From NCBI RefSeq assembly GCF_012427705.1, contig NZ_CP048602.1, positions 744,001 to 808,000 of the forward strand: 64,000 nt of DNA. Reading direction: 5' to 3'. This DNA is from Vreelandella piezotolerans. GTDB lineage: Bacteria > Pseudomonadota > Gammaproteobacteria > Pseudomonadales > Halomonadaceae. Made by a program: the position numbers and the translations under genes. The notes under the pieces are model-generated. The model worked only from the letters and a program-made list of their open reading frames with translations. It was not told the origin of the DNA and searched no databases. Numbering within the stretch: the first letter of the stretch is position 1; each line of letters begins with the position of its first letter. Shown here one piece after another: positions 1 to 64,000 of the stretch.

Positions 1-1123
1 CTTCCAGCGTTTCCAAGGTGACCTCGGTGCCGTCGGATTCAATTAGCTCGGCGGTGCGGCGCACGCCCTCGGGGGCGAAGACCAAATCGTTCTCGCTATA
101 CAGCATCAGCGTGGGCGCTTCGATGGCGGCTAGGCCTGCTTCTAACGAGTCGCCGTGGCCTGCCATAAAGGTTTGGTTGGCGCGCACTAGGTAGAGCAGG
201 TGGTTGGCATCTGAGAGCTTCGCCCGTGCGCCTGCGATGTCATCCAGGGTTTGCTCGATGGCGTAGCGGGCGTTGATATCCTGGGCGGGGTCGCGAGCGT
301 CATCCGCCCAGTCGCGGTTGAACGCTTCATTGGCCCACTGCCAGTGGTTGGCATTGAGCGTGACCAGCTTTAGCGCCTCTTTTAGCCCCTCGGTGGGCGG
401 CTCGCCATCGTAGTAGTCGCCTTCGTTCCAGTGGGCATCCAGGCGAATCGGCGCGGCCCAGGCACTTAGCGTGGCCAGCAGCCACGGGTCGGCCACGCCG
501 CCGCCAATCACAGGAATCAACCGCTCGACCCGTTCAGGGTAAGCGCTGGCCCACTCGATGGCCTGCAAGGCACCCATGGAAGCGCCCATGACCGCATGCA
601 GTGATTCGATGCCCTGGCTTTCCAGCAGGGCGCGCTGCACCTCGACAAAATCACGGATGGTCACGACCGGAAAATCCATGCCCCAGGGCTCGCCAGTATC
701 GGGGTTAATGGAGGCTGGCCCGGTGGTAATAACGTTCGGGTCATTCGCCCCCAAGTTGACCAGCGTATCGGAAGAGATGATGTAGTACTCATCGGTATCC
801 AGTGGCTTGCCAGGGCCAATGATGGCATCCCAGTAGCCTGTGGGCTCACCATCGGCGCTGTAGCGGCCTGCGGCGTGGCTGGTGCCAGAGAAAAAGTGGG
901 TAATCAGAATCGCGTTGTCGCGAGCCTCATTTAGCTCACCGTAGGCTTCCCAGCCGATCGTCACGTTGGGAATCGTCTCGCCGCCCTGCGTGGTAAAACT
1001 CTCCATCTCGAACGTCTGCTTCTCGACTAGGCCATCCCAGGCCCATAAGGGCGTGGCCAACAGCAGGCCAAGGCCGGTAAACGAGGCGACCGCCACGAGC
1101 GTATAGGGTTGCTTGCGTCGCAT
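1..1123 (-). CDS. Exported MetX-like alpha/beta hydrolase (partial, 3' end off the left edge)
   Basis: The gene runs open from an ATG at 1123 to the window edge, so about 374 N-terminal residues are seen and the C-terminus is missing. AAAGGA lies 8-9 nt before the ATG. Residues 1-29 form a signal peptide (RRK, a hydrophobic core, then a likely cleavage near LWA|WD), so the protein should be exported, unlike the cytosolic homoserine O-acetyltransferase. The mature part carries the homoserine-acetyltransferase-type hydrolase layout: an HFFSGTSHAAG oxyanion region, the nucleophile elbow GASMGALQAIEWA and, late in the visible part, YSENDLVF with the acidic residue of the triad. The final catalytic His would lie off the edge. 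The family is clear. The substrate is not, and export argues against a role in methionine synthesis. Confidence 0.75.
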   Translation of the reverse strand, partial: MRRKQPYTLVAVASFTGLGLLLATPLWAWDGLVEKQTFEMESFTTQGGETIPNVTIGWEAYGELNEARDNAILITHFFSGTSHAAGRYSADGEPTGYWDAIIGPGKPLDTDEYYIISSDTLVNLGANDPNVITTGPASINPDTGEPWGMDFPVVTIRDFVEVQRALLESQGIESLHAVMGASMGALQAIEWASAYPERVERLIPVIGGGVADPWLLATLSAWAAPIRLDAHWNEGDYYDGEPPTEGLKEALKLVTLNANHWQWANEAFNRDWADDARDPAQDINARYAIEQTLDDIAGARAKLSDANHLLYLVRANQTFMAGHGDSLEAGLAAIEAPTLMLYSENDLVFAPEGVRRTAELIESDGTEVTLETLE

Positions 1124-1161
1124 GCGCTTTCCTTTTTTGAGGGATTATTGTGATTGTTTTA

Positions 1162-1180
1162 GGGCTGCTGATGGCAGCCC
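1162..1180 (-). terminator. Weak terminator after the ubiF-like gene
   Basis: On the minus strand a 7-bp GGGCTGC/GCAGCCC stem with a 5-nt loop is followed by TAAAACAATC. It sits just past the ubiF-like stop codon and before the MetX-like gene. The poor U-tract makes it a weak candidate. Confidence 0.4.
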
Positions 1181-1201
1181 GCCCCCTCAGCATAGTCAGC
1201 G

Positions 1202-2374
1202 TTAGCCGATTTTAAACGGATTCAGCCCATTGGCCTGCTGCATCATCATGCGTTTGGCAAACGGCACGCGCTCAGCCAAGTGCAGGCTGAGATCGCCCAG
1301 TTGGCGCAGCGGTTTTGCGCCGGTGAACAGGTGGTGGAAGCTGTCGGTGGCGGCAATCATCGCTTGGTTGGCGAGGCGGCGCTGGCACTCGAAGCGGTGC
1401 AGGCTGATGTGGTCGCCGGGGTCGCGGCCTTTGATGATCAGCTCGGCCAGGGTGTCGGCGTCGTGCAGGCCGATGTTCAATCCTTGCCCCGCCAGCGGGT
1501 GTACCACGTGGGCGGCGTCGCCAATCAGCGCGAGGCGTTTGCCGATGTAGCGTTTGGCGTGCTGGCGCTTAATGGGGAAGCTGGCCCTCGCCACAATACG
1601 GGTGAGCTTGCCCAGGCGTTGGGGGAAGGTGGTTTCGATGGCGTGCTGGAGCGCGTTGTCGGAGAGCTGTTCGCGGGCTTTGGTGGCTTCATTGCTGTCG
1701 TACCACACCAGCGAGGCGCGCTGGCCGGGTAGCGGCAGCATGGCAATCGGCCCTTTGGGGGTAAAACACTGCCAGCTAACGTCCTGCTGGGGCAGCTCGG
1801 TCTCGACGTTAATGATCATCGCCCGCTGGTGGAAGTCGTAGCTGGTCACGCCAATGCCCGCCAGCTCGCGTAGCGTAGAGCGGGCACCATCGGCCCCCAC
1901 GATCAGCCGGGCGCTTAGGGTTTTGCCGTTATCCAGCTCTAGCATGCGGGCGGTGGTGGCCGCCATGGTGCTCAGCGGGGCGCACTGGGTGTAGCAGGTC
2001 ACGCTTGGCAGCGCTTCCAAGCGTTGCCACAGGGCGTATTGCAGGGCGCGGTTTTCGATAAAGATACCGAAGTCGTTCATGCCGCTCTCTTCGGCGGAGA
2101 ACACGGAGTGGCCGGTGCCATCCTGATTGGCCACATCAATATGCCGGAACGGGCAGCAGCGCTCGCCGGGCAGTATCGTGCCGCTGGCTTTCACGAACGC
2201 CAGCGAACGGGCGTTGAGCGATGAAATACGCAGGTCGTAGTCGCCGCTGGCGGGTTTGGGGGCGCTACCGCGCTCGACGAGCCCCACGGAAATGCCCGCT
2301 TGGCCTAACCGTGCCGCTAGGGCCGCGCCCACCATGCCGCCACCGACAATAATAATCTCGTGATCCCACTGCAT
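1202..2374 (-). CDS. ubiF: FAD-dependent ubiquinone biosynthesis hydroxylase, UbiF-like
   Basis: This 390-aa flavoprotein monooxygenase belongs to the UbiH/UbiF/UbiI/Coq6 family, which hydroxylates the ring of ubiquinone precursors at the inner membrane face. Visible motifs are the N-terminal FAD dinucleotide fold (VGGGMVGAALA, residues 10-20), the GADGARS motif near residue 160 and the second FAD motif LIGDAAHVVHPLAGQGLN near residue 285. The segments FTPKGP, ASLVWYDS and FPQRLG resemble UbiF (the C6 hydroxylase) more than UbiH or UbiI, so ubiF is the best guess from memory of the families. Length is typical. The ATG at 2374 has GGAG upstream. It diverges from the sirtuin gene across 96 nt. 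Confidence 0.78.
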   Translation of the reverse strand: MQWDHEIIIVGGGMVGAALAARLGQAGISVGLVERGSAPKPASGDYDLRISSLNARSLAFVKASGTILPGERCCPFRHIDVANQDGTGHSVFSAEESGMNDFGIFIENRALQYALWQRLEALPSVTCYTQCAPLSTMAATTARMLELDNGKTLSARLIVGADGARSTLRELAGIGVTSYDFHQRAMIINVETELPQQDVSWQCFTPKGPIAMLPLPGQRASLVWYDSNEATKAREQLSDNALQHAIETTFPQRLGKLTRIVARASFPIKRQHAKRYIGKRLALIGDAAHVVHPLAGQGLNIGLHDADTLAELIIKGRDPGDHISLHRFECQRRLANQAMIAATDSFHHLFTGAKPLRQLGDLSLHLAERVPFAKRMMMQQANGLNPFKIG

Positions 2375-2470
2375 GAGAGGCTCCTTACTCCGCTATCGAG
2401 GGCACATTGCATGTGCTTATATTGTCATACAGTATCGTTGACTTGTCGCAGTGTTGCCTAGGGTGATCCA

Positions 2471-3337
2471 TTGACGCAGGCCGTGGAAAGTTCAGAAAAA
2501 CGCGAGAGCAGCCAGGTGGCCGGTGAAGCGCTGGCCGCGTTCATCAAACGCCACCCCAAACTCTGGGTGATTACCGGGGCGGGGGTGAGTACCGACAGTG
2601 GGATTCCCGATTACCGCGATGCCGATGGCCAGTGGAAGCGGCCGCCGCCGGTGCAGCACGGTGATTTCATGAGCTCCTTTGCCGTACGCCAGCGTTACTG
2701 GGCGCGGGCGCTGGTGGGCTTCAAAGCCATGCGCGAAGCCCAGGTGAGCGGGGCGCACCGAGCGCTTGCAGAGCTTGAGGCCATGGGGCATGTGGCGCTG
2801 CTGGTCACGCAAAACGTGGACCGCCTGCACCAGCGGGCGGGCTCGAAAAAGGTGATCGATCTTCACGGCAGAGCGGACGTGGTGGCCTGTATGGCCTGTG
2901 GCTATCAAATGATGCGCCACGCCATGCACAGCGAAATGGCGCGCATGAACCCAGCCTTTGCCGCGCTGGACGCCCACCACGCGCCGGATGGCGATGCGGA
3001 TCTGGAAACCGATTTCTCCACCTTCAAGGTGCTGGATTGCCCGCGCTGCCAGGGCATCCTCAAACCGCAGGTGGTCTATTACGGCGATGTGGTGCCCCCG
3101 GCGCGTCGGCTGGCAGCACAGGCGGCGCTGCAGCAAGCCGATGCGGTGCTGGCGGTGGGGACATCGTTGATGGTCTATTCCGGCTACCGCTTCTGCCGGG
3201 ATGCCCATGCCATGGGCCTGCCCGTGGCATCGCTCTCGCTGGGCGTGACTCGCGCCGATGAGTTTTTGACTCACCAGTGGCGCGCGCCGCTAACGCCGGT
3301 GCTGGAGCAGGCGGTTGCGTGCCTGAAGGGCGCTTAA
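2471..3337 (+). CDS. NAD-dependent protein deacylase, Sir2 family (class II, SIRT4-like)
   Basis: This 288-aa sirtuin removes acyl groups from lysines using NAD+. Seen: the NAD-binding motif GAGVSTDSGIPDYR (residues 36-49), QNVDRLHQRAGS, the catalytic LHGR (His after Leu), the zinc cysteine pairs CMAC and CPRC separated by a long insertion, and GTSLMVYSG. The ST-x-SGIPDYR variant and the long spacing between cysteine pairs point to the SIRT4-like class rather than CobB. The start is a TTG at 2471 with AGGGTGA about 4 nt upstream. There is no nearby in-frame ATG, so the N-terminus is uncertain by a few residues. Its 3' end overlaps the convergent mpg gene by 4 nt. Confidence 0.85.
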   Translation: MTQAVESSEKRESSQVAGEALAAFIKRHPKLWVITGAGVSTDSGIPDYRDADGQWKRPPPVQHGDFMSSFAVRQRYWARALVGFKAMREAQVSGAHRALAELEAMGHVALLVTQNVDRLHQRAGSKKVIDLHGRADVVACMACGYQMMRHAMHSEMARMNPAFAALDAHHAPDGDADLETDFSTFKVLDCPRCQGILKPQVVYYGDVVPPARRLAAQAALQQADAVLAVGTSLMVYSGYRFCRDAHAMGLPVASLSLGVTRADEFLTHQWRAPLTPVLEQAVACLKGA

Positions 3338-3999
3338 CGCGCTTTGGAGACCCACGGGTTACCTTCGCTCCAAAGCCGCCAAGGGGCGTCGCGGTCGGCG
3401 GGTTGGGCGTAATCGATGCCGACTCTTGGGCCGCTGGCAATCGCGCTGGGCGGGTCGCCAGACGTAATCCATAGCCCGTTCGCTTGATCGCTGTTCTGCG
3501 TCATATCGTGGCCGTAGAGGGCGTTGTCGATACGCAGCGCGCGGGTGAGTTTGCCGGGGCCGTTACACAGGTTGCGCCCCGCAACGCTGCGCCATGCGCG
3601 CATGGCAGGCTCGCCAATCACCGGTTCCACCGCGCGAATCAATACCGCGCAGGGGTTGCCTTCTGGCTGGGTGACCACGTTCAGCAGCCAGTGCATGCCG
3701 TACACCAAATAGACGTAGGCGTGACCGGGCGGGCCAAACATCGCCTCGGTGCGCGGGGTTCTACGCCGGTGGGCGTGGCAGGCGGAATCTTCCGAGCCGC
3801 GGTAGGCCTCGGTTTCCACGATGCGCGCGGCCATCAGCTCGCCATCCAGCTGGCGCACCAGCCAACAGCCCAGCAGGTCTCGGGCCACTTCCAACGTATC
3901 GCGGTTGTAGAAACCCAGGGGCAGGGGCGTGAGCGCCTCTTGCGTTATCGATGACTTAACAGGGGTTAACGCGTCTCTTTGCGGCATGCTATCGCCCAT
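3334..3999 (-). CDS. 3-methyladenine DNA glycosylase (AAG/MPG family)
   Basis: This 221-aa monofunctional DNA glycosylase removes alkylated purines such as 3-methyladenine in base excision repair. The family core is visible: LLGCWLVR, then VETEAYRG carrying the catalytic Glu, CHAHRRRTPRTEAMFG, and the Tyr-rich AYVYLVYGMHWLLNVV segment, followed by AVLIRAVEP and LCNGPGKLTRAL, a strongly conserved substrate-pocket region. It is of the mammalian AAG type, not AlkA. Two ATGs (3999 and 3987) could start it and neither has a strong ribosome binding site. The 3' end overlaps the sirtuin gene by 4 nt. Confidence 0.9.
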   Translation of the reverse strand: MGDSMPQRDALTPVKSSITQEALTPLPLGFYNRDTLEVARDLLGCWLVRQLDGELMAARIVETEAYRGSEDSACHAHRRRTPRTEAMFGPPGHAYVYLVYGMHWLLNVVTQPEGNPCAVLIRAVEPVIGEPAMRAWRSVAGRNLCNGPGKLTRALRIDNALYGHDMTQNSDQANGLWITSGDPPSAIASGPRVGIDYAQPADRDAPWRLWSEGNPWVSKAR

Positions 4000-4057
4000 T
4001 ACTTGAGTAAGCTGCTAGGGTATTCTTTAGGCCATTCATTGAAAAGCGGAGTTGCCC

Positions 4058-5536
4058 GTGCTGTCTTTCGAACATCAGTTCGCCACCTTGCCGGAACCCC
4101 TGTGGGTGGCGTGCCAGCCCACGCCCGTTGCCCAGCCCAGCCTGATCGCCTTCAACGATGCCTTGGGCGCGCAGCTAGGCATGCAAACGCGGCCCGACGA
4201 CGCCACGCTGGCCCAGTGGTTCAGCGGTAACCAGCTACCGCCGGGTGCCGAGCCTAGAGCGTTGGGCTACGCCGGGCACCAGTTCGGTAACTTCGTGCCT
4301 CAGCTAGGCGATGGCCGCGCGCTGTTGTTGGGCGAAGTGGTGAACCAGCAGGGTGAGCGCCGTGATGTGCAGCTAAAAGGCAGCGGGCGCACGCCGTTTT
4401 CTCGCGGTGGCGACGGCCGTGCGCCCCTTGGCCCGGTGCTACGCGAATACCTGGTGAGCGAGTTCATGGCCGCCGTGGGCGTACCTACCACTCGCGCCTT
4501 GGCTGCCGTTTCAACCGGCGAACGCGTGGTGCGCCAAATGGCCGAGCCGGGAGCCGTGCTGACCCGCGTGGCCAGCAGCCATATTCGTGTGGGCACGTTC
4601 CAGTTTGCCGCCGTTCGCCGCGATGAAGACGCGCTAAAAGCGCTGGCCGACCATGTGATTGCCCGCCACTACCCAGAGGCGGCCAATGCTGACGATCCGT
4701 ACCTGGCGCTGTTGGAGGCGGTGACCGCCCGCCAAGCGGCGCTAGTGGCGCGTTGGATGAGCTTGGGCTTTATTCACGGCGTGATGAATACAGACAACTG
4801 CAGCATTGCCGGTGAAACCATCGATTACGGCCCCTGCGCGTTTATGGAGCAGTTCGACCCGCAGAAGGTGTATAGCTCCATTGACCAGGGCGGGCGCTAC
4901 GCCTTCGACAATCAGCCTGGCATTGCCCAATGGAACCTGGCTCGTTTTGCCGAAACCCTGCTTCCGCTGATGCGCGTTGAGGGCGATGCTGCGGTAGAGC
5001 AAGCCACCGAGGTGCTACGCGGCTTTACCGCTCGTTTTGGCGCCGAGCAGCGCCGCCTGCATGCCGACAAGCTGGGCCTTGCCCCGGAAAGCGATCGCGC
5101 CGTGGCGCTGATGGAAGCGCTAGAGATCCAGATGCATCAAGGCCGCATGGACATGACCGCGACGTTCGACGCGTTGACGCACTATGCTCAAGTCTTGAGC
5201 GCGGACACGTCAGCCCACTCCCAAAAAGAGGCGCTGCTGGCGCTGACCACGCAGCCCGCTGGCCTGACCGCTTGGCTGGCCGACTGGGAAAACGCCCAGC
5301 AAGCCAGCCAGCAGAGTGAGCGCCTGGAGGTCATGCGTCGCGCCAACCCGGTGGTGATTCCCCGCAATCACCGCATTCAAGAGGTCATCGATGCGGCGGT
5401 AGAAGGCGATTTCGCGCCTTTCCACACGCTGCTCGCGGCGGTCACGCAGCCCTTTGATGAATCCGAAGAAGCGCGCCGCTTGGCCGCTCCGGCCACGGAA
5501 AGCGAGCAGGTGTTGCGCACCTTTTGTGGTACGTGA
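4058..5536 (+). CDS. selO: Protein adenylyltransferase SelO (YdiU/UPF0061)
   Basis: This 492-aa pseudokinase-fold enzyme transfers AMP to Ser, Thr or Tyr of target proteins and is linked in bacteria to redox stress. Visible signatures are YAGHQFGNFVPQLGDGRA, the segment QLKGSGRTPFSRGGDGRA, REYLVSEFMAAVGVPTTRA, and the active-site stretch FIHGVMNTDNCSI...IDYGPCAFME, which supplies the metal-binding Asn and Asp. The C-terminus ends FCGT, keeping the near-terminal Cys seen in many SelO proteins. I chose the GTG at 4058 because GGAG lies 6 nt upstream. The TTG at 4052 directly abuts the Shine-Dalgarno and is unlikely. A dispersed palindromic repeat follows the stop. Confidence 0.92.
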   Translation: MLSFEHQFATLPEPLWVACQPTPVAQPSLIAFNDALGAQLGMQTRPDDATLAQWFSGNQLPPGAEPRALGYAGHQFGNFVPQLGDGRALLLGEVVNQQGERRDVQLKGSGRTPFSRGGDGRAPLGPVLREYLVSEFMAAVGVPTTRALAAVSTGERVVRQMAEPGAVLTRVASSHIRVGTFQFAAVRRDEDALKALADHVIARHYPEAANADDPYLALLEAVTARQAALVARWMSLGFIHGVMNTDNCSIAGETIDYGPCAFMEQFDPQKVYSSIDQGGRYAFDNQPGIAQWNLARFAETLLPLMRVEGDAAVEQATEVLRGFTARFGAEQRRLHADKLGLAPESDRAVALMEALEIQMHQGRMDMTATFDALTHYAQVLSADTSAHSQKEALLALTTQPAGLTAWLADWENAQQASQQSERLEVMRRANPVVIPRNHRIQEVIDAAVEGDFAPFHTLLAAVTQPFDESEEARRLAAPATESEQVLRTFCGT

Positions 5537-5560
5537 TTTAGACCAGCGAGTATGGGCGGA

Positions 5561-5641
5561 AAACCCGTAGCGGGGGTCTTTCGCCAGGGATGGCGAAAGT
5601 AGCGTCCAGGGAGGGATTCACAGCGCCCCCGCCTAGGGTTT
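5561..5641 (+). repeat. Dispersed palindromic intergenic repeat, copy A
   Basis: This structured element lies between selO and dinB. A 9-bp hairpin (CTTTCGCCA at 5578-5586, GGGA loop, TGGCGAAAG at 5591-5599) is flanked by outer arms AAACCC-N4-CGGGGG (5561-5576) and CCCCCG-N4-GGGTTT (5626-5641). The core from about 5576 to 5632 matches the reverse complement of 42942-42997 with roughly 8 differences over about 57 positions, so it is a two-copy (probably multi-copy) element, not a simple terminator. Confidence 0.75.
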
Positions 5642-5678
5642 TGCTGCTCATCAGCGCTGTAGCACACCCTGTGATAAA

Positions 5679-5694
5679 CTGTGCTTTTTTACAG
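5679..5694 (+). promoter_or_regulatory. LexA box upstream of dinB
   Basis: The 16-bp site CTGT-N8-ACAG (CTGTGCTTTTTTACAG) is a perfect match to the gammaproteobacterial LexA core. It lies 25 nt before the dinB start, the expected place for an SOS operator. Confidence 0.88.
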
Positions 5695-5719
5695 GTAAGG
5701 GCGGAGGCAAGGTCGGCCT

Positions 5720-6766
5720 GTGCGCAAAATCATCCACTGCGACTGTGACTGCTTCTATGCGGCGGTCGAGATGCGCGATAACCCCGCGTTGACCGATATC
5801 CCCATTGCCATTGGCGGCAGTGTGGAGCAGCGCGGGGTGGTTGCCACCTGCAACTACCCGGCGCGTAAGTTCGGTATTCACTCCGCCATGCCCATGGCCC
5901 AGGCGCTCAAACGTTGCCCCCATCTCACGGTGATTCGGGGCGATATGGCGAAGTACAAAGATGTTGCCCGCCAGGTGTTTGCCATCTACCGCGATGTGAC
6001 CGAGCTGATCGAGCCGCTGTCGCTGGATGAAGCCTTTCTGGATGTCTCGGAGGTCACGCTGTACCACGGCAGCGCTACCCGCATGGCCGAAGCCATTCGT
6101 CAGCGGGTGAGGCAAGAAGTGGGTATTACCGTTTCGGCGGGCGTGGCACCCAACAAGTTTCTCGCCAAGATCGCCAGCGACTGGCGCAAGCCCGATGGTC
6201 TCTTTGTCATCACGCCTAACGATATCGACGCCTTCGTGCAGCAGCTGCCGGTGAAAAAGATCCACGGCGTGGGGCCGCGGACCGCTGAAAAACTCGCCGA
6301 GCTGGGCATTCAGACCGGCGCGGATCTGCGCGCCCGGCCGTTGACCGAGCTGGTGGAACGCTTTGGCCGCTTTGGTCATCGGCTACACGAACTTAGCCAC
6401 GGGCGCGATGAGCGCCCGGTCAAAACCCACCGCGAGCGCAAGTCGATCAGCACCGAGCAAACCTACTCCCAGGATTTACCCACCCTAGACGCCTGCCGCC
6501 AGCAGCTCCCCGAGCTGATCAGCGATTTAGAGCGCCGTTACGCTCGCCTAGACCCGGCCCCCGCCGTGCGCGGGGTGATGGTGAAAGTAAAGTTCAACGA
6601 CTTCACCCAAACCACTGTCGAACACGCCGACCCCGCACCTAACCTGGAGCAGTTTGAGACACTGCTCAACGTGGGCTGGGCGAGGGGCGCACGCCCCGTG
6701 CGCCTGCTGGGCGTCGGCTACCGCTTGGCGGAAGAAACCGCTGCCCAGCAGCTCTCGCTGTTTTAA
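5720..6766 (+). CDS. dinB: DNA polymerase IV (Y-family translesion polymerase)
   Basis: This 348-aa Y-family polymerase bypasses damaged template bases with low fidelity. Seen: the N-terminal HCDCDCFYAAVEMRDNP with the first catalytic Asp, SLDEAFLDV with the Asp-Glu metal ligands near residue 103, the helix-hairpin-helix thumb region KKIHGVGPRTAEKLAELGI, and a C-terminal beta-clamp-binding tail QQLSLF. Length matches E. coli Pol IV (351). The start is a GTG at 5720 with GGAGGCAAGG upstream. A perfect LexA box 25 nt before the start indicates SOS induction. Confidence 0.95.
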   Translation: MRKIIHCDCDCFYAAVEMRDNPALTDIPIAIGGSVEQRGVVATCNYPARKFGIHSAMPMAQALKRCPHLTVIRGDMAKYKDVARQVFAIYRDVTELIEPLSLDEAFLDVSEVTLYHGSATRMAEAIRQRVRQEVGITVSAGVAPNKFLAKIASDWRKPDGLFVITPNDIDAFVQQLPVKKIHGVGPRTAEKLAELGIQTGADLRARPLTELVERFGRFGHRLHELSHGRDERPVKTHRERKSISTEQTYSQDLPTLDACRQQLPELISDLERRYARLDPAPAVRGVMVKVKFNDFTQTTVEHADPAPNLEQFETLLNVGWARGARPVRLLGVGYRLAEETAAQQLSLF

Positions 6767-6870
6767 TTAGCCGGTTAATCCTTGGATGGATTGACGAGGT
6801 TCGGTGCCCGCGTTAAAACAGACGTATGATAGATAGCGCCCCTTCCCGTTAGCCGACCCGCGAGCCTGCC

Positions 6871-7680
6871 ATGCCTGCCGATGCCACCCAACGCCCCCGC
6901 TTAGTGTTTGCCCATGCCAATGGCTTTCCCGGCTTGAGCTACCGCAGCCTGTTAGACCCACTGGCAGAATCGTTCGATGTCCACCCGCTGGACCGCCTGG
7001 GCCACCACCCGGATTATCCAGTGAACCATAACTGGAGCAACCTGGTGGATGAATTGCTCAGCTACCTGCCCGAGACCGACGCGCCACTGCTGGGCGTGGG
7101 GCACTCGTTGGGCGGCACGCTGATGGCCATGGCTGCCGACAAGCAGCCGGAGCGTTTTCGCGGTGTGATCATGCTCGACCCGCCGCTGATGCTGGGGCCG
7201 GATGCCTGGGCGATGAAAGCGGCCAAGCGCTTTGGATTGATGGATCGCATCACGCCGGCGGGTAAAACCAAAGGGCGTCGCAGCGTGTGGCCCAGTCGCG
7301 AGGCGATGGCGACCTCGCTGCGTCGCCGTGGTCTCTTCCGTCGCTTTACCCCCGAGGCACTCAACGACTACATTGAAGCAGGCACGCGACTACTGGACGA
7401 CGGCAGCGCTGAGCTGACCTTCGACCCCAACATCGAGCTGGAGATTTTCCGCCACTTGCCGGATCACCTCTCCAAATTACCGCAGCGCGTGGGTGTGCCC
7501 ATTCAACTGGTGGCGGGGCAGCAGTCGCACTTGATGACGCCGGGGCGGCTCAAGCGTATCGCTCGTCGCGGGCTGCCGGTCAGCACGGTGCCGGGGACAC
7601 ACATGTTCCCCATGGAGCATCCAGATGAGACGCGTACGGCCATACTGGCCGCGTGGCAGCAGTTTCGAACTGCGCCATAG
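6871..7680 (+). CDS. Alpha/beta hydrolase
   Basis: This 269-aa alpha/beta-fold hydrolase has no assigned substrate. It shows an HANGFPG oxyanion segment (residues 14-20), the nucleophile elbow GHSLGG (Ser near residue 79), and a C-terminal VPGTHMFPMEHP segment supplying the catalytic His. An Asp-bearing strand is less obvious. No signal peptide, so it is cytosolic. The ATG at 6871 follows GAGCCTGCC, a weak ribosome binding site. The next gene begins 19 nt after the stop, so the two may be cotranscribed. Confidence 0.8.
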   Translation: MPADATQRPRLVFAHANGFPGLSYRSLLDPLAESFDVHPLDRLGHHPDYPVNHNWSNLVDELLSYLPETDAPLLGVGHSLGGTLMAMAADKQPERFRGVIMLDPPLMLGPDAWAMKAAKRFGLMDRITPAGKTKGRRSVWPSREAMATSLRRRGLFRRFTPEALNDYIEAGTRLLDDGSAELTFDPNIELEIFRHLPDHLSKLPQRVGVPIQLVAGQQSHLMTPGRLKRIARRGLPVSTVPGTHMFPMEHPDETRTAILAAWQQFRTAP

Positions 7681-7699
7681 AAACGATCGAGGAGGCGAT

Positions 7700-7948
7700 A
7701 TGTACCTTTCTGTACAGCTGAGCTACTACCCGCTGGCCGATGATTTCAAGCCAGTCGTCAAAGAGGTGGTCCAACGATTGGAGGCTACCGGACTGGAGGT
7801 TCACCCCAACCGAATGAGCACCCAGGTATTTGGCGAGTTCGATGAGGTGATGGCGGCACTGAGTGACGTGATGAAGTGGTCGTTCGAGACCCACGGAAAA
7901 GCCGTGTTTACCGCCAATTTCCTGGAAGGCGACCGGCGGCCACGGTAA
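7700..7948 (+). CDS. YkoF/MTH1187-like thiamine- or HMP-binding family protein
   Basis: This small 82-aa protein resembles the YkoF-type fold (thiamine/hydroxymethylpyrimidine-binding, MTH1187 superfamily) in its opening YLSVQLSYYPL, the central LEVHPNRMSTQVFGEFDEVM and the WSFETHGKAVF segment. The start is the ATG at 7700, with GGAGG 4 nt upstream. An upstream in-frame extension overlaps the hydrolase and has no such site. No transporter or thiamine gene is adjacent, so ligand binding is only a family-level guess. It converges on the hypothetical gene at 7972. Confidence 0.75.
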   Translation: MYLSVQLSYYPLADDFKPVVKEVVQRLEATGLEVHPNRMSTQVFGEFDEVMAALSDVMKWSFETHGKAVFTANFLEGDRRPR

Positions 7949-7971
7949 ATGATGCCGTCGGGGAGGGCTTC

Positions 7972-8388
7972 CTAGCCGTTTCCGCCTGCTTCGAAGGGCG
8001 TATTGCTGATGAAGCGGTTTCGCCAATCAGCACGCCACTGCGGCATGCTGATAAAGAAGTGCTGCATCTGCTTATCGAAGCGCACCCAAACGATGGCCTC
8101 TAAATAGCGGCTATTCTCGGATGTCGTCGAAAAGTCGATATGCTGCGTGTCGAAAAGGGGCGTGCGATAAACGTTCGCGGGCGCTGCCCGCTCGATGACA
8201 CGCAGGTAAGCGACGCCTCCCAAGGGGGCGAGTAGTCCTGAGACTCTCACCGATTCGATCAGGTAATCGCCCATCGGGCTGACCACCGAGACGCTCGCGG
8301 GCGCATGAAGGGTGCGATAAAGACTCACGCACAGCGTGAGTGCGATGAGCAAGGCCATGCCAACCGCAGTGCCTGCGACGCGCTTCAT
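7972..8388 (-). CDS. Hypothetical single-pass membrane or exported protein
   Basis: I do not recognise this 138-aa protein. Residues 8-24 form one hydrophobic segment, with MKR before it and no clear lipobox, so it is either anchored by its N-terminus or secreted. The rest is soluble and ends in a WRADWRNRFISNTPF segment. The ATG at 8388 has GGAGCGATGAC upstream, a good ribosome binding site. It lies downstream of znuA on the same strand, separated by a 12-bp hairpin, so a zinc-related role is possible but unsupported. Confidence 0.65.
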   Translation of the reverse strand: MKRVAGTAVGMALLIALTLCVSLYRTLHAPASVSVVSPMGDYLIESVRVSGLLAPLGGVAYLRVIERAAPANVYRTPLFDTQHIDFSTTSENSRYLEAIVWVRFDKQMQHFFISMPQWRADWRNRFISNTPFEAGGNG

Positions 8389-8439
8389 GTCATCGCTCCG
8401 TCGTTGAGTAGTCGAGTCATCGCTCCTTACCGAGGCTCA

Positions 8440-8477
8440 CGTAACGCTGCGCTCAGCACTTCGCACGCAGCGTTACG
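8440..8477 (-). terminator. Long hairpin after znuA
   Basis: A perfect 12-bp inverted repeat (CGTAACGCTGCG at 8440-8451 and its complement at 8466-8477) with a 14-nt loop lies between the znuA stop and the next minus-strand gene. There is no clear U-tract on the minus strand, so it may slow or end transcription only weakly. Confidence 0.45.
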
Positions 8478-8504
8478 TTTGATCACTTAGGCAAATGACG
8501 AGTA

Positions 8505-9542
8505 TTACTCACTTTTAGCACTCGTGCAGTTGGTTATTTCACCGGCTAGCTGTTCCAGTAATGCAGAGTACAGTCCCGCATCCAGCGTCAAGCCTACGCC
8601 GAGTGGATCCATCACGCCCAAGTACGCCGACGTATCCCCAAACACGTTGTTGACCATCTGCGGGTTGAACTGCGGTTCGCTGAAGACACACTGAATGTTC
8701 TCTTCGTTGACGAGCGTCTGTAACGCCTCGATGCGTGCCGGGCTGGGTGCAGACGCGTCGCCGATGGAAATGGCCCCCGCAGCATGAACGTTAAAGGCCT
8801 CTTCGAAGTACTGGTACGCATCGTGGAATACGATGAAGCGGGTGTCCGTGCTGTCGGCCAAGCGCTCCTGGAGGCGCTGTTCGAGGGCGGTCAGTGCTTC
8901 TTGACCCTGCTCGGCGTTATCGCGGTAGATCGCCGCGTTATCCGGATCGAGTTCGCTTAGCTGCTCGGCGATGGCCGCCAGCCACTGGCGGGCATTCCCA
9001 GGGGCGAGCCAAGCGTGCGGGTTCATGCCGGTATGGCTATGATCATGACCATGGTGATCATGTCCTTGGTCTTGCTCGTGTTCGTGGTCATGCCCGTGCT
9101 CGTGGCCATGCTCGTGTTCGTGATCATGCCCGTGTTCGTGATCATGGTAATGGCCGTGTGCCAGCTCACCGTCTAGAGAAAACGTCGCCCCCTCGCGATA
9201 TTCCAGCGTGCGGGTGCCGGGTACGTCCATCAGTTCTAGGTGGCGAGCGTCGCCCGCTAGATTGTCCACCGGGCCTTCCAGCCAAGGGGTGAGCGCATTG
9301 CTGACCCATATCACCAGATCCGCACTGTCCAGCGCGCTGGCTTCCGAGGGGCGCAGCGAATAGCCGTGAGGAGAGGCGCCGGGCTGAATGAACAGCTCGG
9401 GCGAGCCAACGTCGCCCATCACGATCGATACCAGTGAGTAAACGGGGGGAATATCGACCGCGACGCGGGGCACTTCCGCCGAGGCTGCTAAGGGAAAGGC
9501 CGTTAGTAATGGCAGAGCGAAGTACGTAAAGCGGTGTGGCAT
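8505..9542 (-). CDS. znuA: High-affinity zinc ABC transporter, periplasmic binding protein
   Basis: This 345-aa cluster A-I substrate-binding protein captures Zn2+ in the periplasm for ZnuBC. Residues 1-22 are a signal peptide ending ASA. Likely zinc ligands are His59 (GASPHGY), His176 (NPHAWL) and the His of FHDAYQYFEEAF. Between them, residues 129-170 form a loop very rich in His, Asp and Glu, typical of ZnuA and thought to sense or gather zinc. Two Cys near the C-terminus (IQC, ITNC) match the family disulfide. I prefer the ATG at 9542 (AGGAG 5 nt upstream) over a TTG at 9581. It diverges from znuC with a Zur-like palindrome between them. Confidence 0.95.
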   Translation of the reverse strand: MPHRFTYFALPLLTAFPLAASAEVPRVAVDIPPVYSLVSIVMGDVGSPELFIQPGASPHGYSLRPSEASALDSADLVIWVSNALTPWLEGPVDNLAGDARHLELMDVPGTRTLEYREGATFSLDGELAHGHYHDHEHGHDHEHEHGHEHGHDHEHEQDQGHDHHGHDHSHTGMNPHAWLAPGNARQWLAAIAEQLSELDPDNAAIYRDNAEQGQEALTALEQRLQERLADSTDTRFIVFHDAYQYFEEAFNVHAAGAISIGDASAPSPARIEALQTLVNEENIQCVFSEPQFNPQMVNNVFGDTSAYLGVMDPLGVGLTLDAGLYSALLEQLAGEITNCTSAKSE

Positions 9543-9614
9543 GAGGGCTCCTGATGAGACGAGGCTGAGTGAACGAGACAAGAAAGGACATCCAAGTATC
9601 GCTGGTCTTAATAT

Positions 9615-9630
9615 TTATGTTATAACATAA
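9615..9630. promoter_or_regulatory. Zur box in the znuA/znuC divergent promoter
   Basis: A perfect 16-bp palindrome, TTATGTTATAACATAA, matches the gammaproteobacterial Zur operator core (TGTTATAnTATAACA type). It sits between divergent znuA and znuC, where Zur-Zn would repress both. Confidence 0.88.
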
Positions 9631-9648
9631 CAAATACGTCAAGAGCGG

Positions 9649-10401
9649 ATGTCAATGATGTCACTTGCATCTTCCCTCCATTGTGAAGCGGTACTCAGCG
9701 TTCGTCAGTTGAACGTTCGCTTCGGTGGGCAGCAGATACTCGAGAATATTCATCTCGACTTGTTTCGTGAACAGGTACTCACGTTGATTGGCCCCAACGG
9801 CTCGGGAAAGTCGACGCTGGTGAAAACCCTGGTGGGCGCGGTGAAACCCACCTCGGGCAGCGTTACTATCGCTCCGAATCAGCGCATTGGCTACGTGCCC
9901 CAACGGCTCCATCTGGACCCTACGCTACCGATGACGGTCCAGCGCTTCATCAACTTGCCGCGCCGCCACTCACGTCAAGAGGTCGATAGCGCCCTTGAAG
10001 ACGCCGGTGCCGAGACACTGCGGCAGGCCAATATGAGCGAGCTGTCAGGGGGACAGTTTCAGCGCGTACTACTGGCGCGAGCGCTGCTGGTCAAGCCCGA
10101 CATTTTGATTCTCGATGAGGCAACGCAAGGCCTCGACCACCAGGGCACGGCGGCGTTTTATCGCCATATCGATAGCGTTCGCCGCACTTATGGCTGCGCC
10201 GTTTTAATGGTCAGCCACGACCTGCACGTGGTGATGCAGACCTCGGATCATGTGCTTTGTCTGAATCGCTGCGTCTGTTGCCAGGGCAAGCCCGAGCACG
10301 TGGCCTCGACGCAGGATTATCGCTCGTTGTTCGGTGACCAGGCCGCACAAACGCTGGCGCTCTATCGTCACCAACCCCAGGAGACCGCCCATGCTGGATG
10401 A
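9649..10401 (+). CDS. znuC: Zinc ABC transporter ATPase
   Basis: This 250-aa ABC ATPase powers zinc uptake. Motifs: Walker A GPNGSGKST (near residue 46), the signature LSGGQFQRV, Walker B ILILDEATQGLD and the switch His of MVSHDLHVV. The C-terminal LNRCVCCQGKPE is the Cys-containing segment usual in ZnuC. Three ATGs (9649, 9655, 9658) are possible, and AAGAG at 9641 best fits 9655. It overlaps znuB by 11 nt, so the two are translationally coupled. The zur gene often found between znuA and znuCB is absent here. Confidence 0.95.
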   Translation: MSMMSLASSLHCEAVLSVRQLNVRFGGQQILENIHLDLFREQVLTLIGPNGSGKSTLVKTLVGAVKPTSGSVTIAPNQRIGYVPQRLHLDPTLPMTVQRFINLPRRHSRQEVDSALEDAGAETLRQANMSELSGGQFQRVLLARALLVKPDILILDEATQGLDHQGTAAFYRHIDSVRRTYGCAVLMVSHDLHVVMQTSDHVLCLNRCVCCQGKPEHVASTQDYRSLFGDQAAQTLALYRHQPQETAHAG

Positions 10402-11227
10402 CTTCATGTGGCGCGCCATGTTGGCGGGCATCCTCGTGGCGATGGCCGCCGCTCCGCTGGGCTGTTTCGTGGTGTGGCGGCGTATGGCGTACTTCGGCGA
10501 TGCAACGGCCCACGCGGCCATTCTGGGCGTGGCGCTAGCGCTGTTGATGAATATCTCGATTTTCCTCGGCGTACTGGCGGTGGCACTGTTAATGGCCACC
10601 AGTGTTTCCCTGCTGAGCGGCCGTGGCTACGCCATGGATACGTTGCTCGGCGTGATGGCCCACTCGGCGCTGGCGATTGGGCTGGTCGCCGTGTCGTTTC
10701 TCAGCGGAGTGCGTATCGACCTTCACGCGTATCTGTTCGGCGATATTCTGGCCCTCGGTAAACAGGATTTGTGGGTGATCGGCGGCGGCGTGGCGTTGGT
10801 GTTGCTGCTGCTGTGCTGGCGGTGGCCCTTTTTACTGGCCGCCACGCTCAGCGAAGAGCTGGCCTACGCCTGCGGACTTCAGCCGCGTCGTGAACAGTTA
10901 GTGCTCACTCTGGCGTTGGCCCTGGTCGTTGCCGTGGCGTTGAAGGTCGTCGGTGTTCTGCTGATCGCCGCTCTGCTGATCATACCCGCCGCCACGGCAC
11001 GTCCGTTTTGTCGCACGCCCGAGACCATGGCGCTGCTTGCCATGGGGGTGGCTGTGCTGTCGGTGGCGGGAGGGCTGAAAAGCGCCTATCTCCTCGATAC
11101 GCCGACCGGCCCTACCATCGTCTCGCTCGCCGCCCTGCTGTTCATGCTGTCAACGCTGATCTCACAGGGCTGGCGGTTCGTTCGCCAGCGCTTTGCGCTC
11201 GAGCCAGAGCGCTTTCCCATGCGTTAA
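10391..11227 (+). CDS. znuB: Zinc ABC transporter permease
   Basis: This 278-aa inner-membrane permease of the ABC-3 family has about eight hydrophobic segments across its length. The N-terminal FMWRAMLAGILVAMAAAPLG and the WRRMAYFGDATAHAA segment are characteristic of ZnuB/MntB permeases. The ATG at 10391 has GGAG 7 nt upstream and lies inside the end of znuC, so an upstream TTG extension is unlikely. With ZnuA and ZnuC it completes the zinc importer. The DUF1826 gene follows after 86 nt on the same strand. Confidence 0.94.
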   Translation: MLDDFMWRAMLAGILVAMAAAPLGCFVVWRRMAYFGDATAHAAILGVALALLMNISIFLGVLAVALLMATSVSLLSGRGYAMDTLLGVMAHSALAIGLVAVSFLSGVRIDLHAYLFGDILALGKQDLWVIGGGVALVLLLLCWRWPFLLAATLSEELAYACGLQPRREQLVLTLALALVVAVALKVVGVLLIAALLIIPAATARPFCRTPETMALLAMGVAVLSVAGGLKSAYLLDTPTGPTIVSLAALLFMLSTLISQGWRFVRQRFALEPERFPMR

Positions 11228-11313
11228 CGCCGCCGTGCTGGCAGCGGTCGGCCGTCTGCCCCGGTGCGAGCGTGTGGCCGTCTCCATCGATTTCTCACAC
11301 TATCGGAGTTCAC

Positions 11314-11976
11314 ATGATGTCGTCGCCCGTTTCTTATGTATCCCCCGCTGACGCATGGCCTGCGCACGCGGCCATTGGTCAGGACATTAGCGTGTTACCG
11401 CGTATTTTCGAAGAGGCCGTGAATATCGCGATTTTCGAACGCCCCATGCCCGCTGAGATCGCCTTGAGTGCCCAAGCTCAGTGCCGAACGGAGCGCGCCT
11501 GGCAATATAGCTGGTTGGGGCAGCCCGACGATGCCATGGTGGCGGACCTGCTGCGCCAGCTTCCCGCACCCGAAGCAGCCAAGCCGCTGGTGGACGACAT
11601 CGCCACCATTGCCGAAGCGATGGCCTTCCTATTCGAAACGCGTACCGTCGGTCTTCGCCTGCGCTTGCTTGATGGTGCCATGTGCCCCCGCTTTCACTGC
11701 GACAACCTGCCGGTGCGGCTCGTCACGACCTATGTGGGCCCAGGCAGCGAGTGGTTGCCGGAGGACGCCATCAATCGTAAAGGGCTGGGGGCGCCGCACC
11801 CCGATAAACCCGAGATTGCCACCGACAATGCGGCAGTCCGGCGCCTCTCGCCCGGCGATATCGGTTTGATCAAGGGCAGTGGCTGGATCGGCAGCGAGGA
11901 GCGGGGCCTGGTGCATAGAAGCCCGTCACTGGAGAGCGGCAGTAAGCGCCTGTTGATGAGTATCGATCCCGCCTAG
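11314..11976 (+). CDS. DUF1826 protein of the zinc-starvation cluster
   Basis: This 220-aa soluble protein belongs to DUF1826, a family of unknown function that is often found next to Zur-regulated genes. The sequence shows CPRFHCDNLPVRL with an H-x-D pair (His128, Asp130), LSPGDIGLIKGSGW, and near the end VHRSPS (His201) followed by KRLLMSID (Arg212). That H-x-D, distal His, then Arg about 11 residues later is the layout of Fe(II)/2-oxoglutarate oxygenases and related cupins. That reading is my inference and not an established function. The start ATG at 11314 has GGAG 5 nt upstream. It probably belongs to the znuCB operon. Confidence 0.85.
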   Translation: MMSSPVSYVSPADAWPAHAAIGQDISVLPRIFEEAVNIAIFERPMPAEIALSAQAQCRTERAWQYSWLGQPDDAMVADLLRQLPAPEAAKPLVDDIATIAEAMAFLFETRTVGLRLRLLDGAMCPRFHCDNLPVRLVTTYVGPGSEWLPEDAINRKGLGAPHPDKPEIATDNAAVRRLSPGDIGLIKGSGWIGSEERGLVHRSPSLESGSKRLLMSIDPA

Positions 11977-12054
11977 CGCTAGGAGAGCCTCTTTACAAAC
12001 GACTCGGCAGCGCATGAGCGCCGAGGGGCACCCATGATCGCTGACTATTTTGTG

Positions 12055-12070
12055 TGACTTTATAACGTAC
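12055..12070 (+). promoter_or_regulatory. Probable Zur box before the dksA paralog
   Basis: TGACTTTATAACGTAC has the conserved TTATAACGTA half shared with the zinT site (15355-15370) and a degenerate left half (5 of 8 positions symmetric). It lies 21 nt before the ATG of the DksA-like gene, overlapping where a -10 element would be. Confidence 0.6.
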
Positions 12071-12091
12071 TATTTTGGATGGGATGACGCT

Positions 12092-12556
12092 ATGCCAGAT
12101 CAAGGCAACCCCGCCGACACGCGCCCGAGAAAGGCTGATAAAGCCTGGGCAGATAAGCTCCTGGCGATGCCCGACAGCGACTATATGAACGACGAACAGC
12201 TCGCCTTTTTCCGTCAGCGGTTGCTGGAGGAGCGCGACGAAATAGAAGCGCATCTACAGGAGATCCGGCGCGTCATTGCTTCTCATGAGCGTGACAGCGA
12301 CGAAGCCGATCAAGCGGCGTTCGAGGAGGAGCTGCGTTTGGCGTTGCGGCAAGCCGATCGCGAGAGCCGTCTGCTCAATAATATTGCCGCCGCGTTGAAA
12401 CGTATCGAAAGCGGCGACTACGGCTACTGCGACGAAACCGGAGAGCCCATCGGCTTGGCCAGGCTGATGTTTCGGCCCACCGCCAAGCTCTGTATCGAAG
12501 CGAAAGAGCGCCAGGAGCAGCACGAGCACCATTACCGCAAAGCGAGGTGGGGGTAG
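12092..12556 (+). CDS. dksA2: DksA2-type transcription factor lacking a complete zinc finger
   Basis: This 154-aa DksA/TraR protein binds RNA polymerase through the secondary channel and works with ppGpp. It has the long coiled coil (about residues 32-105) with the tip region SHERDSDEADQAAFEE, then a C-terminal globular part. In canonical DksA this part is a four-Cys zinc finger (CxxC-x17-CxxC). Here the motif reads CDET...CIEA, so the second Cys of each pair is Thr or Ala. This is the pattern of Pseudomonas aeruginosa DksA2, the zinc-independent paralog made when zinc is scarce. The ATG at 12092 is chosen from homology; its ribosome binding site is weak. The COG0523 gene starts 5 nt after the stop. 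Confidence 0.9.
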   Translation: MPDQGNPADTRPRKADKAWADKLLAMPDSDYMNDEQLAFFRQRLLEERDEIEAHLQEIRRVIASHERDSDEADQAAFEEELRLALRQADRESRLLNNIAAALKRIESGDYGYCDETGEPIGLARLMFRPTAKLCIEAKERQEQHEHHYRKARWG

Positions 12557-12561
12557 GGTAT

Positions 12562-13623
12562 ATGCCGGATCCATCGTTAACGCCCATCAACCTACTCACG
12601 GGCTTTCTGGGCAGCGGTAAAACCACGCTGCTCAACCGCTGGGTACACCAAAGCTCCATGCAGAACACCCTGGTGGTGATCAACGAGTTCGGTGCTATCG
12701 GGCTCGACCACCAGCTCATTACCCACAGCGATGAGCAGGCGGTCATCGAAATGAGCAGCGGCTGTTTGTGCTGCACGCTACGGGGGGATCTCAGCCGCAC
12801 CTTGCAGCAAGCGTGCGATGGCTTGGAGGCGCAAGGCAAGCCACTGCCCGCCCGCGTGGTGATCGAAACCACTGGGCTGGCCGAGCCAACATCTCTGCTC
12901 CAACTGTTGATGACGGATCACTGGTTAGCACACCGATTCAGGCTGGATAGCGTGGTGTGCTGCGTGGATGCGGTCAATGGGGTTGCTACGTTGGATGCCC
13001 ACCAGGAGGCCCAGCAGCAAGCCGCCGTGGCGGAAAAGCTGCTGATCACCAAGACGGACTTGGCGAGCGACGAGCAGGTTTCCCGCCTAGCGAATCGCTT
13101 GGCCAAACTCAACCCTGCCGCCGAGCAGTGGCAGGTGATCAACGGCGAACTGTCGGCCGATCTACTGGTGGGCGCGGGGCTTTACTCGGAAGAAAGCCAA
13201 GCGTTCCAAGTGGCTCAATGGCTTAGCGCCAGCCGTTACGAGTTACATCCGGTGGAGCAGTACAAGGGGGCTTTTGCCAACTCGCAGGCCAATGCGGTCC
13301 AGCATGGCGATGGCATCCACTCCTTTTGCTTTAGTGTGAACGAGCCGATCGAGCCGGACGCCTTGGAAGAGTGGCTGAACTTGTTGATGTCCCTGATGGG
13401 CGAAAAGATGCTGCGCATGAAAGCCGTGGTACACCTGACCGACAGAGAAGCCCCGCTGGCACTGCACGGCGTGCAGCATATTTTTCACCCGCCGGCGCCG
13501 CTGCCCAAGGCCAGTGTGGGTGATCGTGTCTCCCGCTTCGTTTTCATTACCCAGAACGTGTCGCCCGATACCGTCGCAGGACTCTACCGCTTTTTTACCG
13601 CCGCTCAAGAGGTTACTCCATGA
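12562..13623 (+). CDS. zigA: COG0523 GTPase, ZigA-like zinc metallochaperone
   Basis: This 353-aa G3E GTPase of the CobW/COG0523 family has Walker A GFLGSGKTT (near residue 13), the metal-binding SGCLCC (CxCC) motif near residue 68, IETTGLAEP, the GTP-specificity ITKTD segment, and a C-terminal CobW_C domain ending in a predicted beta region. Zur-regulated members such as ZigA/YeiR deliver zinc to essential enzymes during starvation. The context (DksA2 upstream, FolE2 downstream, Zur boxes) supports this role over cobalamin synthesis. The ATG at 12562 lies 5 nt after the DksA2 stop, and the gene overlaps folE2 by the ATGA tetranucleotide. Confidence 0.88.
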   Translation: MPDPSLTPINLLTGFLGSGKTTLLNRWVHQSSMQNTLVVINEFGAIGLDHQLITHSDEQAVIEMSSGCLCCTLRGDLSRTLQQACDGLEAQGKPLPARVVIETTGLAEPTSLLQLLMTDHWLAHRFRLDSVVCCVDAVNGVATLDAHQEAQQQAAVAEKLLITKTDLASDEQVSRLANRLAKLNPAAEQWQVINGELSADLLVGAGLYSEESQAFQVAQWLSASRYELHPVEQYKGAFANSQANAVQHGDGIHSFCFSVNEPIEPDALEEWLNLLMSLMGEKMLRMKAVVHLTDREAPLALHGVQHIFHPPAPLPKASVGDRVSRFVFITQNVSPDTVAGLYRFFTAAQEVTP

Positions 13624-14522
13624 TCGTTTCCACCATGCCCGATGTCGCCAAGCAAGCCCCTAATTCGCAGGGCACGTTGACCCGTGTGGGCATGGAGGGC
13701 ATCGCGATGCCGGTACTGCTCGGCACCCAGCGCGTCGCTGCCAAGCTCGATGCCACGGTCAGTCTCGACGCGAAAGAGGCCCGGGGCATTCATATGTCGC
13801 GGCTCTATCTAGGGTTGGCGCCGCTCGAGCAGACACCGCTCTCCCTAGGGTTGGTGCAGAGCGTGCTCGAGCGTTTTTTAGCCAGCCAGGAGGGGCTGTC
13901 CCAGCACGCCTACCTCAGCATCGCAGGGGAGTTACCGCTCGAGCGCGCCGCGCTGATTAGTCCGCTCTCGGGGTGGAAGTACTACCCCTTCACGTTGCGC
14001 TGCGAGTTGTCCCCCGATGGGTTTCAATCGGCGCTCGATCTCGAGGTGGGCTACTCTTCGACATGCCCATGCTCGGCTGCTTTGGCGCGGCAGTTGATTC
14101 AGCAAGCCTTCGAAGAGGACTTTGAGGACATACCGCTGAGCAAGTCGGCGGTATTGGCGTGGCTGGGTAGTGAAGAGGGCATCTTGGCGACGCCCCATAG
14201 CCAGCGTAGCGTGGCTCACCTCACGTTTCGCCTTGCCACGACGGACGACGCTGCCATCTCGATAGAAACGTTCATGGAGAACATGATCGACCGGGTAGAG
14301 CGAGCCCTAGGTACGGCACTGCAAACCGCCGTCAAGCGCATCGACGAGCAGGCGTTTGCCTTGGCCAACGGGCAGAACCTGATGTTCTGCGAGGATGCCG
14401 CACGGCGGCTGGACACCACGCTGCGCCAAGCGCCAGGTGTGTCGGGGTTCCGGCTAAAAGTGGTGCATGCCGAGAGTCTGCATGCCCATGACGCGGTTGC
14501 CTATAGTGAATGGTGGGAGTGA
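13620..14522 (+). CDS. folE2: GTP cyclohydrolase FolE2 (type IB)
   Basis: This 300-aa enzyme converts GTP to 7,8-dihydroneopterin triphosphate, the first step of folate synthesis. Unlike FolE (type IA), it does not need zinc and can use Mn2+ or other ions. Diagnostic segments are RGIHMSRLYLGL, the metal-ligand Cys region EVGYSSTCPCSAALARQL, TPHSQRSVAHLTF and the C-terminal FCEDAARRLD. Its place directly after a COG0523 GTPase and a DksA2, with ATGA overlap to the former, marks it as the zinc-sparing paralog induced by zinc limitation. A 10-bp hairpin follows the stop. Confidence 0.95.
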   Translation: MIVSTMPDVAKQAPNSQGTLTRVGMEGIAMPVLLGTQRVAAKLDATVSLDAKEARGIHMSRLYLGLAPLEQTPLSLGLVQSVLERFLASQEGLSQHAYLSIAGELPLERAALISPLSGWKYYPFTLRCELSPDGFQSALDLEVGYSSTCPCSAALARQLIQQAFEEDFEDIPLSKSAVLAWLGSEEGILATPHSQRSVAHLTFRLATTDDAAISIETFMENMIDRVERALGTALQTAVKRIDEQAFALANGQNLMFCEDAARRLDTTLRQAPGVSGFRLKVVHAESLHAHDAVAYSEWWE

Positions 14523-14537
14523 AAGGAGAGATGAAGA

Positions 14538-14563
14538 GAGCGCTGGCGTAGTGGCCAGCGCTC
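14538..14563. terminator. Hairpin between convergent folE2 and zinT
   Basis: A perfect 10-bp stem (GAGCGCTGGC / GCCAGCGCTC) with a 6-nt loop sits between the two convergent genes. Neither strand has a strong U-tract, so termination strength is uncertain. Confidence 0.5.
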
Positions 14564-14590
14564 GGGGATGGCGAGTGTCGGGCTAAACCG

Positions 14591-15328
14591 TCAGTGAGCC
14601 AACATTTCGTCGACGATCTCTTCGCCACTGAGCGACGAAGGATAGTAGGTCGGCCAGTGGGTCAACTCCTCCAGCAGCGCTTCACGATCATCTCCCCAAT
14701 ACAAGTGGTAGTGGCCTGCATCCGTCGGGTAGATGCTGTGGTCGCTGAACTGAATATAGTGGGGGAGCGCATCTTCGCTGGCGTCGTCTGCTAGTTCGAA
14801 GATGAAGCGAACGCCTCGGTTACCGGCCTCGTAATTCAAGATCTCGTAGCCATCGTACTGGTAGTCGCCGGTCATCGACTCGCCGTTGGCAAAGAAGGTG
14901 ACGCTGCTGCCATCGATCACGATCCGCTCGACATCGGTGGCATAACCGGTGTCGTAGTAGGCTTTGTACTCTTCGGCAGTTTTATCGCCTTGTTCGGCTT
15001 TATGCGCGAAGACAGGGTCTAGAGTGCCGTCAAGTAAATAGGGATATACGGATTGCCAGTCGCCTTCCCAGTCGGAAAGCGCGCGATCGGCAATTTGCGC
15101 ATCGTCGAAATAGCCCGCGTAAATATCGTTGTCATGCGCATGGCCCTGGTCGTGATCGTGGCTATGATTGTGGTCATGGTCATGGTCATGGTCATGGTCA
15201 TGCGCGTGGGCTTCACCATCATCGTGGTGATGGTCGTGATCGTGATTAGCAAAGGCATGCGGGGCGCTGGCTAGGATCGCAATGCTTAGCGCCATCGCGC
15301 AGGCCTTTTTGTTAGCAAGTGTTGGCAT
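14591..15328 (-). CDS. zinT: Periplasmic zinc-trafficking protein ZinT
   Basis: This 245-aa ZinT/YodA family protein binds zinc or cadmium in the periplasm and assists ZnuA. An N-terminal signal peptide ends near AFA|NHD. Residues about 28-68 are a His-Asp repeat tail, absent from E. coli ZinT and probably a metal-gathering extension. The lipocalin-like ZinT core follows: DWEGDWQSVYPYLLDGTLD, GSSVTFF, GVRFIFEL, PHYIQFSDHSI, AGHYHLYWGDD and a C-terminal WPTYYPS. The start is the ATG at 15328 with GGAGA 8 nt upstream. The TTG at 15334 is too close to that site. A Zur-like palindrome lies 27 nt upstream. Confidence 0.93.
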   Translation of the reverse strand: MPTLANKKACAMALSIAILASAPHAFANHDHDHHHDDGEAHAHDHDHDHDHDHNHSHDHDQGHAHDNDIYAGYFDDAQIADRALSDWEGDWQSVYPYLLDGTLDPVFAHKAEQGDKTAEEYKAYYDTGYATDVERIVIDGSSVTFFANGESMTGDYQYDGYEILNYEAGNRGVRFIFELADDASEDALPHYIQFSDHSIYPTDAGHYHLYWGDDREALLEELTHWPTYYPSSLSGEEIVDEMLAH

Positions 15329-15354
15329 GATCAAATCTCCGTTGTGTTGTTTTG

Positions 15355-15370
15355 ATATGTTATAACGTAT
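15355..15370 (-). promoter_or_regulatory. Zur box upstream of zinT
   Basis: ATATGTTATAACGTAT is a 16-bp palindrome with one mismatched pair and shares the GTTATAAC core with the znuA/znuC site. It lies 27 nt upstream of the zinT start. Confidence 0.82.
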
Positions 15371-15543
15371 TGCAAGAGGCGTTCAATAGAGGAGTCGTGA
15401 TTGACATCAACATGTCCGACAGTATCGCGTGTTTTCTGTGATGCTATAGCTGCAGCGACGTGTACATAAGAAGGAGAGGGTGTTCGCGTGGGTCAGTAGG
15501 CTGGTTCCCCTGTGCATCTGACGAGAATAAACGTGCACAAACG

Positions 15544-15571
15544 ACAGCGCCGCCCATAGAGGCGGCGCTGT
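15544..15571 (-). terminator. Terminator-like hairpin after gabT
   Basis: A perfect 11-bp stem (ACAGCGCCGCC and its complement) with a 6-nt loop lies 16 nt past the gabT stop on the minus strand. It is followed by CGTTTGTG, so the U-tract is poor. Confidence 0.6.
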
Positions 15572-15586
15572 GGCTCGTATCGAAGC

Positions 15587-16861
15587 TTAGATCAGTGACT
15601 CTAGGCAGGACTCGATGATATCCAGGCCTTCATTCAACACGTCATCTTCAATGGTGACGGGCATCAAGAAGCGAATGGTGTTGCCGTACATACCGCAGGA
15701 CAGCAGGATCAACCCCTCTTCGCGGGCTTTCTTGCACAGCGCCGCAGCGAGTTCAGGGTTTGGCGTGCGGTCGGTCTTGTTATTGACCAGCTCGAACGCG
15801 GCCATGGCGCCCATGTTGCGCACGTTGTCGATGCAGTCGAATTTGCTCTGCCAGCCACCGAAGCGCTGAGCCAGCTTTTCACCCACCGCTTGGCTCTTCT
15901 CGAGAATGTTCTCTTCTTCGAAGACTTGCATGACGGCCAGCGCCGCTGCACACGCAGTGGGGCTACCGGTATAGGTGCCGCCCAGGGAGTTCGGGCCTGA
16001 GGCATCCATGATTTTATCGGTACCGACCACGGCAGAGATCGGCATGCCGTCGGCCATGCTCTTGGCCATGGTCATCATGTCCGGCTCGACGCCGCTGTGC
16101 TCGATGGCGAACATCTTGCCGGTACGACCAAAGCCCGACTGCACTTCGTCGATGATCATCAGCATACCGTGCTCATCGCAAATTTCGCGGATCTTTTCCA
16201 AGAAGCTCTTCGGGGCCGGATAGAAACCACCTTCACCCAGCACCGGCTCCAGAATGATCGCGGCGGTGTCTTTCGGGTTGGCGTCGGTTTTCAGCGCCAT
16301 TTTCAGGCCGCGAATCGCTTCGTCTTCACTGACACCGTGATAAGGCACCGGGTAGGGGGCGCGGAAGACGGTGCCGGGCATCGGGCCGAAATCGGTTTGG
16401 TAGGGCGCGACCTTACCGTTCATGGCCATGGTGTAGAAGGTCCGGCCATGATAGCCGCCGTCGAAACAGATGACATTAGAGCGGCCGGTGGCGGCGCGGG
16501 CAATTTTTACTGCGTTTTCCAGCGCTTCGGCACCAGAGTTGGCCAGCATCACTTTGGCGTGGCCACGCACAGGAACGATGTGGCTCAGCTTCTCGGCCAC
16601 TTTGACGTAGCCTTCATAAGGCATGACCGTTTGGCAGGTATGCATCACCTTATCTAATTGGGCTTTGACGGCGGCCACGACTTTTGGATGCCGATGCCCC
16701 ACGTTCAACACGCCAATGCCGCCTGCGAAGTCGATGAAGCGGTTGCCGTCGGCGTCCCAGATCTCAGCGTTTTCGGCGCGATCCGCAAAGGCGGTAGCGG
16801 GGCTTGCAGCGCCCGCCGCGACGTATTTCTGCTTTAGTTCGTTAAGCTCGGCATTGCTCAT
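15587..16861 (-). CDS. gabT: 4-aminobutyrate aminotransferase
   Basis: This 424-aa class III PLP aminotransferase moves the amino group of GABA to 2-oxoglutarate, giving succinate semialdehyde and glutamate. It may also act on 5-aminovalerate. Seen: FAGGIGVLNVGHRHP, ANSGAEALENAVKIAR (phosphate-binding), the FDGGYHGRT motif, IILEPVLGEGGF, IIDEVQSGFGRTG with the PLP-contacting Asp, and the Schiff-base Lys in TMAKSMADG. Length is typical. AAAAGGAG lies before the ATG. No gabD is adjacent. If it acts on 5-aminovalerate, its product would lead to glutarate, which fits the gcdH module 3 kb away; this link is inferred. Confidence 0.9.
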   Translation of the reverse strand: MSNAELNELKQKYVAAGAASPATAFADRAENAEIWDADGNRFIDFAGGIGVLNVGHRHPKVVAAVKAQLDKVMHTCQTVMPYEGYVKVAEKLSHIVPVRGHAKVMLANSGAEALENAVKIARAATGRSNVICFDGGYHGRTFYTMAMNGKVAPYQTDFGPMPGTVFRAPYPVPYHGVSEDEAIRGLKMALKTDANPKDTAAIILEPVLGEGGFYPAPKSFLEKIREICDEHGMLMIIDEVQSGFGRTGKMFAIEHSGVEPDMMTMAKSMADGMPISAVVGTDKIMDASGPNSLGGTYTGSPTACAAALAVMQVFEEENILEKSQAVGEKLAQRFGGWQSKFDCIDNVRNMGAMAAFELVNNKTDRTPNPELAAALCKKAREEGLILLSCGMYGNTIRFLMPVTIEDDVLNEGLDIIESCLESLI

Positions 16862-16917
16862 GACTCAGCTCCTTTTAGGATAGGGTGTTGCTTTAGCATA
16901 GTGCGCAATAGCGTTGA

Positions 16918-17856
16918 TCACACAGGTGACGGTGCGATGACAACCCGGTTGCGCCCGGCTTGTTTGGCCTGATACATCGCTTTATCGGCGCGATCAAGCA
17001 TTCGAGTACTCGAGGCTTCAATGTAGCATGCGATGCCCGCCGATAGCGTGACGGTTAGCGCATGTTCGGTGTAGGGCGTTCGCGCGACTTCTTGGCGAAT
17101 GCGCTCCATGGCGATACGGGCCGAATCGGCATCGACTTCTGGCATGATGATCAAGAACTCTTCGCCGCCAAGACGTATTTGGAAGTCGGTCTCTCGCAGC
17201 TGTTGATTGACGACCTGCGTCAGCGCTTGTAGAACGCTGTCGCCGGTACTGTGGCCGTAGGTGTCATTGATGTTCTTGAAATCGTCGAGATCGAACAGCA
17301 CGATGCTGAGCGGGTTGCCGTAACGGCGAGAGCGCTCGATCGCCTCTTCGAGTTTGGCGAGGCCTTGGCGACGGTTGAGCAGCCCAGTGAGCTCGTCATG
17401 GTGGGCCAAATACTCCAAACGTTCGTTGGCCTGTTTCAAGCGCTCCTCGAGCTGCTTGCGCTGGGTGATATCGACGATGAAGGTGACTTTGCGCGATTGA
17501 CCATCGTCGCCCTCGATACGGGCAGCTTCGGCGATGATGGTGCGGGCTTCGCCATTCTTGCAGCGCACTTCCCACTCCTGACGCAGTTCATGGGTCTCCT
17601 CGCCGTGGATGAACTCATCGTGGAGTTGACGCATTTGGGCGCGGTACGCCTCAGGCACCACGAGCGTGAAGTGCTGGCCAATCAGCTCCTCTTCTCGATA
17701 GCCGTAAAATTGACAGTAGGCCGGATTGACCATCTCGAAATACCCGTGAGGATCGGTAATGCAGATACCGAGAGGCGCCGTTTTGATGACGTTCTCCGTA
17801 TTCCGTTTGGAACGGTTCACCAGTTGGTAGAGATGGTCCGTGCTCATGCTGGTCAT
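16918..17856 (-). CDS. PAS-GGDEF diguanylate cyclase
   Basis: This 312-aa signalling protein makes cyclic di-GMP. Residues about 18-130 form a PAS domain (GICITDPHGYFEMVNPAYCQ...FYGYREEELIGQ) with a PAC tail. A short coiled linker (KQLEERLKQANERLEYLAHHDELTG) leads into a GGDEF domain. The active site is GGEEF, and RETD five residues upstream is an intact inhibitory I-site, so it is predicted to be active and product-inhibited. No membrane segment or HAMP is present, so it is cytosolic. Its ATG directly abuts the stop of the EAL gene, with GGAG 6 nt upstream inside that gene, giving a coupled synthesis/degradation pair. Confidence 0.9.
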   Translation of the reverse strand: MTSMSTDHLYQLVNRSKRNTENVIKTAPLGICITDPHGYFEMVNPAYCQFYGYREEELIGQHFTLVVPEAYRAQMRQLHDEFIHGEETHELRQEWEVRCKNGEARTIIAEAARIEGDDGQSRKVTFIVDITQRKQLEERLKQANERLEYLAHHDELTGLLNRRQGLAKLEEAIERSRRYGNPLSIVLFDLDDFKNINDTYGHSTGDSVLQALTQVVNQQLRETDFQIRLGGEEFLIIMPEVDADSARIAMERIRQEVARTPYTEHALTVTLSAGIACYIEASSTRMLDRADKAMYQAKQAGRNRVVIAPSPV

Positions 17857-18651
17857 TCAGCTCTCCGTGCGTCGCTGGGACTCTGACCGCAGCGCCTCGA
17901 GCAGCGGGGTCAATTCGGTGCCCAGCTTGCCGATCGCCGGTTTGGCATAGAAGAAGCCCTGCTGACGTGTAATCCCCGCCTGGGCAAGCCATAAGGCTTC
18001 AGCGCGGGTCTCGACACCTTCGGCAATCAGCGTCATGTCGAGTTCGGAGGCGAGCACAATAATGGCATTCAGCAGCGCCTGACGACGAGGGTCGTGGTCG
18101 CACTGCATCACCAGTTCGCGATCGATTTTCAGCTTGTCCGGGGCGAGGTCGGTGAGCAGGTCCAGGTTGGCATAGCCGTTACCGAAGTCATCGAGAGCGG
18201 TTTTGAAGCCCATGGAGCGATAGGCGTCGATGATGTTGCAGATGTGTTGCCGGTCGCGCACACGCTCGGTTTCGGTGATCTCGAAAATGAGCTTGTCGGT
18301 TGGCCAGCCGACTCGCTGCGAGACTTCTAGCGTTGCCTGAATACATGCTTCCGGTTCGTATACGGCATTGGGAAGAAAGTTGATGGAAAGATCCGTTTCC
18401 ATACTTAGTTCACTGGCAAGCTCGATGGCTTTGACTCGGCAGGATTGATCAAAGCGGTAGAGTAGGTCATCGGTGACTTGGGAAATGACACTCCAAGCCG
18501 ACTCGCCATTGATGCCTCGAACCAAGGCTTCGTGGGTCGTCACGCGTGCCAGGGCAACGTCCACGATGGGTTGAAACGCCATCGTGAAATCAAAGGGGAG
18601 CGCTCCCTCGCAGCGTTTACACGTGCCATTTACCCGCGCGCAGTTACCCAT
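17857..18651 (-). CDS. EAL-domain cyclic di-GMP phosphodiesterase with N-terminal Cys cluster
   Basis: This 264-aa single-domain EAL protein hydrolyses cyclic di-GMP. The catalytic set is complete: EALVRG, the Asn of INFLPNA, FEITETE, the DDFGNGY pair, the Lys of KIDREL, AEGVE and the Gln of QGFFYAKP. The first 14 residues carry C4, C11 and C14 (C-x6-C-x2-C) just before the domain, a possible metal or redox site. I chose the ATG at 18651 because AGGAG lies 5 nt upstream. An ATG at 18666 has no such site. It is the first gene of a two-gene unit with the diguanylate cyclase. Confidence 0.88.
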   Translation of the reverse strand: MGNCARVNGTCKRCEGALPFDFTMAFQPIVDVALARVTTHEALVRGINGESAWSVISQVTDDLLYRFDQSCRVKAIELASELSMETDLSINFLPNAVYEPEACIQATLEVSQRVGWPTDKLIFEITETERVRDRQHICNIIDAYRSMGFKTALDDFGNGYANLDLLTDLAPDKLKIDRELVMQCDHDPRRQALLNAIIVLASELDMTLIAEGVETRAEALWLAQAGITRQQGFFYAKPAIGKLGTELTPLLEALRSESQRRTES

Positions 18652-18850
18652 AACGTCTCCTGACATGTTCGCTTGCGCTCGCTAACGTGGCGGCAATACC
18701 GCTCACCTTGATTGTCAAAAGCCCGAGTATGTCCGTGCTTTGTTAGACAGGTATCAACAGAGAAGATATCGCCAGTCTAGCGGCTTATGTCATGTCTGTA
18801 TAGGTTTTGTATAGCGAAGTGGGCGATGAGGTGAACGCTTTCCTCCCAAT

Positions 18851-18874
18851 AAAAAACGCCCCGAAGGGCGTTTT
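18851..18874 (-). terminator. Rho-independent terminator after the CoA-transferase gene
   Basis: On the minus strand a 9-bp stem AAAACGCCC / GGGCGTTTT with a TTCG tetraloop runs into six T residues. It is a strong terminator about 44 nt past the stop of the CoA-transferase gene. Confidence 0.88.
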
Positions 18875-18917
18875 GAGAAGCGGGGCGGTAGGTTCGTTTG
18901 CCGCCAATAGCGTCTGA

Positions 18918-20132
18918 TTAGATTATGCCCGCTTGGCGAAGCGCTAGGCGCTGCTCATCGCTGATGCCGATGGCATCCAGCACGCTGTCCGTGTGCTCGC
19001 CAAGCGTGGGCGGCGCTGTGGTGGCACTGATCGATTCGCCGTTGATGCGGATCGGATTGGCTACGAGGTTGACCTCACCTGCCTGGGAATGGGGCAACGT
19101 TTGTTTCAATCCGCGTGCTTTGACATGGGGGTCGTCGAACACGCGATCCAGGGTATTGATCGGCCCGCAGGGCACGCCCACGGCCTCGAAGGCCGAAAGC
19201 CAAGTATCGGTAGGTTGTGCGCCAAGTGCCAATTCCAGAAGCGGTATCAAGGTGTCGCGATGCTGAACTCGGCTGCCGTTGGTGGCGAAGCGCTCGTCTT
19301 GAGCGAGCTGCGGCTGGTCGATCACCTGGCAGAAGCGTCTGAACTGCTCGTCATTACCGACTGCCACGATCATATGACCATCGGCCGTGGCAAAGGCTTG
19401 ATAGGGCACGATGTTGGGGTGTGCATTACCCAGACGTTGGGGCACCTGGCCAGACGTCAGGTAGTTCAACGCCTGATTGGCCAACACGCCCACCTGCACA
19501 TCCATGAGTGCCAGATCGATATGGCAGCCTTTGCCACTATCGCGGCGTTGGTAGAGGGCCGCCAGCACCGCATTGGCGGCGTACAGGCCGGTAAAAATAT
19601 CGGTGATGGCGACCCCCACCTTGACCGGGCCGCCCCCGGATTCACTGTCCGGTTTACCGGTCAGGCTCATGAGGCCGCCCATGGCTTGGATCATGAAGTC
19701 GTAGCCCGCCCGGTGGGCGTAAGGGCTTTCCTGGCCAAAGCCGGTGATGGAGCAGTAGACCAAGCCGGGATTGAGTGCTTTCAGGCTCGCGTAGTCCAGG
19801 CCATACTTTTTCAGCCCGCCCACCTTGAAGTTCTCGAGCAGCACGTCCGACTGCGCGGCGAGCTGCTTGATCAGCGCTTGGCCTTCGGGCTTGGCCATAT
19901 CCACCGTCACCGAACGCTTACCGCGATTGGCGCACAGGTAATAGGCCGATTCCGTGCTGCCGGAGAGCCAGGGCGGCCCCCAGTGGCGGGTATCATCGCC
20001 GCTTTGGGGACGCTCGATCTTGATCACTTCGGCACCCATGTCGGCCAGCATCTGCCCACACCAAGGGCCTGCTAGTACCCGAGAGATATCGAGTACTTTA
20101 ATGCCTGCTAGGGGCTTGGCGGCTGTGCTCAT
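18918..20132 (-). CDS. Family III CoA-transferase, probable glutarate (succinyl-CoA:glutarate) CoA-transferase
   Basis: This 404-aa CaiB/BaiF family III CoA-transferase shows LDISRVLAGPWCGQMLADMGA, VIKIERP, CANRGKRSVTVD, LLENFKVG, the GYDFMIQAMGGLMSLTG region and the catalytic Asp in ALMDVQVG. Its downstream position (27 nt) behind glutaryl-CoA dehydrogenase on the same strand suggests that it activates glutarate with CoA from succinyl-CoA, as SUGCT does. The family is certain from motifs, while the substrate is inferred from context. A strong terminator follows, so the operon is gcdH then this gene. Confidence 0.85.
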   Translation of the reverse strand: MSTAAKPLAGIKVLDISRVLAGPWCGQMLADMGAEVIKIERPQSGDDTRHWGPPWLSGSTESAYYLCANRGKRSVTVDMAKPEGQALIKQLAAQSDVLLENFKVGGLKKYGLDYASLKALNPGLVYCSITGFGQESPYAHRAGYDFMIQAMGGLMSLTGKPDSESGGGPVKVGVAITDIFTGLYAANAVLAALYQRRDSGKGCHIDLALMDVQVGVLANQALNYLTSGQVPQRLGNAHPNIVPYQAFATADGHMIVAVGNDEQFRRFCQVIDQPQLAQDERFATNGSRVQHRDTLIPLLELALGAQPTDTWLSAFEAVGVPCGPINTLDRVFDDPHVKARGLKQTLPHSQAGEVNLVANPIRINGESISATTAPPTLGEHTDSVLDAIGISDEQRLALRQAGII

Positions 20133-20159
20133 CGGGTGCCTCGCTGAGTAGCTACGAAT

Positions 20160-21338
20160 TTAGAAGAACGACTGGATGCCGGTTTGCGCGCGGCCCAGAA
20201 TCAGGGCGTGCACATCATGAGTTCCTTCATAGGTATTCACAGACTCCAGGTTCACCATGTGACGAATCACGCCGTACTCGTCGGAGACACCGTTTCCACC
20301 GTGCATGTCGCGGGCCACGCGAGCGATATCCAGCGCTTTACCGCAGTTGTTGCGCTTGATCAGCGAGATCATTTCCGGCGCCCAGTTACCGCTGTCCATC
20401 AGGCGGCCCACTTGCAGAGCGGCTTGTAGGCCCAGGGTGATTTCGGTCTGCATGTCGGCCAGCTTCTTCTGGATCAGCTGGTTGGCGGCCAGCGGGCGGC
20501 CAAACTGTTTACGGTCGAGGGTGTACTGACGGGCAGCGTGCCAGCAGAACTCGGCGGTGCCCATCACGCCCCAAGCGATGCCGTAGCGGGCTTTGTTCAA
20601 ACAGCCGAAGGGGCCTTTCAGGCCGCTCACGTTAGGCAGCAGGTTCTCTTCGGGCACGAAAGCGTTGTCCAACACGATCTCGCCGGTGATGGAGGCGCGC
20701 AGAGAGACCTTGCCTTCAATTTTCGGGGTGGAGAAGCCTTCGGTGCCACGCTCGACGATGAATCCTTTGATTTGGTTGTCGTGGGCGGCAGATTTCGCCC
20801 ATACCACGGCAATGTCGGCAATCGGACTGTTGGTGATCCACATTTTGGCGCCGGTCAGGCGGTAACCGCCATCGACCTTTTCCGCACGGGTAATCATGGA
20901 GCCTGGGTCGGAGCCATGGTCGGGTTCGGTCAGACCAAAGCAGCCGACCATCTCGCCGCTGGCAAGCTTAGGCAAGTACTTATGCTTCTGCTCTTCGGAG
21001 CCGTAGGCTTCGATGGGGTACATCACCAGCGACGACTGGACGCTCATGGCCGAGCGGTAGCCGGAATCGACACGCTCTACTTCGCGGGCGATTAGGCCAT
21101 AAGCCACATGGTTGACGCCCGCACCGCCGTATTCCGGAGACACCGTGGCACCTAGCAGGCCCAGCTCGCCCATCTCGTTCATGATCTGTCGATCAAAACG
21201 CTCTTCACGGAAGGCGCTGAGCACCCGAGGCTGCAGGTTTTCCTGGCAGTAGTCGTGAGCGGCATCGCGGATCTGGCGCTCTTCGTCGGTGAGCTGGCTT
21301 TCCAGCAGTAGCGGGTCGTCCCAGTTGAAGCGTGTCAT
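20160..21338 (-). CDS. gcdH: Glutaryl-CoA dehydrogenase
   Basis: This 392-aa acyl-CoA dehydrogenase oxidises and decarboxylates glutaryl-CoA to crotonyl-CoA, passing electrons to ETF, in lysine and glutarate breakdown. The GcdH-specific [20 protein letters not shown] contains the substrate-binding Arg. [14 protein letters not shown] and the [15 protein letters not shown] segment bind [20 protein letters not shown] holds the catalytic Glu. The ATG at 21338 (GGAG 9 nt upstream) is preferred to an earlier GTG-type extension. The adjacent GntR gene (same strand, upstream) and the CoA-transferase complete a catabolic unit. Confidence 0.94.
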
Positions 21339-21422
21339 GGCGTGAACTCCGAAAGATGATCGTGTTGAGCCCAATGTATCGCCGTTATTTAAAAATTTCT
21401 ACATTTTTTTAAAACGAAGATT

Positions 21423-22112
21423 TTAATCGATGCCACGGGCTTGGAGTACCCGGGTAATGATGGGAACTGGCGTCATGAGGTGGTCGCGCATCAGGTTAGC
21501 GGCTTGCTCGGCGTTGCGCGCCAGAATCACGTCGACCAGAGCGGCATGCTCCTGGCGTTTGGTGTCAAGGGCTTGGGGCGACATGACGGTCTCTTTCAGC
21601 CATAAATGGCGGTAGCGCTCCACCTGATCGAAGAGGGTGTCACGCATTTGCAGCAGGTGCGGCGAGTTACAGCCGCTGGCGATGGCGGTGTGAAACGCTT
21701 TGTGGCGCAAATCCCAACCATCCAGCAGCTCGTCGGGGGAGCTGACTTCGGTCACTTTGGCTAGCCGGTGGGCGGTCGCCAGTACGTTGGCTTCCCAATC
21801 GTCGTCGCCGCGCTCGATCGCCAAGCGCAAAATCAGCCCTTCCAACTGGGCGCGGGCATCGTAGATATCGTTCAGCTCGGCCAGCGACATGGCGGCCACT
21901 CGGTAGCCGCGTTGACTGATGGCGACCACCAAACGGTCGGCCACCAGCTGTGAAAGGGCTTCGCGCAGCGGCCCGGTGCTCACCCCGTAATACGCTTTCA
22001 AGCGGCTCATCAAGAGCTTCTCTTCAGGCGCGTAGCGGCCGCGAATGATGTCATGCTTGAGCGATTGGTAGGCGCTCATCGCGAGGTTTTGACGCGGGGC
22101 TTCATGCTCCAT
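21423..22112 (-). CDS. GntR-family (FCD) transcriptional regulator of the glutarate module
   Basis: This 229-aa FadR-type GntR protein has an N-terminal winged helix (about residues 10-80: SAYQSLKHDIIRGRY..., the recognition helix YYGVSTGPLREALSQL) and an all-helical FCD ligand domain with the metal-binding pattern DARAQLE, RHKAFHTAI, H and H near the end. It resembles CsiR/GlaR, which represses the csiD-lhgO-gab genes in E. coli. The ATG at 22112 follows AAGGAGTTCCC. It lies between gcdH and divergent lhgO, so it probably controls both. CCAATGT repeats upstream of all three genes are candidate sites. Confidence 0.85.
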   Translation of the reverse strand: MEHEAPRQNLAMSAYQSLKHDIIRGRYAPEEKLLMSRLKAYYGVSTGPLREALSQLVADRLVVAISQRGYRVAAMSLAELNDIYDARAQLEGLILRLAIERGDDDWEANVLATAHRLAKVTEVSSPDELLDGWDLRHKAFHTAIASGCNSPHLLQMRDTLFDQVERYRHLWLKETVMSPQALDTKRQEHAALVDVILARNAEQAANLMRDHLMTPVPIITRVLQARGID

Positions 22113-22125
22113 GGGAACTCCTTGA

Positions 22126-22148
22126 ACCAATGTGGCTTAGACCAATGT
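22126..22148. promoter_or_regulatory. Direct ACCAATGT repeats between gntR and lhgO (candidate operator)
   Basis: ACCAATGT occurs at 22126-22133 and again at 22141-22148, 15 nt apart. A CCAATGT copy also lies before gcdH at 21371-21377. The repetition at each promoter of the module suggests a regulator site. The link to the GntR protein is inferred. Confidence 0.4.
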
Positions 22149-22223
22149 AGGGGCGTGGCGGTCAACGCTGAATAGCGGCTATTATCAATAAATTTTGAAA
22201 ATTTGGCACAGGTAACGACATTC

Positions 22224-23417
22224 ATGTGGGATTTCATCATTGTAGGCGGTGGTATTTTGGGATTTTCTACCGCCATGCAGCTGCAACAGGCGTACCCAGA
22301 TAAGCGCCTTTTGGTGATCGAGAAAGAGTCGGGAGCGGCCCAGCATCAAACCGGTCACAATAGCGGTGTGATTCATGCGGGGGTCTACTACACGCCGGGC
22401 AGCCTGAAAGCGAGGTTCTGCCTGGAAGGCAACCGCGCCACCCGTGAATTCTGCGACCAGCACGGCGTGCGCTACGACATCTGCGGCAAGCTGCTCGTCG
22501 CCACCAATGCACTCGAAAAACAGCGCATGGAGGCGCTGTGGGAGCGCACCGCCGCCAACGGATTGGAGCGAGAGTGGCTAGAGACCGAGGCGCTCAAAGA
22601 GCGCGAACCCAATATCACCGGCGTGGCGGGGATTTACGTGCCTTCGAGTGGCATTGTGAACTACGCCGAGGTGACCCGTGCCATGGCGGCGGAGTTTACC
22701 CGCCTTGGCGGTGAGATCCGCTTTGACCACCGCGTGACCGGGTTGGAAGAGCGTACCAACGAGGTAGTGGTGACGACCCAAAAGGGCGCTTTCACCGGTC
22801 GTTACCTCGTCTCTTGCTCGGGACTGATGGCCGATCGCGTCATCCGCATGCTGGGCAAAGACCCTGGCTTTACGATTTGCCCCTTTCGCGGTGAGTACTA
22901 TCGGCTACCCGAGCGCCACAACCAAATCGTCAACCATCTGATTTACCCTATTCCCGATCCTGCCATGCCGTTTTTGGGCGTTCACCTGACGCGGATGATC
23001 GATGGCACGGTCACCGTGGGGCCGAACGCCGTGTTGGCGTTAAAACGCGAGGGCTACCGCAAACAGGACATGTCGCTGAGTGACATGGGCCAGATGTTCA
23101 CCCACCCTGGTATCTTGAAGGTGTTAGGTAAACACTTGAAGCCGGGGCTCTTCGAAATGAAAAACTCGCTCTACAAGCGTGGCTATCTCGAGCTGGTGCG
23201 TAAGTACTGTCCCAGCTTGACGCTCGACGATCTTACGCCTTATCCCGCAGGGGTGCGCGCCCAGGCGGTCTCTAAGGATGGCAAGTTGGTGGACGACTTT
23301 TTGTTCGTGAACACCAAGCGCACGGTGAACGTTGGCAATGCGCCGTCGCCGGCGGCCACGTCGGCGCTGCCTATCGGGGCGCATATCGTCGAGCACGTCA
23401 AAGCGCTGTTGAAATAA
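22224..23417 (+). CDS. lhgO: L-2-hydroxyglutarate dehydrogenase
   Basis: This 397-aa DAO-fold flavoprotein oxidises L-2-hydroxyglutarate to 2-oxoglutarate, feeding electrons to the quinone pool. Seen: FAD motif IIVGGGILGFSTA (from residue 4), VIEKESGAAQHQTGHNSGVIHAGVYY (the conserved Q-T-x-HNSGV-x-HAG core), the KARFC segment, FRGEYYRL, YPIPDP and HLTRMIDG. The end shows GNAPSPAATSALPIG. The start is the ATG at 22224. A TTG 21 nt upstream adds residues not typical of LhgO. No CsiD glutarate hydroxylase is present in this window, so its substrate source here is open. Confidence 0.92.
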   Translation: MWDFIIVGGGILGFSTAMQLQQAYPDKRLLVIEKESGAAQHQTGHNSGVIHAGVYYTPGSLKARFCLEGNRATREFCDQHGVRYDICGKLLVATNALEKQRMEALWERTAANGLEREWLETEALKEREPNITGVAGIYVPSSGIVNYAEVTRAMAAEFTRLGGEIRFDHRVTGLEERTNEVVVTTQKGAFTGRYLVSCSGLMADRVIRMLGKDPGFTICPFRGEYYRLPERHNQIVNHLIYPIPDPAMPFLGVHLTRMIDGTVTVGPNAVLALKREGYRKQDMSLSDMGQMFTHPGILKVLGKHLKPGLFEMKNSLYKRGYLELVRKYCPSLTLDDLTPYPAGVRAQAVSKDGKLVDDFLFVNTKRTVNVGNAPSPAATSALPIGAHIVEHVKALLK

Positions 23418-23572
23418 AAAGCCGCATGGCGCTGGATTAGCATCTTACGCGCCAGCCGTGCTAACTTCTGTCCACCGCTCCAAAGGCTGGCAACACCAGC
23501 CTGGGGCTGGGGCTTCACACCTCCTTTACGTCAACCATACCTATAAGTCCAAGTAGGACGGAGGAAACGCTC

Positions 23573-24532
23573 ATGCGAACTCTAAAATATACCGTCGCCG
23601 CCTCCATGCTCGCCGTGGCGCTGCCTGCCAGCGCGCAGCAGCTCTCGATTGCCACGGGCGGTACTGGCGGCGTTTACTACCCCATCGGCGGTGGCTTTGC
23701 CGAAATGATCAACAACCATATCGAAGGTGCTCAAGCGACGGCTGAAGTGACCGGCGCCTCGGTCGAGAACATGGGCTTGATCATGCGTGGCGACGCCGAT
23801 ATGGCGCTGGCGTTGGCCGATACGGTCTACCAAGCCTATACCGGCACCGGCGATTTCGAAGGCCGCCAGATCGAGAACACCCGCGCGCTGGCGTCGGTGT
23901 ATCCCAATGCCGTGCAGCTCGTCACCCTGGCAGAGTCTGACATTCAGAGCATTGCCGACCTGGCCGGTAAGCGTGTCTCTGTAGGCGCACCGGGTAGCGG
24001 CACCGAGCTGAACGCCCGTGCTCTGCTAGAAGCCAACGGCGTGAGCTATGAAGACTTCACGCCCCAACGTCTTAACTTCAACGAAACCGCTGACGCCATT
24101 CGTGATGGCGATATCGATGCCGGTTTCTGGAGCGTTGGGCCGCCCACCAGCTCCATTCTCAACCTCGCCGCGACCCGCGACATTCGCCTGATTAGCCTGT
24201 CGGATGAAGAGATCGCCAACGCTCAGGAAGAGGAAGCGGTCTTTGCACCTTACGAGCTGGCGGCGGGCATGTACGACGGTATGGACGAGGCGGTACAGAC
24301 CATCGGTATCCCTAACGTGCTGGTCGTCAACGCCGATATGGACGAGGAGCTGGCCTACCAGTTGACTCAGCTGCTGTTCGAAAACACCGATGAGCTGATT
24401 GCTGTCCACCCGGCTGCCAATGACACCACCATCGAGTTCACTATGAACTCTACGCCGGTACCGCTGCATCCGGGCGCGCTTCGCTACTTCGAAGAAGTTG
24501 GCGCTGAGATCCCGGACCGTCTGCGTCCGTAA
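23573..24532 (+). CDS. TAXI-family TRAP transporter solute-binding protein
   Basis: This 319-aa periplasmic protein is the substrate receptor of a TAXI-type TRAP transporter. A signal peptide (residues 1-21, ending ASA) precedes the family core: SIATGGTGGVYYPIGGGFAE, an SVENMGLI region, LADLAGKRVSVGAPGSGTE and a late PLHPGALRYFEE segment. Sodium-coupled uptake is expected. GGACGGAGG lies before the ATG. It is followed by a DUF1850 gene and the fused membrane subunit on the same strand, the usual gene set. The substrate cannot be read from sequence. Its location beside the glutarate genes suggests a C5 dicarboxylate or glutamate-like solute. Confidence 0.92.
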   Translation: MRTLKYTVAASMLAVALPASAQQLSIATGGTGGVYYPIGGGFAEMINNHIEGAQATAEVTGASVENMGLIMRGDADMALALADTVYQAYTGTGDFEGRQIENTRALASVYPNAVQLVTLAESDIQSIADLAGKRVSVGAPGSGTELNARALLEANGVSYEDFTPQRLNFNETADAIRDGDIDAGFWSVGPPTSSILNLAATRDIRLISLSDEEIANAQEEEAVFAPYELAAGMYDGMDEAVQTIGIPNVLVVNADMDEELAYQLTQLLFENTDELIAVHPAANDTTIEFTMNSTPVPLHPGALRYFEEVGAEIPDRLRP

Positions 24533-24550
24533 CCCATTAGGAGCCGTGCC

Positions 24551-25045
24551 ATGCAGTGGCAACGACGACTGATGGCGCTCTTACTGATGAGTGGTTTGTT
24601 CGCCGAAGCGGGGGCCTCCCCCGCTTCGGCGACTGCGTCTTGGCATCTGCGGGTCGTGACCGAGCAGGGCGACACGCTCGTAGATGCAGCCGCGCCGCAG
24701 GGCAGCCGCTGGTGCATCCAGTGGCAGCACTCTGTCGAGCACTTTACGGTGTTGGACTGTTACCGCAACGCGGGTGGCACGATGCAGCTCGAGCGCAGCC
24801 ACCAACCGGATTTTGCCGCTGGGCTTGGGCACATTTTCGGGCGCGGCGAGCAGGTGTCGGACGGCCAGGGCGGTTACTGGATCAATGCCATCGACGAGCC
24901 AGTGGCGAACAATCGCTACGTACTACGGGTCGGCTCGACGGCCGTCAATCACCGCGTCATGTGGCCAGATGGCGAGCATCCCACCGTGAGCCTGAGTGAG
25001 CGAGCGGCTGGCCAACGCGTCACGATAGCCTTGTCATCGCGTTGA
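24551..25045 (+). CDS. DUF1850 protein, TRAP-associated
   Basis: This 164-aa exported protein has a signal peptide (residues 1-27, ending SASA) and belongs to DUF1850, small proteins that sit with TAXI TRAP transporters. Family marks are the WCIQWQHSVEHFTVLDCYR segment with two Cys (likely a disulfide in the periplasm) and the late YVLRVGST. Its role is unknown, perhaps in assembly or receptor function. GGAG lies 7 nt before the ATG. It starts 18 nt after the receptor gene and precedes the permease by 104 nt. Confidence 0.8.
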   Translation: MQWQRRLMALLLMSGLFAEAGASPASATASWHLRVVTEQGDTLVDAAAPQGSRWCIQWQHSVEHFTVLDCYRNAGGTMQLERSHQPDFAAGLGHIFGRGEQVSDGQGGYWINAIDEPVANNRYVLRVGSTAVNHRVMWPDGEHPTVSLSERAAGQRVTIALSSR

Positions 25046-25149
25046 GTGTCGTTAGCCAAACACCTCATAAGTGCGCCGATCGATGTCGCTTTTCATAAAA
25101 ATTAAGTGGGTGTTAACCCCCAAAGTTAGCTTATGCTTCCGAGGACTTC

Positions 25150-27162
25150 ATGAACGAATCCACGCCACCGCCGACTGTGATGCCGGGCGGCAATGCGATT
25201 CAACCCCGCTTCGTTTTATGGTGTATCACCATCGTGGCGGTGGGACTGTCGTTATTCCAACTCTACTCGGCGGGTATTCAGCCGCTGGGCCTATTTTATC
25301 AGCGCAGCATTCACCTAGCGCTGATCATGCTATTGGCCTTTTTGATGTTTCCGGCCTTTGGGCCAAATCGTAAGCGCGGCATCGTGGGCTGGGGAATCGA
25401 CCTGGTCTTCTTTGCCGGTGCGCTGATCACGGGTGGCTACTTGGTGTTCAACTTGGATGCCATCTTCAGTCGCGCCGGGTTCTGGAACCAGACCGATATT
25501 TTGGTTGCCTGTATTGCCACGGTCACCGTACTCGAGGCCAGCCGCCGCGCGGTGGGTTTTGGTATGACGGTGATTGGCTTGCTCGCTATCGTTTATGCGT
25601 TTGCCGGCCCCCGTGGGGAGCTTCCCTGGCTGGGCGAGTGGATGCCCGGCATCATGGAGCACCGTGGCTACAGCCTCGACCGCGTGGCCGGGCAGCTTTA
25701 CCTGGGCCAAGAGGGCATTTTTGGCCTGCCGCTGGGAGTTGCCGCTACCTATATCTTCATTTTCGTCCTCTTCGGTGCTTTTTTGGAAAGCACGGGTGCC
25801 GGTAAGTTTTTCATCGATATGGCTTACGCCGCTACTGGACGCCAGCGCGGCGGTCCGGCCAAAGCGGCCGTTCTGGCCTCGGCGGGTATGGGATCGATTT
25901 CGGGCAGCGCCATTGCCAACGTGGTCACCACCGGCGCGTTCACCATTCCGCTGATGAAGAAACTGGGCTACCAGCCGAAGCAGGCGGGGGGCATCGAAGC
26001 GGCCGCTTCCACCGGCGGGCAAATCATGCCGCCGCTGATGGGTGCAGGCGCCTTCTTGATTGCCGAATATACCAATACGCCTTATTTAGAGATCGTCAAA
26101 ATCAGCATTCTGCCGGCGATCATGTACTTTGCGACGGTCTATCTGTTCGTCCACATCATTGCCTTGAAACAAGGCATGCAGGGCATGGCCAAGAGCGAGC
26201 TGCCCCAAATGCGCCAAGTCATGAAAGATGGCTGGCACTTCCTCCTGCCGCTGGCGGTGTTGGTATGGCTGCTGGCCATGAGCATGTCGCCCATGCGCGT
26301 GGGGTATTACGCGGTCGTCACCATGGTGGCGGTGGCCGTCTTGCGCTATGCATTATGGTACTTCTTCGTGGCACCCAAACAGGGGCAACCGGTCACGGTC
26401 GAGCGCACGAAAGCGGTCGTGTGGGCAGGGCTCGTGAAGCTGGTCCAGGGATTAGAGTTGGGCGCGCGCAATGCCGTGGCGGTCTCCATGGCTTGCGCTG
26501 TCGCCGGTATCATCGTCGGCGTGGTCGGTTTGACCGGCCTGGGTCTGAAGTTCTCCTCCATGATGCTGGCGTTCTCCGGTGGCAACCTGGTGCTGGCACT
26601 GCTGTTGGTGCTGTTGGCGAGCCTAATTTTGGGGATGGGGTTACCGGTCACTGCCAGCTACATCGTTCTGATCGTGCTGGTGGGGCCAGCGCTGACCGCC
26701 GAGTTCGGTGTGCCGCTGTTGATCGCTCACTTGGTGGTTTTTTGGTACTCCCAGGACTCCAACGTCACGCCACCGATTGCCCTGGCGGGGTTTGCGGGGG
26801 CGGCCATTGCCGGCAGTAAACCCATGGAGACGGGCTTCCAAGCGTGGAAGTTTGCCAAGGGGCTCTACCTGATTCCGCTGTTCATGGTCTTCAATCCGGA
26901 GATCATCATTGGCGGGCCGGTGCTCGTGGTGGTATGGAATGCAGTCATCGCGCTACTGGCGCTATGTGCGTTCGCGGCCTCGCTAGAAGGCTACCTGTTT
27001 ACGCGTATGTCTTGGCTGCCTCGTTTGGCCATTGGTGGCGCCATTGTCGGTGTGTTCTACCCAAGCTTGTGGACGGAGGTGGCCGGCGTCACGGTCATGG
27101 TCGTAGCCATCGCCGCTAACTGGCAGGCGAGCAAACGGGAGCCAACGCCGGTGGCCGGTTGA
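25150..27162 (+). CDS. TRAP transporter 4TM/12TM fused permease (DctQ-DctM fusion)
   Basis: This 670-aa polytopic inner-membrane protein fuses the small (about residues 20-130, four segments) and large (about 140-650, twelve or more segments) TRAP subunits, as is usual for TAXI systems. Signature segments in the large part are VLASAGMGSISGSAIANVV, TTGAFTIPLMKKLGY, EAAASTGGQIMPPLMGAGAF and GMGLPVTASYIVL, which line the sodium and substrate path. GAGG lies before the ATG. It ends the operon at a strong bidirectional terminator. Confidence 0.93.
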   Translation: MNESTPPPTVMPGGNAIQPRFVLWCITIVAVGLSLFQLYSAGIQPLGLFYQRSIHLALIMLLAFLMFPAFGPNRKRGIVGWGIDLVFFAGALITGGYLVFNLDAIFSRAGFWNQTDILVACIATVTVLEASRRAVGFGMTVIGLLAIVYAFAGPRGELPWLGEWMPGIMEHRGYSLDRVAGQLYLGQEGIFGLPLGVAATYIFIFVLFGAFLESTGAGKFFIDMAYAATGRQRGGPAKAAVLASAGMGSISGSAIANVVTTGAFTIPLMKKLGYQPKQAGGIEAAASTGGQIMPPLMGAGAFLIAEYTNTPYLEIVKISILPAIMYFATVYLFVHIIALKQGMQGMAKSELPQMRQVMKDGWHFLLPLAVLVWLLAMSMSPMRVGYYAVVTMVAVAVLRYALWYFFVAPKQGQPVTVERTKAVVWAGLVKLVQGLELGARNAVAVSMACAVAGIIVGVVGLTGLGLKFSSMMLAFSGGNLVLALLLVLLASLILGMGLPVTASYIVLIVLVGPALTAEFGVPLLIAHLVVFWYSQDSNVTPPIALAGFAGAAIAGSKPMETGFQAWKFAKGLYLIPLFMVFNPEIIIGGPVLVVVWNAVIALLALCAFAASLEGYLFTRMSWLPRLAIGGAIVGVFYPSLWTEVAGVTVMVVAIAANWQASKREPTPVAG

Positions 27163-27187
27163 TTTTGCCTAGGAGAAAAGCAGCACC

Positions 27188-27221
27188 AAAAAAGCCCGGG
27201 AACATTCGTTCCCGGGCTTTT
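27188..27221. terminator. Bidirectional terminator between TRAP operon and mrcA
   Basis: A perfect 14-bp stem (AAAAGCCCGGGAAC at 27190-27203 and its complement at 27208-27221) with an ATTC loop has T runs on both strands (TTTT on plus, TTTTTT on minus). It ends both convergent transcripts. Confidence 0.92.
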
Positions 27222-27243
27222 ACGTTTTAGCGTCGGTTCGTAT

Positions 27244-29772
27244 TTAGAAGATCGACTCTGCCGTGCCAGACCCCTGCGAGCCACTGGCTTCCTCAAGCTC
27301 TTGGCTAATGCGCCGAGGCTGGAAATCCGGTAGATGGTCTCTGTGGAACAGCTCGGTCATGCCGCCCGGTTGGTCATCGTGTAAACGACGGCCCGTCTCC
27401 GGGTCCACCCGTGCGGTGACGATGGTGTCGGGACGCTCTGGCAGTGCAGAGGGGGTTCCTTCGAGCGCATCGCCCATGAAGTCGATCCAGATGGGTAGAG
27501 CGGCATTCGCGCCATACTCGGCAATGGTGTCGTTGCTGTCTTTACCGACCCACACCGTGGTGACGAGATTGCTATTGAAACCGGCAAACCAGGCGTCTCG
27601 CTGGCTGTTGGTCGTGCCGGTTTTACCGACGATATCCTCACGGTTTAGGCTCAGTGCACCTCGGCCCGTACCGGAGGTAATGACGTCGCGCAGCATGTCT
27701 CGCAGAATATATACCGCTGCTGCGTCGGCCACACGAGGGGCGATCGGGTAGGTCTTGCCATCGATCTCGACGGTTTCCTGGCCCTCGGCGCAACTCACGC
27801 AGGCAACCTGCGGCGTAGCTTCATCGATCACTTCGTTATCGTCATCGCGGGTCACCCGCTCGATGAACCAAGGCGAGACTTGGAAGCCGCCGTTGGCGAT
27901 CACCGCGTAGGCGTTGGTCATCTCCATGGGCGTGAGACTGGCGCTACCCAGGGCCAGTGACAGGCCGCGGGGCAGACGCTCCGGCGAGAAGCCGAACCCT
28001 TCCAGATATTGGATCGTGTGGTCGAGCCCCATGGTTTGCAGCACGCGAATGGTGACGAGATTGCGCGAACGTGCCAGTGCCGGGCGCAGGCGCATCGGAC
28101 CTTGGAAGTCGCGGCTTGAGTTGACCGGGCGCCATAGTGAATCGCTGCCATCATCCAATACCACCGGCGCGTCGTTGACCACGCTCGCCGCGTTCATTTC
28201 GCCATCTTGCAAGGCGGCGAGATAAATGAACGGCTTGAAGATTGAGCCGGACTGACGCTGGGCTTGCACGGCGCGGTTGAACTTACTAGCGTTGAAGTCG
28301 AAGCCGCCCTGCAGCGCCAGAATCGCACCGGTGCGTGGGTCTTGCGCCACCAGCGAGCCTTCGGCGTCTGGACGTTGGGAAAGGCGCAGCGTGCCGTCAT
28401 CGGTCTCGATGACGCGGATGAGGTCGCCCCGTTCGGCAATCTGTGCCGCATTGGTCGGTTCGGCCCCTCGGCTACGCGGGCTCAAATAGGGGCGCGCCCA
28501 GCTAAGACCACTCCATGGAATCGTTTGCAGCTCACCGCCACGAGTCAGCACCTGCATCTCACGGCCACTGCTCTCGACCACGATGGCAGGCTGCAGCAGG
28601 CCATAGTTGGGCGTACGCTCCAGTACCTGAAGCCAGTTGCTCACATCGCCATCCACGCCTTCGACTTCGGTTTGGCTACGCTGGGCAGCCTGACGAGCGG
28701 TTTGGCGGATCTCCGGCGACTCTGACAGCTCCTCTTCCAAACCCTGGGTAGTGGTCTGCTCTTGGGCTTCGACCAAGCTGGGGGCAATGTCCTCTTGCTC
28801 GGCACCCCGCCAGCCATGGCGTAAGTCGTAAGCGATCAGGCCATTGGCCAGCGCCTGACGGGCAAACGGCTGCAGTTCGCTATCGATGGTGGTGTAAATG
28901 CGGTAGCCACCGGTATAGGCGGTATCACCAAAGCGCTCGATGGCGTATTGGCGTGCCATCTCTGCCACGTAGGCGGCATCCACCTCGGTTTGGGTGTAGT
29001 GGCGGCGTGCGGTGACTGGGGCCTGAACGGCACTTTGATAGGTATCGTTATCGATATACCCAAGCTCACGCATGCGGAATAGGATCCAGTTGCGACGAAT
29101 CAGCGAACGCTCGGAGTTGGCCAGTGGGTTGAACGCCGAGGGGGCTTTGGGCAGTCCGGCAATCATGGCGGTTTCCGCCAGGCTCAGCTCGGCGAGTGGC
29201 TTGTCGTAATAGGTCTCGGCGGCAGCGGCAATGCCATAAGCACGGTTACCTAGAAAGATCTTATTGACGTAAAGTTCGAAGATCTCCTCTTTGTCGAGAA
29301 TCTGCTCCATCTGTAAGGCCAGCAGAATCTCGCGAATTTTCCGTGTGAACGTCTGGTCGAGGGTCAGCATGTAGTTACGTGCGACCTGCATGGTGATGGT
29401 GGAACCCCCCGATTGAATGGTGCCGCCACTCTGAACCAGCTCGACCGCCGCGCGCGCCAAGCCGCGCGGGTCGACGCCTGCATGATCGAAGTAACTGGCG
29501 TCTTCGGCAGCAATCAGCGCGTTGATCATGTCTTGGGGAATGTCATCGAAGTCGATCGCCACGCGGCGCTCTTCACCGAATTCGCCGATCAGCTTGCCGT
29601 CGTTGGTAAAAATCCGTAGTGGCGTGTGCAGTTCGAAATCCTGCAGCTGACGCACGTCGGGCAGGCCCGGCGAAAAATAGATCGCCGCACCGATCACCGC
29701 CAGTATGACCGCACCCGAGAGCGCAACGACCAGTGAAAATAGTGACAGCACAAGAGTCCGTAAAAACGTCAT
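27244..29772 (-). CDS. mrcA: Bifunctional penicillin-binding protein 1A
   Basis: This 842-aa class A PBP polymerises and cross-links peptidoglycan at the inner membrane. Residues 8-33 are the single membrane anchor. The GT51 domain carries AAEDASYFDHAGVD (catalytic Glu near residue 89) and STITMQVARN. An inserted OB-like domain follows. The transpeptidase has the active-site serine in SGSIFKPF (near 507), SRN (near 567) and KTGTT (near 714). The divergent arrangement with pilM, across 193 nt, is conserved in gammaproteobacteria. ATG at 29772. Confidence 0.96.
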   Translation of the reverse strand: MTFLRTLVLSLFSLVVALSGAVILAVIGAAIYFSPGLPDVRQLQDFELHTPLRIFTNDGKLIGEFGEERRVAIDFDDIPQDMINALIAAEDASYFDHAGVDPRGLARAAVELVQSGGTIQSGGSTITMQVARNYMLTLDQTFTRKIREILLALQMEQILDKEEIFELYVNKIFLGNRAYGIAAAAETYYDKPLAELSLAETAMIAGLPKAPSAFNPLANSERSLIRRNWILFRMRELGYIDNDTYQSAVQAPVTARRHYTQTEVDAAYVAEMARQYAIERFGDTAYTGGYRIYTTIDSELQPFARQALANGLIAYDLRHGWRGAEQEDIAPSLVEAQEQTTTQGLEEELSESPEIRQTARQAAQRSQTEVEGVDGDVSNWLQVLERTPNYGLLQPAIVVESSGREMQVLTRGGELQTIPWSGLSWARPYLSPRSRGAEPTNAAQIAERGDLIRVIETDDGTLRLSQRPDAEGSLVAQDPRTGAILALQGGFDFNASKFNRAVQAQRQSGSIFKPFIYLAALQDGEMNAASVVNDAPVVLDDGSDSLWRPVNSSRDFQGPMRLRPALARSRNLVTIRVLQTMGLDHTIQYLEGFGFSPERLPRGLSLALGSASLTPMEMTNAYAVIANGGFQVSPWFIERVTRDDDNEVIDEATPQVACVSCAEGQETVEIDGKTYPIAPRVADAAAVYILRDMLRDVITSGTGRGALSLNREDIVGKTGTTNSQRDAWFAGFNSNLVTTVWVGKDSNDTIAEYGANAALPIWIDFMGDALEGTPSALPERPDTIVTARVDPETGRRLHDDQPGGMTELFHRDHLPDFQPRRISQELEEASGSQGSGTAESIF

Positions 29773-29965
29773 GAACAGTGGGCACCCGTAAAAAGAGGAG
29801 TAGCCAGGGCAGTATTAACGCCATGGCGCGCAAGTGGCTGCCATTATAGGAAGGGGAGGCAGCGGCCACCAGTGTTGATATGGCGTAGAGGCATTGGCGT
29901 GTGCCTTAACTAAAAATCATGTAACCTCGAAACTCGCACGATAGGCAGGCGGAGCCGAACTCAAC

Positions 29966-31027
29966 ATGCGTTTACTAACACCCAGTAAAGGGTTGATTGG
30001 TGTCGATATTACCTCGGCGACCGTCAAGCTACTCGAACTCAAACGGTGCAACGATAATTACCAAGTCGAGAGCTACGCCGTGCGCCCGCTTCGCGAAGGT
30101 GCGGTGGTCGAACGCCGTATTCGAGATATGAACGATGTGGCCAACATGCTGAGTCGCGCCGTCGAACACGCCAAACCCTCAACGCGTAAAGCTGCCGTGG
30201 CCGTTCCGGCCAGCGCTGCCATTACCAAAACGCTTCAGTTTCCCGTCTCGCTGAGCGAAGACGAGATCGAAGAGCGCATAATCGCCGAGTCAGACCGGCA
30301 TATTCCGTTTCCGTTCAATGAAGTGGCGTTCGACTTCCACTGCCTGGGCCCTGCGCCCTTCGATGACGAGCAGCAGCAGGTCATTTTGGTGGCTTGCCGC
30401 CAGCAGGATGTGTCACAGCTCACCGAAACCTTGGAGCGTGCCGGATTGGAGCCTGCGGCGGTGGACGTGGAAACCTTCGCCATGGAGCGCTCGCTGGCCG
30501 AGCTGCGTCGTCAGCTCAACGTCGACAGCGACCCCAACGCCTGCGTAGGGCTAGTGGATATTGGTGCGAACATGAATGCCTTTCACGTCGTGCGTGGAGG
30601 TCACATCGTTTATAGCCGGGACACGGTGTTTGGCGGTCGCCAGCTCACTGACGCGATTCGCGACCATTACTCTTTGAGTAACGAAGAGGCGGGCTTTGCC
30701 AAAAAGCGCGGCGGCCTGCCTGAGGATTACCACGAGAAAGTGCTCAATCCGTTCCTGGAAACCGTCGTGCAACAGGTGGGGCGCTCCCTGCAGCTCTATT
30801 ATACCGCCGGGCGCCAGCACGAAGTGCAGCACATCGTACTGGCAGGCGGCTCGAGCGTCATTCCCGGCTTGGCCGAGCGCATCGCCGACGATAGCGGTAT
30901 GTCGGTGACCATCGCCAATCCGTTTCAGCGTATGCGTGTCAATAAGCGCCTCAATATGGAAGGTTTGACGAACGATGCTCCAGCCATGCTCACCGCGGGC
31001 GGTTTGGCGATGAGGGTTGGACTATGA
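29966..31027 (+). CDS. pilM: Type IV pilus assembly protein PilM
   Basis: This 353-aa actin-like ATPase forms the cytoplasmic part of the type IV pilus alignment complex and binds the N-terminus of PilN. Seen: the N-terminal LIGVDITSATVKLLEL phosphate-binding motif, AVPASAAITKTLQFP, VGLVDIGANMNAF and LAGGSSVIPGL, the usual FtsA/PilM signatures. First gene of the pilMNOPQ operon. It overlaps pilN by 4 nt (ATGA). Diverges from mrcA. Confidence 0.95.
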   Translation: MRLLTPSKGLIGVDITSATVKLLELKRCNDNYQVESYAVRPLREGAVVERRIRDMNDVANMLSRAVEHAKPSTRKAAVAVPASAAITKTLQFPVSLSEDEIEERIIAESDRHIPFPFNEVAFDFHCLGPAPFDDEQQQVILVACRQQDVSQLTETLERAGLEPAAVDVETFAMERSLAELRRQLNVDSDPNACVGLVDIGANMNAFHVVRGGHIVYSRDTVFGGRQLTDAIRDHYSLSNEEAGFAKKRGGLPEDYHEKVLNPFLETVVQQVGRSLQLYYTAGRQHEVQHIVLAGGSSVIPGLAERIADDSGMSVTIANPFQRMRVNKRLNMEGLTNDAPAMLTAGGLAMRVGL

Positions 31028-31593
31028 GCATTAATATCAACCTGCTTCCCTGGCGGGAGGCGCGTCGGGAGAAACGCACCCGCCGTTTTTACGGGGTCGT
31101 CGTGCTGATGCTGATCGCCGGGGTTGCGCTGGGCCTGGGGGTCGCTCAGCTTTACCAGCAGAAGCTCGCCGCTCAGCAGCAGCGTAACGCCTATATCACC
31201 CAGCACATCGAGCGCCTGAATAACGAAATTGCCGATGTGCAGCGCTATCAACAAACCGCCGAGCGACTAGGCGAGCAGTTGGCGCTGTTCAACACGCTGC
31301 AGGCCGAGCGGGTGAGTACCGTGCAACTGTTCAACGATATCGCTGCAAGCGCGGTAGACGGCGTGGTGTATCAGCGGCTGACCCGTAACGGCGAGCAGGT
31401 AAGCGTATCGGCCATGGCGGGCAGCGAACGTCAGGTATCCGATCAGCTGCGTCAGATTGCCAGTATGCCTGGGCTGGGAGTGCCGCTACTGTCGGAGGTG
31501 ACCAGCGGGCAAGATGGCAATAGTCGCTTGTTCCAGTTCGAAGTGGTGCAGTCGTCGCTGAGAGAGAGTGGTGACGGGGAGGAGTCGCCATGA
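31024..31593 (+). CDS. pilN: Type IV pilus assembly protein PilN
   Basis: This 189-aa inner-membrane protein opens with SININLLPWRE, the conserved INLLPWR stretch that docks into PilM. A membrane segment spans about residues 23-42, followed by a coiled coil and a periplasmic ferredoxin-like domain that pairs with PilO. It links cytoplasmic PilM to periplasmic PilO and PilP. Four-base overlaps join it to pilM and pilO. Confidence 0.94.
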   Translation: MSININLLPWREARREKRTRRFYGVVVLMLIAGVALGLGVAQLYQQKLAAQQQRNAYITQHIERLNNEIADVQRYQQTAERLGEQLALFNTLQAERVSTVQLFNDIAASAVDGVVYQRLTRNGEQVSVSAMAGSERQVSDQLRQIASMPGLGVPLLSEVTSGQDGNSRLFQFEVVQSSLRESGDGEESP

Positions 31594-32237
31594 TAGGGGG
31601 GCGCGAGCGCTGGCGGGATGAGTGGCAGCGATTGAAAACGCTGGATTGGCAGTCGCTGGATGTCAAAGAAGCGGGCGAGTGGCCCGTGCTACTCAAGGTG
31701 CTGTGTGGCGCGCTAGCGTTTTGCGTAGCCTTGGGCGGACTGAGCTGGTGGTTGGTGAGCGAAAAGCGCATCGAACTGGAAGCGGCACAGCGCCAAGAGG
31801 CACGTCTTCTGAACGAGTATCGTAGCAAAGTCTCTGAAGCGGCCTTTTTGCCCGAAGTGCGTGACCAACTCATCGCGCTCGAAGAGCAGATGACCACCAT
31901 GCGCTCCATGCTGCCCACCAGTGCCGAAATTCCCTCGTTATTGGATAGCATTAGCGAGGCAGCGCTGGATAATGACTTGAGTATCGAAACGATTCGCCTG
32001 CGCCCCACCGTGCGAAATACGCACTACGTGGAGCACCCGCTGGATATTCAGGTGCGCGGCGGCTATCACGAGCTGGCGCACTTCGTGGCCGACATTAGTC
32101 AGTTGGCACGTATCGTGACCCAGCACGATATCGCGCTCTCACCGGCCGAGCAGAGCGGTGAGTCGCTGCGTATGTCATTGGTCGCTCGCACCTATAGCTA
32201 TATAGACGCAGCAGACGGGGAGGCGCCCGTACCATGA
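31590..32237 (+). CDS. pilO: Type IV pilus assembly protein PilO
   Basis: This 215-aa bitopic protein has a cytoplasmic N-terminus with WQSLDVKEAGEWP, a membrane segment near residues 30-52, a coiled coil (RIELEAAQRQEARLLNEYRSK), and a periplasmic domain with FLPEVRDQL, LPTSAEIPSLLDSI and the YHELAHFVADIS stretch typical of PilO. It heterodimerises with PilN. ATGA overlaps with both neighbours suggest coupled translation in the pil operon. Confidence 0.94.
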   Translation: MIGGRERWRDEWQRLKTLDWQSLDVKEAGEWPVLLKVLCGALAFCVALGGLSWWLVSEKRIELEAAQRQEARLLNEYRSKVSEAAFLPEVRDQLIALEEQMTTMRSMLPTSAEIPSLLDSISEAALDNDLSIETIRLRPTVRNTHYVEHPLDIQVRGGYHELAHFVADISQLARIVTQHDIALSPAEQSGESLRMSLVARTYSYIDAADGEAPVP

Positions 32238-32752
32238 AGCGTTTACTCACTTTTGGCGTAATGGCGCTTCTCGCGGGTTGTAGTGACGCCAACCTTGGCC
32301 AGCTAGCGTCGGTGTTGGACGAGATTCGGCGCGCTCCAGCGGGACAGCCGCCGGTCGCCATTCCAACGATTCCCGACTACCAGCCGATAGAGTACCGCTA
32401 TAGTGATGCCCGCAGTCCGTTCCTCGCTCCTGAGAGCGTGCGAGCGACCGAGGCGGAGGCCGTCTTTGCAAGCGCCCTGGCCCCCGACCAGCAGCGAAAG
32501 ACCGAGCCGTTAGAGCAGTTCCCGCTGCAAAGCCTACGTTTGGTGGGCACGCTGCGGATGGGCGGGCAGCAGGTGGCACTGATCAGCGCGCCAGACGGTA
32601 GCGTCACTAGCGTGCGCGAAGGCAACTACCTAGGCACCGATTTCGGGCAGGTGACCACGATCAGTCCGCAAGAAGTGCGCATCACCGAACGTACGTTACA
32701 TCAGCAGTTAGGTTGGCAAGAGCGCGAGGCAACGCTCACGCTAAAGGAGTAG
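32234..32752 (+). CDS. pilP: Type IV pilus lipoprotein PilP
   Basis: This 172-aa lipoprotein has a signal peptide with lipobox LLAGC (Cys at residue 16) and the PilP domain in its second half (SLRLVGTLRMGGQQVALISAPDG...VREGNYLG...). It links the PilNO subcomplex in the inner membrane to secretin PilQ. Overlaps pilO by 4 nt and precedes pilQ by 55 nt. Confidence 0.93.
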   Translation: MKRLLTFGVMALLAGCSDANLGQLASVLDEIRRAPAGQPPVAIPTIPDYQPIEYRYSDARSPFLAPESVRATEAEAVFASALAPDQQRKTEPLEQFPLQSLRLVGTLRMGGQQVALISAPDGSVTSVREGNYLGTDFGQVTTISPQEVRITERTLHQQLGWQEREATLTLKE

Positions 32753-32807
32753 CTAGCCCCACGCTACTCGGCAGTACACTACATTGACTCGTTACCGGAT
32801 GATATCT

Positions 32808-34871
32808 ATGGCCGTCACGCTTCGTCGAATTACGCTATCACTGTTAGCTCTGTTGCCGACTTTTGCCTTTGGGTCTGTGCTAACCGACTTGGACGTGCGC
32901 CAAACCGACAGCGGTGAGGTCGAGCTGCTCTTGCAATTCAGTGGCGGCGTGGCCGAACTGCGTGGCTATCGGTTGGACGCGCCGCCCCGCTTAGCGCTGG
33001 ACCTGGCCGATACCCAAAGTGGCTTGCCCCAGCGGCGGATCAACGTCGATCGCGCAGGCGTCGAGAAGATTACTGCATTGGAAGGAAATGGCCGAACGCG
33101 TCTGGTGGTCGACCTACGCCAACCGCTCGAGTACACCTCCCGCGTGGAAGGCGATCAGCTACGAATTACCTTGAAGAGTGCTGGGGACGTCCCAACGTCC
33201 GAGCGCGTGGCCTTGAGCAGCGCAGCGCCGCCATCGGTCGATAGTGGCTTGGAAACGTCTGAAGGCCCACGCGTCACCAATATCGATTTTCGCCGAGGGG
33301 AGGATGGAGCTGGCCGTTTGCTGGTCACCTTCGACCGGGAAGGTGTGGTGACACAGGTGCGCGAAGGCAGTGGCGGCGTGGTCGTGGCTGAACTCCGCGA
33401 TGTAGACATTCCCGATGCGCTCAACCAAATCTATGACGTAACCGATTTTGCCACGCCGATTACCCGTATTACGCCCCGTTCCGGGCAGCGCGATACACTG
33501 CTGGAGCTGCAAACCAACGGCCCCTACGCCATGGTCTCATCGCAAAGCGGACGCACGCTCACCGTCGAAGTGCAGCCGGTGAGCCAGGCCAGCCAGCAAG
33601 AGCGTGAGCGTCAGGGCGAGAGTTTTACCGGTGATCGCTTGAGCCTCAATTTCCAAGATATCGAAGTGCGCGCAGTGCTGGCCACGCTGGCCGAATTTAC
33701 CGGCTTGAACCTGGTGGCGAGCGACAGTGTGACGGGGCGTGTGACACTCAATCTCAACGATGTGCCCTGGGACCAAGCGCTGGCACTGATTTTGCAAAGC
33801 CAGGGGCTCTCAAGCCGTGAGCAGGGGAACGTGATCGTCGTGGCACCTGCGGGTGAGTTGGCAGACATCGAACGTCAGGAAATCGAAGCGCGCAACCAGC
33901 AGCAAACACTGGCGCCGCTGGTGACCGAGTTCATCGAGGTGAAATACGCCCGTGCCGAGGACCTGGCACAGCTGCTGCGCGGAGCAGAAGGTTTCGGTCT
34001 GCTGACCGAGCGTGGTCGGGTGAGCGTCGATCAGCGTACCAACACACTACTGATTCAGGATACCGCTGTTCAGGTACGTGACATCTTGCGGACTCTCGAC
34101 CGTCTCGATGTGGCGGTTCGACAGGTGCAAATCGAAGCACGTATCGTCATTGCGCGGGATACCGCCTCTCGCGAGCTGGGCGTGAACTGGGGCGTTTCCA
34201 GCACTCGCGGCTTTTTAGAAAACGATGACGGCACCTTCTCACGCCGGGATATCAACCCCAACGGTATCAATCGTGCCCAGGGGGGATTGGCGGTGGATTT
34301 GGGGTCCACGGCAGCAGCCAACACCGGCTTCAGCTTTGGCTATTTGTCGGGGGATATTCTGCTCGACCTGGAACTGCGTGCGCTCGAGAGTGAAGGGAAG
34401 AGTCAGACGATCTCACAGCCTCGCGTGATCACGGCCAATCAGCGCACGGCCACCATTCGCCAGGGCGAAGAGCGAGCATTTCAGAGTGTCGATGCGCAGG
34501 GTAACCCAGACACCGAATTTAAAGAGGCAGAGCTATCGCTGGAGGTAACGCCGCAAATCACCCCAGACAATCGCATCATCATGGATCTGGTGATCAAGAA
34601 CGATAGCTTTCGAGAGAGTGAGTTTGGCGGCGAGCCGCCCATCGATACCAACCAAATCGAAACCCAAGTGCTGGTGGATAATGGTCAGACGGTGGTATTG
34701 GGCGGTATTTTGACCACGGAGCAGCTCAGCCAGATGGCGAAAACGCCGCTATTAGGCGACCTGCCCGTGCTGGGTCGACTCTTTCGCTATACCGAAGAGA
34801 GCAATGAAAAGGTAGAGTTACTGGTCTTTATTACTCCACGACTACTTGACGATGGTTTGGCGGTTCGCTGA
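32808..34871 (+). CDS. pilQ: Type IV pilus secretin PilQ
   Basis: This 687-aa outer-membrane secretin forms the pore through which the pilus passes. A signal peptide (residues 1-23, ending AFG) is followed by two AMIN domains that bind peptidoglycan (about 25-130 and 150-250), an N0/STN-type domain ([21 protein letters not shown]), an N1 domain and the secretin barrel with [15 protein letters not shown] and the hallmark [16 protein letters not shown] near the end. I chose the ATG at 32808 to match the signal peptide; TTG 32784 and ATG 32799 are alternatives. The stop overlaps the aroK ATG by one base. Confidence 0.95.
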
Positions 34872-35437
34872 TGCAGGATTTACCCAATCTTTTTTTAATA
34901 GGCCCCATGGGGGCTGGCAAGAGCACGATAGGTCGCCTGTTGGCAGGGGAGCTATCGCGCCCATTTTACGATAGCGACCACGCCATACAGGATCGTTGTG
35001 GTGCCGATATTCCCTGGATCTTTGACGTCGAGGGCGAGCCAGGTTTTCGTCAGCGTGAAATTCAGATGATCGACGAGCTTACCCAGCTAGCGGAGGTGGT
35101 CGTTGCCACCGGTGGTGGCGCGGTACTGCGAGAAGAGAACCGTCGGGTGCTCCGCGAGCGTGGCACCGTCATCTACCTGATGACCACCGTCGAACAGCAG
35201 CTGAAGCGCACCGCGAAAGACCGCAATCGTCCACTGTTGCAGTGCGCGAACCGCGAGCAGGTGCTCAACGACATGTTCGCCGCCCGCGATCCGCTTTATC
35301 GTGCGACCTCTGACATTACCGTGCGGACGGACCGCCGCAGCCCGCGTGCGGTGGTCAATGAGATATTGCGCCGCGTACACCGCCTGATCGATCCGTTGGA
35401 CGCTGTCAGCGCCCCACAGAAGAAGGTTTCTCCATGA
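34871..35437 (+). CDS. aroK: Shikimate kinase
   Basis: This 188-aa NMP-kinase-fold enzyme phosphorylates shikimate in the chorismate pathway. Walker A is GPMGAGKST (residues 11-19). The substrate-binding DSDHAIQ (Asp), the GEPGFRQRE Arg and the glycine-rich [10 protein letters not shown] are all present, as is the LID-region Arg in KDRNRPLL. It overlaps pilQ by one base and aroB by 4 nt, the usual arrangement in which pilus and aromatic genes share a transcript. Confidence 0.95.
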
Positions 35438-36537
35438 CCGAATACGCCCCCCAACGCACGCTCACCGTCGATCTGGGCGAGCGTAGTTACCCCATCCATA
35501 TTGGCGTAGGGCTGCTGCAACGCGCAGACAGCTTCGTGCCTTATCTGGCGGGCAGCCAAGTGATGATCGTCACCAACGAGACGGTGGCCCGGCACTATTT
35601 GCAGACGCTGCAGGCGTCGCTGCCCGAGCGGCTCGACGTGCGTACCGTGGTGCTACCGGATGGGGAGCAGTACAAAACCATCGAACAAGTGGGGCGCATT
35701 TGGGATGCGCTGCTCGAGGCAGGCTTCAATCGCCGCTGTACCCTGATTGCCTTGGGAGGTGGTGTGATTGGCGACATGGTGGGGTACGCGGCCGCGTCCT
35801 ATCAGCGCGGCGTGGCGTTCATTCAAGTGCCCACCACACTACTTTCTCAGGTGGACTCCTCGGTAGGCGGTAAAACCGGGGTCAACCATCCGCTGGGCAA
35901 GAACATGATTGGCGCATTCTGGCAGCCCAGAGCCGTGGTAGTGGATATCGCCACGCTGACCTCGCTGCCTGCGCGGGAGCTCTCTGCAGGGCTGGCGGAG
36001 GTGGTGAAGTACGGCTTCATTCGCGATGCCGCCTTCCTTGCTTGGCTGGAACAGAACATGGCGGCGCTGCGCCGCGTCGAACCCGAGGTGGTGGCAGATG
36101 CAATTGCCAAAAGCTGCCAGATCAAAGCCGATATCGTAGCGGAAGACGAAACCGAGCAGGGCGTACGTGCGCTGTTGAACCTAGGACACACCTTTGGCCA
36201 TGCCATCGAGGCGCATCAAGGTTACGGCAACTGGCTGCACGGCGAAGCCGTAGGGGCCGGCATGGCGATGGCCGCCACGCTCTCCCACCAGTTGGGGTGG
36301 ATCAGCGCTGATGCCTTAGAGCGCACGAAAGCGGTGATCGAAAGCGCGGGCCTTCCGCTTGTTGCGCCAATGGGCATGTCGTCGGATGACTTCTTGACAC
36401 GAATGCGGCTGGATAAAAAGAACGTGGACGCGCGTCTGCGTCTGGTGCTACTGAACGACTTGGGCGATGCCTGCGTTAGCGATGCCACGCCTATCGAGAC
36501 GCTGAGACAGCTACTTGATGGTTATCCGCGCGGCTAG
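35434..36537 (+). CDS. aroB: 3-dehydroquinate synthase
   Basis: This 367-aa NAD- and Zn/Co-dependent enzyme cyclises DAHP to 3-dehydroquinate in the shikimate pathway. Seen: the NAD-binding [11 protein letters not shown] and [21 protein letters not shown], then [19 protein letters not shown], the metal ligand Glu of [12 protein letters not shown], and the metal His residues in [12 protein letters not shown] and NWLHGEAV. It completes the pilMNOPQ-aroKB transcript, which ends at a hairpin 28 nt on. Confidence 0.96.
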
Positions 36538-36564
36538 GGGAATCAATCGTAAGCGCACCCGCTC

Positions 36565-36592
36565 AAAACCCGCCTCGAAACAGGCGGGTTTT
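36565..36592 (+). terminator. Rho-independent terminator after aroB
   Basis: An 11-bp stem (AAAACCCGCCT / AGGCGGGTTTT) with a 6-nt loop, ending TTTTGTTTG on the plus strand, lies 28 nt past the aroB stop. Confidence 0.9.
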
Positions 36593-36992
36593 GTTTGCCT
36601 AGAAAGCGCCGAAATGGCTGCTGACTAGTGATATCCGTATGCCTTATGCGCCATCGGCATGGGGTTTTTGGTTAAAATTAGACTAAAGTCTAGTGTTCTA
36701 TATTGGTCGTTAAAATACCGTTTCTTTAGCCTGCAAGCCGTTGAAGTATAACTGTTTTTTTATTGAACGGTAGTGCAACTACGGGATTTGGCGAGGGTTT
36801 TTGACGATTGGCGAGTGTCGAGCGATTGCGCTACGCGGTGGCAAATCGCTATGCTGAGCGACCATTTTCTTGCAGCAGCGAATGCGGAAAACACCCTATT
36901 TTGGGCGGGTAACAAGAGCCATAAAAAAAGAAAAACCCGTAACAATACCATAAAAACGCTGCTTACAAAATACGCTGACTAGAGGCACGCCC
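36593..36992 (+). other. AT-rich 400-nt leader region of gltB
   Basis: This region between the aroB terminator and gltB has no convincing gene. It is clearly more AT-rich than its surroundings. It holds a perfect inverted repeat TAGACT-AA-AGTCTA at 36679-36692, a candidate operator, and an A-rich stretch at 36925-36960. A 69-codon open frame inside it lacks a ribosome binding site and recognisable content. Confidence 0.5.
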
Positions 36993-42886
<5,894 letters not shown>

Positions 42887-42893
42887 TTTTTTT

Positions 42894-42915
42894 CGCGGGG
42901 TTCTCCAGCCCCGCG
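42894..42915 (+). terminator. Hairpin after gltD
   Basis: A 7-bp GC-only stem (CGCGGGG / CCCCGCG) with an 8-nt loop lies 8 nt past the gltD stop. The T run is before rather than after the stem, so intrinsic termination is doubtful. Confidence 0.35.
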
Positions 42916-42927
42916 ACATTACCCGTC

Positions 42928-43010
42928 TCAGGCCAACGCGAGGGCGCTGTGAACCCAACCTTGGGCGCTACTTTCGCCATCCATGGCGAAATACCTTCGC
43001 GTTGGCCTGA
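42928..43010 (-). repeat. Dispersed palindromic intergenic repeat, copy B
   Basis: A perfect 14-bp inverted repeat (TCAGGCCAACGCGA at 42928-42941 and its complement at 42997-43010) encloses the hairpins TTCGCCAT-CC-ATGGCGAA (42973-42990) and CCCAA-CC-TTGGG (42954-42965). The reverse complement of the core (42942-42997) matches copy A at about 5576-5632 with roughly 8 differences. The outer arms differ between copies, yet each copy keeps its own arm pairing. Confidence 0.75.
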
Positions 43011-43130
43011 TCCCGGCGTCGTCAGTTCTCATCCTTCATTAGGTGGCCTCGGCAGTTCAAATTGAGCCTTAAGGCGTACTCTGCTATTCTGTCGTCCCAT
43101 CCTGGTGTGGCTTTCTGTTACGCCTTTTGA

Positions 43131-47039
<3,909 letters not shown>

Positions 47040-47060
47040 GTCAAAAATATAGCGTTCGCG

Positions 47061-47103
47061 TGTAAGAGATCTCTCAAAAATTTGTAAGAGATCTCTTACA
47101 AAT
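47061..47103 (+). promoter_or_regulatory. GacA box (upstream activating sequence) with a second degenerate copy
   Basis: A perfect TGTAAG-N6-CTTACA palindrome (47083-47100), symmetric out to 24 bp (47080-47103), is the known GacA/UvrY binding signature. A copy sharing the first 14 bases (TGTAAGAGATCTCT) lies at 47061-47074, 22 nt upstream, with a degenerate right half. Both precede the predicted small RNA. Confidence 0.85.
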
Positions 47104-47189
47104 GCCGACGACATTCGCTCGGAACCGTGTAGGAAAAAGCGAATTTTTTCACTAATCTTAATTTAATTCGTTGATATTTAAGATTTTTT

Positions 47190-47440
47190 GTCTGAAGGGC
47201 GAGCCGGGGAGGCTCGCTCTTTGTATTTTCTGCTGGCTTGTGAAGTTAGCCTGTTCTGCCACAATGCACACAGGACAAGGGGAGGCAAGGATGCTTCAGG
47301 CAGGATGCAACGGGATGTAAGTAGGTGCGCCGGGTGACACAGTGATGTGAGCCCTGGCAAGGACGTCACCTAAGGAGGTTGACACAGGGAGTGGTCAGAG
47401 GAAGTGCTTGGAGCGGGCGGCCTACGGGCCGCCTTTTTTT
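47190..47440 (+). ncRNA. CsrB/RsmY/RsmZ-like CsrA-sequestering small RNA
   Basis: No reading frame explains this stretch, but it has what a Gac/Rsm decoy RNA needs: a GacA box about 90 nt upstream, eleven GGA motifs between 47208 and 47412 and a strong terminator at its end. The GGAs start at 47208, 47273, 47281, 47289, 47303, 47313, 47361, 47374, 47388, 47400 and 47410; several are in AGGA or GGGA contexts. The first sits in the loop of an 11-bp hairpin (47195-47221: GGCGAGCC-GGGGA-GGCTCGC). Such RNAs titrate CsrA, whose gene lies at 57214. The 5' end is uncertain: transcription could start near 47190, or near 47272 (TTGTGA-N16-CACAAT upstream), in which case the first hairpin would be the eno terminator. 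Confidence 0.82.
47416..47440 (+). terminator. Terminator of the small RNA
   Basis: A 7-bp stem GGCGGCC / GGCCGCC with a TACG loop is followed by seven T residues (47434-47440). This is a strong intrinsic terminator on the plus strand. Confidence 0.92.
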
Positions 47441-47485
47441 GTGCAGGCCATTTACGCAATCATGAACGTCTTCCATCCGACCACA

Positions 47486-47513
47486 AAAAAACCAGCGTAA
47501 ACGCTGGTTTTTT
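47486..47513 (-). terminator. Terminator after fdxA
   Basis: A perfect 12-bp stem (AAAAAACCAGCG / CGCTGGTTTTTT) with a 4-nt loop lies 23 nt past the fdxA stop, with a seven-T run on the minus strand. Confidence 0.9.
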
Positions 47514-47535
47514 GCGATGTGCTAACACTCTGCGC

Positions 47536-47859
47536 TCAACGCTCGAGTTTTTCCAGCTTACCCGTTTTGCCATCCCACTCTTCTGCATCGGGCAGAGGGT
47601 CTTTCTTCTCGGCAATATTGGGCCATACTTCGGCCAGCTCCGCGTTGATCTCGATGAAAGGCTCCTGGCCATCGGGCAGCTCATCCTCAGAGAATATCGC
47701 CTCAGCAGGACACTCTGGCTCACACAGCGCGCAGTCAATGCACTCGTCTGGGTGAATGACCAGGAAGTTGGGGCCTTCGTAGAAGCAGTCGACCGGGCAA
47801 ACTTCCACACAGTCGGTGTATTTGCATTGGATGCAGTTCTCGGTAACGACAAACGTCAT
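47536..47859 (-). CDS. fdxA: 7Fe ferredoxin FdxA
   Basis: This 107-aa ferredoxin carries one [3Fe-4S] and one [4Fe-4S] cluster and moves electrons at low potential. The N-terminal Cys set [19 protein letters not shown] and the second set [13 protein letters not shown] match the Azotobacter FdI-type pattern, in which the residue at the fourth position of the first site is Asp (TDC). The C-terminal extension with [19 protein letters not shown] is typical of the family. It has its own terminator and lies downstream of mutS on the same strand, as in Pseudomonas. Confidence 0.95.
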
Positions 47860-47943
47860 CTTGCTATCCCTCTTGCGAGACCGAGAAGCCTCCCGGTCGT
47901 GGTCAATCGTGAATGGTTATAAATCAGCGATTTTTTATAAGGT

Positions 47944-47979
47944 AAAAAAGTATGGGCGACATTCTAGTGGTGCCCATAC
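47944..47979 (-). terminator. Terminator after mutS
   Basis: On the minus strand an 8-bp stem GTATGGGC / GCCCATAC with a 14-nt loop is followed by six T residues. It lies between the mutS stop and fdxA. Confidence 0.78.
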
Positions 47980-48041
47980 CTGGCGGCAAGCGCTCGCGCT
48001 CATCTGTTGATGCGATTACTGCCGCTCATTATATCCATTGT

Positions 48042-50609
48042 CTATAGCAGCTCTCGCCACTGATACAACAGGGCCAGCGCTTCGCGAGGCGACAAGTCGT
48101 CGATATCCGCCTTGCCGAGCGCTTCTACCACCGGGTGCGGGACGCTGGCGAACAGGTCGTTTTGCTGCGGTATCGCAGGGCTCGCTGAGGGCCGCTGCTG
48201 CTCGTCGACATCCCGCTGTTCGAGCATCATCAGCTTTTCCCGAGCGCGACGAATCACCGGAGCCGGGACCCCGGCGAGTTGGGCGACCTGTAAGCCATAA
48301 CTCTGGCTGGCGGGGCCCGCCTCGATACGGTGCATGAACACGATGCCATCGCCGTGTTCCGTTGCTGTCAAATGAATATTGGCGACGCCCTCCGCCTGCT
48401 CAGGCAGTGCCGTCATTTCAAAATAGTGCGTGGCAAACAGCGTGAGCGCCCGGGCGTTGGCGAGATGCTCGGCGCTCGCCCAGGCCAAGGAGAGGCCGTC
48501 GAAGGTGCTGGTGCCGCGGCCAATCTCATCCATCAGGACTAGGCTGTGCTCGGTGGCATTATGCAGGATATTGGCGGTTTCGGTCATTTCCACCATGAAG
48601 GTCGAGCGTCCCCCGGCGAGATCATCCGACGAGCCAATCCGGGTAAAGATGCGATCGACCGGACCGATCTCAGCGGCATCGGCAGGCACGAAGCTGCCGC
48701 TATGGGCCAGCAGTGCAATCAGCGCCGTCTGGCGCATGTAAGTCGATTTACCGCCCATATTGGGGCCGGTAATGATCAGCATGTGCTGCTCTGGGGTGAG
48801 CAGTACGTCGTTGGGCACGAACGGCTTATCGCTGACCTGCTCTACGACGGGGTGACGGCCCGCCGTAATCGTGATGCCGGTGCTGTCGACCAACTGCGGG
48901 CGCACCCAGTTGAGCGCATCGGCGCGCTCGGCGAAGGCGCACAGCACGTCTAACTCTGCGAGCGCTCGGGAAGTGTTTTGTAGCTCGTGCAACTGGGCAT
49001 TGAGGTCAGCCAGCAGCTGATCGTAAAGCCATTTTTCTCGAGTGAGCGCGCGCGACTTGGCAGAAAGCGCTTTGTCCTCGAACTCCTTGAGTTCTGGAAT
49101 GATGAAGCGTTCGGCGTTTTTCAGCGTTTGACGACGGATATAGTCGGCGGGCGCCTGCTGTGCCTGGGCGCGGGGCAGCTCGATGAAGTAGCCGTGCACG
49201 CGGTTATACCCGACTTTGAGGTTGGCGAGCCCGGTACGCTCACGCTCTCGCAGCTCCAGTTGTACGAGGTAGTCGCCCGCGTTTTCGGCCATGCCTCGGT
49301 GCTCGTCCAGCTCGGCATCGAAGCCGTCGGCGATGACGCCGCCATCCCGAATTACCACGGGCGGGTTGTCGACCAGCGCGCGTGCTAGCGTATCGGCCAG
49401 CTCGGGGTAGGGGCGAATGTGTGGCTTGAGGCTATCCAGGGCACTGCCGCTGTCGATATCGGCCAGCAGCGCTTCCAGCGTGGGCAGCGTGGCGAGCGCA
49501 TCTCTCAACCGTGCGAGATCTCGCGGTCGGGCGCTATAAAGAGCGACACGGGCGAGTATGCGTTCCACATCGCCCACATCGGTTAATGTTTCCCGCAAGC
49601 TCATATAAGCGGCATCGATGGAGAGCAGGGCAACGCCGGCTTGGCGGCCTTCGACGATCTCTCGCTGACGCAACGGGCGATTCAGCCAGCGTTTTAAAAG
49701 CCGTGACCCCATGGCGGTCGTGCAGGTGTCGAGCACGCTGGCCAGGGTGTTGTCACTGCTGCCCCCCAGATTGATGTCGATCTCCAGGTTGCGGCGGCTG
49801 GCGGCGTCGATCACCACGGCATCATCGCGGTTCTCTACGCTGATGGCCCTCACGTGGGGCAGGCGCGAGCGCTGGGTGTCGCGGGCATAGTCGATCAAGA
49901 CACCGGCCGCGATCAGCGCCGTGGAGAGGTGCGCGCAGCCAAAGCCACGCAGATCGCTGACCTCGAACTGGTCGCACAGGCTGCGGGTGGCGCTCTCCAG
50001 ATCGAATAGCCACTCCCCCTGTCGGCGTAGGCTGCGCTTTTGCGACCACACATCGGGCAGCGTCAGGCTTTCGGGGACCAACAGCTCTGCCGGAGAGAGC
50101 CGGGTCAACTCGGCGAGCATTTCCGCTTCGCTCTCGACTTCCAGCACGTTGAAGCGACCGCTGGAGAGCTCCAGCCACGCCACCCCCCAGCCCGCCTTGC
50201 CGGGGGCGACGGCCACTAGAACGTTATCTCGCCGTGCATCGAGCAGGGCTTCGTCGTGCAGCGTGCCGGGTGTCACGATACGCACGACCTGGCGCTCGAC
50301 GGGCCCTTTGCTGGTGGCCGGGTCGCCGATTTGCTCGCATATTGCGACCGATTCGCCCCCAGCCACCAAGCGCGCCAAATACCCCTCGGCGCTGTGGTAA
50401 GGCACTCCCGCCATGGGGATGGGCTTGCCCCCCGATTGGCCGCGTTGCGTCAGCGTAATATCCAGCAGCGCGGCGGCGCGTTTTGCGTCGTCGAAAAATA
50501 GTTCGTAAAAATCCCCCATGCGGTAAAACAGCAGTACCTCGGGGTGCTCGCGCTTGATCTTAAGGTATTGCGCCATCATTGGCGTATGGGCGGGGCTGGC
50601 CTGTGACAT
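48042..50609 (-). CDS. mutS: DNA mismatch repair protein MutS
   Basis: This 855-aa ATPase recognises mismatches and small loops. The mismatch-binding F-x-E is Phe34/Glu36 in MGDFYELF. The ATPase has Walker [10 protein letters not shown] (near residue 614), the [14 protein letters not shown] loop, the Walker [14 protein letters not shown] and a late [17 protein letters not shown] clamp-binding peptide and a C-terminal tetramerisation segment follow. I chose the ATG at 50609 (AGGA 5 nt upstream); a TTG at 50666 would add 19 atypical residues. It diverges from pncC. Confidence 0.96.
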
Positions 50610-50730
50610 GGGCGTCCTGATTGAGCGTGGCGCAAGCGATTGGCTTGCGGCATGTTCGTTGGGCAATTTCGTTGAGAAAGCTAAACGCAGTATTCTACGC
50701 TACCCTAAGGTCCTACATGAAGGAGTCACC

Positions 50731-51255
50731 ATGGCCCCCAGCGTTTCAAGCCTCAAGAACCTCGATTTATCGCTGCTTGCCCAGCGCCTGGGGCGGCAAT
50801 GTCTTCAACTGGGCATGGAAGTGACCACCGCGGAGTCCTGCACCGGTGGCGGCATCGCCAGCGCCATTACCTCGGTGGCCGGCAGCTCGGCTTATTTTAC
50901 GGCCGGTTACGTCACCTACTCCAACGCCGCGAAAACGCGCCTGCTAGGCGTCGAGCAAGCGACGCTCGATGCCCACGGCGCGGTCAGCGAGCCGGTGGTG
51001 AAGCGCATGGTGGCCGGTGCTTGTCGTGAGAGCGGTGCCGATATGGCCGTGGCGGTGAGTGGCGTCGCCGGACCCGATGGCGGCAGCGATGACAAGCCGG
51101 TCGGCACCGTATGGATCGCTTGGGGCGGTGCCGAACAGCAAGAAGCCGAGTGTTTCCATTTTCCTGGCGACCGCCAAGCGGTGCGTGAGCAGGCGGTGCG
51201 CGAAGCACTGGCAGGGCTGGTGGCTCGGTTGAGCGCCCAAGCGCAGAAGAAATAA
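50731..51255 (+). CDS. pncC: Nicotinamide-nucleotide amidohydrolase PncC (CinA C-terminal domain)
   Basis: This 174-aa enzyme deamidates NMN to nicotinate mononucleotide in pyridine nucleotide recycling. It is the stand-alone CinA C-terminal domain. Seen: [16 protein letters not shown] with the catalytic Ser, [36 protein letters not shown] and a C-terminal [13 protein letters not shown] helix. AAGGAGTCACC precedes the ATG at 50731, which decides the start over an in-frame extension overlapping mutS. It lies directly before recA, as in many proteobacteria. Confidence 0.94.
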
Positions 51256-51307
51256 TCGTTAAAGTAGCCGTTGAGGATTTGTTTAGCCGCGAATCTTTGG
51301 CATACTA

Positions 51308-51323
51308 CTGGCTAATTATACAG
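51308..51323 (+). promoter_or_regulatory. LexA box upstream of recA
   Basis: CTGGCTAATTATACAG fits CTG-N10-CAG, within TACTG...CAGC, with one deviation from CTGT-N8-ACAG. It lies 21 nt before the recA start. Confidence 0.8.
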
Positions 51324-51344
51324 CTTGTTATGAGGAATCTCTGC

Positions 51345-52406
<1,062 letters not shown>

Positions 52407-52444
52407 ACGGCCATTCCCGTTGGCGTGGAAAAGAGGAGGGTGCC

Positions 52445-52906
52445 ATGTTCCCCTCTAATGCAGATGCCTCGCCACGGGACGTGGCTATTCAACTGCTGGC
52501 TCGGCGCGAGTACTCGCGCGTCGAGCTGGCGCGTAAACTTCAGCAAAAATCCTTCGACGGCGATGAAATCGAGGCCTGCCTCGATGCGCTGGCCGAACAG
52601 TCTCTCCAATCGGATGCGCGCTTTGCCGAGAGCTTCGTCCGTTCGCGAATTGCCCGTGGGCAGGGCGTGATCCGCATCAAGGGCGAACTTCGTCAGCGAG
52701 GTATCGATCAGGAGACACTGACGGCTGCGCTAGAGGCCGTCGAGGAGCGAGAAGCCATCGATTGGTTCGAGCTGGCCAAAGAGACCCTAGCAAGACGTTA
52801 CGACTCCCCCGGCGATACACCCAAAGAGCGCGCCAAGCGCGAGCGTTTTCTGGCGACACGTGGCTTTGACTTCGAGCAAATCCGCTACGCGCTTTCCTGC
52901 CTATAA
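52445..52906 (+). CDS. recX: Regulatory protein RecX
   Basis: This 153-aa all-helical protein modulates RecA filaments. It shows three-helix repeats with AIQLLARREYSRVELARKL (N-terminal), DARFAESFVRSRIARGQGVIRIKGELRQRGID (central) and a C-terminal FLATRGFDFEQIRYAL. GAGGAGGGTGCC gives a strong site before the ATG at 52445. The recA-recX spacing of 38 nt suggests that it is made by read-through from the SOS-controlled recA promoter. Confidence 0.93.
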   Translation: MFPSNADASPRDVAIQLLARREYSRVELARKLQQKSFDGDEIEACLDALAEQSLQSDARFAESFVRSRIARGQGVIRIKGELRQRGIDQETLTAALEAVEEREAIDWFELAKETLARRYDSPGDTPKERAKRERFLATRGFDFEQIRYALSCL

Positions 52907-53054
52907 TACGCCCTTTGGAACCGCTCGTTTTAGGTTCTGCCACTAACTGCGGCTTTAGTCGTTTGACAACTGCGTTATAATGGATCCTTTGCGACCCCAG
53001 CGGGTGGCGGCGACAGCGCCCTGGGGCATCACGCTTTCTTGTTACGGATACCCT

Positions 53055-55664
<2,610 letters not shown>

Positions 55665-55671
55665 ATAGAGA

Positions 55672-55703
55672 GGCCGGTGGCATTATTTGCTACCGGCCTT
55701 TTT
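55672..55703 (+). terminator. Terminator after alaS
   Basis: A 10-bp stem (GGCCGGTGGC / GCTACCGGCC, one G-U pair) with a 7-nt loop is followed by five T residues, 7 nt past the alaS stop. Confidence 0.88.
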
Positions 55704-55770
55704 GCTAGTTAGGAAAGCTGGCAACAATAATATTCACCCTCCATTCCCGAACGTAAAGGAAAAACGGCAT

Positions 55771-57021
55771 ATGGCACTATACGTACAGAAGTTCGGCGGC
55801 ACCTCGGTGGGCTCTGTCGACCGTATCAAGGCCGTGGCGGAAAAAGTGAAAGGCTTTCGCGACCAGGGACACCAGGTCGTGGTCGTCGTTTCCGCGATGA
55901 GCGGCGAAACGAACCGCCTGACCGAGATGGCCCATGCGCTGAACGAAGAGCCCGCACCGCGTGAGATGGACATGCTGCTCTCCACCGGTGAGCAAGTCAC
56001 TATCTCCTTGCTGGCCATGGCGTTACAGCAAATTGGCGTTCCGGCGACCTCGCACACCGGTGCACAGGTAGGGATCTTGACCGACAGCGCCTACACCAAA
56101 GCGCGTATCCAGCGCATCGAAACCGACGACCTGAAATCTGATCTGGACGAAGGTAAGGTCGTGGTCGTGGCCGGTTTCCAAGGCGTCGACGAAGACGGCA
56201 ACATTACTACCTTGGGTCGTGGCGGCTCGGACACCACCGGCGTGGCCCTGGCAGCGGCTCTGGGCGCTGATGAGTGCCAAATCTATACCGATGTGGACGG
56301 TGTCTACACCACCGACCCGCGCGTCTGCTCCAAAGCGCAGCGCCTGGAGAGCATCACCGTCGAAGAGATGCTCGAGCTTGCCAGTTTGGGCTCTAAAGTA
56401 CTGCAAATTCGTGCTGTTGAATTCGCTGGTAAGTACAACGTACCGCTGCGGGTACTGTCGAGTTTCGAAGACGGCCCGGGCACCCTGATTGTCGCTGACT
56501 CTGACCAAGACGAGGATTCTATGGAAGAACCGCTAATCTCCGGTATCGCGTTTACCAAGAACGAAGCCAAACTGACGCTACTGAACACGCCAGACGTTCC
56601 GGGCGTAGCATCGCGCATTTTGGGTCCGATTGCCGACGCCAACATCGAAGTCGATATGATCGTTCAGAATGTGGCGCCAGCGGGGGACTACACCGACTTC
56701 ACCTTTACCGTGGCGAAGGGTGACTACAAGGCCACCAAAAAGCTGTTAGAAGAGACCGTTATTCCTGACCTGGGTGGCGGCGAACTGCGTGGCGACGACA
56801 ACATCGCCAAAGTTTCTCTGGTGGGCGTTGGTATGCGCTCTCATGCCGGTGTCGCCTCTAAAATGTTCCGCGTATTGGCCGATGAAAACGTCAATATCCG
56901 TATGGTCTCCACGTCCGAAATCAAGATTTCTGTCGTGATTGACGAAAAACATATGGAACTTGCGGTCAATGCCTTACACAAAGCATTTGGCCTTGATAAA
57001 TCCGATATCGAATCTGAATAA
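55771..57021 (+). CDS. lysC: Aspartate kinase
   Basis: This 416-aa kinase phosphorylates aspartate at the entry to lysine, threonine, methionine and, in halophiles, ectoine synthesis. Seen: VQKFGGTSVGS (residues 5-15), VVVVVSAMSGETNRL, STGEQVTISLLA, GRGGSDTTGVALAAAL and YTDVDGVYTTDPR. Two ACT domains fill residues about 265-416, the likely site of feedback control. AAAGGA lies about 10 nt before the ATG at 55771. The alaS-lysC-csrA order is conserved in related bacteria. Confidence 0.96.
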   Translation: MALYVQKFGGTSVGSVDRIKAVAEKVKGFRDQGHQVVVVVSAMSGETNRLTEMAHALNEEPAPREMDMLLSTGEQVTISLLAMALQQIGVPATSHTGAQVGILTDSAYTKARIQRIETDDLKSDLDEGKVVVVAGFQGVDEDGNITTLGRGGSDTTGVALAAALGADECQIYTDVDGVYTTDPRVCSKAQRLESITVEEMLELASLGSKVLQIRAVEFAGKYNVPLRVLSSFEDGPGTLIVADSDQDEDSMEEPLISGIAFTKNEAKLTLLNTPDVPGVASRILGPIADANIEVDMIVQNVAPAGDYTDFTFTVAKGDYKATKKLLEETVIPDLGGGELRGDDNIAKVSLVGVGMRSHAGVASKMFRVLADENVNIRMVSTSEIKISVVIDEKHMELAVNALHKAFGLDKSDIESE

Positions 57022-57123
57022 CAATTGTGTCCTAAACCTTCTACGCTGAAAGTACTTGCTGCTCTGTGGTGGTGAGCTTTCTTTCAACGGGAGGTTAAGG
57101 TGTCATAGGGGCCAAAGCCATTG

Positions 57124-57166
57124 GTGGCAGGGGTCACCATGTCGCATAATGGCATGGTGACGCCAC
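57124..57166 (+). other. Long hairpin in the csrA leader
   Basis: GTGGC (57124-57128) and GTCACCATG (57133-57141) pair with CATGGTGAC (57153-57161) and GCCAC (57162-57166), giving a 14-bp stem with a 4-nt bulge and an 11-nt loop. It lies 48 nt before the csrA start and lacks a U-tract, so a leader structure or a lysC 3' structure is likelier than a terminator. Confidence 0.55.
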
Positions 57167-57213
57167 TGGCGGACACATCCCGTTGTATAAAACGTCTGAG
57201 AAGGAGATCAGCC

Positions 57214-57402
57214 ATGCTCATCCTAACCCGCCGCGTTGGCGAAACGCTGATGATCGGTGATGAAATCACCGTCACAGTATTAGGTGTGAAAGGTAATCAA
57301 GTGCGCATTGGTGTGAATGCACCAAAAGATGTCGCGGTTCACCGTGAAGAGATCTATCAGCGCATTCAGCGTGAACGTAATAGTGAAAGCGAAGCAGAAT
57401 AA
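57214..57402 (+). CDS. csrA: Carbon storage regulator CsrA/RsmA
   Basis: This 62-aa dimeric RNA-binding protein binds GGA motifs in mRNA leaders and in decoy RNAs. The sequence [45 protein letters not shown] is full CsrA, with Arg6 and the GVNAPK...VHREE RNA-binding strand, including Arg44. AAGGAG lies before the ATG at 57214. That AAGGAG is itself a GGA site, so autoregulation is possible. Its predicted antagonist RNA lies at 47190-47440. Confidence 0.98.
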
Positions 57403-57480
57403 ATGGCTGTCCGTGTTACGCTCATTAAAGGGCGTTTAAGCGGTGATTTTAGGCCGGTGCGAAAAAAATCGGAATAAGGC

Positions 57481-57509
57481 TGGACACCAGTCATCAAAAT
57501 CGGTAATAT
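57481..57509 (+). promoter_or_regulatory. Promoter of the tRNA cluster
   Basis: TGGACA (57481-57486) and TAATAT (57504-57509) are separated by exactly 17 nt, followed by a GC-rich discriminator (TCGCGCCG) and tRNA-Ser 17 nt later. This is the form expected of a stringently controlled stable-RNA promoter. Confidence 0.75.
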
Positions 57510-57526
57510 TCGCGCCGTGCCGTTGA

Positions 57527-57619
57527 GGAGAGGTGGCCGAGTGGCTGAAGGCGCTCCCCTGCTAAGGGAGTATAGGGTTTATAGCCCTATCGAGGGTTCG
57601 AATCCCTCTCTCTCCGCCA
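57527..57619 (+). tRNA. tRNA-Ser (GCU)
   Basis: This 93-nt tRNA with encoded CCA has the acceptor GGAGAGG paired with TCTCTCC, the D-arm GCCGAGTGGCTGAAGGC, anticodon loop CTGCTAA (GCU, reading AGC/AGU), a long variable arm (TATAGGG...CCCTA type) and a T-loop TTCGAAT. The long variable arm and discriminator G identify a class II serine tRNA. Confidence 0.97.
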
Positions 57620-57649
57620 ACTGCATGATGTAGCATCGTAATTTGATAC

Positions 57650-57726
57650 GCGCCCGTAGCTCAGCTGGATAGAGTACCTGACTACGAATCAGGTGGTCGG
57701 AGGTTCGAATCCTCCCGGGCGCGCCA
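57650..57726 (+). tRNA. tRNA-Arg (ACG), copy 1
   Basis: This 77-nt tRNA with encoded CCA has the acceptor GCGCCCG / CGGGCGC, D-arm GCTCAGCTGGATAGAGT, anticodon loop CTACGAA (ACG, expected to be edited to ICG and to read CGU/CGC/CGA) and T-loop TTCGAAT. It is followed by an identical second copy. Confidence 0.97.
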
Positions 57727-57794
57727 AGTTGCAAAGCTAAGTGCTTGATGTTACACTGCTTTCCTTGCTTAAGGAATTAGGCAATGAATGAAAA

Positions 57795-57871
57795 GCGCCC
57801 GTAGCTCAGCTGGATAGAGTACCTGACTACGAATCAGGTGGTCGGAGGTTCGAATCCTCCCGGGCGCGCCA
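57795..57871 (+). tRNA. tRNA-Arg (ACG), copy 2
   Basis: Identical over all 77 nt to the copy at 57650-57726, 68 nt downstream of it. The spacers differ, so only the tRNA itself is duplicated or held identical by gene conversion. A terminator follows 6 nt later. Confidence 0.97.
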
Positions 57872-57877
57872 GATTCC

Positions 57878-57908
57878 AAAACCCGCTCTCATAGGAGAGC
57901 GGGTTTTC
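57878..57908 (+). terminator. Terminator after the tRNA cluster
   Basis: A perfect 13-bp stem (AAAACCCGCTCTC / GAGAGCGGGTTTT) with an ATAG loop lies 6 nt past the second tRNA-Arg and ends in TTTTCTGTTTTC. Confidence 0.9.
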
Positions 57909-57958
57909 TGTTTTCTAGCCTGACTATCGTGGCTCGCGCGGTAGTCTTGCGATCGTGT

Positions 57959-57997
57959 AAAGCGCCCCCGCATCCTTGCGGAAGGGCGCTTTTTTTT
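57959..57997. terminator. Second terminator between tRNAs and dusC
   Basis: A two-part stem (AAAGCGCCC / GGGCGCTTT outside, CCGCA / TGCGG inside) ends in eight T residues on the plus strand. It may also serve the convergent dusC gene. Confidence 0.82.
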
Positions 57998-58060
57998 GGC
58001 CCGTAAAACGCCAGGGGAAGAGTGTCGGGTAGCGAAAGCTGGCGATGGTCCTTGATGGCC

Positions 58061-59065
58061 TTAGGCGGGTTCGCAGGCGTTGAGCGCGCTCGTGCTAGGG
58101 GTAAGGCTGCCCAGAAGTGTGTCCAAGTCGGTCAGGCGCTTCAAGCGTTGAAAATGCTGGTTGGCTTCGGCGTTGCCCTGACGCATCTGGGCAAGCCACT
58201 GCTTCACCAGGGAGACCACCACGCGGTCAGGAAGATGTTGGCGCTGCAGCGCGGCGTACTCTTGCAGCACGCTGGCGCGCATTGTCCAAGTGGTGTCCGC
58301 CAAGCGTTCGCCGGTTTGCTGCCAGTGGCGAATGCGAGGGGCCAGCCAGGGGTCGGCGAGGGCGCTGCGTCCTAGCATGACGTCGCAGCAGCCCGAGAGC
58401 GTGCGCGCTTTCCAGTAATCCTCGAGTGTCCAGATATCGCCATTGGCCACCACGGGGATGGAAACGTGGCGGCGCACTTTGCCGATCCACTCCCAGTGAG
58501 CGGGGGGGCGGTATCCCTCGTCTCGCGTCCGCCCGTGGACGACCAGTCGCGCCGCGCCGCCCGACGCGGTGGCCTGCGCACACGCCACCGCCAAGCGACG
58601 ATTGGCAAACCCCAGGCGGATTTTTGCCGTCACCGGTATCTCGCCGTCTAACGCCTCGGCCACCGCTTTCACGGCGCGGTAGACGCGCTCGGGCTGGCGC
58701 AACAAGGACGCGCCACCGTCGTGGCGGTTGACCAGCTTGGCCGGGCAGCCAAAATTGAGATCGATACTGATGGCGCCCAACGCAAGCGCTTGGCGGGCAT
58801 TCTCCGCCAAAGCCTGTGGGTCGGCGCCTAGCAACTGCAGGTGCACCGGCACGCCGCTGGGCGTGGCGACGGGGCGTTGCTGTAATTCGGGGCAGTGTTT
58901 ATAAAACACGCGTGGGGGGAGGCGCGTGTCGACGACGCGGACGAACTCGGTGACCGACCAGTCAAAGCCGGCCTGCCGAGTGAGTAGGTCTCGAGTGAGT
59001 GCATCGATGACGCCCTCCATCGGTGCGAGACCGATCTTACCTTTATGTAGTAAATTAACAACCAT
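58061..59065 (-). CDS. dusC: tRNA-dihydrouridine synthase C
   Basis: This 334-aa flavoenzyme reduces uridine in the tRNA D-loop (U16 for DusC). The FMN barrel opens GLAPMEGVIDALTRDLL. The catalytic Cys lies in LNFGCPAKLVNRHDGGA, a form typical of the DusC group, and the Lys and His of VTAKIRLG and VVHGRTRDEGY bind FMN phosphate. VVANGDIW and MLGRSALADPW close the barrel. The end is a helical tRNA-binding domain. I chose the ATG at 59065 (GGAAG upstream); a GTG at 59074 is possible. Confidence 0.92.
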   Translation of the reverse strand: MVVNLLHKGKIGLAPMEGVIDALTRDLLTRQAGFDWSVTEFVRVVDTRLPPRVFYKHCPELQQRPVATPSGVPVHLQLLGADPQALAENARQALALGAISIDLNFGCPAKLVNRHDGGASLLRQPERVYRAVKAVAEALDGEIPVTAKIRLGFANRRLAVACAQATASGGAARLVVHGRTRDEGYRPPAHWEWIGKVRRHVSIPVVANGDIWTLEDYWKARTLSGCCDVMLGRSALADPWLAPRIRHWQQTGERLADTTWTMRASVLQEYAALQRQHLPDRVVVSLVKQWLAQMRQGNAEANQHFQRLKRLTDLDTLLGSLTPSTSALNACEPA

Positions 59066-59192
59066 GACTTCCACTATGGCGCGATTGCATTCTATCCTGG
59101 ATGTGGCAGGTTAGTGTATTACCCTTATTGCGCCAAGCGCCGTTGGAGGCGTTTGGTGTGCCAATAACCCTATAAAATAAGGAGAGCACGCT

Positions 59193-59450
59193 ATGCAAGG
59201 GTCGGAGTTGCTCCAAGAGGGGCTTGCTCTAATGGGCCTGGGTATGGGCTTTGTTTTTGTTTTTCTTACTATTTTGGTCATAAGCGTCACGCTGATGTCG
59301 AAGCTGATCGACCGTTATCAGCCTGTCCCTGTGGCGGCGCCAGCGGACCGAAAAAGTGGAAAAACACCCGCCAAACACGGTCAAAACGACGAAGTCGTCG
59401 CGGTGATCAGTGCTGCGGTGCATCGTTATCGTTCGTCTCGCCGCCAGTAA
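59193..59450 (+). CDS. oadG: Oxaloacetate decarboxylase gamma subunit
   Basis: This 85-aa membrane subunit holds together the sodium-pumping oxaloacetate decarboxylase. One membrane helix spans about residues 12-35 (GLGMGFVFVFLTILVISVTL), followed by a Pro-rich hinge and a charged tail ending in HRYRSSRR. In known OadG proteins a C-terminal His cluster binds zinc; here only single His residues remain. AAGGAGA lies before the ATG. It starts the oadGAB operon. Confidence 0.88.
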   Translation: MQGSELLQEGLALMGLGMGFVFVFLTILVISVTLMSKLIDRYQPVPVAAPADRKSGKTPAKHGQNDEVVAVISAAVHRYRSSRRQ

Positions 59451-59536
59451 GCGGCACGCGCCAGCGTGTCCATTTCGCTCCTGATGCAATTTTTTTGTTA
59501 AATTTACTACAAATTCATAACGCCAAACTGTGAGCC

Positions 59537-61348
59537 ATGACCATGAATGAAATAAAACGTCCTCTGGGAATCACCGATGTGGTGCTGCGCGATGCGCATC
59601 AATCCCTGTTTGCCACGCGTCTGCGCTTGGACGACATGCTGCCCGTTGCCGAAAAGCTGGATAAGGTCGGCTACTGGTCGCTGGAAACCTGGGGCGGTGC
59701 CACCTTCGATGCGTGTATCCGTTACTTAGGGGAAGACCCGTGGGAGCGTATTCGCACCCTTAAAGAGGCGATGCCCAACACGCCCCAGGCTATGCTGCTG
59801 CGCGGCCAAAACCTACTGGGCTACCGCCACTACGCTGACGATGTTGTCGATAAGTTTGTTGAGCGCGCCAAGACCAATGGTGTCGATGTATTCCGCGTAT
59901 TTGATGCCATGAACGACCCGCGCAATTTAGAGCGCGCTATTAAGGCAGTGCGTCAGGTGGGCGGCCATGCGCAGGGTACCATTTCTTACACGGTGAGCCC
60001 GGTACATACCCTGGATAGCTGGGTAGATCTTGCCAAGACCATTGCCGCAATGGGTGCAGATTCGCTGGCTATCAAGGATATGGCGGGGCTACTCACGCCG
60101 TATACGGCGTATGACTTGGTCACGCGTCTTAAAAAAGAGCTCTCCATTCCCGTCCACCTGCACTGTCACGCGACGACCGGCTTATCGACCTCGACCATTT
60201 TGAAAGCGGTCGAGGCAGGGGTCGATAACGTCGATACCGCCATCTCCTCCATGTCGATGACCTACGGCCACAGCCCGACGGAGTCCGTGGTGGCCATGTT
60301 GAAAGATACCGACCGCGACACCGGCTTGGACCTGGAGCTGCTGGAAGACATCGCTGGCTACTTCCGCGAAGTGCGTAAAAAATACGCCGCCTTCGAAGGC
60401 TCGCTGCGCGGTATCGATTCGCGCATTTTGGTGGCCCAGGTGCCCGGCGGCATGCTCACCAACATGGAGAGCCAGTTGAAAGAGCAGGGCGCTGGCGACA
60501 AGCTGGATGACGTACTGAGTGAAATCCCCCGCGTTCGTGAAGACCTCGGGTTCATTCCGCTGGTGACCCCTACGTCACAAATCGTGGGCACCCAAGCGGT
60601 CATGAACGTCATGATGGGCGAGCGCTACAAGTCAATCTCCAAAGAGGTGCAGGCGCTGCTGAAGGGGGAATACGGCGCTGCCCCGGCACCCTTCAATGCC
60701 GAATTGCAAAAGCGTGTGCTGGAGGGTGGCGAGCCAATTACCTGCCGCCCGGCAGACAACCTCTCCCCGGAAATGGACAAGCTTGCCGCCGAGCTTAAAG
60801 AGAAAGCTAGCGCCGAGGGCATTCGCCTTGCCGAAGACGAGCGGGAAGTGGATGACGTGCTGACCTATGCGCTGTTCCCGCAGATTGGTTTGAAATTCCT
60901 CAAGAACCGCGACAATAAAGACGCTTTCGAGCCTGCGCCCCAAGCCGCTCAAGCGTCGACACCGGCCAAAGCAGACGCCGCTCCTGCCGCCGCACCGAGC
61001 GCTGGCGGTGGCCCGGAAACCTATACCGTGAAGCTCAACGGCAAGGCGTACGTGGTCGAGGTGTCAGAGGGTGGCGAGATCGGCAATATTGAGGAGCAGC
61101 CCGCCGCACAGCCTGAGGCTGACACCCCTGCGTCTAGCGGTGTCAGCATCGACGCACCGCTGGCGGGTAACATCTTCAAAGTGAACGTGCGTCCAGGTGA
61201 TCAAGTGGCCGAAGGCGACGTCGTGATCATTCTCGAAGCCATGAAGATGGAAACCGAAGTGCGTGCCAGCAGCGCCGGTACGATATCGAAAGTCAACGTC
61301 AATGAAGGCGATAGCGTTGCCGTTGGCGATGCGCTGATCGAGCTTTAA
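59537..61348 (+). CDS. oadA: Oxaloacetate decarboxylase alpha subunit (biotin-dependent)
   Basis: This 603-aa protein moves the carboxyl group of oxaloacetate to biotin. The carboxyltransferase barrel (residues about 5-300) shows [18 protein letters not shown] (Asp metal ligand), [17 protein letters not shown] with the carbamylated-type Lys, and HLHCHATTG metal His residues. A conserved PYC/OadA domain follows, then an Ala-Pro-rich linker (about 470-500) and a biotinyl domain with LEAMKMETE (Lys near 570). It works with OadB and OadG to pump Na+. Two ATGs (59537, 59543) are possible. Confidence 0.96.
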
Positions 61349-61360
61349 GGGCCTCTCGGA

Positions 61361-62683
61361 ATGGATAAACTAATCACTTTATGGGAAGGCTCCGGGCTTT
61401 ATAACCTAGAGCTTGGCCAAGCGGTGATGATCCTTGTAGGGCTTGGGTTGCTCTACTTGGCGATTCACAAGAAGTTCGAGCCGTTGCTGCTCGTACCGAT
61501 TGGGTTTGGTGGCATTCTCGCCAACATTCCCGAGGCTGGCCTCGCGATTTCGGCGCTGGATCAAGCGATCGAAGTCGCCAAGCCCGCCGTGCTTCAGCAA
61601 ATGGCTACCGCGTTGGGAGCTACACTCGACCCCTTGGCCGGTGTCGAGGGCTGGCGTGACACCCTCAAGGCGATTGCCCACGATTCGGCGGCGCCGGATC
61701 AACTGCGCGCCGCGAAAGATATTGCGGTGAGCGTCGGCTACAGCGACGGCATGCTGTATAACTTCTACAAGGTTGCCATTGGCTCTGGTATCGCGCCGCT
61801 GCTGATCTTCATGGGCGTAGGGGCGATGACCGATTTCGGCCCGCTGCTGGCCAATCCGCGTACGCTGTTTTTAGGGGCGGCGGCGCAGTTCGGTATCTTT
61901 GCCACGCTGTTTGGGGCGGTGCTGCTGACCTCCATGGGCATCATGGATTTCTCGCTCAATCAGGCGGCAGCGATTGGTATTATCGGCGGGGCAGATGGCC
62001 CGACGTCGATCTACGTCTCCAGCGTGCTGGCACCTGAGTTACTAGGGGCGATTGCCGTCGCGGCGTATGCTTACATGGCCCTGGTGCCATTGATCCAACC
62101 GCCGATCATGCGCCTTCTGACCACTGAAAAAGAGCGCAAGATCACCATGACGCAGCTGCGTCCGGTCTCCAAGCTCGAAAAAGTGGTTTTCCCGCTGATG
62201 CTATTGATCGCCGTGGCGCTGTTTCTACCGGACGCGGCACCTCTGCTAGGCATGTTCTGCTTTGGTAACCTGATGCGCGAGTGTGGTGTGGTCGAGCGCC
62301 TTTCCGATACCGCGCAAAACGCGCTGATCAATATCGTGACGATCATCCTCGGGCTCTCTGTGGGCTCGAAACTGATGGCCGATAGCTTCCTGGCGTTTGA
62401 AACCCTGGGTATTCTGGGACTGGGGATCGTAGCCTTCGGCATTGGGACTGCTGCCGGGGTGTTGATGGCCAAGCTAATGAACGTGGTTAGCAAAATGCCC
62501 ATCAACCCGTTGATTGGGGCGGCAGGGGTGTCGGCCGTGCCGATGGCCGCGCGCGTGGCGAATAAAGTCGGACTGGAAGCGAACCCGCACAACTTCCTGC
62601 TGATGCACGCCATGGGGCCCAACGTGGCCGGGGTGATCGGCTCGGCGGTCGCCGCTGGTGTGATGATCAAGTACCTAGGCTAA
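61361..62683 (+). CDS. oadB: Oxaloacetate decarboxylase beta subunit (Na+ pump)
   Basis: This 440-aa membrane protein decarboxylates carboxybiotin and exports Na+. Family marks are [39 protein letters not shown], the conserved [13 protein letters not shown] with the ion-binding Asp, [16 protein letters not shown] and the late [19 protein letters not shown]. About ten membrane segments. The gene starts 12 nt after oadA and ends in a strong terminator. Sodium export this way fits a halophile with sodium-coupled TRAP transport. Confidence 0.95.
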
Positions 62684-62710
62684 GCGGCCGTTAGAGCGCT
62701 GCCCATCTGA

Positions 62711-62752
62711 AACGTGGCTTATCGAGCAGGGCTCGTGTAAGCCGCGTTTTTT
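62711..62752 (+). terminator. Terminator after oadB
   Basis: An 11-bp stem (AACGTGGCTTA / TAAGCCGCGTT, one G-U) holds an inner CGAGC-AGG-GCTCG stem and runs into six T residues (62747-62752). Its 3' end touches the last base of the convergent yigZ gene. Confidence 0.88.
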
Positions 62753-63369
62753 CATGCCCGCCGCGGTTCGACGGCGGTTTTGAGGCGGTTTTCTAGGCCG
62801 CTGATATCCAACTCGACATCCCGCGGCCAGCCGATGGTCAGGCGCACGCCGTCGCCATCGTAGTCTGCCTGCTGCACGGGCAGCGCCTGCTCGTCGCACC
62901 ATGCGCGCGCTTGCGCTTCGTGGGCGAAGCTGACCTTCAACCGATAGCTGTCCCGCTCGATGACTTCCCGGGTGGGCAGCGTTTCCAAGCCGGCTTTGAC
63001 GGCCTGAGCATAGGCGCGGGCCAGCCCGCCAGTGCCTAACTTGGTGCCGCCAAAGTAGCGAATCACCACGCAGCCGATTTCGCCGATCTGGCTGCCCTGA
63101 AGTGCCTGGAACATGGGGCGTCCGGCGGTGCCGCCCGGTTCGCCATCATCAGAAAAGCCAATATGGGTTTGCTCGCCAGGAGGGCCAGCAATGAAGGCCG
63201 TACAGTGATGGCTAGCGTTTGGGTGAGCAGCTTTGGCCGCTTGAAGCAGCGTGTCGAAAGCGTCAGGGGTGGGGGCATGGCACAGCCAAGCCAAAAATTG
63301 GCTTTTCTCGACGTCGATGTCGGCGGTGTGCCATATACCAAGGGCTAAATCAGGGACTCGAAAACGCAA
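62752..63369 (-). CDS. yigZ: YigZ/IMPACT family protein
   Basis: This 205-aa protein of the IMPACT (UPF0029) family has an N-terminal domain with KSQFLAWL, HHCTAFI, FSDDGEPGGTAGRPMFQAL and the strongly conserved VVIRYFGGTKLGTGGLARAY, then a smaller C-terminal DUF1949-like domain. In eukaryotes IMPACT modulates Gcn2; the bacterial role is unclear. The start is a TTG at 63369, supported by GGGAG 6 nt upstream. It lies 29 nt after the UmuD-like gene on the same strand, so it may be cotranscribed with that SOS-controlled gene. Confidence 0.9.
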   Translation of the reverse strand: MRFRVPDLALGIWHTADIDVEKSQFLAWLCHAPTPDAFDTLLQAAKAAHPNASHHCTAFIAGPPGEQTHIGFSDDGEPGGTAGRPMFQALQGSQIGEIGCVVIRYFGGTKLGTGGLARAYAQAVKAGLETLPTREVIERDSYRLKVSFAHEAQARAWCDEQALPVQQADYDGDGVRLTIGWPRDVELDISGLENRLKTAVEPRRA

Positions 63370-63398
63370 CGAGGGCTCCCGGCAGGGTGGGTGACCAA

Positions 63399-63854
63399 TT
63401 AGTGATGCTGGGTTTCCGTGGTGTGTTGGGCCACGCCCATTACCATGCCCAGCACCTGAATGTCACAATTATGCAGGAATAGGTCCGGTATGGCTGCATC
63501 TTCCGGCCATAAATGGATGCCCAAGCGGCTAATGGAGAGCTGCTTAAGCGTCACTTCGCGCTGGTTGATCGTCGCAACGGCGGTCTCTTGATGGGCGTCG
63601 TGCTGGTGACGGTGAATGATGATGACATCGCCGTCGAAGAGATTGCAGTCGCGCATGCGGTCGCCGCGAATACGCAGGGCGTAGGTGTTGCGACGTGTGA
63701 CGCGAGGGGATGTGCACGCTTGGCGCGCATGTGATGAGGCGCTGCGAGACGCTAGTGGGGTAGGCGTCGATGGCGCTACCGGTTGAGACAGCGTCTGAGA
63801 GGGTACGTAAGAAGGAACCTGAGACGTTACCCTAGAGGGTAGGCAGATCGTCAT
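63399..63854 (-). CDS. UmuD-like (S24 peptidase family) protein lacking the catalytic serine
   Basis: This 151-aa protein aligns by eye with UmuD: a Ser/Pro/Thr-rich N-terminus (residues 1-50), then YALRIRGDRMRDCNLFDGDVIII, VATINQREVTLKQL and a late LFLHNCDIQVLGMVMGV. The catalytic Ser of UmuD (in GDSM) is Arg66 here (GDRM), while the Lys general base (Lys104, in TLKQL) is kept. No Ala-Gly or Cys-Gly cleavage site is present. It should therefore be unable to cleave itself. No umuC adjoins it. I chose the ATG at 63854 (GGGAG 8 nt upstream) over the ATG at 63869. LexA boxes lie about 70-120 nt upstream. Confidence 0.85.
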   Translation of the reverse strand: MTICLPSRVTSQVPSYVPSQTLSQPVAPSTPTPLASRSASSHARQACTSPRVTRRNTYALRIRGDRMRDCNLFDGDVIIIHRHQHDAHQETAVATINQREVTLKQLSISRLGIHLWPEDAAIPDLFLHNCDIQVLGMVMGVAQHTTETQHH

Positions 63855-63925
63855 AGTGTGTTCTCCCATGCAGCGCCCGTTGTCGAGGCGTTTGATTGAG
63901 GCGATACCTGTTGTTTTATTCTGTG

Positions 63926-63941
63926 GTGTCTATTCATACAG
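63926..63941 (-). promoter_or_regulatory. Second, degenerate LexA box before the UmuD-like gene
   Basis: Read on the minus strand, CTGT-N8-ACAC deviates by one base from CTGT-N8-ACAG. It lies between the perfect box and the gene, 72 nt from the start codon, so tandem LexA operators are likely. Confidence 0.5.
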
Positions 63942-63957
63942 TGTTTACAGTATAAGC

Positions 63958-63973
63958 CTGTTTTTGCATACAG
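63958..63973 (-). promoter_or_regulatory. LexA box upstream of the UmuD-like gene
   Basis: CTGTATGCAAAAACAG on the minus strand is a perfect CTGT-N8-ACAG match. It lies 104 nt before the chosen start of the UmuD-like gene. Confidence 0.85.
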
Positions 63974-64000
63974 TGCTAGTCCTGTCTTTTGCAGGACGCC

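Follow-up and report, generated by a model that had tools for sequence, protein, structure and literature searches.

The RsmX and RsmY RNAs of pseudomonads are GGA-rich decoys whose production depends on GacA, and the CsrB and CsrC RNAs of enterobacteria are encoded in a gene neighbourhood which differs from the eno–fdxA interval considered here. The regulatory regions of csrB and csrC are described in PMC4682653: csrB has a putative IHF site between its UvrY box and its promoter, the box being placed at −182/−181 in Salmonella, and csrC has a TGTAAG half-site that ends 16 bp upstream of the box.

In this study we analyzed a 64-kb stretch of DNA of Vreelandella piezotolerans (referred to below as the window), in which a GGA-rich non-coding RNA candidate is located between eno and fdxA. 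We consider it, with a probability of approximately 0.92, to be a CsrA-sequestering small RNA of this Vreelandella/Halomonas bacterium.

As with csrB, the palindromic box of the window RNA lies near −180 and is accompanied by an IHF-like site, and the half-site 16 bp upstream of the box is shared with csrC (PMC4682653). It is less than half as long as the CsrB model (RF00018; 356 positions), which had no match reaching its gathering score in this genome, while the Escherichia coli control exceeded the cut-off. The comparison with RsmX and RsmY consisted of the Rfam scans of the window stretch, from which both families were absent. With permissive thresholds, Rfam returned sub-threshold matches to other families only (mir-255 on the GacA palindrome, the L20 leader and others), and no Rfam decoy family was matched, as had been anticipated in the original prediction.

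The described RNA that occupies a corresponding place is RsmZ. Its Rfam family (RF00166, PrrB_RsmZ) gave no match at the gathering score in the V. piezotolerans genome; it exceeded the cut-off in all ten genomes picked from family f21 (taken to be the Pseudomonadaceae), which were chosen by hand, nine of them for having a weak match to R1, our covariance model of the window RNA. RsmZ lies beside fdxA-mutS, and convergent with it, in 8 of these ten genomes (8 of 11 hits), i.e. in the same place and direction relative to these genes as the window RNA, and a perfect GacA box is present upstream in five of the eight loci. The RsmZ of locus L126 has the same 3′ end as the window RNA, GAGCGGGCGG...CCGCC followed by a T run. 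The two RNAs, both GGA-rich, differ in length (133 positions in the RsmZ model, approximately 170 nt for the window RNA) and in the gene on the far side, which is eno for the window RNA and, for RsmZ, a gene recognised by eye in L124 that we take to be rpoS.

The best R1 match fell on the RsmZ place in all 11 loci tested; RF00166 exceeded its cut-off in ten of them and fell short of it in one. The R1 scores on RsmZ were 10.7–23.2 bits, and an unrelated terminator in the V. piezotolerans genome scored 22.9 bits. Positional orthology of the window RNA and RsmZ is well supported; the two may also be homologous in sequence, for which R1 scores no better than that of an unrelated terminator are suggestive only.

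Extent of the RNA and its upstream region

The upstream neighbour of the RNA is eno (enolase; 45750..47039, + strand; Pfam Enolase_N/C), and downstream there is a convergent ferredoxin gene (47536..47859, − strand; Pfam Fer4 and DUF3470), which we take to be fdxA. The presumed protein partner is encoded by csrA (57214..57402, + strand; Pfam CsrA, PF02599, the single match in the genome), approx. 9.8 kb from the RNA, a distance that probably means little. The original prediction had the RNA act on the csrA gene; the RNA would be expected to act on the CsrA protein instead.

Several features claimed at the outset were recovered. The eleven GGA motifs are present at 47208–47412 (205 nt), and among the 251-nt segments of the window, on both strands, 47190–47440 is the only one to reach this number. 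A convincing reading frame, said to be missing, is indeed absent: stop codons occur in many aligned rows in every frame and the lengths vary modulo 3, so a coding gene is unlikely. The strong intrinsic terminator was located at 47415..47440 (+ strand) by terminator scan, consensus structure and covariation. A perfect GacA/UvrY box, TGTAAG-N6-CTTACA, had been placed upstream, and was found at 47083..47100 (+ strand); it lies with its centre about 180 bp from the probable start of the RNA, and 177 bp before a −10-like motif.

This box is preceded by an imperfect one with two mismatches (47061..47078, + strand), detected by motif scan and conserved in the genus alignments, whose TGTAAG half-site (47061–47066) is separated from the perfect box by 16 bp. 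A putative IHF-like site (47164..47176, + strand) matches the IHF consensus YAA-N4-TTGATW, and IHF might bind there; of 63 relatives, 24 have YAA-N4-TTG at a distance of 105–111 nt upstream of the RNA core.

The position of the 5′ end called for a choice between two readings. The original prediction let the RNA run from 47190 and take in an 11-bp hairpin with a GGA in its loop. This hairpin exists (47193–47223, loop GGGGA), it is located downstream of the GacA boxes, and most of the 46 loci of the genus that were examined have a hairpin at this position. However, together with its T-rich tail (47193..47231, + strand) it was scored as a terminator, its loop is variable among relatives and contains GGA in only 4 of the 46 loci, and a hairpin resembling it (86% over 37 nt; G000:C1:3812555) follows another gene. 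That copy, considered as a second decoy, was rejected, since it follows another gene and is terminator-like.

Moreover, a conserved promoter-like block, TTG...CTGCCACAATG, is located 3′ of the hairpin. It comprises a −35-like element, TTGTGA (47238..47243, + strand), of which the TTG is conserved, and a −10-like element, CACAAT (47260..47265, + strand), within the conserved CTGCCACAATG part. A strict sigma-70 scan yielded no promoter here; the lack of a strict match is common for activator-dependent promoters. Both the promoter call and the proposed start near 47270 are based on conservation. Such a start puts the centre of the perfect box at about −180, near the −182/−181 reported for Salmonella csrB (PMC4682653).

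The hairpin between the boxes and the promoter-like block is most likely the eno terminator, and on this reading the RNA begins near 47270. Its most likely extent is thus 47270..47440 (+ strand; approx. 171 nt, with the start placed to within a few nucleotides), as delimited by R1, covariation and GGA conservation. The 11-bp hairpin and its GGA then fall outside the decoy RNA, within which 10 of the 11 motifs remain, and we regard transcription from near 47190 as unlikely.

Conserved structure and GGA motifs

The structure was examined in two alignments. The first (A1) was a sequence-only MAFFT alignment derived from 49 loci downstream of eno, from which two misaligned loci (L053 and L055) and three duplicates were removed, and six of the remaining 44 (L012, L021, L024, L026, L052 and L054) were left out, leaving 38. 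RNAalifold predicted 35 base pairs in A1, and two-sided changes were observed in 15 pairs, compared with 3–7 in slid controls. The second alignment (A2) contained 63 family loci, selected by hand from those retrieved and fitted to the covariance model; it leans towards its own structure, and in it 95.6% of the cells were paired and two-sided changes occurred in 30 of the 35 pairs (slid controls, 8–11), a number equalled by none of 500 shuffles. A single-sequence fold of the 171-nt RNA gave a z score of −1.59, with 13 of 200 shuffles as good, and thermodynamic folding alone would therefore be weak evidence.

The consensus structure comprises four hairpins ahead of the terminator, all on the + strand. 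Hairpin 1 (47282..47297) has the loop AAGGAU. Hairpin 2 (47323..47371) has a long stem, interrupted by an asymmetric internal loop that contains AAGGA; the GGA at 47361 is kept in all 63 relatives. Hairpin 3 (47380..47397) carries AGGGA in its apical loop and shows two-sided changes in all four of its pairs, and hairpin 4 (47406..47414) is a small stem over the UGG of a GGA; hairpins 1, 2 and 4 are likewise indicated by covariation. The count of GGA in loops that the original prediction had proposed gave 8 of 10 motifs wholly unpaired in the consensus.

Ten GGA motifs occur in 168 nt, and the mean of dinucleotide shuffles was 6.2, with 44 of 2000 reaching ten. The excess over the RNA's own G-rich composition is modest, and it is therefore the comparative evidence that carries the case for a decoy. 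The identity to the window RNA was 0.871 in GGA columns and 0.639 in other non-terminator columns (0.906 in the terminator). A loss of motifs among relatives, named beforehand as an observation that would count against a decoy, was not seen, each of the 63 relatives having 6–13 GGA. It is conservation and covariation that raise the GGA signal above chance.

These results also bear on the idea that the molecule is a GacA-regulated, structured RNA that base-pairs with mRNAs in the manner of Hfq-type sRNAs, its GGA motifs being incidental. A small RNA with an intrinsic terminator is the general form of such sRNAs, but the higher conservation of GGA columns outside the terminator, the mostly unpaired state of the motifs and their number in the long form found in one genus (34–40 in g6; see below) make this very improbable. 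Least probable of all is that there is no separate gene but an eno 3′ untranslated region or read-through product, or a cis element of fdxA: the RNA does share its strand with eno, which ends approx. 230 nt upstream of it, but a terminator separates them, the RNA has conserved upstream activator sites of its own, and fdxA is convergent to it.

Distribution of the RNA and association with GacA

Within the genus, 79 of 82 genomes gave a match in a DNA search, at least one of them (G045) through the GacA palindrome only. Of 50 loci of the genus, 49 contain eno, the exception (L060) being this palindrome match of G045, which lacks the RNA. All 27 named records sharing a 34-base piece of the RNA belong to Vreelandella/Halomonas. 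The genus alignments (30 loci; 24 with diverged loci included) revealed conserved tandem boxes, the TTG...CTGCCACAATG block, and the GGA-rich core with its terminator.

At E ≤ 0.001, R1 had matches in 236 of the 275 genomes of the family; eight of these matches were weak (E of 1e-6 or more, i.e. at chance level) and were excluded. Strong matches (E ≤ 1e-9) were obtained in 228 of the 275 genomes, representing 15 of 24 genera. The suggestion that eno-fdxA could serve as a synteny marker was borne out, as eno adjoins the RNA in 72 of 72 family loci and fdxA in 71 (in the exception, L073, the contig ends). The other 47 genomes gave no strong match; among them, genera g14, g16 and g21 have GacA, and may hold a diverged form of the RNA. 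One genome of the same genus (G033, 99% complete) encodes GacA and CsrA and gave no R1 match even with laxer filters.

Outside the family, the best R1 score among 390 order-level genomes was 33.1 bits. Thirteen weak out-of-family matches were retrieved and rejected as homologs: they lacked eno, fdxA and mutS, contained 0–4 GGA and no GacA box, and were attributed to chance; none of the thirteen reaches an Rfam decoy family. The best one (genome G319) coincides with a sub-threshold RF00166 match (25.7 bits vs 44), which counts against reading it as chance. G319, a member of family f2, has two sub-threshold matches to the RsmZ model, at C1:1822741-1822857 (L129) and C2:30110-30262 (L131), one of which adjoins fdxA-mutS; it is possible that this genome holds a further decoy in the same slot. 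In V. piezotolerans itself, a weak R1 match at G000:C1:3114200 was considered as a second RNA and rejected, there being little in it beyond a similar terminator. Phage records gave no match to the RNA, and one 30-base pattern had no exact counterpart in viral contigs.

The V. piezotolerans genome encodes a GacA/UvrY ortholog over the curated cut-off and one csrA. A GacA box with up to two mismatches was found within 330 nt upstream of the RNA in 49 of the 63 relatives, at a similar position across genera. The association of box and activator was analyzed in 74 loci, i.e. the 63 of A2 and 11 added to cover g6 and the genera lacking GacA, with an ortholog defined as an NF007018 match at E ≤ 1e-50. 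Boxes with up to two mismatches, 100–800 nt upstream, were present in 54 of 59 loci with GacA vs 1 of 15 without (Fisher p 3.5e-10, which is overstated, because the loci are not phylogenetically independent and the losses fall into about four lineages). Of the five remaining loci with GacA, four have a box with three mismatches near the usual place and the fifth has one with four. In the GacA-lacking genomes the best remaining matches (1e-28 or weaker to about 1e-31) are comparable to that of a paralog in G123, a genome that has GacA. One genome (G010) has an intact box and no GacA ortholog detectable by this definition. In locus L197 (G031:C1:2971172-2971797) a GacA-like gene appears as two overlapping segments that lie in different frames.

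Seven other boxes with at most one mismatch occur in the V. piezotolerans genome, and are followed by at most 6 GGA per 200 nt, so that no second decoy was found by this route. The sole other perfect box of the genome (L034, 1501–1518; G000:C1:3285784-3285801) lies where type VI secretion genes for a VipA/TssB-like and an Hcp-like protein diverge, and no GGA-rich region follows it. Its position suggests direct GacA control of the type VI secretion cluster.

No GacA ortholog was found in genera g10 (10 of 10 genomes), g9 (2 of 2) and g18 (1 of 1) or in genome G141, and the box is gone. In 14 loci without GacA and box, the RNA is nevertheless kept beside eno, with 6–11 GGA: L100, L101, L102, L156, L159, L205–L207, L210 and L211 of g10, L213 and L214 of g9, L161 of g18, and L158 of G141. 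No fdxA was detected in the vicinity of the RNA in either g9 locus. The retention of the RNA after loss of GacA and box implies that another signal should drive it. Immediately ahead of the RNA core, close to the 5′ end of the RNA, three of the g10 loci (L100, L101 and L102) contain an inverted repeat of the form GATCAG...CTGATC; this may represent a new operator, or else a hairpin at the 5′ end.

A different change was observed in all six genomes of g6 (L162, L163, L208, L209, L212 and L220), where the RNA, with its start placed by a −10-like motif, is 702–721 nt long and contains 34–40 GGA; it is thus enlarged about fourfold, and about twice as long as the CsrB model. Five of these loci were examined further: each has a box with no more than one mismatch, 179–181 bp before the −10-like motif, and lacks internal runs of five or more T. 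Plain shuffles of these sequences average 22–24 GGA, and in one of the five loci (L162) at least 1 of 300 equals the observed count. GGA columns have 0.911 identity vs 0.810 elsewhere. Two of the five loci contain stop-free runs of 142 and 156 codons, but in the other three the runs are 74–92 codons long, and the g6 RNA is therefore not read as coding. Three g6 loci (L216, L217 and L218) contain a second, weak R1 match, which bears GGA and ends in a terminator-like hairpin, with no GacA box in the locus. On balance, we lean towards the interpretation that the decoy lineage of the Halomonas family is the positional ortholog of RsmZ, survives loss of its activator and changes size.

Proposed function of the RNA

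The features expected of a decoy RNA are found together at this locus: many, mostly unpaired GGA motifs in a non-coding, structured RNA with an intrinsic terminator, in a genome that encodes CsrA and GacA/UvrY. The covariance-model homologs, the conserved GGA and the boxes all speak for the class originally proposed, that of a GacA-activated, GGA-rich CsrA decoy, and the conclusion that this RNA is a new member of the CsrB/RsmZ class, specific to the family and undetected by the Rfam models, is well supported.

We propose that phosphorylated GacA would bind the tandem box far upstream, and that a bend at the IHF-like site may bring it to the weak promoter at 47238–47265. An RNA of approx. 171 nt would then be made, ending at the terminator (47415–47440), whose conserved hairpins and linkers would present about ten GGA sites to CsrA dimers. 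Binding of CsrA would in turn relieve its repression of the mRNAs that it controls.

The R1 model annotates the RNA in most genomes of this family, whose Halomonas-type members are used for making ectoine and bioplastics. In the open-access literature we found no paper describing this RNA, and the main text of PMC5568370 makes no mention of Halomonas, Chromohalobacter, Oceanospirillales or Marinobacter. According to a 2020 review (PMC7366521), the Gac system of H. anticariensis controls quorum sensing, exopolysaccharide and biofilm, and a table in it lists the CsrA-antagonist RNA of this species as 'Unknown'. The RNA described here is a candidate for that antagonist, with a named locus. Finally, the lineages that lack GacA and keep the decoy represent a natural experiment, which may reveal what else can drive the release of CsrA.
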